Shown: in pieces, positions 1 through 64,000 of the stretch
How the letters are laid out: every line of letters begins with the position of its first letter
Position numbering within the stretch: the stretch's first letter is position 1
NCBI GenBank assembly: GCA_021234155.1
Contig: JAJEKV010000003.1
Location: 32,161,166-32,225,165, forward strand
Direction of reading: 5' to 3'
Source: Isoetes taiwanensis
Lineage: Eukaryota; Streptophyta; Lycopodiopsida; Isoetales; Isoetaceae
DNA: 64,000 bases
Program-made: the position numbers and the translations under genes
Notes under the pieces: model-generated
Database searches by the model: none
What the model was told of the DNA's origin: nothing
Seen by the model: the letters and a program-made list of their open reading frames with translations, nothing else

Positions 1-3000
1 TACATCACCTCGGGTCATGCCAAAAGCATAAACCTTAACCTAATTCTGTGTCCTTCTAGTAGAGTTTGACTTATATAGCCGCCACATTGACACTCCCTAT
101 TGCCAGGGTACCTAGAAAGGAGCTAGAGTCTAGAGCTGCCCAAGTCACCTCATGTGTAGAGATTGGACTCCCCTAAACCAACTTTGCTAGGACCTTAGAG
201 TATGCCTCAAACATCATGGAGGTCTTGCAAAACAACCCTCATGTCATGCCATACCACACGTCCTAATGTCCATAGACTTGGAGATTATAGATATGTCTCG
301 ATATCTTTGCTTTCGAGCCATCTTGCTTGCTTATAGAGCCCAAAATATTGTAGGAGAGCCCTTCAAGTAGACCCTTAGACTCTAGAATATCTGGCGTTGC
401 TTTTCGAGAAGTCTGAGGGCGAGCCCGAGAAGAGCTAGAGGCGCAACTTCTTGAAGACATCAAGGTCCCGGCCGATGTCTGGGCAAATAAGGAAAGGAGA
501 CGAAAAAGCGGGACCCAAGAGAGGGAAGCATAGCGACAAACACCTAAACAGACAAGCGAGTAGAACGGGGACACCCCTTAGGCCTAGCATCAATCTTCAT
601 CAAATGGGAAGGATATTTGGTAACCAGCGGCATCAAGAATTTTCTAGATGTCAACCTCTCGGCTACCACGTCCATGAGCTCACATCAGAAAGAGGATCTC
701 GACGCCTTCACCAACTCGACGCACATGAGTTCAAATGGAAGAACGCAAGGCAGCAAAATACAGGTGCAGGAAGACGTTAGACATCGACGCCGCGTTAGCA
801 TCACGAGCTAGGGCCAGAGGGCATAATCTTCCGTCGAGGAGAGAAGTAATGGCGACACAGGAGCGTATAAAAACCAGAGGGAAGATCACCATGACCGTGC
901 AGCCCAGCAGCTCAAGTGAATGTCATGCAACGTCAACAAAAGGAGTAATCAAGCTAGGCAACCACAAGCACCTAAGGCTGACCAAGATGAGCTTCCAGCT
1001 CCCTTGCCGCCGGCGAGGAGACCCGCGAGGAGGAGATGCATATCGGGGAAGGAACATCTCTATATCAGCATTAGGGGTAAGATCAAGGCGAGAATATTAC
1101 GCTTTCGAACAAGAATTCCGGACGAAACACCTAGAAACCAAAGGAAGGACGACCTTACTATGTCAGCCAAGGAGATGCGAATGGATAGGACCCAAGGGAT
1201 GGAGGAGACGACCTAGCCAGCAGGTACAAATCACGCAAAGGCGACCAGAAGGAGCTATGATAGGTGCAATGGAGATGACCATACTTCCGAGGGCCGCAGG
1301 GGAGAGGCACCACCGAATGAAGCAAAGCCCAAGCAGCGGAGTCGCACTTTCGGAAATTCAACTGCGGAGGAATGACAATGCCTGCCTACCGACCACAATC
1401 TCAGAGGTGTGAAGACATTCAAGAATGTCCAACTGCAACAACCAGGTGATTCTACTCAAGCGATCAGCGCCGCGCACATCGGCAACCTTTGCGACAACAC
1501 ACCGTGTATGTAGGGGCGTTGGCGGTCACCGCATTCCTCACGACGACGGACATACACATTAAGGAGGAGCATCTTTTCAAGGGATCACATCGGCGAACAC
1601 TCTTCACAACTTGCCGTGGACGAGCTTGGATCGGACATGAAGCTCTATAATAGTAGCAAGCATCTCAAAGAATCGAAATCAACCGTAAGCGAAGAAGATG
1701 CAGCAAAACCCAGAAGAATCAAACGCTTAGCGATAGGAGGAGGGAAAACCCTAAAGGAGTATAAACATTTAAGTAGATCTTCGTAGTTGTTTTGGAAAAG
1801 TGGATGAATTAAAATCCCAATGTAAATGCGTATATGTCTATTGTATATCTAGGGTGTCCACATATATAGTGGAGAAACATGAGTTTAGAGTCATGTTTTA
1901 CGGACTTAGCGCTTAGATCAGGAAGCTCCTTCACTTCGACTGCCTGCCAGATGAGGAAGCAAGGAAGCACAACTGTAGCCCAAGATCAAAATGGAAGAGC
2001 AACTACGAGGGAGAAACGACCAGAGCCCAAGCAAACCTTCGACTCCAAACACTTCGGGAAGTGCCTTCCAATAGAAGACCGCTCGTCCACCCAATGTCAG
2101 AATAACAGACAACACCGGTCATGTCAAGATCATCAGCGCTGCACCAGGACATCGTCAGGACGCAACACTACATCTTGTGGCAGCAGCAACACTTGACGAA
2201 CTTATGACACGAGTGGCCTCAACAATAGAAGGAGGAACGACCCGACATCAACGAGCCAACTAAGAAGGCAACATCTCGACGACCATAGCTCCACCTTGTG
2301 GTAATATAGGGTGATGCCCTATGACACGGGTATTAGATGGAGATGCACTTACGAAAGGCACTGCGACGAGGAAATATGCCTTCAACAACTAGGTGATGGC
2401 TTTCGTCGGTACTCCTACCAAGAATTAGAAGAGAAGAAGCCAATCACATCTCCGACATGGGCACATCAAATGCCCAAGGTAGAAGCATTCGGCACCTTTA
2501 AGCGACAAGGATAGCAAATGAAGCACCTTCAAAGAAAAAGAGAGTTCAAGATAACAACCCGGGCTATCCAGCGACAAGAGTATATCTAAAGGCGGTACTT
2601 CTTCAACTCAAGGGTAAAAGCTGCGCACATATAAGGATCCATCATCCCGGACAAGCGGAGCCATCAGGGAGGAGAGCCATGATGCCTTACTTGCCAGAGA
2701 GACCGACATGCATAGAGGGATAAAGGCCAGGAACTGAAAGCTGGAGAAGCACTAGCAACCGACTTCTTCCACGAGCTCCCTAGAGGCAGCGGGGAGGATC
2801 AAAACCGACGAGCACAATCTAAGCCACGGAAGGTACCTCAAGGCGGGGAAGACAGCATAGCACGGTGGAGCGTGACAACGTCCAAGCCATGTGATCGAGG
2901 GGATCAAACAAGGAAGTTGGAAACTCGATGGAGAAGCAACTAAGCGAGGCGAGCCGATGACTTGCACGCGGACTTGCATGCAACTTGGTGAACCCAAGGA

Positions 3001-3959
3001 TGGACGATTCAAAGAACAAGCTGCAGAAGAGCACAACTCGGAGGAGTATAGCCAAAGGAATCGCCCTGACCTCAAGAGGCGCCTTCAAATAGCTTCAAGT
3101 ATCATGAAGGGGGAGCGATTACCGCCCGAGAAACGAGGATCGAGGAAGCGAACCCGAAATGTCGAAGCATCAGCGACCACCACACCTTTAGTTAGAATGT
3201 GATGCAAAGCGTGTTGTGCCATAGCCGACAAACATCGGAGGGCCCAAGTACATCAACAAGTACCGAGTGCAATGGTGGCGATACAAATAGGAGGATATGG
3301 ATCGTCAACACCATTGCACCGGGAGGAACACCGATGACATTGCCAAGGAGTAGGTGTGCAACTCGGAGGGAGGCACAAGGGGGACCTAATAGCTCTAGTA
3401 GTAATTGTAATTATGTAAGTTATATGCTTTGCATATATAGTTCCCTTGTTATTCCCCCCCATAGCGTAACAGATCAAAGGAAGAGATGTCAGGCAATTTG
3501 CAGGGGTGAAGCAATCAACATCCTCAACACTCTTCGGGCAACAAGAGGACTCGATGTATGAGACGTCGATGGAGTCGAAGAAACAATATCGGATACAGAG
3601 TCGTCCTTTAGCCGCCAAGACAAAGAGTTCAAGATGAAAGATCTTTTTCAACGGCGCCACCTTCAAGGCTTTTGAAAAGCGGCATGGAAGATTTCAAGTG
3701 ATCAACTACACCATCAAGCCACTAGCAATGAGCGACTCGGAAGAACGTCACCTTGCTACTTCAAGCAGGCAACGAGTGGATGAGCTTCTAGCAAGGTCAA
3801 GGATCTAAGGCCATGGGGCCTAGTAGGTTAAATGTAGGGATGATAACATCCATATTGGGATTAGAAGGCATTGTTAGATATTCTCGCCGAAAGGATTGCC
3901 CCAATATTGAGCTAAGCGTCAAGTATTGGGAAGGAAACGCATAGGAGTAACTAAAATTA
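1..3959. other. Degenerate purine-rich sequence without an intact gene
   Basis: The plus strand is purine-rich and broken into short open stretches, the longest about 225 codons at 735-1412. None of the conceptual products shows a domain I recognise; they are rich in Arg, Lys and Ser and look like translated decay. The composition resembles the gag-side half of an old LTR retroelement, but I found no LTR, primer site, protease or RT motif. Possible TATA-like stretches near 1755 and 3430 are not tied to any gene. I regard the segment as an eroded repeat. Confidence 0.4.
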
Positions 3960-3967
3960 TACACGAT
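3960..3967. repeat. Left 8-bp target site duplication of the hAT element
   Basis: TACACGAT lies directly outside the left terminal inverted repeat and is repeated exactly at 9536-9543 outside the right one. Eight base pairs is the duplication length of hAT transposons. Confidence 0.93.
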
Positions 3968-5792
3968 CAGGGTTGCCCTTAAGCCCAAATTTTGATAGGT
4001 GTAATTTAGAATATAAGGCGAATCTTAGCTTTTTTTGGTTAGTTATGTTGGCGAATTTTTTCCGAGCTTCGATAAAAGTTATAGCAACCTTGGCGAATCT
4101 TTCATTCGTCGAGCGATGGAATATATGCTTTTTGCCCAAGTAAAATTTGGGTTTGCAATTTATATCTCTTAAGTCCCTACACACAATTGTAAGACATAAT
4201 GAATACACATGCATGTTACTCCACATTGGTGTATATATCTTCACAAGAGAAAGGTCAAGCTATTTATCGTCAACAACAAAAACGTAAATCACAGCTATCT
4301 ACTGGTACCCCAAGGCATTAATTTTTATATCAATTGCCTTCAACATCCATAATGCAATTGAGCAATAAAATGCTTAGATCATGCAGTTTCTACATCGAGA
4401 TAATTAGTCATTAGAAAAACAAATAATACCAAATCCAACAATTGGTGCTTATGCGAGATCTTAAGTTTTCGAATAGATGCCTGAACCCTAGATTTGTACC
4501 ACAAAATCTAACCTCAGTCGTCGTCACCAATCTAAAAAGTTTGATGTAAGGATATTTGTGGAAACAATTGAATTGAATTGTGGAAACAATTGTTATATAT
4601 TGAATTGAATATGTTTGTGGCAGACGTAAGGGCCAGGATACTGCAAAATACAAAAAATCGAAACATGTTATTTGGGATCATGGAAATTTCCTATTTGCTA
4701 TTCTTATATAGCAAAAAATCAATCGAATAGTTAAAGCATTTGGGTTCGACGACCTTAACTTCGCATTCAAAGTGCCGTCTCAACGTTTCCCAAAGCCGGA
4801 TTGCTTAAATAACATACAGAAACAACTAGTCGGATGAGTCAGATCTATTAAATCGATCTGTATTTGGCTTTTGCAGATGTTTAACATTGCAGAATAGCTC
4901 TTTCTCCTATCAGATCTACAGTCAAAGGAGCTTCGAAAACGAATCAATGCCAAAGCTACAGTGTTTTCACTGTAGCAAAATATTTTAATGGTGTTTGATT
5001 TTGTCAGGAACATAACAACATGGAAAACATTACAGATACTATCCACGAACTCTTGCACTCTCCTATTTCTGATTATAATTTAACTTCTACATGCACTAAC
5101 AATCATTATCAATCAAGTTCAGGCTACTGTGGCACTGCATTTGGGCAAAAATAATAGCAACATAACAATAGTCACCACAGAATATGATCAAATAAGAACA
5201 TTTTCCTGCAATAATTAGAACCTTCAACCTGTTTTAACTTCAAAATGCCAGTTGCTTTGGGAAAGCCAGTTGCTTATGCACATGCACCTGGAGAATTATC
5301 TCAGACATCAAATATAACGTGTTTTCAACACGGAGAAATCTATGCCATGATTAATTTATAGACCAGTTAGATAACAGGGAAATTACTGTACAACAACATT
5401 GCATGCTTGTCAAAACACTTCCAAATTTTAAAAATCAGTCTGGTTCACAACATGTTGCTGCTGCATGTCCTATCAGAATCTATCTGAAATATGTTGAACT
5501 CTTATTATGCTCTTATCATTTCTGAAATATCATTGTCAATAAACTACCAGCTCAGATAATGATAACTACTAGATGTCAATGAACTATCATTGTTCTTATC
5601 ATGCTGAACTACCAGCTTCTAAAACCTATACTGCAGGAGATGGTTCTCTTGTTTCATTTTGCGCTCCATCCATCTGAAACTTGAGGCACTACAGCAGCAA
5701 GACTACTAGAGCATCCTTGAGTTTTAACACATGATTGATTTTCTCTTCTATCTTTTGAATCCCATAATGCTAATGCCCGCTCATATGGAAAG

Positions 5793-8569
5793 TCATTCAC
5801 TGAATAGGTGCAAGTATATGCACGTAGGACGGATGTCTAAACTTTTGTTCAACCTATTGCGTACTTTATTCTTGAGGTAGCCCATGATGCTAAAAGTTCT
5901 CTCGTCTTCCACCGAACCTAAAATCATTGTCTGGCAAAGAATAACAAGCCTAAAATATTCTGGCATACGATCTTGAAGCACTTGGCTGCTACTAAGCCAT
6001 ACCCATAATCTTGTAATAGCACCAAATTCCTTGGGATCTTTGAGCTCACTGCATTGAGACCACATGGTTTCTCCGAAGCATTGCGATTGTTCCAGCAAAG
6101 CGTCACCATCTATTGCACCATTCAAGCTACTCTTGCCTACACCTAGAGAAACAGTTTTAGAAAAATGGTCTTTCAAAGTGTGTACCTTATTTCTGAAATC
6201 CTTTTGTACCACTTCAAGCGGCTTTGCGCTGATCCAATACTGTGGATACACAATGGACATTGCATCCAATAATTCATCTCTTGGAAAACGTTCTGCTATT
6301 TCTGCTTTCAAAGTAGTAGCTATCTTTTTGAGATTTTGCCTCACGGTTAAAATGATCTCTGGAAATGCATCTTTAATGACAGGCAGTCGGCGCACAAGAC
6401 GCCCTTGAATTCTTCGTTTCTTCGTATACATCTACATACACATAGTGAAACTTTAGTAAACAAATGAACAACAAAATGAATGATAAATAAATGCATACAC
6501 TGCTCTGTGAGGATGTGGAATAGACAACCTGCACTAATCTGGAATGCACTTTCATGCATATTTTATCCGCGGCATCAACTTCCAAAATGCTTTTGTTGCT
6601 ACCAATGTCAATTAAATTGTTCCATATCACAAACTTCTCCTTATCATAAGGCACATCGGAGAAGTAGGATACATAAATTCAAAGCAATGCATGCCATCTT
6701 CGGGCTGTTACATACTCAAAGAATATACATCGCGGCGCTTTTTGAGCAAGTTTTGTCAAAAAATTCATCTCCTTCAACATCGGCAACATGCCTTAACAAT
6801 AAGCAAACAACCAAATTTTCAGAAAGCTTGAAATATGTCCTATTAAACAAATGAAGTACCTGCTAAGGTCAACAAGGTCTCTAGATCCACGAGTCGTGCT
6901 AGTAAATCTCTTTGGTTTTCAGCCTCTCTTTTCCTTGTTTGGACGCAAGTTTATCCATCAACCCAACCAGGGAAGGATATTCTTGAAATAAACGTTGTGC
7001 AGGCTTATACAACGAGATCCATCTTGTACTCACAGTATTTAGAAGCTTATTGCCTTTAGTTAGACCTGCTGCCATCTTCTTGAACTTTCGAAATCTGCAC
7101 TACACTACAGCAGAATCTTAGTATCATGAAAATGAAACAGGAAATCATGAAACAGGAAATCATGAAACATCCAACTGCTTACCTTTTCGAGCTAACGACA
7201 AAAAAGGTATAAGTCTCCTTTATTAAATTCTCAAACTTGTTGACACACTCAAAGGTGTCAACAATCTTATATGCCAAGTTCATTCTATGTGCCATGCAAT
7301 GGATGCCAAGTGCATAAGGTGCCAAGCTTGTTTGGATTTTCACACTGAGGCCATTTCGGCATCCTTGCATAACAGAGCAACCATCTAGGCCGATGCAAAC
7401 AAGTTTCTTTGCAATGTCAACTGCAGACAGCCCCAAGATTCTATCAAAGCTATCTTGAACTATCACATAAATATTCTCCGCATTTGCATTTGATTGTAGA
7501 CGTGTGATTCCAACATAGCGGGCACACCTAACAAAGTTTTTCACATAATATACGGTCATACACAACCATGAAGAGTTGTCTTTTTGCGGTAGCCGTCTAG
7601 AGAGAAGGCAAAGTAATCACACCCCACGTAGCTCCTCACGCAAATCTTCCTTTAGCACTTCATCAATACAATCCATGAAACATCCATCCACTTTGTTTTC
7701 GACCAATGCGATTTGGGAAAGTTAGGAATGGGCTGCAATTCCAAGATGTCTTTTCTTTGAGGATAATCTGTCATAGGTCTACCCCGCTTCAAGACATGGA
7801 AAAGCGCTTGTAGCTGCACTATCTTTCCTTGCAAACTCTTATCGCAAGCTTTTTGTAAAAACTTCTAATGGGAGATACTTTTATGATTTTGATCCTTTCC
7901 AACTCTTTTTTATATGCTTCCACATTTTGCAAATGCCTACACTCTTCCTTCGTTTTCCATCTTTGCACATTTGTTTCCTTCCCATCGACCATCTTCTTCT
8001 CATATATTTTACCTGCATGCTTCTCTATAGTATCCAACTTCAATTGCAAATCAACGTGGTGGCCTAACTTCCATGAGCATGCTGTACACCTTGCTCTAGT
8101 TTTTTTCTGTGGAAATCCATGCTCGTCTTTCTCGTCCAGTGGCTCTATGAATGGAAAGTCTCTAACCTAATGATCTTTGAACTCTCTTCCACTAACCCAT
8201 TGATCTGATTTTCTTTTTCTTTTACTGCCTTTGCTAATTTGTGCAGGTTTATCGGGATGGGAAAGGTTTTCTTGGTCATCTTCAACCCGATTGTTATCTG
8301 CATCAAATGTGGAATGGGCAAGGTTTTCTTGGTCATCCTCAACCCGGTTGCCATTTGCATCAAGTGTGACTTGTTGTGCATCACAATCCACATTTACAAT
8401 GATAATATCCTCATTTGTATTGGCTGCTGCATCATAGAACTTATCAACCCCGTTCAAAGAACCATTTTCACCTTTGTTGCATGGTCTGAAGAATGACAGA
8501 ATTCCCTTTGTCATATTGGAATGAAGCTTGATAAGAATTGGTCCTGAAATACAAATGCACACAAAGGCA
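5793..8569 (-). pseudogene. hAT transposase pseudogene (TTF-type zinc finger family)
   Basis: Read on the minus strand, the N-terminal piece (from about 8569, with Met before TKGILSFFRP) holds a basic patch KGSKRKRKSDQW. An in-frame TAG at 8167-8169 follows, then a TTF zinc finger (RCTACSWKLGHH, about 8055-8165). Next come GRPMTDYPQR and PNFPKSHWSKTKW (7700-7800). The core is at 7179-7565, with KLVCIGLDGCSVMQG and HCMAHRMNLAYKIV, the usual hAT catalytic-core signatures. The last piece, 5793-6431, ends with GSVEDERTFSIMGYLKNKVR, the hAT C-terminal dimerisation motif. At least three frame changes (near 7830, 7600 and between 7179 and 6660) and the stop break it. The family cuts and pastes DNA in the nucleus. 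The assignment is firm; exon limits are not. Confidence 0.85.
8250..8365 (-). repeat. In-frame 57-bp tandem duplication inside the hAT transposase
   Basis: Two adjacent copies of a 19-codon unit, both containing NRVEDDQENL, lie in the acidic linker between the N-terminus and the TTF finger. The duplication keeps frame, so it may have arisen while the gene was still functional. Confidence 0.75.
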
Positions 8570-9535
8570 TGGTTAGAATTATGATTTTTTAGTTGATAGA
8601 AGAAGTGCTTTGCTGGCAATTGCAAAAGAAGAGAGCAGGATCCTAGTTTTTAAGACCAAGCCTACTCCTTGGGACTTCCTTTACTATGAGAATGCCTTAT
8701 TAGGTAGGTGCCACAAAACGGAGAAAGGCATTCAACCAAATATTATGATAATCTGGATAATAATCCGACTTTATATTTTACAGTGGCATAAGCATTGGTG
8801 ATTGCTGCAAAGAAAACGTCACACTTTGGAGCTTTTATGTAAACTAATATTGCACCAACAATGGGTGAGACAAAACCTCCAAATAACTTTTGTACAACCA
8901 GTTGTTTCATATGATTACTGCAAGATTTATTGCTTTGAAGTATAATGCAGTTGCAGCAGGCAAACGTTTGCTAGATGTAAGCCCATTCTGCATTTTAGGA
9001 ACCACATGGAAAAGCCGTGGTGCCATTTGGAAGATAATATTTTCACCTCTAAATCATGTACGTTAGGATTGTTAAATTCTAAAATAAATTCTTGCAAAAT
9101 AAATTCTGAAATAAGATAACCTGAAGCGATTCATCTTTAAAAGATTCTAGCCTGTAGATTAAGAAGCTCAAATCCTCTTTAATGCATCTGATTCTAGCAA
9201 ATGAAATGCAGTTAGGCCATTCAAGAAAACTAGAAAAACTAGAAACATACCTAGTGTTAAGAGGCGATTCTTGAAATTGGATCTGTAAGAAAGATCGAAA
9301 GTGAGGCGAATCTATTTTTGAATCAATAACCAGGATCGTAAGTGAGGCAAAATATCAGATTTGCCGTTTAGCACGAAGGGCGAACAACTTAGTGGCGGGA
9401 TTTTTTTTCGTATAGGTGGTGGCTAATTTCCATTTTTTTATTTCAAACTGACCCTACTCAACATTCGTGTGCCAAAATCATAAGACCATTGAAATATAGC
9501 ATTTTTGCGAAATTTCGCCCTTAAGGGCAACCCTG

Positions 9536-9543
9536 TACACGAT
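9536..9543. repeat. Right 8-bp target site duplication of the hAT element
   Basis: TACACGAT, identical to 3960-3967, directly follows the terminal CCCTG of the element. Confidence 0.93.
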
Positions 9544-10885
9544 TGTTACCAGACATCCAACATATTGAAACCACTTGGTGAGATTGATCTCCTCACTAAG
9601 AAGGAATCATTACTAGGATAATTGTTGACCATGTATAAATCTAGTACCCCCAAAAGAATAATCCAACCGAAAGAAAAGAAGTAATCTAACAAGTCCGGCC
9701 AACTTGTTACGATGACATCAATTCGATTGGTAGGAATATTCCAAGAGTTTAAATAACTAAGAAAGGGGGAATCTCTAGAATATAAAAGAATAGTACATGT
9801 AAGGTACATCTAAAATAACAATTATAGTAATCAAATAGTCTTTTGAGACAAAAGGAATTGTCATGATGACAAAACCTTGTGGTTTAGAATCGTTCTAACT
9901 AAGTAGGTAACCCATAACTATATTGAAATAAATGATAACATAATATGTGCATCCATCTTAGATGATTATATATGTCAGCTAAGGCAGTAAATTAATGCGC
10001 TAAGTAAGAAGCGTATAACCTCTTAAGGGGAGAGAATAGATATGACGTTGTGTACAACGTCATTAAAAGGTCTTGGGACCATTTTCTTTTTCAAGAAAGT
10101 GGGAGGGCTCAATCTTATGATTGAGCGTGCTTGCATCAAATTGAGTAACCAGTAGAATAGAGTTCACTCCGGCAATGGCGAAGAGAATAGAGCGTAAGCT
10201 AGATAGATACCTTAGTGCTCGGGTGGCCTTCAACGTCTTGAGACCGGCGTAGTAGCTAACTACACCAAGGAATGGAGCAAAACTATGGGAGCAACGCATA
10301 GCGACCAAGTCATCTCCAAATTACTCGGCCTGTAGGCTCAATGGGTGGATGCATTCTAGCCTTAGGTAAGGCGTGTGCATGCATTATAAGCTTTAATGTA
10401 TCTTATAAATAAGTTACATATAGATCCTAATAATTGCATAGAAATTCTTTGACGTTATATGTATCATCCGAAATAAGTTAAATAACAACGATAATGGAGG
10501 TAGCATGTTAATTAATCCTTCGCAAGGATGAAATTCCTTCCAAGGATAGCTATATGACCTCGGGGTCCTTATAAATATAAATAGAAAATAGAATTCGGAT
10601 ATACTTAAGTGCATCTTAGGGATATACTTCCAAGGGTAATGCAAGACCCAAGGAAGAGAATAAGAAGCACATCTAATTCTTGTGTATGATAATTAAAACC
10701 TTCTCTATGTAACAATAGGTCTAAAATCAGGGTTATTGCTTAAATAATCGCGATCTAAAAGTAATTAAATATTGTAAAGCTTAGAGTAAATATAATTGTA
10801 CTATCGGAAGTAATGCATCCGATACTATGATAATGTTAATTCATAAATATTACCTTAGGGTAATTATGTAAATCACATGCATTAA
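9544..10885. other. AT-rich relic sequence, probably chromovirus 3' non-coding DNA
   Basis: No gene is visible. Short hairpins occur, for example GACGTTGT/ACAACGTC near 10043 and GCTCAATC/GATTGAGC near 10107. The stretch near 10840-10865 (TATTACCTTAGGGTAAT) resembles parts of the 3' non-coding repeat of the chromovirus family at 24960-24990 and 25255-25280. It therefore looks like rearranged 3' sequence of the older element. Confidence 0.4.
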
Positions 10886-10958
10886 AGGAGCCAGCAAAAA
10901 TCGGCTCAGGCATGTCGATTTGTGTAGATCTATAGCTTGCCTAGTTAAGTATAATCTA
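10886..10958 (+). mobile_element. Relic chromovirus, segment left of the nested insertion
   Basis: This stretch matches 21766-21834 of the younger element, including the end of the integrase/chromodomain frame (IGSGMSI) and the following non-coding bases. It stops at ATCTA, where the younger element has inserted, and the match resumes at 24265. It is therefore the left part of an older family member that served as target. Confidence 0.8.
10954..10958. repeat. Left 5-bp target duplication of the young chromovirus
   Basis: ATCTA precedes the 5' LTR and recurs at 24265-24269 directly after the 3' LTR. Five base pairs is usual for Ty3/gypsy integration. Confidence 0.88.
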
Positions 10959-11015
10959 TGTGACGTTCCAGCATAATATACGCCCCAATACGTATATTAT
11001 ACTGCCACGTCACAC

Positions 11016-11039
11016 GTACATGTCACAAGTGACATGTAC
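11016..11039. promoter_or_regulatory. Perfect 24-bp palindrome in the LTR U3
   Basis: Arm GTACATGTCAC and its exact complement flank AA. It is preserved in the 3' LTR at 22718-22741 and not evident in the older LTR at 25397. The position, about 170-190 bp upstream of the TATA box, suits a dimeric transcription-factor site; that role is inferred. Confidence 0.55.
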
Positions 11040-11206
11040 TTGAGAGTAGGACAACGTTGCACCTAGGAGCTAAAGGTTGCACCTAGGGGGCAACCTTGGA
11101 TGTTGGGTATGTAATTAAACATACACAACAAAAGGTTCCTTGTTCATCCATTTCCAAATGGCTTAAAGCCATTTGCCCATGTGGATGCCCTAACCTAGAT
11201 AGGGTC

Positions 11207-11214
11207 TATATAAG
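11207..11214 (+). promoter_or_regulatory. TATA box of the 5' LTR promoter
   Basis: TATATAAG is followed within 10-20 bp by AAAACCCTAG-type telo-box sequence. The same box is at 22909-22916 in the 3' LTR. Transcription of the element should start about 25-35 bp downstream. Confidence 0.7.
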
Positions 11215-12546
11215 GGCTAAAACCCTAGACCCTAGCTCTCCTTTCACTTTGCCAATTAGGGTTTTCTAGAGCTTCCTTTCCTCTTTCGCATTTAGGGCTT
11301 TCCTGGGCCAATTCGGCCAAGGTAAGGCTCGAAATCGCATTGCCGACTCGAAAAGTCGGTTGCACAACAAAGTTCTTGAGTAATTTTGTCCTCGGCAAGA
11401 TCAGGAGCATGGATGCCTTCCAAGGATCAGGAGCAAGCCAAGGAGCAGGTATCTAGTTGTTCTATTGTGCAAAACCGTCTTTAGGCATGGCAATATGCCG
11501 GTTTAGTATGTTAGATCATCTCTGGAAGTCTTGTAGATCCCTAGATCTGAGACTCTAACGAATGAACCTAACATTGGATGTTAAGTAGATAGATTGATAT
11601 GATTATCTCTGTTCTGTGATATTGTATGTATTCTACTCTGTGATCTCCTTGTTGTAGGAAGGGGGGTAGAGACCTAAAGGCTGTGTAGAAGATGCTCCTA
11701 GCATAGCACCTTAGTTCCCACATAATTGCGGCCCGTGCACAGGAGCCCACCTGGCTGTGGGTGAAGGGGCAAGGCCGGTTGATAAGGAGGAACTTGTCTC
11801 ATCGCGGACTGACCCCTCTGGTAGTAAAGCCTATCGGGGGTCTTTGCTGGCTAGGCTTAATAGCTTGTCACTGCGTGTGGGCAAGGTATGAGCTCGACAC
11901 TCGTGGGGTGGTGGATATGACCTTCCAGTGAGTTCAAGTCGAATACGGGCAGTGGCCCTCTAGCCGCCTGCGATGAGCATGGATACCTCTGGAGGAGAGG
12001 CAGCTCTCTTCCTGCCTCATCGGGGTTGGGGAGATGCAACCCAGCAGTAGTAGCCCCTCTGGCTACTCACCCGGCAGGCTACGGCCAAGTCCCAACACTT
12101 TTCGACCTACTACGCAAAGTGTGCGGGGAGGGGCGGATGGAGTGGACTACCCTAAGCCATGTTCTATGCCAGCCAAATCCATTGCCATGAATTCTGTCTG
12201 CAATGAACTCTGGAGGCCTAGCCGTCAGTCATCCCCCTTGAGTCTGAGCCCTGGGTAGGATCCCTCCTTTGTATTATTGTTATGAAGGTATTGCTGACTC
12301 TGTGATGTTGCTATTGTTATGGTGATTGTGTTGTATATTATTGGTTGTGCTCACGTTTGTTTGTTACGCTTCATGAGAATAGGTCGATCCGATGGAAGGC
12401 GGATGAATGACACATCCACTCTTCCCTTGCTGGCTCGCCCCCCATGGGAGTGGAGTGGTGGATGGCCCTGTCGAGGCGGTTTGCCGGGGGAATGCTCCTC
12501 CCAAAATGCGATGCGGGCATCATTATAAGGAGTAGGGGCGTCACGG

Positions 12547-12558
12547 TGGTATCGGAGC
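12547..12558 (+). promoter_or_regulatory. Primer-binding site for initiator Met-tRNA
   Basis: TGGTATCGGAGC starts two bases after the 5' LTR. It differs at one base from TGGTATCAGAGC, the plant Ty3/gypsy and copia site complementary to the 3' end of initiator Met-tRNA, which primes minus-strand DNA synthesis. Confidence 0.88.
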
Positions 12559-12755
12559 ATGATCTTGGCATCCAAGATCGAGGCAGCCATTTCTCCCTTA
12601 GGACTAACAGTAGATTCGAGTCTTGGGGTATAGCCACCCAAGCAAGAGCTTCGAACAATTGGGAAATTCCCAATTTCTGGGTAGATTTTAGTTCCATGAT
12701 AGGTTGCTAGTGAAGTATAACATCTTTTCCAACCTAAATTGCCAAAAAAAATAGG

Positions 12756-12821
12756 CCACCCCTCACAGAGTGCGCCCAGCACCATTCGGTTTCGCCAAAC
12801 ATGGCGCCTTGTGTGAGTGGT
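12756..12821 (+). repeat. Hairpin repeat A, upstream of the H3-like gene
   Basis: The outer arms are CCCCTCACAGAGTGCGCC and GGCGCCTTGTGTGAGTGG. The inner stem is GTTT/AAAC around CGCC. It is the first of five related hairpins in the element leader. Confidence 0.8.
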
Positions 12822-12962
12822 TGACCTCCGTTGACATAGTTAGGTGTCCCAATTAATTAAGATAATGGTGTAGTTTGGCTTATTCCCTTAGTTCTAGATA
12901 GGTTTGTATGTTATAAGACTAAGAACCTCCCTGTAAATTGTAAAATAGCCTTGGAAACAGTC

Positions 12963-13035
12963 GACCCCTCACAGAGTGCGCCCAGCACCATTCGGTTGGT
13001 AATCCAACCTGGCCCAGGCGCACTGTGTGAGTGGT
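12963..13035 (+). repeat. Hairpin repeat B, upstream of the H3-like gene
   Basis: The outer arms are CCCCTCACAGAGTGCGCC and GGCGCACTGTGTGAGTGG. The inner stem is GGTTGG/CCAACC around TAAT. It starts about 205 bp after repeat A; the inner stem differs from A but still pairs. Confidence 0.85.
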
Positions 13036-13149
13036 GGGTGTTTTGGAGTATGGTGAACCCAGATGAATGCCTTGTACCTTCGCTAATGCCCTAGTTTTTT
13101 TTTTTTTCCCCATATGAATTGCAGGTCCCAACCCTAAATCCCACCTCCC

Positions 13150-13171
13150 TATAAATAGAAAATTAGGGTTT
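13150..13171 (+). promoter_or_regulatory. TATA box and telo-box before the H3-like gene
   Basis: TATAAATA (13150-13157) is followed by TTAGGGTTT (13163-13171), about 80-100 bp before the ATG at 13251. The pair looks like a plant core promoter of its own, separate from the LTR. Telo-boxes are common in plant promoters of growth genes and also bind TRB factors that recruit Polycomb. Whether it is used is unknown. A nine-codon upstream reading frame starts at 13197. Confidence 0.6.
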
Positions 13172-13250
13172 CCATTTTACCCCACCTTTCGGGAGAATGG
13201 CTCGCCCAAGAAGGCGATCTTGGTAAAGCTGAAACCCGCCAAACAAAAGC

Positions 13251-14410
13251 ATGGCACGGACAAAACAGACAGCCCGCAAGGTTGTGCCACCTGGTTATGT
13301 GAGCGCCCAGGAGCGAGCCGTCCGACAGAAGGCCAGACGGAGGCAGGTGCACATCGGGGAAGAGGAGGCACCGGTTGAACTAACCCTAACCACGAAGAGC
13401 AGAGCAGTATCGGAGCACCTTGATCGGGAGTGGGACGCGGGCGGGCGGAGCTGCAGAGGGAGATCTTCGGGATAATGAAGAACCTGGAAGTAAAGGAACC
13501 GAAGAAGAAGAAGAGGGAAAGAGAAGAAGGCGAAGAAATCCAAGCATGAAGGCCTAAGGAAAAAGGAAGAGCTAAGAAAGAGGAGGGAGGAGAAGGAACG
13601 TAAGAGGGAAGAAAAGGAGGAAGCGCAAAGAGGAGCGTGGGAGAGGGTGAGAGCAGAGAAGGGTAAGGACCCGAAGTGCCATGAGAAGCCAAGAAGAAGA
13701 AGATACCGGCCGCAAAGCTAGAACTATACAGGAGCCGGATCCCCGAAGCTCCCCATCTTCGCCCCGACCAACCCGAGGAGGGAGCGGAGGACACGAGCCA
13801 GGAGAGACTTCGGCCCTTCAATCCAATATACGGAGGATGAAGACCCCCGGGCTAATGCAACCGCAAATATCCTAAAATGGCCGCCAAGCACCCCAAACAA
13901 AGACTCAAGAAACCAAGGCCGCAGAGGGAGTCCTATATAAAAAACGGGACTTGCAAGACTGAAAGGGGATTAAAGGAGTATACCGCACATGAAAATGCAC
14001 GAAGAATACTCCAAATATTAAGAAGAAAGAGTGAAGACCATTGAGGGAGGTCGGCCAACGAAAGAAGAACACGTGAAGCTGCCCCGGAACCGCCAACCCC
14101 TCCAGAAGAAGCCGATGAAAAGGCCGTGGACTCAAAATTCAGCGAGGGCGCCCAAGAAATTAAGCACTTCAGCAGAGCTATGGCTTCCTCATTCCCGAGC
14201 CCCTTTGCACGCCTAACGAGGGAGATTTTGCGGGGAGTTCGACCCATCCAAACGGGTCACGGACGACATGTTGCTTTCGACTGCAGAGGCGTCGGAGGCA
14301 CATCATTACATTACCGAAGACTCATTGCGTGTGCTCAACACGCTAAGAGAGTGACTTGTATGCCCAAGGATATTAGACTAGCTCAGTTTATTAAGAAGGA
14401 GGGCCCCTGA
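13251..14410 (+). pseudogene. Histone H3-like protein encoded inside the chromovirus (frameshifted)
   Basis: The ATG at 13251 opens MARTKQTARK, identical to the first ten residues of histone H3 and including the Lys4 and Lys9 equivalents. The frame then reads VVPPGYVSAQ and a basic segment to a stop at 13473. In the same frame, 13530-13720 encodes a charged KHEGLRKKEELRKRREEK-type coiled segment. A histone fold follows at 14150-14407: QEIKHF (alpha-N), PFARLTREIL (alpha-1; H3 has PFQRLVREIA), DDMLLSTAEASEA (alpha-2) and CAQHAKRVTCMPKDIRLA (H3 has CAIHAKRVTIMPKDIQLA), ending at TGA 14408. There is one extra G near 14234 and one missing base near 14325, besides earlier breaks. The fold aligns to H3 almost without gaps; the ~270-codon insert between tail and fold is foreign to H3. 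It could be a captured host H3 variant or a gene native to this element family. EIKHF is also reminiscent of CENH3, but the C-terminus is closer to canonical H3. Confidence 0.85.
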
Positions 14411-14550
14411 ACTATTGTAAATGACCTTTTCTTTGGTATAAGTCTATAATTTTGATAAATAAATAAGTCAAATCGAGTTTAAATAGGGTGTATTGCCGAA
14501 ATTCTACGTTTAGAAATAGCAAAGTTCGGAACAAACCAGGCATTTTGAAT
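14411..14550 (+). other. Short AT-rich tail after the H3-like gene
   Basis: The sequence is AT-rich with AATAAATAA near 14458, which could serve as a poly(A) signal for the H3-like transcript. Nothing else is recognisable. Confidence 0.4.
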
Positions 14551-14554
14551 CCTA

Positions 14555-14624
14555 CCCCTCACAGAGTGCGCCCCAACCCATTCGGTTTGCAAACCGATCC
14601 CACCCTGGCGCACTGTGTGGGTGG
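14555..14624 (+). repeat. Hairpin repeat C, upstream of the acidic gene
   Basis: The outer arms are CCCCTCACAGAGTGCGCC and GGCGCACTGTGTGGGTGG. The inner stem CGGTTT/AAACCG around GC is perfect and differs from repeats A and B. Confidence 0.85.
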
Positions 14625-14754
14625 TTGAGCATGGTTTGGTGCCAAATCTTGCCTAAATGCAGAAAGTAGGTATATTATTCGACCTAACTCATCCCAGTTA
14701 GTAGGAATTGACCCCTAATCTGTCCAAATTGGCCAACGCCGAGTCAAATGGAGC

Positions 14755-14830
14755 TCCACCCCTCCACGAGTGCGCTTGGACCCATTTGGTTTGGAATCGA
14801 TTCCAGTGAGGCGCCTTTGTGTGAGTGGTG
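14755..14830 (+). repeat. Hairpin repeat D, upstream of the acidic gene
   Basis: About 202 bp after repeat C. The left arm is changed (CCTCCACGAGTGCGC) and the right arm is GGCGCCTTTGTGTGAGTGG. The inner stem is GGAAT/ATTCC around CG. Confidence 0.75.
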
Positions 14831-14964
14831 AACCCCAAACTCCACCACAACTTGCCCAAATAAAGGCGAGTTAAGTAAAGGCTCAATCCTATCTATCTCG
14901 ATGAGATACCCGGATTATGTCTTTAGTTCTCTAGTTTAGCATCATTAGTGACCTAAACAGCAGC

Positions 14965-15039
14965 CCCACCCCTCACGAGTGCGCCCCAACCGGTTCGGTT
15001 TGCAAGCCGATCCCACCTGGCGCCTTTGTGTGAGTGGTC
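14965..15039 (+). repeat. Hairpin repeat E, upstream of the acidic gene
   Basis: About 210 bp after repeat D. The arms are CCCCTCACGAGTGCGCC and GGCGCCTTTGTGTGAGTGG, with inner stem CGGTTT/AAGCCG including a G-T pair. Confidence 0.8.
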
Positions 15040-15187
15040 TCGTAGAATTGATCCAAGTTGTCCTTAGGCGAACCAAAATCATTGCTTAGGGACCCTTAGG
15101 AGCATTTCCAAGCTCGGTTAGCCTATAAATCATACCTCTAGACCCCGAGAAAGTCAGGAGAATTGTAAACCTAAAATTTTCCCAAAA

Positions 15188-15208
15188 TTAGGGTTTTGCC
15201 TATAAAGG
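15188..15208 (+). promoter_or_regulatory. Telo-box and TATA box before the acidic gene
   Basis: TTAGGGTTT (15188-15196) is followed by TATAAAGG (15201-15208). It repeats the hairpins-then-promoter arrangement seen before the H3-like gene. Confidence 0.6.
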
Positions 15209-15289
15209 GAACCAAGTGTCATTTGCACCTTCCAACCTCGCTCTCTGCTCCAAGCCGATTTCCACGATCCTTAGGGCGGCGCACGCATC

Positions 15290-16680
15290 ATGCGTCATCC
15301 CCGGCTCCTCGGTGCTCATGGCCACTTCTTCATTCAAGCGATAAGTGCAGCGCCCACGGACTCTCATGTGGGTGAAGGCGACATCGAATCATCTTCGGTG
15401 TCTTAGAGAGGGAACTTGACATTGAGGCCACCATCAACGCCACTCCCTTCTACCGGAACATCATATGCGAGTTCCATGCCAAGATGGGACCCTTCCGGTA
15501 GAACTCCCCACCTTGTGTAGGGTATTTTGCACCTAACACTGCCCTCAAGTCAGCCCTGCAAGATATCCCAAATGTAGATAAGTACTTAGAGAATAAAGCA
15601 GTCCGCCTTCCCAACTACATGTCCATCTCTGTCAATAGGAGGAGGTACTTCTCCTATCTGGCCATTTGTAACCATCTTTCTATCTCTTCGGGGTCAAACC
15701 CAGATAGGGGAACCCTCAGTGCAGCCCTTAGAAGTTGAACCCATAGCCATGGCCGCAGCAGAGGAGGAACGGATGCGACTCGAGTACGAGCAAGAAGAAG
15801 AGGAGGAGGATGAATATGAATCAGACCCGGAAGACCTGGATCTAGAACAAGAGAGGCAGCAGGCGGAACAGCAGATCCAAAACTTCGAAGAGGGACTGCG
15901 AGCAACAAGAAGAGCCCCACCACTCGGGGAGGGCATTACAAGCTTGACGCCGGTGTTCATAGCAGGCGAGGCATATCTAACCCTTCACGACATCAAGAAT
16001 CTTCCACAGTGCCGCGACAGAGGCCTTAGGGTGGATGAGATTTTACACCTTTTACGACAGCAGGCAGATCTCGACGACTTCATCGATCGAGAAGCTCAGG
16101 ACTTCCCTATCAGCATAAGAGAAGCCAGGACCTTCACCGGCGAGACATCATCAGATATAGAAGCTTACGCAGGCATCAGACAGATGATGGCCGAAACGGA
16201 ATTGCCCTCGGAGGAGGAGTTCATGGCAATTCAGGAACAAATGGGCATCAAAGGCAAGTCCACATCAGCATTATTACCGAGCTCGCCAACACCCATCACG
16301 AGGCGGCATGGAGGCGGTATCAACCTAAGGAGGCTGGTGCACCAAGACTTGAGAGCTAGAGGAGATACCGGTGGATGACTTGGCGGGAAGGCACTGGGGC
16401 AACTTCCTCGTCTGCCGAAGAAAGCGGGGGCATGATAAAGGCGCTCGGATATTACTGCCGTTCTTCTTTGGGCCGGAAGAATAGCGGTCATTCACCGCCA
16501 ATTTAGTAAAGGGTGAAGAAGGGGTCTTTATGCTTATCGCCCTCTCGGGGTTTGGACACCATGCACGATTACCTCCAAACATCGACTATGTTGTCACGAT
16601 CAAGAGAGCGATTGCATTGACCATCTTCGACTTTGCAATCCCTTATAGGCGGCGAGATACAAAGCGATGACGGCCAGCGT
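15290..16680 (+). pseudogene. Second extra chromovirus gene: acidic protein of unknown function
   Basis: Frames are broken, but three pieces belong together. The first (15398-15690) reads ELDIEATINATPFYRN, ICEFHAKMGPFR and RLPNYMSISVNRRRYFSYLA. It vaguely recalls the plant retroelement-associated 'putative plant transposon protein' domain, where a PFY...REFYA-type motif is usual; this is a weak match by eye. The second (15719-16378, 219 codons open) has a very acidic run EQEEEEEDEYESDPEDLDLE, a Gln/Glu coiled segment and then DLDDFIDREAQDFP. The third (16350-16680, shifted frame) has DLAGRHWGNFLVCRRKRGHD. Acidic stretches are typical of histone-binding proteins, and the neighbour is an H3-like gene, but no chaperone fold is recognisable. 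Function is unknown. Confidence 0.5.
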
Positions 16681-16689
16681 ATACATCGG

Positions 16690-17060
16690 ATAGGAGAATT
16701 CAAGACATGGAGCGATTACTCTAAGGAGGAAGCGTCAACAAATATTCTCGGGGAACTTAACGGGGTCATTAGAGTGCGGCCCAAGTGAAGAAATTTTGGA
16801 GGACCACCACGATTACCTCAAGAAATTTCAAGAGTAAAAGTCTATTAATTTGCATGTAAAAGCTTATTATATATGAATATAATATATATCTCTTTTGTAT
16901 ATAATTGCTCCCTCAAATTGTATAAACAAGTAAAACAACGTAACACACAAAACAAGAACTAATGGTCGGAATGTACTCTAATGTGCATGCGGCTAGAGTA
17001 CCTAGAAACCTTGATGAACACAACGTGACATAACAACAACGTTACCTCGCCAAGGCGCCC
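16690..17060 (+). other. AT-rich spacer between the acidic gene and gag
   Basis: It contains TATATATGAATATAATATATA-like sequence (16870-16895) and no coding pattern. It may hold a terminator or promoter, but nothing specific can be shown. Confidence 0.4.
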
Positions 17061-17170
17061 AAATGAGGAATTTCTTGATTAGATCGCGGTAACACGGAGG
17101 AGGAGCTATCCAAATCAGATCGACATCCACGACATAAGGGCATTGCTAGCGGGGGCAGCAATAGGAGGAC

Positions 17171-18250
17171 ATGACTGAATGTGCCCTTGCGGAAACGCTT
17201 GACTGGCGAACAAAGGTAAAAGGAAGAGAAGCGGTAGGAGAAGATCTCCCTAGCTTCCGGGATCCTCAAGCTCCATTTCCGGATACGGATTCCGGTGATG
17301 GAAGAGGTGGAAGAAGAGGCCGAGCTCACGGGCAGGATCCAAACCGTGTGAGGGCAGATCCGCGGTACCGAGTAAGAAAGTTGGCTCAGCCCCAGTAATG
17401 TGTGGAAAGCCGGGGAAGTTAGAGCGTTTTCGGGGGGAAAACAGTCCGAATGGAAGCGAGAGGCATGGCTGGATGAGATGAGTGAGTATGGCAAGCGCCA
17501 ATGGCATGAAAGACAAAAGACAAAGGCGGGGGTAGCAACAGCAAACCTCAAAGGGTGCAGCGAATTTGGTGGAAGGGTATGCCAAAGCACATGGGCGAGG
17601 GACGGTTGCAAATTCAGGAAGTTCGCCAAGGCGTTCAAACATCATTATGTACCAAGAGAACATAAGTGCAACATGATGCAGCAGTTTTATAGGCTGCAAC
17701 AAGGCAACAAATCAGTCCAAAAATACACGGAGGAATTCATGAGACTAAGGCTTTATGTGCCAAAGTTGAGTGAAAAGCATCTGCGGTGGAAGGCTATATT
17801 GAAGGCTTGAGCGATGAGATCCGCTTAAGCTTGTAAGGGCAATAAACCCGAAGTGTCGGTCGAGGAGAAGCAAAGGCCATAAGTTTGCAAGGAACAGGTC
17901 CACAAGAGCAGGCATCAAGGCAGCAATATTTCCAGGATAAGGGGAAGAGCACAGGGGGCTATAGCCCAAGGGCGGCAAGCCCAGTAGCTAGCAAAGCGGT
18001 ACAATTCAAATTATGGGAAGCAAGGCAGCATAAAGTAGTGGCAAGCGGGAAAAAAAGCAGGTAAGCTTCAAGGAGCAAGGAGCCAAGTCTAACTACTCCC
18101 AAGCGGTGAGGCAATTTTGCTAGATCCATTCCCAAGGAAAAGAAGCGGGAATGTATAGAGAAGCGGTGTGTTTCGGATGCTTCCGGCCGAACATAGGACC
18201 AACAATTGCCCCCGATTATGAATGCGGCATTGGCGAGCGCTGGGATGGGA
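17171..18250 (+). pseudogene. Chromovirus gag (capsid and zinc knuckle), broken
   Basis: The first open piece (17171-17398) starts MTECALAETLDW and is rich in Gly and Arg. The second (17400-17810) contains FAKAFKHHYVPREHKC, then FYRLQQGNKSVQKYTEEFMR and LRLYVPKLSEK. These match the capsid motif of Ty3/gypsy gag (F...Y.P, L.QG..SV..Y..EF..L). Around 18150-18215 a decayed CCHC knuckle survives as a Cys-rich start and HRTNNCP in shifted frames. Gag would package the RNA. Stops at 17396 and 17808 and frame changes break it. Confidence 0.75.
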
Positions 18251-18383
18251 GACACCATCGGACCTTGAGGCGATGGCGAAGCGCGGGATTACATCCATGG
18301 TGAGTGTCACATCTTTTGCGACTATTGATCTGAGGAAATGAGAAAGTCGGTATAAGGTAATCTCAGCGAAGGAAAAAGCCAAG

Positions 18384-18725
18384 AAATCCTTTATAGTATT
18401 GATAGACTCTGGCAGGCGGTCATAATTTTGCATCCCCTAGGATGGTAAGCATGTTGAAGTTAAAGCCGTTAAAGTCCAAGCCCGGGCGGTGGTGTTAGCC
18501 AATGGAGCAATTAGGCATCTGGCCGAGGGAAGAGAATAAACTTCAATGTAGACTTGCCGGTGTTAATGTTGCATTGGGCCGGAAGTCATGAATATAGGCA
18601 AGTATGATCTCATTATTGGAATGGAATATCTTGGACCAGCGGGGAGCAATCATCGATTGTGGGAAGCGTAAGGTGACCTTAACAACGCCAGAGGGCAAAG
18701 TCATCGAAATCCGCGGTAAAAAGTA
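18384..18725 (+). pseudogene. Chromovirus aspartic protease, broken
   Basis: VLIDSG at 18396-18413 is the retropepsin active-site motif. Downstream, LIIGMEYLG (about 18610-18640) and, one base out of frame, IIDCGKRKVTLTTPEGKVIE (18645-18705) are the usual end of gypsy protease. An in-frame stop follows the active site and a frameshift lies near 18645. Confidence 0.75.
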
Positions 18726-18959
18726 ACCCCAATCATGCAATGCATGAGTAGCGAAAAATTGCTTAAGTGCATAAGAAAGCAGCGGTGGCCTATCTCCTTA
18801 AGCTTGAGCTCCAAGATCGAGGAGCGGGGAGAAATAAAGAGATCAAAGAATCTAGCAAGCTTCCGAGGCCAATAGCAAAGTTGATCGAGGAATTTCACGA
18901 CTTGTTCCTCGATGAGATTAAGCGCAACGCCCCTATAGAGGAGTCGAGTGTGAAATAGC

Positions 18960-19780
18960 ACTTGAACACTGGGGCCGAAGCCTACAAGCAAGGCACCTTA
19001 TAGGATGTCAACCGAGGAGTTGACATGAGTTAAAAAAGCAGTTGCAAGAATTGCTAGACCTAGGGTTCATAAGACCTAGTGTCTCCCGTTCGAACCCCTA
19101 TTCTCTTTGTGAAGAAGAAGGATGGCAGCCTTAGGATGTGCATTGATTCTGCTTGATTAAATAAGCACACCATCAAAAATAAGTATGCCTTGCCTAGGTC
19201 GGATGACTTAATGGATCGATTTGCGGGGAGCAAAGATCTTCTCAAAATAGATCTCGGATCGAGGATATCACCAGATTAGGATCAAGGAGGAAGACATTCA
19301 TAAGGCAAATAAGGAGGACAAGATATGGGCACTATGAGTTCCACAGTTATGCCCTTTGGACTGTCTAATGCACCAACAACATTCATGAGGTTAATGAGCG
19401 GCGTCTTCCATGCGAATTTCTAGATTCCTTCATCATAGTCTTCTTCGACGATATCTTGGTTTCTGACAAGTCACGTGGAGGAGCACGCCCAACACTTGAG
19501 GAAGGTGCTTGAAAAGTTAAGAAGGCATCAACTCTTTTTGGCGGTTATCGAAGTGCCGCCAGAAGCGGAAAGAGTGGAGTACTTGGGGCACGTGATCACA
19601 GCCAGAAGGCATTTCCACGGCACCTCGCGAAGATAGAAGGCGTGATCGGCTGGCCGGCACCAAAGAATACGATGAAGTCGGGGAGCTTCCTAGGGCTAGC
19701 AGGCTATTATAGAAGATTTGTGAAGAATTTTGCCAAGGTAAGCGCCATTAACGGATCTCACAAAAAGGTGGGAAGATAAA
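18960..19780 (+). pseudogene. Chromovirus reverse transcriptase, broken
   Basis: PILFVKKKDGSLRMCIDSA (19097-19153) is the first conserved RT block, ended by a TGA. LNKHTIKNKYALPR and DDLMDRFAGSKDLLKIDLGS (19157-19255) follow. MPFGLSNAPTTFMRLM (19350-19400) and VFFDDILV (19438-19461), equivalent to the catalytic Y/FxDD box, are intact. After it come HAQHLRKVLEKLRRHQL-type sequence and the thumb. Several stops and shifts occur. Confidence 0.85.
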
Positions 19781-19799
19781 AGATTGGGCAGCCCATCGG

Positions 19800-20255
19800 C
19801 AAAACAAGGCCCGAAAGCATTTGAGACATGAAGGAAGCTTTGACGGCGGCGCAAGATGTGGTCTTGCCGGATCCGACCAAAGATAAGCTCGTGGCAACAG
19901 ATGCTAGCGAGGATAGCGGCGGCGGGATCCTCATGTGAGGGAGGAAAGAGTAGTGGCCTATGATTCTAAGAAGTTGAGCGGCCGAACAGCGCTACCAACG
20001 CATGATCGGGGAGCTCCGGCTATAGTAAGGGCTTTAAGAATTTGGAGGCATTATTTATTGGGAAGAAAATTCAGTTAGACACGGATCATCAAAGCCTCAA
20101 TATATATTTCGCTTGGCCAGCTCCTTAATTTGAGGCAAAGGAGATGGATGGAATTCTTGGAAGAATATGACTTTGAGATAAGTTACAAGCCGGGGAAGCT
20201 CAATGTGGTTGCGGATGCCCTTTCCGAGGAAGCCATTGGCAACCAGAATTCATTG
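19800..20255 (+). pseudogene. Chromovirus RNase H, broken
   Basis: LVATDASEDSGGGILM (19888-19935) carries the first catalytic Asp of the RNase H domain. DTDHQSL (20077-20097) and EEYDFEISYKPGKLNVVADA (20161-20220) are the standard closing motifs, the last being GK.N.VADALS. The frame changes between them. Confidence 0.8.
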
Positions 20256-20459
20256 TAACGCCATATCAACACTTGTAAGTGAGTTTGGCAAGAAGATTGA
20301 GGAAACATTGCCGCGGACCTGGACTTCAAGGAAGTTTGGGGTGAGCCTTTCCAAAGAGGCGGGGACCGACAAGGAAAGGGAGATGTTCGGGCACTACAAG
20401 AAGGAAGGGAACTTGCTATATTATAAAACAAATTGTGTGTACCAAAATCTTCGCAGTTA

Positions 20460-21120
20460 GAAAGCTTATTTTGAATGATACACACAATAGTCCCATAGCA
20501 GGGCATCACGGGGGTTCATGAAGATATATTTCAAGATTAGAAGCGATTATTATTGGCCCGGCATGAAGAAGGAAATAGCAAGATATATTAGAGAGTGCGG
20601 ATATGCCCGTGAGACAAAGGCGAACGACTCAGGATCAGGTGCCTTGGAACCATTGCCCGTGCCAAATGCTAAGTGGGAGGTGATAAGTATGGATTTTATT
20701 ACGGGACTCCCAAGAGCGCAAGGGGCAAAGATGCCTTGATGGTGGTAGTAGATAAGTTGTCAAAGATGGCACACTTTGTGCCGTGCGAGGACAACAGATC
20801 TGACATTAGACCACGACCAACCTATTTGTTAAGGAGATTTTTTAGGCTCCATGGCATGCCAAGGGAGATAATCTCGGATAGAGACTCCAAGTTTATGAGT
20901 GCCTTTTGGCGGGACCTATTCACCACCATCAGGGCGAAGCTTTTCGATGAGCGCGGCATATCATCCCCAAGCGGATGGTCGGGCGGAGAGGACCAGCGGG
21001 ATCATCGAAGATATGTTAAGAAGCTATGTATGGAACAAGCAATCCAAGTGGGATGATTTCATCTACCTAGTAGAGTTTTGCCAACAACACCAAGCGAGGA
21101 GTCATCGCAGATGAGTCCTT
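20460..21120 (+). pseudogene. Chromovirus integrase zinc finger and catalytic core, broken
   Basis: YYWPGMKKEIARYIRECGYA (about 20550-20605) is the HHCC-finger region. Catalytic-core signatures are MDFITGLP (near 20690), ISDRDSKFMSAFWRDLF (near 20870) and HPQADGRAERTSGIIEDML (20960-21020), which give the D, D and E positions. The pieces fall in different frames, so no intact enzyme can be made. Confidence 0.85.
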
Positions 21121-21313
21121 TTATGATTAATTACGGGTATCGGTGTCTTACCCCGGATACTTGGCACAACCACTGTGTCCAAGGTGGAAGTCTCCAGCCA
21201 GATGCTTTGAAATGCAAGACTTGGTGGAGGAAGTGAGAGGATATCTCCTTGCAGCAAAGAAGCGGAGGCGAAAAGCATCGTGAGACAAGCATAGGGCGGT
21301 AAGAGAATTTGAA

Positions 21314-21808
21314 GTGGGAGACAAAGTGTGGTTGAAGATCAAAGTCAAGCAGGCCAAGCTCCGCATCGGCAATTGCAAGAAGCTTGCTCCAAGATGGGCT
21401 GGACCCTTCAGAATAGAGAAGAGAGTAGGTAACCAATCCTACAAGTTGGACTTGCCAGCACATCTTAAGATACATAAGGTTTTCCACGTAAGTTTGCTAA
21501 AGAGGCACACCCCAAACCCCGAGGAAATATTGGAGACAAATGAGTTTTTAGAAATGACGGACGAGCATATTGAAATCGTTCCGGAAGTCCTTCTTAATAG
21601 ATCTTATAAGAAGACAAGAAGGTCAAAATTCCTCCAATATCTTGTGAAGTGGAAGCACTTACCAGTGGAAGACGCTACGTGGGTACTTGAGTCAGATCTC
21701 AAGAAACAGTACCCCGAGTTTATGGAGCAATCCAAGGGTCGGCTCGTCACCGAAGTAGTCGACATCAGCAACCAAGAAATCGGCTCAGGCATGTCGATTT
21801 GGGTTTAG
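21314..21808 (+). CDS. Integrase C-terminus with chromodomain (open 164-codon piece)
   Basis: This 3' piece of pol is open. It starts GDKVWLKIKVKQAKL, then LAPRWAGPFRIEKRVG (the GPF/Y module), IHKVFHVSLLKRH, and a chromodomain from about codon 85 to 140: VPEVLLNRSYKKTRRSKFLQ, YLVKWKHLPVEDATWVLESD. Chromodomains at this position define chromoviruses and direct integration into heterochromatin; in studied elements some bind methylated H3 Lys9. The first aromatic-cage residue position appears substituted (VPEVLL...), as in many plant chromodomains, so methyl-lysine binding is uncertain. It ends IGSGMSIWV, TAG. Confidence 0.85.
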   Translation: MGDKVWLKIKVKQAKLRIGNCKKLAPRWAGPFRIEKRVGNQSYKLDLPAHLKIHKVFHVSLLKRHTPNPEEILETNEFLEMTDEHIEIVPEVLLNRSYKKTRRSKFLQYLVKWKHLPVEDATWVLESDLKKQYPEFMEQSKGRLVTEVVDISNQEIGSGMSIWV

Positions 21809-22605
21809 AGTTAAGCATGTGTAGCTAAGGCTAATCTACGCATGTAGCCTATGCTAGGCATGGGTTGCATGCGTTGTTACCGATGATGAGACCACTACGG
21901 TGCTCTCTAGGGCGTGGTGTAATGTCAATGTAGGCATGACCGCGTTTCCGCTTTGTTTGAGTGGAAGGTAGATTAGAAGTCTACTATACGTCCCCGCGGA
22001 AGTAGGCGACCTCGAGAAGAAAGGAGGTCATTGAGAGATGCATTGATAGGAAAAGCACCTTTAGCCCCATATATGTTTTGATAGGAGGAATCTATCCTTC
22101 ACGCCCCATATCACGGGAAGGATATCCTCCTGTTGAGCAACTAGAGGTGTAGGCATGGCGGCATATAGGCATATAAGTATTTGTCTCTTGACGAGGATGG
22201 GAGAAACATAATCTTCCTATCTTAGAAGAGATATGCCTTGCATCCATATAATTGTATTTAATGGGTGGTTCCCTTACAACCAACCCTTATAATAATAATT
22301 AAATATGTACTAGCGTGGCGTACATCCTACTTGAGGCAACTAGAAGAACCGAGCGGCAGGAGGGTAACGCTACAAGAACTCACAACGCATAGTTTTGCCA
22401 TAATGTGTTGTGAGGAGGCGACGGGAAGTTTTTAGTTAAAACCTTAAAGCTATAATTGATGTCAATTTTGTTTATAGTCAATTATGAAGTAGAGGACGGA
22501 AGAGCCTCTCACCATAGTACAATTACAGTAAACTATAAATATTACTTGAGGTGATTAATATAATATGGATATGTAAGTGTTGTAATTGCAGGATATCACG
22601 GTACC
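21809..22605 (+). other. Chromovirus 3' non-coding region
   Basis: No gene is evident. It contains a hairpin at 22380-22412 (CTCACAACGCA / TGTGTTGTGAG) that corresponds to a hairpin duplicated in the older copy. The region matches 24265 onward, which is how the nested insertion was recognised. Confidence 0.6.
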
Positions 22606-22660
22606 CAAGGTGGGGGAGGAGGCGTGATGCCGGGACGACATCAAGTCAAGGTGGGGAGAA
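22606..22660 (+). promoter_or_regulatory. Polypurine tract, apparently duplicated
   Basis: AAGGTGGGGAGAA (22648-22660) directly abuts the 3' LTR and is the plus-strand primer. A similar CCAAGGTGGGGGAGGAGG lies at 22606-22623. The older copy shows the same pair (25344-25357 and 25384-25396). Confidence 0.75.
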
Positions 22661-24264
22661 TGTGGCGTTCAAAGCATAATATAGCCCTATCACATTATAT
22701 TATACTACCCGTCCTGCGTACATGTCACAAGTGACATGTACTTGAGAGTAGGACAACGTTGCACCTAGGAGCTAAAGGTTGCACCTAGGGGGCAACCTTG
22801 GATGTTGGGTATGTAATTAAACATACACAACAAAAGGTTCCTTGTTCATCCATTTCCAAATGGCTTAAAGCCATTTGCCCATGTGGATGCCCTAACCTAG
22901 ATAGGATCTATATAAGGGCTAAAACCCTAGACCCTAGCTCTCCTTTCACTTTGCCAATTAGGGTTTTCTAGAGCTTCCTTTCCTCTTTCGCATTTAGGGC
23001 TTTCACGGGCCAATTCGGCCAAGGTAAGGCTTCGAAATCGCATTGCCGAACTCGAAAAAAGTCGGATTTGCACAACAAGTTCTTTGAGTAGCAGGTGTCC
23101 TCGGCAAGATCGGGGAGCATGGACGCCTTCCAAGGATCAGGAGCAAGCCAAGGAGCAGGTATCTAGTTGTTACATTGTGCAAAACCGTCTTTAGGCATGG
23201 CAATATATGCGGTTTAGTATGTTAGATCATCTCGGAAGTCTTGTAGATCCCTAGATCTCGAGACTCTAACGAATGAACCTAACATTGGATGTTAAGTAGA
23301 TAGATTGATATGATTCTCTATCTACGTTACGTGATATTGTATGTATTCTACTCTGTGATCTCCTTGTTGTGGGAAGGGGGTAGAGACCTAAAAAGGCATG
23401 TAGAAGATGCTCCTAGCATAGCACCTTAGTTCCCACATAATTGCGGCCCGTGCGGGGAGCCCACACATTTTGTGGGTGAAGGGGCAAGGCGGTTGATAAG
23501 GAGGAACTTGTCTCATCGTGGGGTGACCCCTCACGGTAGTAAAGCCTATCGGGGGTCTTTGCTGGCTAGGCTTAATAGCTTGTCACTGCGTGTGGGCAAG
23601 GTATGAGCTCGACACTCGTGGGGTGGTGGATATGACCTTCCAGTGAGTTCAAGTCGAATACGGGCAGTGGCCCTCTAGCCGCCTGCGATGAGCATGGATA
23701 CCTCTGGAGGAGAGGCAGCTCTCTTCCTGCCTCATCGGGGTTGGGGAGATGCAACCCAGCAGTAGTAGCCCCTCTGGCTACTCACCCGGCAGGCTACGGC
23801 CAAGTCCCAACACTTTTCAGCCTACTCTGCAAAGTGTGCATGGGAGGGGCGGATGGAGTGGACTACCCTAAGCCATGTTCTATGCCAGCCAAATCCATTG
23901 CCATGAATTCTGTCTGCAATGAACTCTGGAGGCCTAGCCGTCAGTCATCCCCCTTGAGTCTGAGCCCTGGGTAGGATCCCTCCTTTGTATTATTGTTATG
24001 AAGGTATTGCTGACTCTGTGATGTTGCTATTGTTATGGTGATTGTGTTGTATATTATTGGTTGTGCTCACGTTTGTTTGTTACGCTTCCGCAGATAGGTC
24101 GATCCGATGGAAGACGGATGAATGACACATCCACTCTTCCCTTGCTGGCTCTGCCCCCCATGGGAGTGGAGTCAGGTGGATGGCCCCTGTCAGGCAGCTG
24201 CCAGGGGGAATGCTCCTCCTTCGAGTACGATGCGGGCATCGTATAAGGAGTAGGGGACGTCACA
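22661..24264 (+). repeat. 3' LTR of the young chromovirus
   Basis: About 1.60 kb, from TGTGGCGTTC to ACGTCACA. It has the same 24-bp palindrome (22718-22741), TATA box (22909-22916) and downstream telo-boxes as the 5' LTR. ATCTA follows. Confidence 0.92.
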
Positions 24265-24269
24265 ATCTA
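24265..24269. repeat. Right 5-bp target duplication of the young chromovirus
   Basis: ATCTA, identical to 10954-10958. The older element resumes here. Confidence 0.88.
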
Positions 24270-24778
24270 CGCATGCAACCTATGAGGTAAGGGTTGCATG
24301 CGTTGTTACCGATGATGAGATTACTACGGTGATCTCTAGGACGTGGTGTAATGTCAATGTAGGCATGACCGCGGTTCCGCTTGGAAAGTCTACTTCTGTC
24401 CCACGGAAGTAGATGACCTCGAGAGAAAGGAGGTCATTGAGGAATGCATTGATAGGAATAGCACCTCTAGCCCCATATATGCTTTGATAGGAGGAATCTG
24501 GCCTTCACGCCCCATATACGGGAAGGACCTATCCTCCACGTTGGGCAACTAAAGGTGTAGGCATGAGCGGCATACAGGCATTATAGGGCGCTGCCTCCTC
24601 GGCCACGATGGAAGAATCATCCTCTTCCTACGCCGGGAGATTAGCCATGCATTCATGTAGATAGGTGGGGTGGTCACCATATAACCAAAAGTTTAATTAA
24701 TATAAATGGTAATAACGTAGTGTTGACTGCTTGAGCCAATAAGAAGCTACGGAGGGCCACGAGGTCGAACTCACTTAA

Positions 24779-25340
24779 GACTTGCAACACAAATTTTGTT
24801 ATAACGTGTTGCAAGGGATGAAGAGTACCTTAGAAGTGTAAATTTTGTATGAAATTGATAAACTTTGATAAACTTAAATGTTGTATTAAGTAAGGTTAAT
24901 AATTACCTTGCGTGGATTAAGTTATGAAATCATAAGTTAATTGGATAATGAAATAGTACAGTAATGTCTTAAACATTACCTTAGAGTAATTCTAATAATT
25001 AAGATAGTAAGTATGTAATTATAGATATTGTAAAATTAATACAGGATTTTAAGGTGCGAAGACTTGCAACACAAATTTTGTTGGAATGTGTTGCAAGGAA
25101 TGAAAAGAGCACCTTAAATAATAATTGTATATGAAAGTGTTAAATTGTGATAAACTAAATGATGTGATAACGGAGACTAATAAGTACCTTGTTTTAATAG
25201 AAGTTACGATTTGACAAGTTATTTGATAATGTAATGGCGTAATAATGAATTAAAAATATTACCTTAAGGTAATCTTAATAAATGTGTAAGTATTATAGTA
25301 GTATATCGTATGCATCAGGTTGATTGCGGGTTAGGAAGAT
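24779..25340 (+). repeat. Two 282-bp tandem units with a conserved hairpin
   Basis: The units start at 24779 and 25061 with GACTTGCAACAC. Each opens with a perfect 10-bp stem CTTGCAACAC/GTGTTGCAAG around an AT-rich loop and continues with similar AT-rich sequence including TATTACCTTA(A/G)GGTAAT-like elements. The younger copy has a single related unit at 22375-22600. Confidence 0.75.
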
Positions 25341-25396
25341 TCAAGGTGGGGAGACCCACGATCTGCGCGGACGACATCATTTCAAGGTGGGGAGAA

Positions 25397-26906
25397 TGTG
25401 GCGTTCGATGACGATATCTACGGTCTCAAGGCATTATACCGTCTTTGCGGAAATCACACGCATACCGCGCGATCCAATCGGCGTAATGCGCCCGGCGTGT
25501 ACCCAAGCAAAGGTCGCCCTAGGGGGCAACTTGCAATGGTGCGCACACTTAGCAATGCGCGCACTTTTAGACCTTTAACCCATTAAAGGTAGACCAAGGG
25601 TCATGGAAACCCTAAACCTAGCGATAGCCTACATAAGGCACCAAACCCTAACTTTCCCTTTTAAGCCCACAGACCTTAGGAGCTCGATTCGGCGCTGAGG
25701 AGTCAATTCCAACTCCACGATCTGTCAAGTGCGCCCCGGCTTGTCGGATCGTCCTCCGACTTGCATTTGAAGCGAGCGAGAGACATGGACACCTTTGGAT
25801 CGAGAGGAGTGAACCCGGGGATGGGTATTTAGTCGATTGAATAGCCTAAACCTTATTCCGACCTTGAACCCGGTGGGTTTAGCCTATTAAATCACCCCTA
25901 GTAGCCAGCGGATCCGAGATTGACTCTAACTAAAGAACCTAACTCTATGTATGATATAGATTAGTTCTTATTCTTTAGTTCTATGATGATGTGATGGGCC
26001 GGATGAATTACGTGAACTCCTTTGTATTGGGAAGGGGGTAGAGACTTGAAGCTTAGTAGATGATGCTCCTAGATAGTCCCTCTTAGTGCATTACTAGATT
26101 TCGGCTGTGCACAAGAACCACACACTGGTTGTGGGTGAAGGGGGGCGGGCCCGGCTAAGGAGGAGGTTCGTGTTACGACTCTTGAGCGATCCCTCCGGTG
26201 TGTAAGGCCTACTGGGGGGATCATTGTGACTAGGTCTAATGGCTTGCCAGCTGCGTGTGGGCAAGGCATGGGCTCGACACTCGTGGGGTGGTGGATATGA
26301 CCTTCTGTGAGTTCAAGTCGAATAAGGCGGTGGCCCTCTAGTCACCTTGAGTCAGCATGTAGATCTCTCGGAGGGAGTGATCCCTACACGCCCCATCGGG
26401 GCTGGGGAGATGTAACCCCGGTAGAGCGTAGCCCCTTTGGCTATGCACCCGTGGCTCTGATCCAGGTCCCAACCGTTTCGGCGTACTACGCAAAGTGTGC
26501 AGGGAGGGCGGATGGAGTGGACAACCCTAAGCCATGTTCTTATGCCCGATAAATCCATTGCCATGAATTACATGCGCAATGAACTCACGGAGACCCAAGC
26601 CGTCAGTCATCCCTTTGAGTCTGAGCCTTGGGTAGGATTTCCCATATGTATTGTGCTGATCTTTGTCTATGTAGATGTGATGGACCACCCTTCGAGGTGG
26701 ATATATGATGTTATGTTACTGACGTGTATGTTTACGCTTCCGCAGCTAGGTAGGCCCTGAGGAAGACGGGATAAAATGACCCCTTCACTCTTCCCACTGT
26801 GGACTCTAGGCGGTCACAGGGCCCTGTATCAGTGTGGAGCTGGTGCGGGGGATGAACTCCTGTTTGTACACGGTGCGGGCACCGTATACGAGTAGGGGAC
26901 GTCACA
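25397..26906 (+). repeat. 3' LTR of the relic chromovirus
   Basis: It starts TGTGGCGTTC and ends GGGGACGTCACA. It is colinear with the young LTRs but visibly diverged: the U3 palindrome is not evident and many substitutions occur. The R/U5-like half (from about 26030) is the best conserved. Confidence 0.82.
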
Positions 26907-27100
26907 GGCTACACAAAAACAGGGTGGTGATGGGGGCAACATACTCCCTCTCTAATATATCTGGAAAAAACTTTTATAGACCTAATTTAGATATCAGCTA
27001 TAGCACATAAAATTCTAGAAGGGAAGAAATATGACACTGAATGGAATAATATTGGGACATACCAGGGACTACATGAATTCTTTATTCTTAAACTAACTAT
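26907..27100. other. Spacer, nothing recognised
   Basis: Unique-looking AT-rich DNA just right of the relic LTR; no gene or repeat end was identified. Confidence 0.4.
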
Positions 27101-27102
27101 TT

Positions 27103-29280
27103 GTGATGATGTGTTACACAGATGCCATGAAGAGACTTAATAGAGCTGGAAATTCAACCAGAGAGATGGGTATAGCAGAAAATTCGGATGATGAGGAGGC
27201 TAGATTATCAAAGGCTAAGATGGAGGACCTCTTTATTCAACTAAAACAAGAGATGATACACGCTTTAGCCATCAAAAAGCTGCTAAAGAGGAAAGAGGTC
27301 TGGAGATACAATGGACTTAGACCTTATTTTCTTAACATGTTTCATATGTGGCAACAGAAAAGAGAGGCACGTCCTGCTCCTACTCGACTTCACAAACTTC
27401 TCCAGTGATGATTTAAATATGATGCTTAGTATGTTCGGGAAACGGAAAGTGGCAGGTCTCACCATTCAAGATCTGCTCAATGCTGCATAACAGGAAGGAT
27501 ACCAAGCTGAATTCGAACTAAAACTCAAATATCTACTATTATTATGCTTATCTTTTATTAGATCCTTTGCTGTTGTTAGATAAGGATCAAGTTTTACTTT
27601 GGAACATGATAGATATAATCTCTCGAGATCTAATCTTAATTTTTATGGTACATCGACCAACATGATATACTTATCTGATGTGTTTCGTTTAATATGAAAT
27701 ACAAAAAAAAACCTTGCCTTCAAAAAAAAAAAAAAAAAAAAAAAAAGAGAGAGAAAAAAAAGGGGACAACATAAATAAGTTTTTAGGAAGAAAGGATGCA
27801 CGTAAAGAGGACCTAGCACAGATTCAGCATGACAATGATAGTGTTCTTGACAATGCTAAGCAGAACAAACAAAGAGACATCAAGAACTGTGCAATAGGAG
27901 CTTGACCTTCTGATGAGGGATAGAGTCAAGGAAGAAATGTTGAAGAAAGCTCAGGAACCATTGGAGAGAGCCATTCAAGAAAAGGAGTTATGTGAAAAGA
28001 GGATTGCAAAACTTGAGGAGGCTCATAAAGTTCAGTTTGAGTTCTGCAGACGGCTTGATGATATGTACAACTACATGATGCATTTTGCAGCTATTCTTCT
28101 TTAGCCCAAAACAAGCTTAATGATCTCTCCAGCACAAGAAAAATTCATATCTATGCATGGATATGTTTTCTATAGCAATGGCTTTGCCAATAATGAACCT
28201 ATCCTAGTTGCTCCATGCAAGCATTCATTTCATGTCTTTTGTTTCTCATATTCTATTTCTGCTAGACTATCCTGCCCAAAAGCATGCAGATGGGACGAAA
28301 ACAATTCAAAGATAAGGTGTGTACACTGGAGGTAAGCAATATTTTATAGTCTATATTTAATTTGCTACACCCAGGGGTTACTGCAATGTACAATCTGTTT
28401 ACATGTACATTAATGCACTTAAGGCTTTGCTATAGCATGTAGAAGCTACACCATAGATCAGGTGAGGTTGTTTTGAAATTGTTTTGCACTGTGTTGGAAG
28501 AAGTGATGTCTGATTCTTGGCTCGGTTTGCACAGTTTTTGAGGTTCCAAAAAAAATGAACTGCAAGAAGATGTAGCCGAGGAAAAGAAAGCAGACATTGA
28601 AGGAAAAAGCAAACTCACTCTTCCTACCGTAGTACAGGTTGAGGAAACTGGCACTTCAAGTGTGCACGGTGACATTCCAGATAATGATGAGGAACTTGAG
28701 AGATTGAGAGAGTAGGCAAAGGCCAATTCTGGAAAAGTAAAGGCAACAACAGAAAACGTGACCTCAAAGAAGAAGTCCATGACTAAGAAGGCACCGAGGA
28801 AGAAAATAAAACCAGTAGACGAATGTAGATGAATTTGTGTAATTGGTCACTGAACCCAGACTGCAATCCTGAATACAGGCCATAGTTTGTTCTGCTAAAG
28901 CAAATGTGAAGCTGAAGAAGGCAAGGATCCTTCCTAGAGTACTGTCTATTTGAACAAGATGTGCTGGACATGGATGATGGAAAATTTAACAACCGGCATG
29001 TGGATATGTATGCCAGATATTAAACATTGAACTTATTCATTTGTATGTGTAAGTCTACTTGACATGTTAGTAATTTCATCCCTTTCAACTTGTTATAGGC
29101 ACCTGCAGCTCTATGTCCTTGCAAATAAGAAGGCCAACGTCTGGTTCTTCCCACCAGACAACTTCGTGGAATTTGTAGCACACTACAAGGCAAGCAAAAA
29201 AGATAAATCTATGGCAGCCTCCCAATGTGGAAGAGATATTGTAAAGGCATCTCTTACAGGGATAAATTGGGCCAAGTGAT
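27103..29280 (+). pseudogene. Decayed multi-exon gene or gene fragments, unrecognised
   Basis: Four open pieces on the plus strand look like exons. 27103-27408 is polar (SDDEEARLSKAKMEDLFIQL). 27913-28104 is a coiled coil (ERAIQEKELCEKRIAKLEEA). 28120-28335 contains APCKHSFHVFCFSYSI and RLSCPKAC, which recalls a degenerate RING-type finger. 29064-29279 holds LQLYVLANKKANVWFFPPDN. Between them, 28560-28800 encodes lysine-rich sequence with a stop. Plausible splice sites exist but I cannot join a convincing gene. A poly(A) run at 27720-27746 hints at a retroposed insert. Function is unknown. Confidence 0.35.
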
Positions 29281-29414
29281 GGATTATGATTCTAATATTA
29301 TGTACTGCCACTGAACATCACTCTTTAGCCATCTTCAACATGACCCCTACTAAGAGTAAGAACACCATAAATATCTAGATCTTCAATTCTGTCGAGGACA
29401 TTGATGTTGACATG

Positions 29415-29422
29415 GTTACACT
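29415..29422. repeat. Left target duplication of the hAT-type MITE
   Basis: GTTACACT precedes the inverted repeat; GTTACATT (29802-29809) follows the other end, 7 of 8 identical. Confidence 0.7.
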
Positions 29423-29801
29423 CAGGGATAGGTTATGTACGTACAAAATTATTTTTTTGGACGTATAAAGTCCAAAAATACATATTTTTAGGTTAAAAAC
29501 ATATTTCCCGTATTTTTTCCTCGCCGGACAGAAAAAAATTTGCGTAAGCGAAACCTTAGTTTCGCGTAATCGCTTACGTGAAGGGAAAAAAAATTTAATT
29601 TTCACGTAAGCGAAATAGCTGTTTTACTTACGAAAATTGTTTTCGCATAAGCGAAACAGAGATTTCGCTTATGCGAAAAGTTTTCGACGTCGGAATTTTT
29701 TTTTGCCGTATTTTTGATGTATTATACTTCAAATTTGTGCCGTATCATTCGAAATAATATGTATTGAGTATAAAACATATAAAGTATTGAACCTATCCCT
29801 G
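29423..29801. mobile_element. 379-bp non-autonomous hAT-type MITE full of hairpins
   Basis: The ends are CAGGGATAGGTT and its complement AACCTATCCCTG, with near-perfect 8-bp duplications outside. The inside has no coding capacity but is filled with inverted copies of TTTCGCTTACG, including TTTCGCATAAGCGAAA and TTTCGCTTATGCGAAA arranged head to head. The CAGGG start fits hAT ends, as in the larger hAT element at 3968. Confidence 0.78.
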
Positions 29802-29940
29802 GTTACATTTAAGAAGTATTTTGTATTTCACATCTGCTTTTATTGAAGTAAATTGAGTAGATTGGATACCATATTAGCAGCTTTCTTCATTCATTTGCTA
29901 CAGAGTTGATCTGGTCTTTTGCAAGCTCCACATCCTCACT

Positions 29941-30369
29941 ATGGCACGCGGTTGTATCGAGTATCCCACTTTCTTGAAGCATGGACAAAAGCCTTCACCA
30001 CTTGTGAAGATTCATAAGTGTCCACAGGATGGGCAGTCATGTTGGCATCTGTGCTATAGCTTACATGCAGAAGTTCGTAGACACAAACTTGTGTATAGTA
30101 AAACTACCAATGTGAGTGCCTCATACTTTTTGTCTTGTAAACAAATGACTTCCAACATCTATGTATGGTTGTCATATTTGCAGATTATCCAAAATTGGTT
30201 TGTGTTAAAGTATACGGAGTTTAGGGTCATGATGTTCTCATCCGAGCACTATTTTAGGAGTTCTACCACATTCATATTGCATCTGAAACTATTAGACCAG
30301 AAGCCCATCCCCATTGCCACTGTTAAACACTATTCGATTGTAAAAGATATATTTTTCACTGAATTTTGA
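29941..30369 (+). other. Open 142-codon stretch, product not recognised
   Basis: It begins MARGCIEYPTFLKHGQK and contains several Cys and His residues but no motif I can name. It lies just upstream of the FCP1-type fragment and could be a decayed exon of the same locus. Low confidence that it is coding. Confidence 0.25.
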
Positions 30370-30445
30370 TGAATAAAAGCTCTTTTTATTCAACTCCACC
30401 ATACTTTATGGTTAAATTGCCTGTTCTTTCATAGTAGACGTACAG

Positions 30446-30720
30446 AAAAGGTTGATAGTATTTGATATCAATAATATTTTGGCAAAACAAATAAATAGGA
30501 CCCTGATAGCAGATGATCGGCTAGTTGGAAACTATGAGATAATAGGCAAGAAAGTGTTGTTTATAAGGCCCCACCTAGACAAATTCCTCGAATTTGTATT
30601 TGAGCACTTTGAAATAGGAATATGATCATCAATAGCTCCATGGAACCTATCAAGAGTAGTAGACAATTATTTGGAGCTGCAGCTCAGCTTGGTCATGTTT
30701 CACGCAACAACATGTGTTCC
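30446..30720 (+). pseudogene. FCP1/NLI-type phosphatase fragment with nonsense mutation
   Basis: The frame reads RLIVFDINNILAKQ, then KVLFIRPHLDKFLEFVFEHF and EIGI, TGA (30623-30625), SSIAPWNLSRVVDNYLEL. The pattern (V/L)FD.N.(I/L)L ... RP.L..FLEF.F..F..GIWSS is that of plant FCP1-homology HAD phosphatases, which dephosphorylate proteins such as the RNA polymerase II tail. The catalytic DxDxT motif is already altered to DINNI, as in some plant members. The Trp codon of GIWSS has become TGA. No intact flanking exons are seen, so this is a fragment. Confidence 0.7.
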
Positions 30721-31058
30721 TCTCCTTCAACCTTCTCACACACGTAGGCTCAAGCAGCTCGAACATTCTACCACTAATCTTCACTTTAGGATGTTCATCT
30801 TTGAATATCTCATACAAGAATTTAGCGCGCTCGCGGAGCCAGCGCCTATTGAGCTATAGGGCTTCCCCCCTTCCGCCCCCATTTTTTTTTTTTTTTGATT
30901 TGAGATGTTTGTTGCAGCTCTGGGTCATGATGGGAGATCTTGTTGTTGAGCCCTGATTTTCATAAGCCAGATACTTGCAAATTCCAAAATATCCATCAAA
31001 ACCCCCATTGTCAGAAGTTTGTGAGCCAAGGGAAAAATGGAACAAAAATGAAAGCTGC

Positions 31059-31680
31059 AACTTGGGGATGGAACAAAGATAAAAGCTACAAACTTGAGGA
31101 GTCATTGTCAAGGATCGTAGTTGAAATTCATCTAAGAGTGTAAGAACTCATGATTCATTAACAATTTTAGTTGGCCAACATGACATTTAGTTGACCATTC
31201 ATGAGTATACACAGTCTCTAGTATGTCATTTCGTCTACCTCTATGTTTTATAATCTCATACCATGTCGTTTGAATTACAAATTTTGCATTGCATTGTTAA
31301 GGATTGTGGTTGAAATTTGTCTAAGAGTGTGTGATTTATTAGCAATTTTATAATCCATACCATACAATATCATATATAGAATCTTTGGATATGACACGAG
31401 AAACCATGATGAACACGAGAAACCATGGCGAGGCGGAAAAGGCATTAAAAGTCTTTCTAAACTATTACTTGGTCATTGAGAAATTTAGTGTTCTTTCTTC
31501 ATTGCCTTTGAAATACAAATTTTGCATTGCATCGTTGAGGATCATGGTTGAAATTTGCCTTAAGACTATAAGAACCCGTGATCCATTAGCAATTTTGTTT
31601 GCCAACATGGCATTATCATATATAGACTCTTTGAATATGACAAGAGCAAGTATGAGTAGGTGTAAACGGCTTTGAAATAT
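31059..31680 (+). repeat. Three diverged tandem copies of a ~200-bp unit
   Basis: AAGGATCGTAGTTGAAATT at 31110, AAGGATTGTGGTTGAAATT at 31299 and GAGGATCATGGTTGAAATT at 31537 each continue into matching sequence ending near TTAGCAATTTT. Spacing is about 190 and 238 bp. No coding role is seen. Confidence 0.65.
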
Positions 31681-31844
31681 TTCTAAACCACTACTTGGTC
31701 ATTGAGTTTTCTGCTCTTGAGTTAAAATTGAATGTGTGGCAAAATCAGGTATGTACCGCCGAACGTTTACATGGTAATGATGCTAATCAATCATACACAA
31801 CACGACAAATTCCATGAGAGAGATCTAGCTCTAGTAAGATAACA

Positions 31845-34028
31845 AACAAGGTTTAAAATGAAACGCACTTATTTAAGAAGTGCGTTTGGAAGATTCCTTC
31901 TGAAAATTTATAAAATTCTAAAATCCCTCTAAAAAGGGCCCTTTTATTACCTTTAGTCCAAAGATTTATAAAACTGCTCGTGAAAACAGACATTTTAAGA
32001 AGACTTAATATTAAGGAAAAACACACACAAAAAAAAAATCCCATTGTAGAGGGGGAAAGAACTACAATGAAATTCAAAGATTGACTATGGGGCAAATTCG
32101 TATGAAGAAATTAGATGCTTTTGTACCTTGTCCCTGAAAGTTTTTATATTAGCTGTGTTAGAAGACAGGAAATTTGTTATTTCACAACCATTTTGGCTGA
32201 ACATCCTAATGGACCCTAAAACACATTGGGAGGCAGTTGAACAAACTTCTTGAATGACAAACCATTGTTTTTGCATCACATAGTATTACAAATACCAATA
32301 CATCCACGATGTCTTGTAGTTAAGTTTGAAGTTTTAGTTGATGATCAAGTATAAATTTATACCGAGGGATACAAAAGTTGAAGTAATGAAGCCATGTGAT
32401 TACATGCCCTCCTTTTTATTCTCGGAGATGTATTTACGAGCACATACCAATCTACAACATGGTGATGCTCAAAAGATAGTCAACCTCCTTAGCAATGTTG
32501 AGCATATTCATCACAATACATCATCATCAGTAGCAATGGGCACCATGCACATTTCTCTGGCGATGAAGTATTCGTGCGCATTTTACCTTTTCCTATATAT
32601 TTTGTAAATAAATAGGTAAACTTCTGAGGGGTTGCTACTCCTCGCTCTCCTCTGGATAAACCATGTGGTTTCCTTCTAGTCAATATTTTGGAGTTCTTTG
32701 CCTTTAGTAGCAATTTTTTAGCTGCCTGGAGTGAAGTTCGCATGTATGTAGAGAAAAAAAGTAGAAATAACAACATGATTCGACTACTTTATGCTCTAAC
32801 ATTGCATTACAAGCTCAGAAAATTTAGAACCGTTTTAGAACTTTTTAGACTAAAAAACTAAGAACAGTGTGTAAAATTATCCCTTATGTGTGTTACTTTA
32901 GTAGTTTTCAGTTGCCAAACCCTTTGGCGAGCAAGAAAGACCCCAAAAGATTTTACACGATATATACTTTATCTCTGGACTGCATATATATATACATATA
33001 TATATAAAAGTCTTATATATATATATGCAATTCGGTATAAATTTATACCGTTTCTCCGTATAGATTTATACCGCAAGAGTTCTCTTTTCTTGTCGGATAT
33101 ATATATGTAATTATGTGTATATATTATATATATATACACATATATGTGTATAAATTGGTTGTCTGAAGGTTTTCTGCGGTATAAATTTATACGAGAGTCT
33201 TTGTCGCCGCGGTATAAATTTATACCGAGAGAGCTCGATGGTATAACGAGGGAGCTCTCACGGTATAAATTTATACCGTGAGAGCTCTCATGATGAATCG
33301 AGAAACTCTCGCGGTATAAATTTATCTGGCTTCGAGTCCTCTTGCGGTATAAATTTATACCGCTCAAGTCCACTTGCGGTATAAATTTATACCATGCGAA
33401 CTCTACGGCATGTCATATCCAAGACAAAGACTACCTATTGTGGTATAAATCTATACCACCCAGAATTTATTTTGAAGGCGTTATGTCCACGCATTGTCAT
33501 CGTGGTATACATAAGTCTATAGCAAGACGGATGAGCAAATAAGAGCAAGTATATAAGACGAAGAGCGAGCGTCTTCGACTCCAACTTGCGCTTCAAAGTG
33601 TAAGTTTGTTCAATGAGGCATACTTTCATGTGAAAATGTTTGCTTCAATGAGGCAATGTCAAAATGTGTTGCATTTTTTACAGTTTTGTTCATACTTTTT
33701 GTCTTGATTTGGAAAACTTTGAATAAAATACCTTTTGGCACTTTTAGTGTGCTTGCTGTTTTTTCCAATGTCTATTTTGTTTAGTTTTTGAAAATATTAC
33801 TATTTCGCAAACCAAACTAGGGGGGCCAAAAAGGGATGTCAAACAATTTTGAATGGAAGCTAAGTTCACACCCCCCTCCAAAATGATGCCTAAAATTTTC
33901 AAATTGTCACACTTGTCACAAATATACCACAAAAAGGGACATTTTTGGGGGGATTTTAGGGAATCTTTCAAAGATTCCTTTTGAAGTGCGTTTTGAGCAA
34001 ATTAGTGCGTTTCATTTTAAACTTTGTT
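31845..34028. mobile_element. Inverted-repeat-bounded element carrying a palindrome array
   Basis: The left end AACAAGGTTTAAAATGAAAC continues with GCACT. The right end is its near-complement, with rightmost bases ATTTTAAACTTTGTT. Inside each end a second GTGCGTTT copy follows, so the ends can fold. AACA occurs on both flanks (31841-31844 and 34029-34032) but the duplication is ambiguous. No transposase is visible; the superfamily cannot be assigned. Confidence 0.6.
32348..33457. repeat. Array of 16-bp palindrome GGTATAAATTTATACC
   Basis: Perfect copies lie at 33034, 33211, 33262, 33346 and 33378. Imperfect or truncated ones are at 32348, 33179, 33240, 33313 and 33442. The copy at 33262 sits inside a perfect 36-bp palindrome (33252-33287). 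Spacing is about 30-140 bp. Around 32980-33150 a TA-rich microsatellite interrupts the array. Translations in both directions repeat short peptides (RYKFIP or GINLYR), a by-product of the palindrome. Confidence 0.8.
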
Positions 34029-34722
34029 AACATTGAGAAGAAGAATTTTGTTGATTGGAGAATGATGCTAGGTGGCACTAATGTTGGATGACATATCTTA
34101 TGCATAAGGGCGTTAATAAATAGATTTAAAACACTAGGGGCAACAACGTATTTTATGCAATGAGAGAAAGATGTTGAAACATTAAAACAATTACTTATTT
34201 AAATTATTTGGGCAGCAAGCAGGATTCCCTTCAATTGTGGTCGCCACAAAGCCACAGGGTAAGATTTTTTCCCCTACCCTAAATTTAGTCTGCAAGCAGG
34301 ATTCGTTGCTGCTAGAATACTCCTGATGGGAGTTTAAAAATTAGATCCTGCTTTCCTGGTCTTTGGATAATGCCACCATAGCTGAATATGTACTTTTTCC
34401 TCGCCGGCGTCCGGTTTTTAGCAGCATTGGCAGGCGGCATGATAAAATCGATGGATAGATCAAGAGGGAAGCTGTATTCATGATCAGGTAAATTGATTTG
34501 GAGGAGTTTTCGCATCTTCTTTTGTTTGGTTGCATCTATTTTTTCTGGCTTTTTTTGTTTGGTTTTTCTTGCAGCTACATGACAGCAGAGCCCAACAGAA
34601 AGAATTGATTATGAAGCAAGTTGCTAAGATGAAGATGTGTTTTCAGTACTTATGCTCTTTAAAATATTCCTCTTTCAATCAGATGTTCTGTGATTTAGAT
34701 TTCGGCCAACTCCACCTCTTAG
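34029..34722. other. Non-coding stretch with intron-like boundaries
   Basis: CAGGTAAATTG near 34486 and TTTTTCTTGCAG near 34573 look like a splice donor and acceptor, but the flanking sequence encodes nothing recognisable. Possibly a remnant of a spliced transcript. Confidence 0.3.
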
Positions 34723-34742
34723 TCTAATCTGGGTATCAACTT
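34723..34742. repeat. Left 20-bp target duplication of the LINE
   Basis: TCTAATCTGGGTATCAACTT precedes the poly(T) and recurs exactly at 35598-35617. Confidence 0.93.
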
Positions 34743-35597
34743 TTTTTTTTTTTTGAAGAACTGTGTCGTCAATATATTAAAAGAATGGTAATGTTACAAA
34801 GCAAGTGAGGAGCATGGAGAACTGCCTCAAAGAGACAACGATACCTCGACACTCCACAACGAACTCACACAAAAACTACAACTCTACTGCTGTACAAACT
34901 ACCATCACCATCTACAACACCCAAGAAGTCCTGCCAAATGGCAAACTTCCGCTCTACCAATCCTGGGAACACCAGAAAGCTTTGAAATAGCTTGTACCTG
35001 AGTCGAGGAATCTGAGAGCCTGCAGGCTGCTGAATCCCCTAAAAGATCCACAACCGCCGCCGTTTCCAAATCAGCCACACCAACCAAGCCACGCACAGAT
35101 GCAAGGCTTGCTTCCGCAAGAGCGGCCAAGCACCAGGATACACATGAAGCAGCAACTGCTGGCTAGTCAATCTCACCTGAAACCGAGCCCTAACCCAATC
35201 CCAGGCAGCCTGCAAGTGAGGGCATAAAACCAGACAATGCTCCACAGTCTCACGATGAAGGCCACAACAAGGGCAGAGAGGGCTCACACCCGGCCTAAAC
35301 TGACTCACAAGGGCATTCACCCTGATACAGCGGTGCACCACCTGCCACAGAAGCACCCTAACCTTCGGTGGGGGAAGTGAGCTCCATGTCCACGTCCAAA
35401 CCGAGCGCCATCGAGAACCCGGAAGCTGCAGAGACCACTTACCTGAAGGGGGCAGTGTGTCATGAATAGCCAGCACCCGGTAACAAGACCGCACAAAACA
35501 AGAAGACACAACATCCGGATGAATCTTCCAAATCTGCACCACCACATCATCCTGAGGGACTATAGGTATGTGCAGCGGAATACTCCTCGCCACTTGT
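34743..35597 (-). mobile_element. 5'-truncated LINE (855 bp) with zf-RVT coding remnant
   Basis: The poly(T) at 34743-34754 is the reverse of a poly(A) tail, so the element lies on the minus strand. Its reading frame (to 35039) encodes SGKWSLQLPGSRWRSVWTWT, PPKVRVLLWQVVHRCIRVNA and the zinc motif CPCCGLHRETVEHC, typical of the zf-RVT domain C-terminal to plant LINE reverse transcriptase. The 20-bp target duplication marks target-primed reverse transcription. The RT itself is missing because of 5' truncation. The open frame runs slightly past the element into flanking DNA. Confidence 0.9.
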
Positions 35598-35617
35598 TCT
35601 AATCTGGGTATCAACTT
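35598..35617. repeat. Right 20-bp target duplication of the LINE
   Basis: Exact copy of 34723-34742, at the truncated 5' end of the LINE. Confidence 0.93.
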
Positions 35618-37000
35618 ATAACCCTGAAGTCGAATTTTTAGCAAATTTTATGGTCTGCTGCTTGAATCACAGAATTTTTTATGCCCGAAGTTACTCGTTT
35701 TCCAAAATAGAGCTTTGCTCTCTCAGCTACTCTACCCAATGACAACTTCGATCATTTCTTACATCGGGAATGCCAACAAAACATGGTTCAGAGGTCGATT
35801 TTGTGACCTATCAAATAAAACCGGGTTCAGAAGCCTAATTTGATGCTCTGAAGGCCGATTTATAGTTTGCAGTTAAGAATTTCCAATTTGTGAGCATAGA
35901 ATCATGATTGTGACCTTGTTCTGAGGAATCCCTTAGAACTGGCAGCAAGATATGAGCTTGCTTTCTTCCTTTGATAACGTTTCCGAAATCAGGAAGCGTA
36001 TGTTTATACCATAAGATTTCCCAATGGTTGAGGCCTGTATTCGTATGTCAAACCGTATTTTGCTGACGCTGGCAACTGAGATTCCGAACCCTAGAATCTT
36101 GGCGGGCATATAGGAGGTTTTTTTTTCTATTTTTGGTTGTTACGTTTTTGGGTAGGAAGGCGCGGAGAGGTCCTGTGGAGGCGGCCAGGCTTTTGCCGGA
36201 AGCCATAGCTTCAGTTGCATGTTTTTCTTTCTGTAGTTTTTTTCCAGAAGCCATAAGCTTCAGTTGCATAGCCATAGCCAGGCTTGCGCTTTTCGTGATT
36301 AGTAGGAAACCCTGCTAGGGCTCTTCCAAGTCTGGATCCTGCTAGGGTTCTACCTCCAGCATTTGCGCATCTCCCTTCTTGGGTTTGCCGGATCTGTATG
36401 TAGCTGGCCGGTAATGCTCTGTGACGAATCTGTATTTAGATAGGCTGTGTTTTGCAGGGCTTGGAGCGTTGTTGCACCAGATCCTTGGCATAGCCACAAA
36501 AGAAGATTGTCGGAGGCTGGTTCATCGGGTAAGCCAAGGGCATAGGATTCTTGTTGGGGTTCGATTCCCCAAGCCCTGGTCTGTTGCAAGTCGGAGCTGT
36601 ATGAGGGATCCAAAATTACTTACATAAGAAATCATTGGTTTTGTTTTTTAGGTGCCTCCTTAGAAATCGGCCCCTCTGTGACGAATCTGAGAAGCCTGTA
36701 CTCTTTGGAAATGGGAGGTTGCTCTTGTAGGCCAGAGCTATGGCGGAGTTCTTTAGGTGCCTCCTAAAATAAACGCATAGTGAATGAGAAAAGCAGAGAA
36801 AAGCTTGTTGCAGAACTTTGAAAGCCCTCGTTTGTATCAGGGATCCGGAATCAGTGATCAGAGCTATTGGTTTTATTTTTTAGGTGCCTCCTTAGAAATC
36901 GGGTCAAATAGCCAAAGGTGGGCCCCATCGTTGACCCCATCTTGACTTGCGTTTGAGGGCTCCAAGTTCGCCCCATGGCATATGCTGTGGCATATGCCAG
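35618..37000. other. Non-coding DNA with a ~230-bp direct repeat
   Basis: TTTAGGTGCCTCCTTAGAAA with flanking sequence occurs at about 36648 and 36880. GTGACGAATCTG occurs at 36421 and 36677. GGGGTTCGATTCCCC near 36556 resembles a pol III B box, but no full tRNA folds. No gene was recognised. Confidence 0.45.
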
Positions 37001-37039
37001 CATCCAATGGCCCAAAAAAATTTTGAGACAACCGAAACG

Positions 37040-37190
37040 ATAATACACCCGAACCAAAAGGGGTTTAAGGGGGATTTTAATTTAAATATGTTGGATCCAA
37101 ATGGTTTATGTTAATTAATGTTAATGGTAGTTATGTGTTGGTTGTTATACTAAAAAAAAATTTGGGCCCTTCGGGCCCTAACAAAAGCAA
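37040..37190. repeat. Repeat copy 1 ending in a GGGCCC hairpin
   Basis: CCGAACCAAAAGGGGTTTAA, TGTTAATTAATGTTAATGG and a terminal hairpin GGGCCC-TTC-GGGCCC are shared with 41205-41415. It is probably the end of an unclassified mobile element. Confidence 0.55.
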
Positions 37191-37199
37191 ACATAGGTA

Positions 37200-40100
37200 A
37201 ACTTTAAGGATCTATATATTAATTACTAAGAAGCTTGGCATGGTTCATGCTAGAACATGGATTAGTTTCAAGACGAACATGCAATTTGTCCAGATATAAA
37301 GATAGCAAGAATATATTTAACACTGAGCTATGAGTGTATGATAAAATATTGGTATGAGTGTATATGATACAGCTATCGAATAGCTGCTCTTTTTCCACTA
37401 AAGCAAAATATAAGAACCACCTTATTTTAATTAACTTGCATTACTATTCAAACGTGTATGTCCAATCTTGATACACCAATGCCACGTCTAAACGTGTATG
37501 TCCAATCTTGATACACCAATGCCACGTCTGCCCCTGTATCAAGTGATTTTTGCTGTTAGCCTTCCAAGTCCAGAATTAGATAAGCTCTTATCCAGAATCC
37601 ATTCTAAAAAAATCTCCAGCCGATCCTCTAGCTTATTTAGATTATTCAATAAAAAACTGACATCTTCTAATTATAATGCTGGTCTATCAACAGCACTGCA
37701 ATATAAGCATTCCATTCAGGTGCTAGGCTTGATGCACATCAGGCTTCTCATGCTAAAAAACCTCAAATCCATGTTATGAATTCAAGAAGCAACTTAAAGA
37801 CACCAAACCAGTACCTTAGCTTTGAACTGTTAAAGAGCCACAACATCAAAAATTTCAGTTCTCAAGTATAAGATCTTAACTCAGCTAATAATACAACCAC
37901 CCCTAAAAAATGAGGCTTCTTATATCAATCACCAATCTTAATGTAACCTTTTAGAAACTAGCAGCTTGAACAAATGAAATATTTTAATTACAACCTTGAA
38001 CTCTAGCCAAGTTCGTACCAAAGATTACCCAGCAATAGGCTGCTAGCACTTTAGGGGTAAGATTTTTAATTCCTGTGACCAGAATGGGAGATATCAGAGC
38101 AAAGGTCAGCCTAAGAGCTTGATTTTCCGGATTTGGGACCAAGAAAAGAGGCAGAAAAAGAGGCAGCAGCTGAAAATCGGCCAAAAAACCCCTCGTGTCA
38201 ATCACCCATTCATACTATGTCGCCAAATTCACACTTCTACAATAGATCCTTCTTCACATCACAGGGTTATGCTCAAAATGTAGAGCTGTTTTGACTGTAA
38301 AATCATACCTGTCACAGCATCACTTCCGGAATAACATGTTGGTTTTCATTTCATCAAATATTTGCAGAGCAAACAGAGAAACAGAGTTATCTGGAAGTGA
38401 TAGCAAAGCATAGTGTCACAAACCTGTAATTATGAACAAACTCATCCTGCTCCTACAAAGCTTTAATCACGAACTCCACTTTACCTTTAGATCCTTCCTC
38501 ACATCACAGGGTCTGGGTTATGCTCAACACAGAAAGGCTCTTGGGGATGAAGACGGGACAGATCCTTCTAGGCTGGCAGCGAAATTATGTGCCAGATCTT
38601 TGCCTCTACCATCACTTCCGGAATAACATGTTGGTTTTCATTTCATCAAATATTTGCAGAGCAAACAGAGAAACAGAGTTATCTGGAAGTGATAGCAGAG
38701 CATAATACTGACACAGAATTTAGAGTGTGCAGACCAAAGGGAAGGCTCATGCAAAGGGGCAAGGTTATGGCGCCATCATCGATTCCACAAACCCTAACCG
38801 TGCCCTAATTCCGGCTGTCTCGGGCTTAAATTATAAGCCCTTGGATCTTTTGGGATTAAAAGAGGGCTCTCTTTCTAAGCCCTCTGATCTTAACCATTGA
38901 GAGCATGAAACAAAAATTGCACAAATTGCATGCAAAAACTTGGTGCACTCTAGATATCAATCAATCTTGTTAATTTGGGATTTTCCGGTATGGTGGAAAA
39001 TGTTTTTGGATTTTTTTTTAATTGATTTCCTAAGATTTCGTGGGTTTTCGGCGCCGGGAAATATTTCCGTCATTCCAAAAATCGGGACAAGTTTTTATGG
39101 TATCATTTTGAAGGAGCTTTTTGGTTTCGTGGGCATCTCTCATCCGCCTTGCTCCACGATTGGAAACTGCAAAGGTGTCGAATGATCCTATATCCATGCG
39201 ATTTCAAGCATCTGCCACATAGATTGTAGCTGACGATCCTCTGCAGACCAGATTTTAAAATTTTAATCACTGCCAGAAGAAGAAGACGCCTAAGGGAAAA
39301 ATTTCTAGCAGTGTCGGATCATCTGCCGGAGAGCTTGCTAAAGAGAATCCATGCCACGATTTCTCAAGCCATGCAGGGATCAGTTCAGGTATCAGTTGAT
39401 CAAAATCGGCTGAAGGTGTGAAGCATTTAGGGTTTATGCTTTTTCTGAAGGTTGATTTCATTTTGTTATATGCTTGCCAAGATTTCCCATTATCTGCCCG
39501 TGATGATAGACATGCCATTGTAATTTTTGCTAGGCCCATATATATTCTGATTGTTTTCTAATTCTTTTTGCAGAGCGGAGTGATAAGAGCACCGGCATTT
39601 TATAGGGATCGTTTGCAAGACAAGCTGCTGGTAATTTAAGAGGTATAGATAGTCCTCTTGGTGATTTTCACTTATAGTCTCTAGATTACAATCTAGAATG
39701 TTACTGGATGCACTACATATAGAGGATTAGACTTTCATGTTTAAATAATACTAGCTTGCTCTTCTTTGTGCTTTCACAAGAAGACCAAAAATTTCCATGC
39801 ATGCACTACACTTAATTGCAAGGATAGATCCAATTGACGGTACTCTACTTCGTTTGGAGAAGTTCATTTGGAAAAAAAAATGTGCAGTTAGGGAAAGTTT
39901 GAATTTTTGACATTTAGGTGAATATGCAGATAGCAGGCTTCTGATCAATCTCTGTTGTTGTGAGGCTGAATGTGCAGATAGTAGGCTCCTCAGAATTAAT
40001 CTCCGTGTTTGTGAATTTAACATATTCACTTTTTAACTTATTTCTATTCATGGATGCACATCATTGACGTTTTTGCCTGTTGTGTTCTGTTTGCAGTGCA

Positions 40101-41200
40101 TCCTCCCATCTACAACGATAAGCTTACACAAGGCAACCTATTTTCTTTATTCCAGGGTATCTGGAGTTTAGCTATGTAAGAGCAAGAATTAGCAATGGCA
40201 CCATGGCTTTTCATTAAAAGGCCAGTTTTCTTAATTCCTTTTGATGATATTTTCTTCTAGGTGCTTGCTGGTTACATCAATCTAGCATATATGGTACTTG
40301 ACGTTGTTATGATTTGGTCTAGCTTGCTCCAACAACTTTGCATGTCATATCGATGATGTATACACATTCTGCAAACATTTTGTTCATTTTGTTTAGACAT
40401 TTCAAGCATATTTTCTTTTGTTCTCATATGGGAATGACCTTTCTGATTCTTTGAGATAGGGATTGAATTTTTTCCTTTTGAGAGGATGCATAGCATCTCA
40501 GCATGCATGCCATCATTCAAGGTCTATATGCCATTTGATTACGTTGCTAATGATTCATGTCTCATGCTTCTAAGCTAGATTGCTGACTGCTAGATTGCTA
40601 TTCAATTGGCTGCAACTAGCAGTTTATCTAATATTAACAATGAATGGATCGTTGTTTTAAATTGGTGTAGATCAACTAATAATACTTTGGTGGATTCTTT
40701 CGTTGTATATAAGGAGTGCAATCTATGGATACTTGGATGTGTTTGGCTAATCTCTGTAAGTCTCCTTAGTTTTGTCCCTTGGTTTCCCCTTCCCAATGAC
40801 ATGGGACTTTGTCTCTTTCAGAAGGGTTTTGCATAGCTCATTTGGCACTACAAGCAATGCGACTCTAGAGGTAAGAACTTAATTGTTGTCACTTTCTGGA
40901 CAGATGTTTAACATAGCGTTGTTTGTCATATCATTTTAAGTGCCTACTGCAATTTCACACGGGGGGTGACTCCGGGCAACGAGAGCTGTTGGATAGGCAT
41001 ATTCACCCCTCATTCCTTAATCTACACCGTATGTAAAGTTCCTCGTTTGTGGGGTATGCAAGTACAAAATTTGCTATACTGTATAACAAGATTCGCAAAA
41101 TACTATAAGATTTCAAGCGGAATACTATATAGTGTTGATTTTGTACGTGCAAAATACAATTATGAAGGCTCTCGCTGCCCTATGTCATCCCCCGTGTGAA
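37200..41200. other. Non-coding DNA with small duplications
   Basis: No gene is recognised in about 4 kb. A 40-bp unit is duplicated head to tail at 37450-37489 and 37490-37529. A block of about 90 bp beginning CATCACTTCCGGAATAACAT occurs at 38319 and again at 38610, within a larger duplicated context. Short open stretches such as 38940-39185 have no recognisable product. Confidence 0.45.
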
Positions 41201-41204
41201 TATG

Positions 41205-41415
41205 CACCCAAACCAAAGGGGGCTTATGGGGGATTCTAATTTAAATGCGTTGGACCCAATGGTTGTGTTAATTAATATCAATGATAGTTGTGTTGGTTGT
41301 TAATGTCAATGGTTGTTATGTGTTGGTTGTTATGTGTTGGAGGATTTAATTTTTATATGTTGGATGTTAATGATTTGTGTTGCGTGTTTTTTTTTTTGGC
41401 CCCTTCGGGGCCTTA
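41205..41415. repeat. Repeat copy 2 ending in a GGCCCC hairpin
   Basis: Homologous to 37040-37190, with internal duplication of TGTTGGTTGTTA. The terminal hairpin is GGCCCC-TT-CGGGGCC, changed on both arms relative to copy 1 so that it still pairs. Confidence 0.55.
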
Positions 41416-42063
41416 TGGACGTCCCCCCCTCCCGGATGTGACAAAAATTTTAGAATTCAAACCAGAAAAAAACTAGAATTCATTTGAGACTTTCATCACC
41501 TGTAGCTTTTGAATTTCATCACAATAAAACAAATACAACATAAGTAAAAGTTACCATAAAGATAGAGCGGATTGATCCTGAAAGTCATAAAGTTTGCAAC
41601 ACCCATACACAAACATTTTTCAACTGGAATTTAACAGCAGCCTTTGGCCTCCATGGATTCTTGTGGTGAGAAACCAAAGTGGGAAACTTTTCTGCTTGTT
41701 AACACAAGGATCTAGAAGCCTTGGAATTTGCTTAATAACTGCCTCAAAATCTAAAAATGCATGGTAATTTTTTGCAACCTTCATTCGGAATGAGCCATAA
41801 GACAATATCAATAAGCGCAATCCTCAGATTAATCGGTGGTAGGATGTGAAAGCCTACCAAACCCTGCCGAAAAATTGCTGTTTTAGCATAGATAACTTAG
41901 TCAAACATATCCATATCATACACTATCAAAAAGATCTCGGAGAGAGCTTTCCAACGCAATAAAAATTATCTCAAACAGAGCTCCGGATCAAAAGTTATGA
42001 TAAGAAATGTGTTGCCGACGGGGAAACTGCACTACATGCGCCCTTCAAGCCCTTCATGTGTCC

Positions 42064-42234
42064 ATTATGCACCACACACACAAAAAGAGGGCTTTTGTTG
42101 TGAGCCATTGGTTGTTGACCATTATGCACCACACGCACAAAAAGAGGGATTTTGTTGTGAGCCATTGGTTGTTGACCATTATGCACCACACGCACAAAAA
42201 AAGGGCTTTTGTTGTGAGCCATTGGTTGTTGACC
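42064..42234. repeat. Three perfect-period 57-bp tandem repeats
   Basis: The units start at 42064, 42121 and 42178 with ATTATGCACCACAC and differ at only a few bases. The 57-bp period is a multiple of three, so several frames on both strands remain open through the array and encode 19-residue repeats. I see no start context or domain that supports a real protein. Confidence 0.9.
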
Positions 42235-44510
42235 ATTGGAAAAAAAAGGCTAAAATCAATGGCTTAGAAATGGTGCACTCTAGATGTACGCATTAGTACA
42301 TCCATTTGAATACATCACGAAATCATAGCAAAACCTTAGTGAAAAGCGTACAAAAACACAAAGAAAACCCCCTGTTATTATGCTACATATTAGACCATTG
42401 ACTATTACATTTTTGAATCTGAAGGATAAGCTATAGTTTAGCATGATGTTGTGGATGAATTTTGTGGGTTGTTTAGGAGTGTACTTCCCCTACTTGAAGC
42501 TTCCAAGCATATCCTTGCCAAATCAATAACATGCACTCTAAGTGGGTTGGTTATTGTAAATTCTCCACATTTAACATATGTAAGATAGCGTGGGTATGCT
42601 GGACCAGATTCAACTGGTCTCTACAGCTACTTGACCTGTCAAGATAAGAGCTAGGTCCAAGCTTTGGAATATCACTTCAGATCTACAATTTGTAGCTTAT
42701 TGCATTAGTTTATAAATGTACATCGTCACACACAAGCTTCAGTTGGAGCTACAGAAGCATTATAAAGCCTGAGTTTAAAAGAGGCAAACTGTCTGCAGCT
42801 GAAGATCCTTATTTTACATGGATGATTTTTCTTGCAGATCTAGCAAAGCTTCAAGACTTGACTGACTTATTATTTCTTCTTTGATAAACTTTTTTTCAGC
42901 ACATGTGTACTAGCTTTAGCCTATCCTCCAAAATGGAAGGACATACCAATTGTGTTGCATCAGACCAACCACCTACTTTGTATGTGCTAGAACGGACAGA
43001 AAAGAGAAGCGGAAAGGACAAAAGGCCAAAATTCCACAAAGAGAAAGGACAATTTTTACTTTGCTACCTTCTGCTTCATAGAGTAAGCCAAGGCGCATGC
43101 TTAAAGATGTTACGTGACTTCTGAATGCTTCACATCATGGATCCATGTTAATCATTACTCAAAGCCAGTCAACAAAAGTAGTTGTAGACTTAAAGGTAGT
43201 CAATAAAAGAGTAGTACATATTTTAGTCTTCCAATACTGATGTTTCTAGACGCAATAGTGTTTTGCAAAAATTGGATGTATGCTCATTTGCAAAGATTAG
43301 CATCTTATGCTTGCTTTGCAATTGTTGCGGAGCATAATTGTGTGTTTATCCATGCATAAACATCCTTGATGACAATCATTTTAAATGGTAGTTCGTCTGT
43401 ATACTGAACAATAACTTCATTTCACAGGAACTGTTCATGGTTGTTCATGTATTTCCAGTTGTACTCTACACAGCTATTGTATGGAGATTTCTGAATGCTT
43501 TTCAAATTATTTGGGCACTTCTGGGGAAATTAAGTTCTTACTGTTGTACATGCACTTAGCATGTACTAAGAGGATGTTGACTTTGGGAGCAGCATAGGCC
43601 CGTGCTAATATTTATCGACACTATTTCTTGAAGTACTAATTTGCACATTATTTGAAATACTATTCATGGAGACCATTCATGGATCAATCCATAAGTGTAG
43701 ACGACATAAATGAAAAGATCAAAAGAATTTTAGTCAGAAAAGCTAATAACCTGAGACATGCTTGCAGTTCGGCAATGGCTATGATATCAACTTTGGACAT
43801 GTTTTATATTCAAGTAGAACATGCAGATTGTAAGGCAGGTTAGATCTTTTATGCATTGCATTTATAGCATTCTTCAACTTATAATTTCGTACTCTTCATA
43901 TGTCCCACGGGCTAATTTATAAGTTTGCTTGGCATCTTTCTGCAGACTATAATCATGCACAAGTTACCATGTTATAAAGCATTTCACATTTGCTTCTCCT
44001 GTTTGAATCCTCTGTTGCAGGTTATTTTGAGCTGGGCCATTCTTGGATGTAATAGATCCATGTTTCTAATTTTATTAGTTTCTGCTCCATACTTTGGGTA
44101 CGCCTATCTGCGTACTGCTTTGTTTTGGCAAACAAACTGATGAAAAGACATGCATCAAGTTGACTTTCTGCCAAAAAATGAAACCCACATTTCTCAAACA
44201 CTGCCCACATGTGGCTAGCACCAGAAAAGAGAATAATGATATTGCAGCAGTCAAATGCCCAGGAATGATTAGGTTCTGAATTTATAACATGTCAAACTCC
44301 TCCTGTATATTTGTAGTGCAAAGACCGTATCTTCTGTTGAAAAATGATAAAACCTTTAGAGCTTCTTTTGAATGCATATTTATGCAATGAAAACATCGTG
44401 TTTGCATGTACTTTCTAATTTTGAGTTCTTACAACTTGGAAAATACAATGTCACTACTCCAACAATAAATGCTTTAAAATCATCCAATCATCTAGGTAGA
44501 AGACATTCTC
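42235..44510. other. Non-coding DNA, nothing firm
   Basis: AT-rich sequence with open stretches at 42903-43124 and 43652-43843 whose products I cannot identify. No clear splice structure or repeat ends. Confidence 0.4.
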
Positions 44511-46010
44511 TCAAGCATAAGAGTGCACATCCAAATACTCCTCAAAAATCAATCGCCTCTTGCGAGGGGCAAGTGAAGAACAATGATACGACTTTACAAT
44601 GTAACCTTGAGCTTCTTGGAGAACACGATTATCTGCCACATCCAGACCTTTGAAGATTACCAATCTTCGTCTTTTCCAGATAGTCCAAAGCAACCATCCT
44701 GCTGCTAGATGAAAAGCTTGGCCTTGTAACTCTGTCCAGGTACTTGGGTAAATTGCCAAAAGCAGTTGACTTGTTAGTGAAACCTGAAAAAGGGAAAACA
44801 ACCAGTCCCATACCTGTCTAAGGTGTTCACACATGAAAAAGCAATGCTCAATGGTCTCAGATCCACGCTTGCATACTGGACACTGATTTGATATTCTAGG
44901 GTTAAACTTATGGACAAGCACATTAACCCGTAGACACCTATGAAGAATCTGCCACCAAAGAACTGCCACTTTAGGATGAAGTAGCTTGTCCCATGCCCAA
45001 GACCACACCTTCTGCCATTGAAGAGGAGGAAGTTGAAGAGACCACTTATTAGACGGAGGAAGAATATCAGTATGAAGCAACAACCGATACATAGAGTTCA
45101 CAAGTTTGCACTCCTTAATTTCTTCATGACAAACCCATACCAAAATAGCTTCTTGGTGTGGCAGAATAGGCTGTAGAAAATCAGCAACTTTTTGCCAAAG
45201 AACTCTATCCCATCGCCCCAATAGAAACTTTAAGCGAAAAGCCTCCCATGTCAAGAATCGGCTCGAGTCATACCATGCTGCAATAGTTAAGATTCCAAAG
45301 CACTTTTCCAACGTCTTTGAGTCAGCGGGTGCATTGTAAAGCAAAGTGGTTGATTGTCTACCGAGGGATCCACCAACAAGGTGCGATCAAGCGTACACAA
45401 GCAGTTGGACTGATGTGAAATAAAGTTTTGATTGTGTGGGAATCTAACAATCCCTTTAAGAATGGAGAAGCATTATGATAAGGCCGCAACTCATAAAATA
45501 AACTCCATGGAAAAACGAGGTTTGAGTGTGACTTTACCAAAAGGGATCTGATGGGTAAGAGCACATGCAATAAGCCGTAACCCGGAGAATCATCCTTACC
45601 TACGAGAAGCCGCCAAATGAATTTTGAGATCATAACCTTACTACGCAAATGGAAATCTGTCATGCCCAAACCTCCAGCCAGACTTAGGTTTTATACACTT
45701 AGACCATGCAACCTTCACCACTACCCCTGCTTCATTTCCACCCCAGATAAAGTTTCTAACAACACCCACAATCTCCTGAAACTTTGAGTGGGAAGCAAGA
45801 ATGGCAAAAGCCATATAGACATGTGTGTTGCTTAAGACATGCTTAGCAACTCTTACCCTTCCAGGCATAGATAGCTTAGCCGTATCCCACCAAAAAAGGT
45901 GCCTCCGCAACCCCTCGATTATAACATCCCAAGCATCAGAAGTTGAAACATGAATACCCACTGGGATACCAAGAAGCTTGGTTGCCTTCCCATGAGGCAA
46001 CACCTTCCAG
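44511..46010 (-). mobile_element. Second LINE relic (post-RT region and zf-RVT)
   Basis: On the minus strand, 45641-46003 encodes LLGIPVG, LSMPGRVRVAKHVLS and IVGVVRNFIWGG, the region that follows the RT in plant LINEs. Continuing pieces are 45358-45669 and 44511-45344, the last an open 277-codon stretch with LHPKVAVLWWQILHRCLRVN, the zinc motif CPVCKRGSETIEHC and AGWLLWTIWKRRRL. It is clearly homologous to the LINE at 34743 but longer. The RT catalytic part is absent, frames are interrupted near 45350 and 45650, and no poly(A) or target duplication is evident. Confidence 0.85.
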
Positions 46011-46630
46011 GGGTAAGCAAGAACACATGGTGGGACTTCATCATCTAGAGTTCACGATGAGTTATCTATATTAACCATACTTATTATCATCTTATCTCTT
46101 TTATGCTATTGCTTATATTGCATTCTCTTTTATGCTATTGCTTATATTGTGTTTGGACATATATGGATAAACAACTGAGGTGACCGGACTCTCGCTAAAA
46201 CATTGGATACCCAATTGTATATCATTCCATTATTCAACAACATTATTGCAAAAATGAGGTTTTCGATTGTGCTTATTTTTCGTTGTATTAAGGAAATGGG
46301 ACCTCTCATGATAATAAATCTAGCCAATGTTCACCTTATGTGATGTTCTAATAAATATGGGACATGGTGTATTGGAAGCTTATCTTCACAGATCCATAGA
46401 ATATCTATACTTCAATAAGAATGTGTAACAACAAAGCTTAATTTGACATCAAACCCCACCCCATATTAAACCTTATCCCCCTCTTCAGACATAGTCAGAT
46501 CATACCTAAAGGTTCTATTCCAAAGATTTAGACATAATCCATTCCCAATCATCACTTAGATCACTTGCATCTCTATCCAATAAAAACACAATGCAATTAC
46601 AAAATAACCACCCCTACAAATTACTACTAA
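46011..46630. other. AT-rich spacer left of the Helitron-like end
   Basis: No gene. TTTTATGCTATTGCTTATAT is repeated near 46099 and 46128. This may be the inner part of a Helitron whose 5' end I could not locate. Confidence 0.35.
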
Positions 46631-46631
46631 A

Positions 46632-46659
46632 GCCCGGCAACGCCGGGCAACATAACTAG
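46632..46659 (+). mobile_element. Helitron-like 3' terminus
   Basis: GCCCGGC-AAC-GCCGGGC forms a perfect 7-bp hairpin; AACATAA and the terminal CTAG follow, with a T after. A GC-rich hairpin 6-12 bases before CTRR, next to a T, is the Helitron 3' signature. The left end (expected 5' TC after an A) was not found. Confidence 0.7.
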
Positions 46660-46726
46660 TACTGATTAGTATGCCTCGTGCAATATGCCAATGAAATCAT
46701 ATGGAAACCATGCCAAAAAGCGTATA

Positions 46727-46757
<31 letters not shown>

Positions 46758-49700
46758 CCCTGTTATAATGCTAGATATTGACCCTAAACCGTGATCTATC
46801 AAATTTAATAATTTTGAATTCACTGTATGATGCAATGGCATCTGTCCGAACTGCATTCTTGACCTCTATCAATGAATCAAATATTGTTCCTTTAACTAGC
46901 TCCATATTGATAAGCCTTGTAACAATTCCTGCAATATTGGAATGAAAAGGAAAAAAAAAAAAATAGTAAAAGACATGTACCAGCAAAGTTCTGTACCAAG
47001 TCTGAATGAGGCAATAGTGAAGATTCATTCTGAAAATGAAAACATTGATTCTCCTTTCATGTCAAAATCGTGCGCAGAGTTGATGCAGAAGTTAATTTGG
47101 AAAAGAAACTAATTTAAAATAAGCCAGTACTACTATCGGATTCCCTTTCTCCAAACCGTTTATCAACGATGAAAGAATAGAGAAATAAAGAGCATGCAAA
47201 AACCGAAACATACCTGTTTGTGAAGAAGAGACTTGCTTTTTATGGATCGATGTGGGAGAATTCAAAGAAGTGCAAATTGATGTTTGGAATGATAGTTTGT
47301 GTACTAGATCTTGCAACCTGCCACCATCATTCAGCGGAAAATGAAGATACGTACAGAGAGAAGGGCATTTTGACAAATACAATGAAATTAGGGGCATTTT
47401 GACAATTAGACAAAAAAAAATTTAGAATTTTTTAGAATTTTCAAAACAAATTTTCATCTACACATATATAATCGAGATTCATCAAGATTCGATTCCCAGA
47501 TTCTTCAGATTCGGGTGGGGAAAAAAATAGGGTGGAAAAAATAATTGGGAGAAAATTTTGAAGGATGCCACGTTGATGATCTTATCGGCTTCTGGAAGGC
47601 TCCGCTCCGTCGATGCTCTTCCCCAGGCTCGGCTTTCTCTAGTTCGTCTGCTCAATTCCGGGGAGCTCTGCTTTTACTCCGACCATAACCCAGGTAATAG
47701 TAAAACAAATTGTGTTTTTGTCATGCGTCTCTCCGGCTATGGCACTGTTCTGGTAAAGGTTCATTCTGGCATTAGATTAGAATCATCTCACTGGAAAAAT
47801 TCCAAAACAGAGCAAATTCTGGAGCAAATTGAAGAGACATGAGGACATGAGCAACCCTGGAACCGCATGCAGCGCCATATATTAGTATTTTCGGATTTGC
47901 CCCATAGCAGCATAGGGATCTGGACCCTCAGCATCGACCATGAAGAAATAGCTTTAGATATGGGGCAAATAGAGGCCTAGCTCTGAAAATGGTGTCTCCT
48001 TCTTCTTCCAGAAGTCTCATGCAACACGGCTCTATCTTTTTCGTGCTTTAAAGTGGGCTCCTCTGCACAAAGCATCTGTCTTCCTTCTGTCAACAAGTTC
48101 AACTTCTAGTCAGTATTGATGTTTTAACTTAACTGCAGCCCCTTCTTATAAGTATGGGTCTGCACAATCTGAGACCATTCCCTTCTGTAGCCCATTTTTA
48201 ATGAAGGCTTTGAGCTTATCTTTTTCAGTAGAATCGGATCCTTCCAGTCCCTTTCCATAGTTTGAATGTGCGCTTTATATGTATTTGCTTCTGGAAGCAG
48301 ATTATTGCCGATGCCCCAGGTACCCATTCTAGTCTCCTGATGCATACCTGAAGCTTTTAGCATTTTTTTTGGCTAAGGGGCAGTTATTTGGGCTGTTAAA
48401 TCTCGTTACATGTAAATTTTATCTGGATAGCAACAGAGCCTTGTGGCCTTTCTTGCCTCAAGATGGTGGAAAGTGGCCCATTCCATGCTTTTTGCAGCCG
48501 TTTTCCCTTGCATGCAAATTCCATAATTTCATATTGGCAAGTCTGCCTTCTCGAAAGCAGAACGGTCTCAATGTGTTTCTGATGGCTTACTACATGCAGG
48601 GAGGAATGCCATGGGCCAAAGTTTTTTTTTGGGGATTATTAGTCTTTCTTTTCCTGTGCTCTTATACATCAATATCTATGGCTAGGAGGTTCCATTTAAT
48701 ACAAAGAAAGGGTTGCATTTAGTACCGATGGATCTGTAGCCAAGGCACGGCAGAAATATCATAGAGGCCCGAAGTGCATGAATTTTGATTCACTCTGCTA
48801 TGGGTTCTTGCATTGATGTGCACAGAAGGCTAAGCTAGAGGACAATAAGGCTGTGCCAAGGCTTTGCTATTCTAATTTTGCTCCTATTTTAGATCTGTGA
48901 GCTTGAATGGTGAATGCTATGACTGGCAATTGGAAGGCTCTGCTAATGAGAGTATGGAGTCTAGTCTGAATAATGCTTTTTATTCTTTTGTGAAGATTCA
49001 GAATGGTGGAACAATTTGCAGTTCTGTCAAGGATGGCATTATGGAGATCAACGCATCAGAATCTTTGCTGGTAGGAATATATGAATTATATGATTATTGC
49101 TTGAGTAGCACAGCACAAACATTTGTTAGAATCTGATATTGTAGATTTTAGGTTTGATTTAAGTGGTGGATAAAGTACATTTATTTCCTTTATTGATGAA
49201 TTATCTAAGTTTCATTCCTTATGGTGCCAGCTTCTACAATAGTTTGGCAGGGCAACATGGGATTTGCAGTGGGTTCAACCATTAAAGGTGCCATTTCTCC
49301 TTTCATCAACCCGTGTAGCCTAGTCTTTATCCTTTTGTTACATGGTCTGAGAAGCTAGATTTGTAGAAGACCTCTGTTTAAAATCTCGTCTTCTTTATGC
49401 ATCTAGAATTTATAGGTCCTATCTTCTTTATGCATCTAGCATTTATAGGTCCTGCATCAACATACCACAATAGGCAAAAGATAGCCAAGGCATCACCATT
49501 CAAGAAGCAAATTATGAACATGGCATCCCTCCATCTTCTTCGAAAGAGTGGATCAGGAAAAACAACCACATCGTGGTATTGGCAGTAGCAATTTATCATT
49601 TTAATGTCTAGGATGAATACAATAAATGTTACAAAAATGTTTATAAATGCCTTGCATATCTGAAAAAAAAAGATGATTTCTGTGGTTCATGTATCATATG

Positions 49701-50930
49701 AAATTCTTCCTTTGTTACACGTTCTTAAACTTCAAAGTGCATCTTTCTTTGGCCTCCTTTCTTCTAATTGTTGGAAGTGCATCTTTCTTTGGCCTCCTTT
49801 CTTCTAATTGTTGGAATTTGTTGGTGCAGAATGTAATAGGTCCAATGCACCATCTGGACTTGCTGCTGTTATGGCACCTCAGAGTATGCCAGACAATGCA
49901 GATTCTTTAGTATTTGTTCAAGACACATGAGCATCAATGTGACCTAAAACATTTCCGTCTCATTCGTGCATATTGGTAAGCTTTTTTTATCCCAGAATAT
50001 TGTACAAATGAATAAGTTTTACCTTTCGTAGTCTTGGACTTGCTGCTGTTATGGTTTGCTCGAGGCACATTTGTAAGGACTTGAAAACAGGAGGACAAAT
50101 TCTTTCTATTAATGCAAGCAATGTATCTTCAAAGCAGAAATGGTTGCCCTTGCAATGTTTTAAATAGTAGAGCAAGTGGTAACCAATTGTAAATCAGAGT
50201 CTAAAGATTTATATTCTCCATTTCAGGTTCTATTGTCTATAATTTCCTATGCATATATCAGAAAAATCTTTAAGTTTCCATGTATATATCTGAAAATTTC
50301 TAGGAATTTTGAAGGCACTGCCTTTCCATCGTCATTCTCAAATTCCTAATTTCAATTGCAAAAAATGCTCCTTGCATCTTCTTCAACATATACTGTCCCT
50401 ATGCCACTTAGATGAGGGAAAACAAATGTTAAGTATGAAAGGAATCCCTAAAGTGTTAAAATAAACAATGAACCATTAATAACATTGCCATTCGAAAAAA
50501 TACAACTCCAGATCAATTTTCTAGTGACATTACCATTTGAGAAAATACAATTTCACATCAGTTTTTTGCTTTTGTTGAAGAAAACATTTAATAAGAAAAA
50601 AGAAGATAGATAGGTGGAGCAAGATTGTTTATTACTATCTTCGCACCATTCAAAATTGGTAGATATATTTTCTACTATAAAATGTCAGACACGAATAATG
50701 GATTCAACCTTGCACTTTATGGAATCAAAGAAATGTTCGCGCGCGATAAATTTCTTGTAAATATAACTATACAGGCAATTTTAAACTTGAATTTCAAGGA
50801 ACCAGAAATACAAGGGGGCTTTTAAAGTTGAAGGGAACCGTTATATGCTAACCAAGCAAAAGTGAATGAGGACAAGATTTTGAAAAACTTCTAGACAAGC
50901 ATTAGGTATTCCTCGTTTTGCAGCACGTTT
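46660..50930. other. Non-coding DNA with short direct duplications
   Basis: Contains a poly(A) run (46733-46756). A duplicated CTTCTTTATGCATCTAG unit lies near 49390 and 49424. A 40-bp duplication, AAGTGCATCTTTCTTTGGCC and following bases, lies near 49736 and 49776. Open stretches at 47558-47842, 48369-48722 and 48897-49136 have no recognisable domain; I do not call them genes. Confidence 0.4.
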
Positions 50931-50934
50931 TCGA

Positions 50935-51215
50935 AGCGTACCTACTCCTGTGGTAAGACGTTAAACTGCCATACCCAAGGTCACGGGTTCAACGCCTCGT
51001 TGTGAAAGTGGCCATGCAATGTAAAGTTGGTGGGGGAAGGACCCACTTCAGCAATGTAAAGTGGTGGGGACAGGACCCATCTGGGTGTGTTGAAAGTGGT
51101 GGGGACAGGACCCATCTGGGTGGGTGTGTTGAAAGTGGTGGGGACAGGACCCATCTGGGTGTGTTGTAAAGGCCTTTGCCTTTTGCGTGACGTTAAAATC
51201 TCTTCTTCTTCTAGC
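50935..51215 (+). mobile_element. tRNA-derived SINE-like unit with tandem body repeats
   Basis: GTGGTAAGACGTT (A-box-like) and GGTTCAACGCC (B box) are spaced as in tRNA-derived SINE heads. Downstream, GTGGGGACAGGACCCATCTG is present three times (51062, 51101 and 51138). The unit ends GTAAAGGCCTTTGCCTTTTG and then TTCTTCTTCT, which recalls the tails of plant Au-type SINEs. A target duplication could not be fixed. Confidence 0.55.
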
Positions 51216-51368
51216 AAAATTTAGCACTAGCATTATTTGATCTAAGTTATGTGGTAATTTGGTGCTAATTTGGTCAAGACTGTCATGTTCTGATGGAAGC
51301 TAACATTTACAACCCTCAAAATTCAAATTTCGGTACATAAAGAGAGCTATAAGTTCCTAAGAAAATCT

Positions 51369-53063
51369 TCAGGCCGTCTCAAATTTCACAAAATACAGTT
51401 TTTCTGGTTTTGGATCTCCAAAATTGAGCCGTTTTGCTGTCACTTCAATTGTGCTGCGCCCAAAATACATCTTCACTTCTACCTCTCTGCCTTTGCCCAA
51501 ATGCAAGCCCTCTGATACATCCAAGTTGTAGCTACATTCCTCTACACAACCTCCTCCTGTTGTATGAACTGGGCATTCTTCATCTGATGACAACATGCAC
51601 AGCAGCATCTTTTTGTCGTCATCATAGAATGGGCTGAAATTGCATTCTACACAAGAATCGATCAACACAGATTGATTTTTCTGGACATACTTTTGAAAAA
51701 TGTCACCACAACGCTTCACTCCGTTTCGATCAGTGAACACATGTTTTACAGAATGACAATCACGAAATACATGCGTTGAACTTATTCCATAAGTTTTCTT
51801 AGATATCCTGGAGAGCACAAGATTTGCTTGAAAACCAAACTTGACAGCCCCATGCAACACAGCAGCTCCAGGATTTACTGGAATGATAATATCCTCCACT
51901 TTATGGCCAAACCCCTCCCTTATTCGGCTAACCATGTATGTATTCTCCGAAAATCCTCCTACTATCAAGATGCACTTCACTTCTGGGCACACTTCTAACT
52001 GTTGTTTTACTAGCTGAATTGTTTTATCCACCTCGGTATCAAATAACTCCTTGAATTTTTGGGTGCTCAAGTCTAGCTCTCCGTACTCATCTTCCGGCCT
52101 AATAATCCCCTTTGATCTGTCATATATTTTCCATGCAGTGCTAAGCTTGGACGGAATATCCCAACCCATGCCCACCGACGAAGAAGAGCCATCAAACGAG
52201 CATTTTTTACGAAGCCACCAATCAAGAACTTTGACAAAGAACGTTGGATCTCGCCTGATAAACTCTTGAAAACAGCCGATTTTAATTGATAAATAACGAA
52301 AGAAATTCCTATCTACAAATGTACCTCCACCCATTTCGCCACAGTTCCTTGCCGCTTCATGTACTTGGTACAGATTATTATTAGCTTTTCTGTGCACCAC
52401 TAGATCAATAGTTCCACCTCCAATATCCACAACCATGAATTTGTCTCCAACTCGCAGAGAAATATGATGGAGCTGCTTCTGGCAGTACATCGATGCGGCT
52501 TCGGGCTCCAAGACCATGCGGAGTTCATGGGAGCTTGCAGATGAATCCTTGCAGAATTTCCCTTGCACCATTCCGGCAATTTCACAGCAGATTCGCATCT
52601 GCTGCTTGGCAGCATCATCCCAAATCGCAGGCACCGTTACACACCACTGGACATCTCGCTTTTTAAAATGCTTCCCATATTTGTCCTTAAGATGATCCAC
52701 AATAAAATCCGACATGCATTTCAGATAGTCGGATATAAGCCTCTGGGCAGAGAGCCCATCGGGCATATCTTGTTCTTCAGAATCGGGAGCCAGCAGGAGC
52801 TTAAATTTGGTTGCAAAAACAGCTCTGTTTTGAACAGCTACAGTAATTGCTTGCCCTAAATCTTCCTGCCCACCAGAACTAGCAGGATCATAGCCAGTGC
52901 CTTGCTGTTGAAGCGCCTCCGTGTAAGCCAAAAGGGCAGGCCAGCCCCATTCTTTTAGCTCCAGCGACCCCCCTGCTCTTGTGTAGAACAAGCTCGTTTG
53001 GGTCTTGCAATACGTTTTCCCTGCGGCGGAAGGCCAATTCTCCACAATATGGACATCGGAAGA
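51369..53063 (-). CDS. HSPA12-like Hsp70-family ATPase, main exon
   Basis: Open for about 565 codons on the minus strand, ending VKFETA at 51369. It belongs to the HSPA12 branch of the Hsp70/actin-like ATPase superfamily, not to canonical Hsp70. Landmarks along the open frame are WCVTVPAIWDDAAKQQMR (near 147), LEPEAASMY (near 192), the phosphate-2 motif VVDIGGGTIDLVVH (near 218), GGGTFVDR (near 252) and the adenosine motif CILIVGGFSENTYM (near 371). The C-terminal part lacks the long Hsp70 substrate domain, as usual for HSPA12. It has no usable ATG; the phosphate-1 loop is encoded at 54139-54225, beyond a 1.08-kb insertion. The frame being intact for 1.7 kb suggests recent inactivation, or rescue by an unseen splice. 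Substrate unknown. Confidence 0.88.
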   Translation of the reverse strand, partial: SSDVHIVENWPSAAGKTYCKTQTSLFYTRAGGSLELKEWGWPALLAYTEALQQQGTGYDPASSGGQEDLGQAITVAVQNRAVFATKFKLLLAPDSEEQDMPDGLSAQRLISDYLKCMSDFIVDHLKDKYGKHFKKRDVQWCVTVPAIWDDAAKQQMRICCEIAGMVQGKFCKDSSASSHELRMVLEPEAASMYCQKQLHHISLRVGDKFMVVDIGGGTIDLVVHRKANNNLYQVHEAARNCGEMGGGTFVDRNFFRYLSIKIGCFQEFIRRDPTFFVKVLDWWLRKKCSFDGSSSSVGMGWDIPSKLSTAWKIYDRSKGIIRPEDEYGELDLSTQKFKELFDTEVDKTIQLVKQQLEVCPEVKCILIVGGFSENTYMVSRIREGFGHKVEDIIIPVNPGAAVLHGAVKFGFQANLVLSRISKKTYGISSTHVFRDCHSVKHVFTDRNGVKRCGDIFQKYVQKNQSVLIDSCVECNFSPFYDDDKKMLLCMLSSDEECPVHTTGGGCVEECSYNLDVSEGLHLGKGREVEVKMYFGRSTIEVTAKRLNFGDPKPEKLYFVKFETA

Positions 53064-53166
53064 GGAGGTTAACCCTCCCCTCAAGAAAATTACGGCAAAT
53101 AACCCTCGAGGCCGGGAGGCCGAGAGGGTTGTTGCCGTAATTTTCGAGAGGGGAGGGTTGACCTCC
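53064..53166. repeat. 103-bp foldback at the broken HSPA12-like junction
   Basis: Two arms of about 44 bp, starting GGAGGTTAACCCTCCCCTC and ending GAGGGGAGGGTTGACCTCC, are nearly perfect complements around GAGGCCGGGAGGCC. It abuts the coding sequence of the HSPA12-like main exon on one side and the next inverted-repeat element on the other. Confidence 0.85.
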
Positions 53167-54140
53167 CTTAAACCGCAGTCCGAGCAAGTTCTGACATTTT
53201 TGTTCTTCTGTTCTGTATGTGTTATACCAGTTCGATGTTCAATTCTTCTCTATATGCTTCTTTTTGGTTTCATGGAAGAGTGTGGTTCCCAGGCGGGTTT
53301 CGGCTCCTTAGCATCCTATTTGGATTCAAGCTTAAGGATGTGATTTTGAAATTCTCGCAGGAAAAGTGATCCAGATCTATAAAAATAAACAAGCAGCGAA
53401 CTCACCATCTCTGGAGCTATGGAGATGCAACAGCGTTATTCCCAAGTGGGTTTTGACTCTTCAGCATCCTGTGCGAGAAACAAGAAAAAACAAGCGGAGC
53501 TTAGTGTGATGTCTCCTTTTGCCGGAGATTTGCAGTCTTTCAACAGGATCTGCCCTGCATCTTATTCCAACCATATCCGACCTCTGCAAATTGCTTCAAG
53601 CTTATTTTTTCTCGATTCCATAGCCATAACCATAGTTTCTCTGATTGAACAGTTTTCAAAGGGGGTATTTTGCAGATTTCTTTCAAGCCTCGCAGAGCAA
53701 ATGGGCCATTCTATTCTATGGAAAACGATGGCTGAAAACAGGGTATGCCGGAACAGAGAAATGGATATGCGGAAACAGAGCTATGGTTCAAAACAGGGTA
53801 TGCCGGAACAGAGAAATGGATATGCCGAAACCGAGCTATGGATATGCCGAAACCGAGGTATGCTGGAACAGAGAAATGGATATGCCGAAACAGAGCTTGA
53901 AACAGAGCTGTGCTAGAACAGACGACATGCAGAACAGAGATACGCTAAAACAGAGCTATGCCGAAATAGAGAGATGCGACTGTATCTTTTTTGTGAAAAG
54001 AATATTCGCAAGATTATTGTGATAATCACTGGAATATGCTTCAATTACGAATATTCGAATGATTATGGGAAATAACCCTAGCTCGATCCAAGGGTGGGCA
54101 ACGGTCAGATCAATATAACTTGCGAGGACTGCGGTTTAAG
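53167..54140. mobile_element. 974-bp element with 24-bp terminal inverted repeats
   Basis: The left end CTTAAACCGCAGTCC..GCAAGTT (53167-53190) is matched by its complement at 54117-54140, with two mismatches. It sits between the first and main coding parts of the HSPA12-like gene. No transposase is present. Internally, 53740-53975 is a minisatellite of ATGCCGAAACAGAG-like units. No clear target duplication is visible, since one side borders the foldback. Confidence 0.7.
53740..53975 (+). repeat. Minisatellite of ATGCCGAAACAGAG-like units
   Basis: Variant units such as ATGCCGGAACAGAGAAATGG and ATGCCGAAACCGAGCTATGG recur with irregular spacing. Open frames across it (NGYAETEL repeats) are by-products. 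Confidence 0.75.
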
Positions 54141-54225
54141 GATCATTGCGATGAGCAAATGCAAAACCAGAATAAGTGGTACCGAAATCAAGCCGCACTA
54201 CCACTGCCGGATCCATATGAAACAT
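54139..54225 (-). pseudogene. Displaced first coding segment of the HSPA12-like gene
   Basis: The ATG at 54223-54225 opens MFHMDPAVVVRLDFGTTYSG and FAFAHRNDP (29 codons), then a stop at 54136-54138 that belongs to the inserted element. DFGTTYSG is the phosphate-1 loop that the main exon lacks, and the next expected residues (SSDVHIVENWP) resume at 53063. No GT donor lies at the break, so this is best read as an insertion into the reading frame and not an intron. Confidence 0.82.
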
Positions 54226-54420
54226 ATCAGGGCTCCAGATTAGGGGGGTTCCTCCCCAGAATTTCCGGTTGAAGTTGTTAAAATCCGGTTTCTTTAATAG
54301 ATGCCGGCAAAATTTCCGGTCAAAATTTAGTAAAATCCTTGTTAAATCCGGTAAATTAGAGGATATTTTCTGAAAAATCCGGTAAGTACCAACAAAGCAC
54401 GGCATTTTGCCGGTTTAAGC
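54226..54420 (-). promoter_or_regulatory. Upstream region of the HSPA12-like gene with repeated CCGGT
   Basis: Copies of (A/T)TCCGGT or GCCGGT occur near 54268, 54285, 54316, 54349, 54381 and 54408, mostly as AAATCCGGT. They lie directly upstream of the ATG at 54225. No good heat-shock element (alternating GAA/TTC) is evident. Promoter role inferred from position only. Confidence 0.4.
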
Positions 54421-54841
54421 AAAATCTAATCTGGAGGCCTGCATACGATACGAGGTCGAAGAAGAGCAAATCCGGCATTGATTGGCGAATTAATGCTGTT
54501 GTCTCTTAACGAGATGGGTTTGGTATTTCGTAAATATTCAAATATTTATAATCTCCAACTTCAAGATAGAAATTAAATTTCTCATCATTACCTATATAGC
54601 ATTATAGACCCGTGGAGCTAAAACCTATAGGGATCTGTTAGAAAGCTACTTACTAGACTAGCAACTGCCAAGCCAAGGGAGCCGGGTCCGAAATTAGAAT
54701 TTGCTTAACCATTAAAAATGCCTACTTACGCAGGGTTCGAAAAATTGGGGGTTTGGCTCGAGGATTGCCGGTTGAAACTCTTAAAGTCTAGTTGGGGTCC
54801 ATGGCTACTGCGGGTGGCTCCAACAAAAAATCCAGATATAA

Positions 54842-54925
54842 GGGTAATTGCATGGAAGGATTCATGCAAACACGCAAATTTCAGGGTAATTGCATGGAAG
54901 GATTCATGCAAACACGCAAATTTCA
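54842..54925. repeat. Perfect 42-bp tandem duplication
   Basis: GGGTAATTGCATGGAAGGAT and following bases form a 42-bp unit present twice, head to tail, without visible difference. Confidence 0.9.
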
Positions 54926-55365
54926 GGATCAAAGGTTAGGGGGGCGGGGATTTTTTTAAAGGGAATATAGAGAAATATATTTACTATATATACATTAATA
55001 ATATTAAAAGGCAAAACATTAAATATTGTGCATTTTCTTTTATTACAGCTAGCTAATTGGCTTACGGTCAGTTTGGGCGGGCGAGGCCATGCCATGCCGC
55101 TGCCTGGCTGACCGGGCTTGCCTTGGCTTGCCCTGGCCTGGCCTTGGTTTTGGGTGGCGTGGCTTGCAGCAAAGGCAAAGTGAAAGTAGATTTGCAATGT
55201 AGATTCGTAGGCTAGGCTGGTTAGCATTTAGCATATATGATTCTGTTGCAGACTTGCAGTGCATTGAATTGAAGATTTGTGAGAATGTGGTTGCCTTGCT
55301 GGTTGCCATACATCTGGCACTGCCACTGCCACATGATTTTAGAGGATTTTAGAGGAAGACTAGTA
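54926..55365. other. Spacer with a GC-rich CTTGCC/CTGGCC run
   Basis: 55070-55170 has a low-complexity run of CCTTGGCTTGCC-like units. No gene. Confidence 0.4.
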
Positions 55366-55441
55366 GAATTCTTGGGCCAAATTTGCAGCATATATTCAAG
55401 AAAATAAACAGAGAGAAGAATGGTTTAGATAGCAATGAAGA
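55366..55441. repeat. Left copy of a perfect 76-bp inverted repeat
   Basis: It starts GAATTCTTGGGCC and ends TAGATAGCAATGAAGA. Its exact reverse complement is 55966-56041. Both lie within hAT transposase coding sequence. Confidence 0.92.
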
Positions 55442-55965
55442 GTCATTGTGGTATAACTGTTTAGTAATAGATGAACAACCTGTGATCTGAAGGAGGTTAA
55501 CCACATGCTCAAAGTCATTGAATGACCAAGTTCTAGCTGCTACAGTGTATGCCACCCTGAACAAATTCAATATAGCTCCATCAACAGATTCATGCATCTT
55601 TTGAACTGCAACAACAACAGGCTTTCTTGGCTTTGCATGATCTAATTTCCTTGCTTCTGCAGTAAGATGGCTCTTGCAAGCAGCATGCTCATTAAAGTTA
55701 GATGTCTTGAGATTTTTGCATCCCCCTTTTGCATATGGACTATTCTCTGTAATTCCAAACATTAGTACTAAGAAACTAACATTCAAAACAATTGTGTGCT
55801 AACTTTAACAATTTAAAACTACCTGTTATTGCAAAGGATTCAGAAGTGGTACAGAAAACCACATTCTAATCCTTGTCATATCTCATTCATTCCCATGTTT
55901 TTAACCACTTGTACTTAAACACCACTTGCTGATTGGAATCTCCCTCTTCCTCATTTCCACTTTCA

Positions 55966-56041
55966 TCTTCATTGCTATCTAAACCATTCTTCTCTCTGTT
56001 TATTTTCTTGAATATATGCTGCAAATTTGGCCCAAGAATTC
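55966..56041. repeat. Right copy of the perfect 76-bp inverted repeat
   Basis: Reverse complement of 55366-55441, identical over 76 bases by eye. Confidence 0.92.
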
Positions 56042-57440
56042 GTCTACTAGCTATGCTTGTCAAAATTTCATTTCTGTATAAGTGCTAGTCTACACTCATC
56101 TTTAGTAGCAAAAGTGAAGGCCAGCCCGTTCTTTGGATTGCAGGTTGACGAGTCTACTGATATTGCCTCGCAACAGCATATTGTATTGTGCATTAGCTAC
56201 TTGGAGAATGGTGGTGAGCCCAAACGCAATTTCCTTGGAATTTTGAGAGTGAAAGATGCTGGTGCAGCCTCATTGTTTGAATCCTTATTGAATTATTTTC
56301 AACATGTTGCTGGCTTTGACATGTCTAAATTGGTGGCATTTGGTTCCGATGGTGCCTCGACTATGGCAGGGAAGAATACAGGTGTTGCTGCGAGATTGAA
56401 GCAAAGATACCCTTTCTTAACATCTATTCATTGTATTGCACATCGTGCAAATCTGGCCGTGGTTGATGCATCTAAGAAAGACATCATGGAATGGTTAGAA
56501 GAAATAGAAAACCTTGTGAATGCCATTGCTGGCCACTTTTCTTGTAGTAGTAAAAGATTGGAAAAATTATAGGTTTTGCTTGAAGAATATGCATATGACA
56601 TTTTAAGGTTGGATAGAATTCAGCAAACTCGTTGGTTGAGTAGGCATAATGCCATAAGCAAGCTATGTGATGATTTACCTGCTGTCTTGAAGTACACTGA
56701 AATAGAATCGTGTGGTATTTGGAAACAAGTGGCTAATTTCAGCCTAATATACCTGCTGCATTTTTTGGCAGACATCCTTGGTGGTCTCACAATATTAAGT
56801 AAGTCATTCCAAGTTGATTATGTTGACATAACATGTGTGCCAGAACATGTAAAAAGTACTATATGTGGCATTCAGTTGTACTATATGATTGAACCAACAG
56901 TAGACTTGAATGCATTTCAGCAAGATAGAAGAGGGTACCCCATAATTCTGGATTTTGGACCTCCCGAAGGATTTTTAGTGGCTTTGAGGTCTTCTTTGCA
57001 TGGAAATGAATATAGAGGATGCAAAATATCACGAGACATAGATGGAGCAGATTTGAAGATTGTGATTGCATGGCAGAAAAAGTTTGCTAGAGCAATTTGT
57101 GACTGTTCGCAGACCAGATTTGAAGATACATCTATTTTGCAACATTTTAGTGCTCTTTCGCCATTAAACTTTCCAAGAAATTCTATTAAGGCGCGCACAT
57201 TTTGGTGAGAGTAGTTTAGAAGCACTTATTGAATTCTATGGCACAATGGAGAAGGTGAGAGGATCGCAGCAAGAAGTACCTCCTTTGGTAGATTCAACGG
57301 TGCTAAGAAGAGAATATTCGGATTTCAAAATTCATGCTATGGCGAATTGGGCTCACAAGGATCTTGAGAATGTGTGCATGCTGATTGCATCAAATCCATC
57401 GAATGCATTAGGGGAGGGTGCCCACATATCCCTCACTTAA

Positions 57441-58110
57441 GAAAAGAATCCTTATAAGTCAAGATGCATACATCCAACCTAAGCAAATGAGGCATCAACA
57501 AAAAGGTGGCAACCTAAGCTTTTTGTTGCTCCAATTTTCAGGCCAATTGGACATGTGTACAAGAAGTTACAAGTGTTCAAAGTAGGGTTAGTCTGCTGCC
57601 CACCTTCCCGCAGCAAGTGCCCATCTACTGCGCACCACTTGCCCATCTATTGCGTACCAATTGCCCACCTATTACACATCAAATACCCATCTACTATCTA
57701 TTGTGCTCTACAACTATAAAATATTCATTCATACCATCCAATTTCACACTCCTTCTCACATTTGCAATCAACAAATCACTTTATCATGCATGCATAGTAC
57801 CAAAGAACATAAGATGACATCCAACAATGCGACAAACAAGGAGGAACGATGAAGAAAAAATCTGAAACAAGAAAGGAATAGCGTGCAAAAATTAGTTGCA
57901 TACTAATTTCTTGGATTTGGATTCAAAAGCTTGTCCCAAAGCTGCCATACAGTTTATACAATATGTTGCAGCCTAAAATTCATCAAAAAATTTGCAAGCA
58001 CGCTATATTTCTTGGGCACAAAGTGATCATATCATAATTCCATCATCATCACTACTTGAGGGGTAGTCGGGTATTGGCATCTACAAAGACAATAACCCAT
58101 AATTAGTACA
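57441..58110. other. Spacer with ~26-bp tandem units
   Basis: 57598-57700 has four diverged copies of CTTGCCCATCTATTGCG-like units. No gene is recognised. Confidence 0.45.
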
Positions 58111-58114
58111 TGCT

Positions 58115-58465
58115 TCATTGAATGGGATAAATTTGAAATTCAAGCAAATTAGCAACCTTCATCATTTCTTCTCTCCGTGCCCTTGCATAATCCTCGTCCA
58201 TGTTCTTGGCTCTTGAAAGCACATCAGGGTCCACACCAACCTCAGCCATGTCTCGAATCATGCGTGCTTTGTTTATTCCATCAAGCATGTCTCCCGTAGG
58301 ACCAGTGTTCATGTTAGCATACCTGATCCATGCTTGTGTGTCCATTCCAATGCCATCATCATGTTGCACTGTTTGATCCATGTGGCAGGTCCCATTGTTT
58401 AAGAGGTGATTGAATGGTCTGTAATCTGCTAGGAACCGGTTTGGCAAGTGAAATATGCCCATCAA
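58115..58465 (-). other. Open 116-codon stretch, product unrecognised
   Basis: The product contains GDMLDGINKARMIRDMAEVG and RARREEMMKVANLLEF, a plausible amphipathic helical segment rich in charged residues. I cannot place it in a family. It could be the C-terminal end of a transposon gene; low confidence. Confidence 0.3.
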
Positions 58466-58480
58466 TGCTTATCACTTGCT

Positions 58481-59290
58481 ACAGAGCCAAATTACAGTTC
58501 TGGAGAGGGGAGGTTGCCCGTCTGTCCCCAGGTCCTTGGGAGAGGACTTTTGGGGCAAGCAGCTTCGGGGGGGTTTTTAGGGTCCGTGCTCTGGCGTCAA
58601 CACCACCCCTCCATGTCAAGACACGGCGCAAGGTCCCGGCCGAATCTGAAAAGGAAAGGGCCTCCTGGTGCCCAGTTCCCCTATCCGACTGTTGAATCCT
58701 CGATTCATGGGCACTTCTTCGGGAAGATCCAAAAGATTCCAAGATCGATTCGGGGGAACTTGTCAAACCGTGGAGAGTCCTGCGTGTGCGACCATATAGA
58801 AACTGGAGTGTTTTGTTGTTTGGGCACCACGGAGGCTCCGGAATGGCAATTCGACTTTGCCAAGTCGTCCAAAATGGCGAAATCACCCTAGGGAGCAATT
58901 ACAAGGTCAGTTTTGCAAAAGAAAGAAACACTCATGCCCTAGACGGCAGTATCCGCCATCCACATCATAGGCCAATTGACTACGAATGTGCTGGACATGA
59001 GCTACTTTGGCGATTCTTGGAGGAGAGGTGGTCTTCTGGCCTTGAAACTTGGTCCCCAGGGCAATGTCGATGTTCTGAGTCCATTTGCAGAGCCAAATCA
59101 AGATTTCGGAGAGGGGAGGTTGCCCATCCGTCCTCAGGGCCTTGGAGAGAGGACTTTTGGGGCAAGCAGCTTCCGGAGGGATTTTAGGGTCCGTGCTCTG
59201 GCATCAACACCCCTCCTCCACATCAAGACACGGCGCAAGGTCCTGGCCGAATCTGACAAGGAGAGGTGTTTGGACCCTAGTTCACATTTA
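58481..59290. repeat. Two direct copies of a ~210-bp GC-rich unit
   Basis: AGAGCCAAAT at 58481 and 59090 begins colinear blocks through GAGAGGGGAGGTTGCCC, GGACTTTTGGGGCAAGCAGC, GGGTCCGTGCTCTGGC and AGACACGGCGCAAGGTCC. The copies are about 605 bp apart. Open frames across them on both strands have no recognisable product. Confidence 0.7.
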
Positions 59291-59297
59291 TTGTCGA

Positions 59298-59480
59298 TTT
59301 TAGGTAGAGGTGGCTAGGACAAGGACATGGACAACTCCACCTTGAGTGGAGGGGACTAGGTGTTCGGGCCCTAGTCCCATATTTCTTGTCATTTTTAGGT
59401 AAAGGTGGCTAGGGCAAGGGCATGGTTGGCTCCACCATGAGTGGAGAGGACCAGATGTTCGGGCCTAATCTAGCCAACCC
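59298..59480. repeat. 96-bp tandem duplication
   Basis: TTTAGGTAGAGGTGGCTAGG at 59298 and TTTAGGTAAAGGTGGCTAGG at 59394 start two similar units that include CTCCACC(T/A)TGAGTGGAG and TGTTCGGGCC. Confidence 0.7.
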
Positions 59481-59857
59481 AGCCTATTCTATCTAGCCTA
59501 TTCCATCACCTTAAAGCCTACTCTATCTAGATCTAATCAAATCTAGCTTTTGATCCGACGGGCGCGGGGGGGAGGTGGGGAGGGCAAGGGAAATGGGAAG
59601 AGAGAGAGACAGGTGCATTGACGCGAGCTTCTTCGAAAAAGGAGGTACATCACCTAGTCATAGTAAGTGCAAACAGTCACAACTTAATGCTCACTAATGC
59701 TTTTGAAACTTTTATCACTTTTCATCAATAAAGATTTAAAGCAATGTCATTGCAACTAAAAGTTCATTGTGCATAATAGATAAGTCGTATTTAATTAAAG
59801 TGGGACAAATCTTGAATTTTGGGACTCGGACTGAAAATGGGACTCATACAAAAAAAA

Positions 59858-60250
59858 AAAAAAAAAAAGAGGGGTAGAGGATAAGTTGGAAGAAGGGGCA
59901 GGGGGGCATGGGGGAGAGGAGAGCAAAAGGGCAAAGGAGAAGGGGGGGGGGAGGGGGCACACCTTGATAAGGAGAAGGATAGGAGGAGAAAGAGGGAGGG
60001 GCCACACGCTCAAGAGGGAAGGGATAAGTTAGAAAGAAGGGGCAAGGGCAGCGAGGGGAGAGGAGAGCAAAAGGGCAAAGGAGGAGGGGGAGGGGATAAG
60101 CTGGAAGAAGGGAGAGGGGCGGGGCGGGGGAGGAGGGAGGGAGGGAGGGAGGGAGGGAGGGAGGGGAGGAGAGCAGAGGAGGGGGCAGGAGCAAAGGAGG
60201 AGCGGGAGGGGCAAAGGGGGGCAAGCCCTCACCCTCCCCCCCCCCCCCCA
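59858..60250 (+). repeat. Long purine tract with (GGGA)n
   Basis: Nearly 380 bases are almost all A or G on the plus strand, including about eight GGGA units at 60132-60170. It is followed by a run of 14 C and a run of A. Open frames on the minus strand through it encode only Pro/Leu/Ser-rich low complexity and are not genes. Confidence 0.85.
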
Positions 60251-60259
60251 CAAAAAAAA

Positions 60260-62130
60260 AAGTATTAATTATTAATATATAATTAATAATTAATTAAGCA
60301 ATTAGATAATTAATTAAATCTATTGATAAAATAATCAAATATAAATTTAATTAAATCAACACTCTATTAGAAACCTTTCTCGACCCACTAGTCGAGAAGG
60401 CAATCTAATTCCAAAGACCAAAAAGCAATCGCGGATGCAGGCAAAGAGGCAAAGAAGGAACAAGCACCAAGGCAAACGAAAATCCATGGTACCAAAATCT
60501 CCATCTTCCGTGAACTTCCTCGGTTTTTTGCAAGGCTTTCCAGACTAAAGCTCCATTTCTATTCTTTGCCCTCAAGCTGGTACAAAAAGCTCCAGAGGCT
60601 AGAGAACGGCAAAAAGGGCTTGAATCTCGAGCAATAATCCAGAAAATATCCCGATCACGACAAAAAGGGCCCTTTGGATCTGGCTTCTACGGCCCAATGT
60701 GATAAAATCAAAGATCCAGTATGCAACAGGGTTTTAACACTCCGCATGGCACAGCGGCAAGCATGGATAACGTAACGGAAGGCTGGTAATTTCAACACTC
60801 TGTTATCTCTGCAATTTCAACACTCTGTTATTTCAACTTAACGATCTAACTCCGGCTTAGCTTGCTCCTGTTTTTAAAAGTCATAAATCCAGCAAGAGGA
60901 AGACTCGGCAAGCTCTTCTTCTGAATCGGCTCAAGAAGACAAGCTCCTGCTTCAAAATCGGCAAAGAAAAGTTTCTTCTTTTGAAAGTTTCTTCAGAATA
61001 GCTGACGGCTCTGGCTCCTCCTACTGCTGCCGCCGCCATCGCTGAAATGGAGGCCTGGAGCCGTTTCTTCCAAGGTCTGAAATATGGAATACAATGGTCG
61101 GATTCAAATACAGCTCTGAAATATGGAGATACAGCTCTGATTCAAATGGAATATAGTTCAAATATGAATACAGCTCTGATTCAAATGCCCCGGACTCCAT
61201 CTTTGCAAGCCCCGGACCAATAACCGCTTCTCAGCTTCTATTATATCTTCTAAATCGGCTACATCTGGGTCATTTTTTGCCTATTTTGGGCCAATCCGAC
61301 AGGAATAAATCTACAAGGAAAGGGCACAAGCCAGAGCAGAATCGTCCAGAGCATCTCCATCTTCGGCATCTTCATCTTTGGCTCCAAGAAATGCAAGGGG
61401 AAGCATCTCTCTGCCTCTGTGGAGCGACGGATTTGAAATAAATGGAGGATTTCCCAGAATACCAGTTATCTGCTGCACCATAGCTCGAAAATCTGGCTAA
61501 ATTCCATCATCCTCTTGTGTTACTTGCACTTCCTCTTGGTTGCAGATCTGCCGGTGGTACAAAAGCATCTGCGGCACAAAGGTGTGTACCAAATTTCAAA
61601 ATTCAAATATTGGGGGGAAAAAAAGGCGGGGTATAATAAGAGTCTTGAAAATAAGTCCCGTAGAGTAGTGTAAAGTGAGTCTTGAAAATAAGTCACGTGG
61701 GCATAATATTTATATGGTGCATTATTATTAGTTATAAGGGTAAGTATATTTATAAGGTGCATTATTATTAGTTATAAGGGTACATTATTTTTAAGTTATA
61801 ATGTGTATTATAGGTGCATGCATATGTTGCTATTTACATGTGCATTAGGCATTACTGGAAAATACATAGGAAATTTATGGGGAGGGTATTTTTTCATAGA
61901 AAATACATAGGATATTGTGTTTATTGAAAAATACATAGTATAGGATATTGTCTTATTAGAAAATACATAGTATATACTGTTTCATTTAAGAAAGCTATCT
62001 TTTAATAAAGCTATAGATAAACATTGACATATTAAAAAAGGGAGACAAGTAGGCAAGTAGGTTCGCCACATTTGTTGTATGTTTGATCACATGTGAACAA
62101 AGGTATAGTAATATGATATGATGTTTGAAG
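60260..62130. other. AT-rich and simple-repeat interior of the TA-flanked element
   Basis: No gene. It includes palindromic TTAATTAAT sequence (60262-60300), repeated GATACAGCTCTGATTCAAAT (61130-61180), a duplicated AAGGTGCATTATTATTAGTT (61715 and 61755) and AAAATACATAG repeats (61857-61975). Confidence 0.5.
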
Positions 62131-62930
62131 GTTATTCATTTTCGACCTTCTCGGACTTGTTGTGTTTTTCACTCCAAATGGCCTTAGACTTGTGTTTTTC
62201 ATCTTGAAGGGCCTTAGACCTGCGTTTTTTTATTTTGAAGGGCCTTAGAACTATGTTTTCCACTCAGACCTATATTTTTTACTTTGAAGGGCCTTAGAAG
62301 CGCCTTTCATTTCTTGTGAGTTGAGAAAGACTCTCAAACCTGTGTTTTTCGCTTTTTGAGCTGCCTTTCCGGCTTCATGAAGTCGAAAGGTCTTTGACCC
62401 CTAAAACCTGCGTTTTTCGCTTTGAGCTGCCTTTCTCGACTCGCGAGTCGAGAAAGGCCTTCTAATAAAACCTCACGTTTTTGGCTTTGGTACGCCTTTC
62501 GACTTGGCGAGTCGAGAAAGGCCTTCTAACCCCTAAAACCTGCGTTTTTCGCTTTGAGTACGCCTTTTCGATTTCGCCGGTCGAAAGGCCTTCTAACCCT
62601 TAAAACTGCGTTTTTCCTTTGAGCTGCCTTTCTCCTTTCATTGAGTCGAAAGAAAAAAGGCTGCGTTTCTCGACCTCGAACTCTTTTTTCGCTTCGAGCT
62701 TCCTTTCTCAACCCCCAAAGCTGCGTTTTTACTCTTGAGGATGCTTTTTCGACCCACGAGTCGAGAAAGGCCCTTAAAAAAATTTTCTTTTTTTTTTTTT
62801 TTCCTAGTTAAAAAAAAAGGAAAAAATTTTTTTTTTACTCACGAAGTTACGTTTTTTTCGCGAGTCGAGAAAGGCCATAGAGGGGTTTAGAGGGGCCTTT
62901 CTCGACTCATGAGTCGAGAAAGGCCCATAC
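62130..62930. repeat. Tandem array of TCGACTCGCGAGTCGA-type hairpins
   Basis: Units of roughly 60-75 bp contain a palindrome and CCTGCGTTTTTCGCTTTGAG-like linkers. Perfect palindromes span 62429-62458 (30 bp) and 62893-62926 (34 bp). Diverged ones are near 62490, 62568, 62633, 62746 and 62860, and one outlier is at 60377. Arms read GCCTTTCTCGACTC. Confidence 0.8.
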
Positions 62931-63484
62931 CTACATTCTTGAGAAATGGCCCTTAGAACTGGTTGTTCTCTTATTTGTATTGTGCGTGGCATCACTTGCA
63001 CTAACTTGATTTTGCCTTTCCCGGTACAAATCGCGAACGAAAGGACATGATCGGGAGCCATGTCGGGGCTAAGTGTGTTGATTTCTATTCTCTTCAAGTT
63101 GCTCTTGTGGCTTGGAACGCCTTTAGACCTTGCTCGTATGTTGTTCCCGATGGAGGTGGTCCGTGTGCGAAGATGATGTAATATTTGTGTCAGCCCGACC
63201 ATCATGGTATCTTCAACCATTGTAAACTTTGGTTTCAATCTAGAACTTTGATTTCAATCTTTAATGAATTTCCTTTGTTTCAGTTGCATTGTTCTTGTTC
63301 TCGACTCGCTAATCAGGGAAAACTGGAGGAAAGCTTCGATGCAGAGTTCTAGACAAAAAATCGAATTAAGGATAGTTTTCGGGTCGGGGTGCTCTTTTTC
63401 ATGTAAATTAACAGGGTTCCGAAAAAAAATGGGAATGGAATGAGTCCCACTTTAATTAAATACGACTTAGATGTTAAATTTGCA

Positions 63485-63855
63485 CTCTGAGTTTGCACTT
63501 AGCTGGGGATTTTAAATATTTCAATCCAATGCAGTTTTCCCAAGGGTATGAGGGCATATACCTGGAGATGTTAAGACTTTGTGAAGCAAGGTGCATGATA
63601 GATGTCAAGTTAGAGATTTCAAATATTTGAATCCAATGCAATTTTCCTATGTGTGCCTTTCCATGTCATTTTTTCTTGATTGATGCAGTCTTGCAGAACA
63701 ATGCGGCCCATATACAAAAGTCATATAGTTGTCCGCAAACTATGGAGGCAACAACAACATTACTAAGGTTCATATAGGTGTGGACAACAAATTAGTAGAG
63801 GCAACAACAACATTCCTAAGGTTCATATAGGTGTATTTGTATTTGTTGCCCAAAC
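63485..63855. other. Spacer with two diverged ~70-bp repeats
   Basis: ATTTCAATCCAATGCA-like sequence occurs near 63518 and 63627. AAGGTTCATATAGGTG with AGGCAACAACAACATT occurs near 63744 and 63800. No gene. Confidence 0.5.
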
Positions 63856-63859
63856 ATTG

Positions 63860-63884
63860 CCCAGCAACGCTGGGTATGGTCTAA
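63860..63884 (+). mobile_element. Second Helitron-like 3' terminus
   Basis: CCCAGC-AAC-GCTGGG hairpin, TATGGT, then CTAA. It has the same plan and loop as 46632-46659, with paired changes in the stem (CCGG to CCAG / CTGG). A G, not the usual T, follows, which weakens the exact end point. Confidence 0.55.
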
Positions 63885-64000
63885 GCTATATCATATTGAA
63901 TGTTGTGTGCATATTCAAATAAGAACCTATAAACAGAGTGCCTCACTTTACATATGCACACAACAATTACAAAAACAAGAACTACATAGCGAGCATATTT

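Follow-up and report, generated by a model that had tools for sequence, protein, structure and literature searches.

A putative histone H3 variant gene maintained in chromovirus retrotransposons of the quillwort Isoetes taiwanensis

An LTR-type element of 13.3 kb in the genome of Isoetes taiwanensis carries a histone H3-like gene between its primer binding site and gag. The element lies in a 64,000-nucleotide stretch of DNA, here called the window, and belongs to a family (family A) in which the gene is predicted to encode an H3 variant: the H3 N-terminus is followed by a long charged insert and by a histone fold in which key residues for dimer formation and DNA contact are retained. This H3 variant gene is almost certainly a gene of the element that is held under selection.

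The window element and its H3 gene

Paired LTRs (110 differences per 1585 aligned sites, K2P 0.073) and a target-site duplication bound the window element (Table 1), as in Ty3/gypsy chromoviruses. The Ty3/gypsy order of gag, protease, reverse transcriptase (RT), RNase H and integrase was found in a copy from a related family (family B, copy L034/L035), and a chromodomain at the integrase C terminus is matched by Pfam Chromo in the window and in family B (E 6.3e-8) and is visible by eye in a third family, family C. On these sequence features, the window element is a member of a Ty3/gypsy chromovirus lineage. Its primer binding site resembles what we take to be the complement of the plant initiator tRNA-Met. 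The original prediction placed the gene inside such an element, and both termini, together with the ATCTA duplications on either side, could indeed be read. Elsewhere in the window, positions 26012–26638 share 79% identity with part of the LTR (11640–12261) and are possibly a remnant of a related element, and positions 58482–59266, away from the element, hold a 180-base direct repeat whose units are 88% identical and lie about 607 bases apart.

Table 1. Features of the element in the window (positions are those of the window)
Feature	Position	Strand	Evidence or remark
Left target-site duplication ATCTA	10954–10958	.	Direct reading; right copy at 24265–24269
5′ LTR	10959–12545	+	Starts TGTGACG; 94% identity to 3′ LTR (BLAST)
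Primer binding site TGGTATCGGAGC..., adjoining 5′ LTR	12547–12564	+	Direct reading
Two leader hairpins of about 72 nt	12757–12826, 12965–13038	+	Fold z-scores −2.0, −4.7
Element's H3 gene, broken in the window copy	13251–14410	+	Stop-free relatives encode 385–421 aa
H3 tail MARTKQTARK	13251–13280	+	Same as host H3; dN/dS 0.063 (14 stop-free copies), 0.085 (49 tails)
Lys/Glu-rich insert	13281–14125	+	dN/dS 0.33 after tail, 0.22 in Lys/Glu part, 0.12 and 0.12 in conserved stretches
H3 histone fold, pieces in two reading frames	14126–14410	+	Pfam Histone; dN/dS 0.068
Three hairpins of about 72 nt, H3 gene to ORF2	14555–14626, 14758–14828, 14967–15039	+	Fold z-scores −5.3, −2.2, −3.6
ORF2 piece, extra gene before gag	15590–16375	+	BLASTP against family B ORF2: 29% over 105 aa, E 1.6e-4, weak
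gag piece	17376–17807	+	Pfam Retrotrans_gag E 8e-11
gag-pol region, broken in the window	17394–21763	+	tblastn match with family B gag-pol, same order
Integrase core piece	20673–21053	+	Pfam rve E 0.0063, under cut-off
Integrase C-terminal part and chromodomain	21284–21808	+	Pfam SH3_Tf2-1 E 2.7e-22, Chromo E 1.2e-10
3′ LTR	22661–24264	+	Ends GTCACA; ATCTA (right target duplication) directly after

The ATG at 13251 opens the sequence MARTKQTARK, which is identical to the N-terminus of host H3, as the original prediction had stated. The predicted long Lys/Glu-rich insert between tail and fold was also found, and its more conserved end stretches are, in relatives, PPYPKWPSPKHPSD...YMKMHEEYSKYYEEH and IEGGRPTKK...KKPMKR. 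Three fold pieces follow in H3 order: PFARLTREIL (about 14204), DDMLLSTAEASEA (about 14266) and CAQHAKRVTCMPKDIRLA (about 14329). The original prediction had recognized these pieces but listed them out of H3 order. The fold lies 0.85 kb past the tail and ends at a stop at 14410. The fold pieces of the window copy are not in one frame: the first and third share a frame and the middle one is in another. Since the fold is split in this way and the insert has stops in every frame, the window copy as it stands is unable to make the protein.

Even in this broken state, the fold is recognizable. The single piece at 14126–14407 matches Pfam Histone above the gathering score (E 3.8e-6), the piece at 14045–14407 gives E 1.2e-6, and a search of the PDB with the broken piece returned H3 chains, with the best match to H3.Y (E 4.3e-6). 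Together with the scores of a stop-free copy given below, these Pfam and PDB scores rule out a chance match to H3.

An additional open reading frame, ORF2, follows the H3 gene in family B copies L032 and L038 and in family C, and is absent from family B copy L034, in which gag is directly next. In L038, ORF2 lies at 3505–4833 on the minus strand; the family B ORF2 copy tested has no Pfam match at E values up to 1. The five hairpins in the window are related to one another, and a second family A copy has at least two before and at least two after the H3 gene; their arms were not found in the family B and C stretches examined, and a search of Rfam gave one match, far under the gathering score (E 0.48). 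The hairpins might separate the translation or processing of the H3 gene from that of ORF2.

Copies of the gene in family A and the selection acting on it

We searched the assembly of 1,658,258,908 bases in 1110 contigs for further copies. A DNA query covering the H3 region gave 386 first-look candidates; the 40 places scored are the window and 39 others at 80–86% identity, all matched over nearly the whole query. With a 3041-base query that comprises the leader, the H3 gene and downstream sequence, the H3 region was present in all 40 scored places, window included. Thirty-eight of these matched over almost the full length. In another, the first 525 query bases, ahead of the gene, were missing, and in the last the match was interrupted where the fold starts, by a gap of about 80 query bases. 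The original prediction had allowed for a one-off capture, with other copies lacking the region, and this is ruled out by the finding that the gene is missing from none of the 40. Because these are the best 40 of 1178 candidates and the ranking favours complete copies, the result shows that the gene is normal for family A, rather than that gene-less copies are absent. A second copy, C907 (L058, L074 and L075), aligns colinearly with the window, at 86–92%, from LTR to gag.

Intact relatives, which the original prediction had proposed to look for, proved to be common. A protein query with one stop-free copy, L044, gave 105 scored places that are 49–100% identical, many of them without stops; its 49,830 first-look candidates were probably inflated by the Lys/Glu-rich insert. 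Twelve open-frame copies that contain MARTK encode 385–421 aa, and a thirteenth open copy, L063, starts MACTKQTT and encodes 406 aa. Canonical H3 has about 136 residues with the tail joined directly to the fold, an arrangement found in none of families A, B and C. Given these lengths, and the 434–459 aa of families B and C, the product is an H3 variant rather than a canonical H3. A match in IMG/VR (L031) was set aside, as the contig carries phage-like genes by our own reading and the match is short and in another frame.

The fold of L044 matches Pfam Histone (PF00125) at E 1.9e-23 and PDB H3 at E 1.6e-21 without gaps through the fold, in agreement with the gapless alignment and the profile match anticipated from the window. 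The best 60 of its 176 PDB matches are all H3, which places the fold closer to H3 than to any other core histone. By comparison, NCBIfam gave only an archaeal histone, under cut-off, for a family A copy, and two matches under cut-off for a family B copy. The L044 fold is identical to host H3 at 46 of 89 residues. K56, R63 and K79 are replaced and L109 is Ala, and the residues kept are R69, R72, R83, D106, C110, H113, K115, R116, V117, T118, K122, D123, L126 and I130, which we take to serve in H4 pairing, dimer formation or DNA contact. An alignment by HMMER of the insert stretch before the fold with H3 residues 10–46, in which K36 would be kept, is not supported: in all seven copies tried, shuffled versions score equally, although the row for L070 is uninformative because its stretch was not recognized by the pattern. 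No reliable counterpart of K27 or K36 could therefore be placed in family A.

Selection was estimated for each part of the gene, as originally proposed, by pairwise Nei–Gojobori counting, with dS above 1. It is strongly purifying in the tail (residues 1–10) and the fold, and weaker in the charged insert (Table 1). In a set of 13 copies, dN/dS is 0.052 for the tail (bootstrap 0–0.171) and 0.069 for the fold (0.040–0.104); this set was defined as frames containing MARTK, which favours the tail, and adding L063 (MACTK) moves the tail from 0.052 to 0.063. Among 49 readable tails, dead copies included, A1–R8 gives 0.055 and position 9 alone 0.52. As a yardstick, the region from gag to early RT in family B yields 0.067 (three copies, one of only 224 residues), and the tail and fold are thus held about as strictly as the core proteins of a related element. 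The family A copies were taken from similarity-ranked lists, and most of them are matches that begin at the tail. This choice favours conserved tails and lowers dN somewhat; we do not think that, with dS so high, it could make neutrally decaying copies yield ratios below 0.1. The retention of both tail and fold suggests that the elements may use a home-made histone on host chromatin.

Tails were compared in 53 sequences, the window and 52 fetched copies, which were chosen from the lists of the H3-region DNA query and the L044 protein query, the latter mostly for tail-starting matches. Forty-nine are readable, with at most four mismatches to MARTKQTARK and at least five of the first eight residues; L055, L057, L078 and L087 are not. 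(In an earlier set, 31 of 33 family A sequences were readable.) T3, K4 and Q5 are unchanged in all 49, and the H3 residue is found at A1 in 47, R2 in 42, T6 in 46, A7 in 45 and R8 in 43. At position 9, 24 tails have Lys, 15 have Ile and 7 have Met; Thr, Gln and Arg occur once each, Gln and Arg in tails running out of frame (L046 and L052). Met or Ile thus stands at position 9 of an otherwise H3-like tail in 22 of the 49; the window itself has ARTKQTARK, and its own subfamily has Lys at position 9 and Val as residue 10. Codons vary silently at T3, K4, Q5 and Ile-9 (for Ile-9, ATC in 7, ATT in 6 and ATA in 2) and the residues stay, which indicates that selection acts on the protein and rules out a constraint on the tail at the DNA level.

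In a tree of the conserved segment and fold from which tail columns were excluded (30 of the 52 copies, with the L043 row long and partly out of frame), Lys, Ile and Met at position 9 require at least two changes, and the Met copies form one clade (support 99/97). When outside rows are included in a fold tree, the Ile and Met copies are nearest to the outgroups, with modest support.

Related lineages and the origin of the fold

A genome search with Pfam Histone gave 8705 first-look candidates, of which the best 150 were scored, all over the cut-off. The first 15 scored places are canonical H3 (L001–L015), and the next 15 fetched have an H3 fold that ends a longer frame, of either of two types that define families B and C; three more of the 150 lie within wider stretches. 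The frame is open throughout in six B and C copies (434–459 aa). Among the six wider B and C stretches, LTR pairs were seen in three and none in the remaining three, which may be cut short. Within the paired-LTR elements, the genes (L034/35, L036/37 and L039/40) lie between the 5′ LTR and gag; the H3 fold predicted in families B and C is therefore in the same slot as in family A. With a family B DNA query, 40 places were scored from 1706 first-look candidates, and the family B gag-pol shares 30–62% protein identity with that of family A and 39–86% with that of family C. In the family B leader, ahead of the H3 gene, L034 has an inverted repeat at 5718–5798 with 17-nt arms 47 nt apart.

Neither family B nor family C has the ARTKQ tail. 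Their proteins begin M[PS]RFKLT (B) and METPKQV (C), and their N-terminal domains can be aligned with one another; Histone is the only Pfam model whose cut-off is reached. The folds are closer to host H3 than that of family A, with 75 of 89 residues identical in B (L026) and 78 of 89 in C (L036), or 84–88% in one copy each. At the position of K36, B copies have Arg, and C copies have Arg (L036 and L039) or Lys (L019); further out, no safe alignment to H3 residues 9–30 was obtained. Family C has H87, as does host H3.3 (L015). For the fold, dN/dS is 0.051 in B (91 pairs) and 0.018 in C (3 pairs), with dS to host H3 saturated; the value for B uses 14 of 17 fold sequences, as L021 is truncated, L034 repeats L026 and L041 repeats L023.

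In an unrooted tree of folds with host H3 and CENH3, of the kind that the original prediction had called for, A, B and C each form one clade, and the source of A may have been either H3 or CENH3. Family A falls on the CENH3 side (support 94/93), B and C group together (79/61), and the grouping of all three families in a single clade is not rejected (p-AU 0.19). The CENH3 rows of this tree are two plant sequences entered by hand and, as the third, the fold taken from an H3/CENP-A chimera chain (7bxt). The family A fold also carries LIPRAPF at alphaN–alpha1, which resembles what we take to be the LIPxAPF of maize CENH3. In contrast to CENH3, with its longer loop 1, loop 1 of family A is of H3 length, and the fold aligns to H3 without gaps. 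No host CENH3 was recognized among the best 150 of 6960 first-look histone candidates, in which canonical H3 copies come first.

Possible roles of an element-borne H3

Transposon silencing works through marks on host histones, and position 9 of H3 is the site of the main silencing mark. We tentatively favour anti-silencing as the main role of the element H3. The variant would be made along with the other element proteins, enter the nucleus, pair with host H4 through the interface residues that are kept and be incorporated into nucleosomes, either on the DNA of the element or where it inserts. Host H3 able to carry silencing marks such as H3K9me2 would be displaced there, and the T3-K4-Q5 part of the tail would still be displayed to readers of active chromatin. 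In the K9I and K9M subfamilies, H3K9 methyltransferases could additionally be blocked. The element would thereby encode a chromatin-level counter-defence. This reading is favoured because selection in family A holds the H4-pairing and DNA-contact fold as well as T3-K4-Q5, and because position 9, which has no clear counterpart in B and C, is so often Ile or Met. That the variant enters nucleosomes at all is somewhat more likely than not, although the fused domain of more than 300 residues in B and C, or the long insert in A, may hinder assembly.

Replacement of a methylated H3 lysine by Met or Ile is known to inhibit the matching methyltransferase. The element protein may therefore be a natural ‘oncohistone’, in which Met-9 or Ile-9 H3 would poison H3K9 methyltransferases or give nucleosomes that refuse the mark and would in this way relieve transposon silencing, with the K9 subfamilies mainly replacing host H3 and the tailless B and C proteins reaching the same end by another route. 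We regard this fuller version as somewhat unlikely. A methyltransferase trap would not suit every copy, since the window's subfamily has K9 followed by Val10, and its K9 counts against the favoured role as well; the dN/dS of 0.52 at position 9 alone is a further point against.

The presence of a histone tail and an integrase chromodomain in one element, with the tail strongly constrained, could also mean that the element H3 is deposited at chosen sites and that the element's own chromodomain reads the tail there, preparing targets for insertion. We consider this unlikely. By eye, two of the three residues that we take to form the HP1 aromatic cage are missing from the A, B and C chromodomains, which makes the integrase chromodomain a poor candidate reader, and position 9 is Ile or Met in many A tails. 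Moreover, B and C have the chromodomain and no free ARTKQ tail, and for the favoured role this same lack means that reading of the tail cannot be a function common to all. The lack of the tail in B and C also counts against a decoy that never enters nucleosomes, whose tail would titrate H3K4 readers or modifiers or whose fold would titrate H3–H4 chaperones or free H4. Such a decoy would explain why T3, K4 and Q5 are invariant and why the H4-pairing surface is retained, but it has no obvious need of the DNA-contact residues that all the compared A, B and C copies retain, and we judge it improbable.

Those DNA-contact residues, the Lys/Glu-rich insert and the position of the gene ahead of gag would suit a basic histone-fold protein that condenses element RNA or cDNA in a virus-like particle or pre-integration complex. 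However, packaging would not need the exact T3-K4-Q5 epitope, the strongest constraint falls on the tail and fold rather than on the charged insert, and the family B gag already shows weak zinc-knuckle matches (E 0.005 and 0.04, under cut-off); this role seems improbable. Least credible is that a piece of host H3 or CENH3 was captured once and has been carried without function. The window copy is broken, as are many others, but this explanation is already contradicted by dN/dS far below 1 at dS above 1 in tail and fold separately, and by the presence of the gene at every one of the 40 places scored and, as a different form, in two related lineages.

The carrier itself is of a familiar type: like plant chromoviruses, it has LTRs, a primer site, gag, protease, RT, RNase H and an integrase with chromodomain. 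It differs in the H3 gene between primer site and gag, with ORF2 next in A, C and some B copies. Host H3 and H3.3 share the MARTKQTARK of family A and, to the extents given above, the fold, but they have 136 residues, whereas the element proteins have 385–459, with a long insert (A) or an N-terminal domain (B and C), and host H3 also differs from L044 at K56, R63 and K79 and from many A copies at position 9. Parasites that encode core histones are known from bracovirus H4, which has an added N-terminal part, and from giant-virus histones. These carriers are viruses of animals or protists; the present case involves an LTR retrotransposon, and its histone is H3. We know of no histone involvement in the anti-silencing activity of VANC proteins. 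VANC proteins of Arabidopsis VANDAL transposons are otherwise a parallel, as two papers (PMC5735166, PMC10398659) describe them as sequence-specific anti-silencing factors, that is, as plant transposon proteins that counter silencing of their own element.

A word search for ‘histone’ found none in the main text of the genome papers for I. taiwanensis (PMC8566536) and I. sinensis (PMC10541799). Among the titles and abstract openings listed in searches of an open-licence collection, outside which most subscription journals and preprints fall, none describes a retrotransposon-encoded core histone, consistent with the earlier remark that no established chromovirus family encodes an H3. For a retrotransposon gene that encodes a core histone H3 and is retained, we could find no known counterpart.

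If the proposed role is correct, the nucleosome itself would be a weapon in the conflict between transposon and host, and these elements would offer a natural way to test which H3 residues are required for silencing. From the Ile or Met at position 9 follows a sharp prediction about plant H3K9 methyltransferases. Histone genes could then be acquired by retroelements and retained in the long term. Element-borne sequences that resemble H3, possibly thousands of them (8705 first-look candidates, best 150 scored), might then also confound the annotation of histones and the mapping of H3 peptides in quillworts. Stop-free H3 frames of up to 567 aa that were not assigned to family A, B or C also occur among the best 150 each of 8705 and 6960 candidates, and more H3-bearing lineages may therefore exist.
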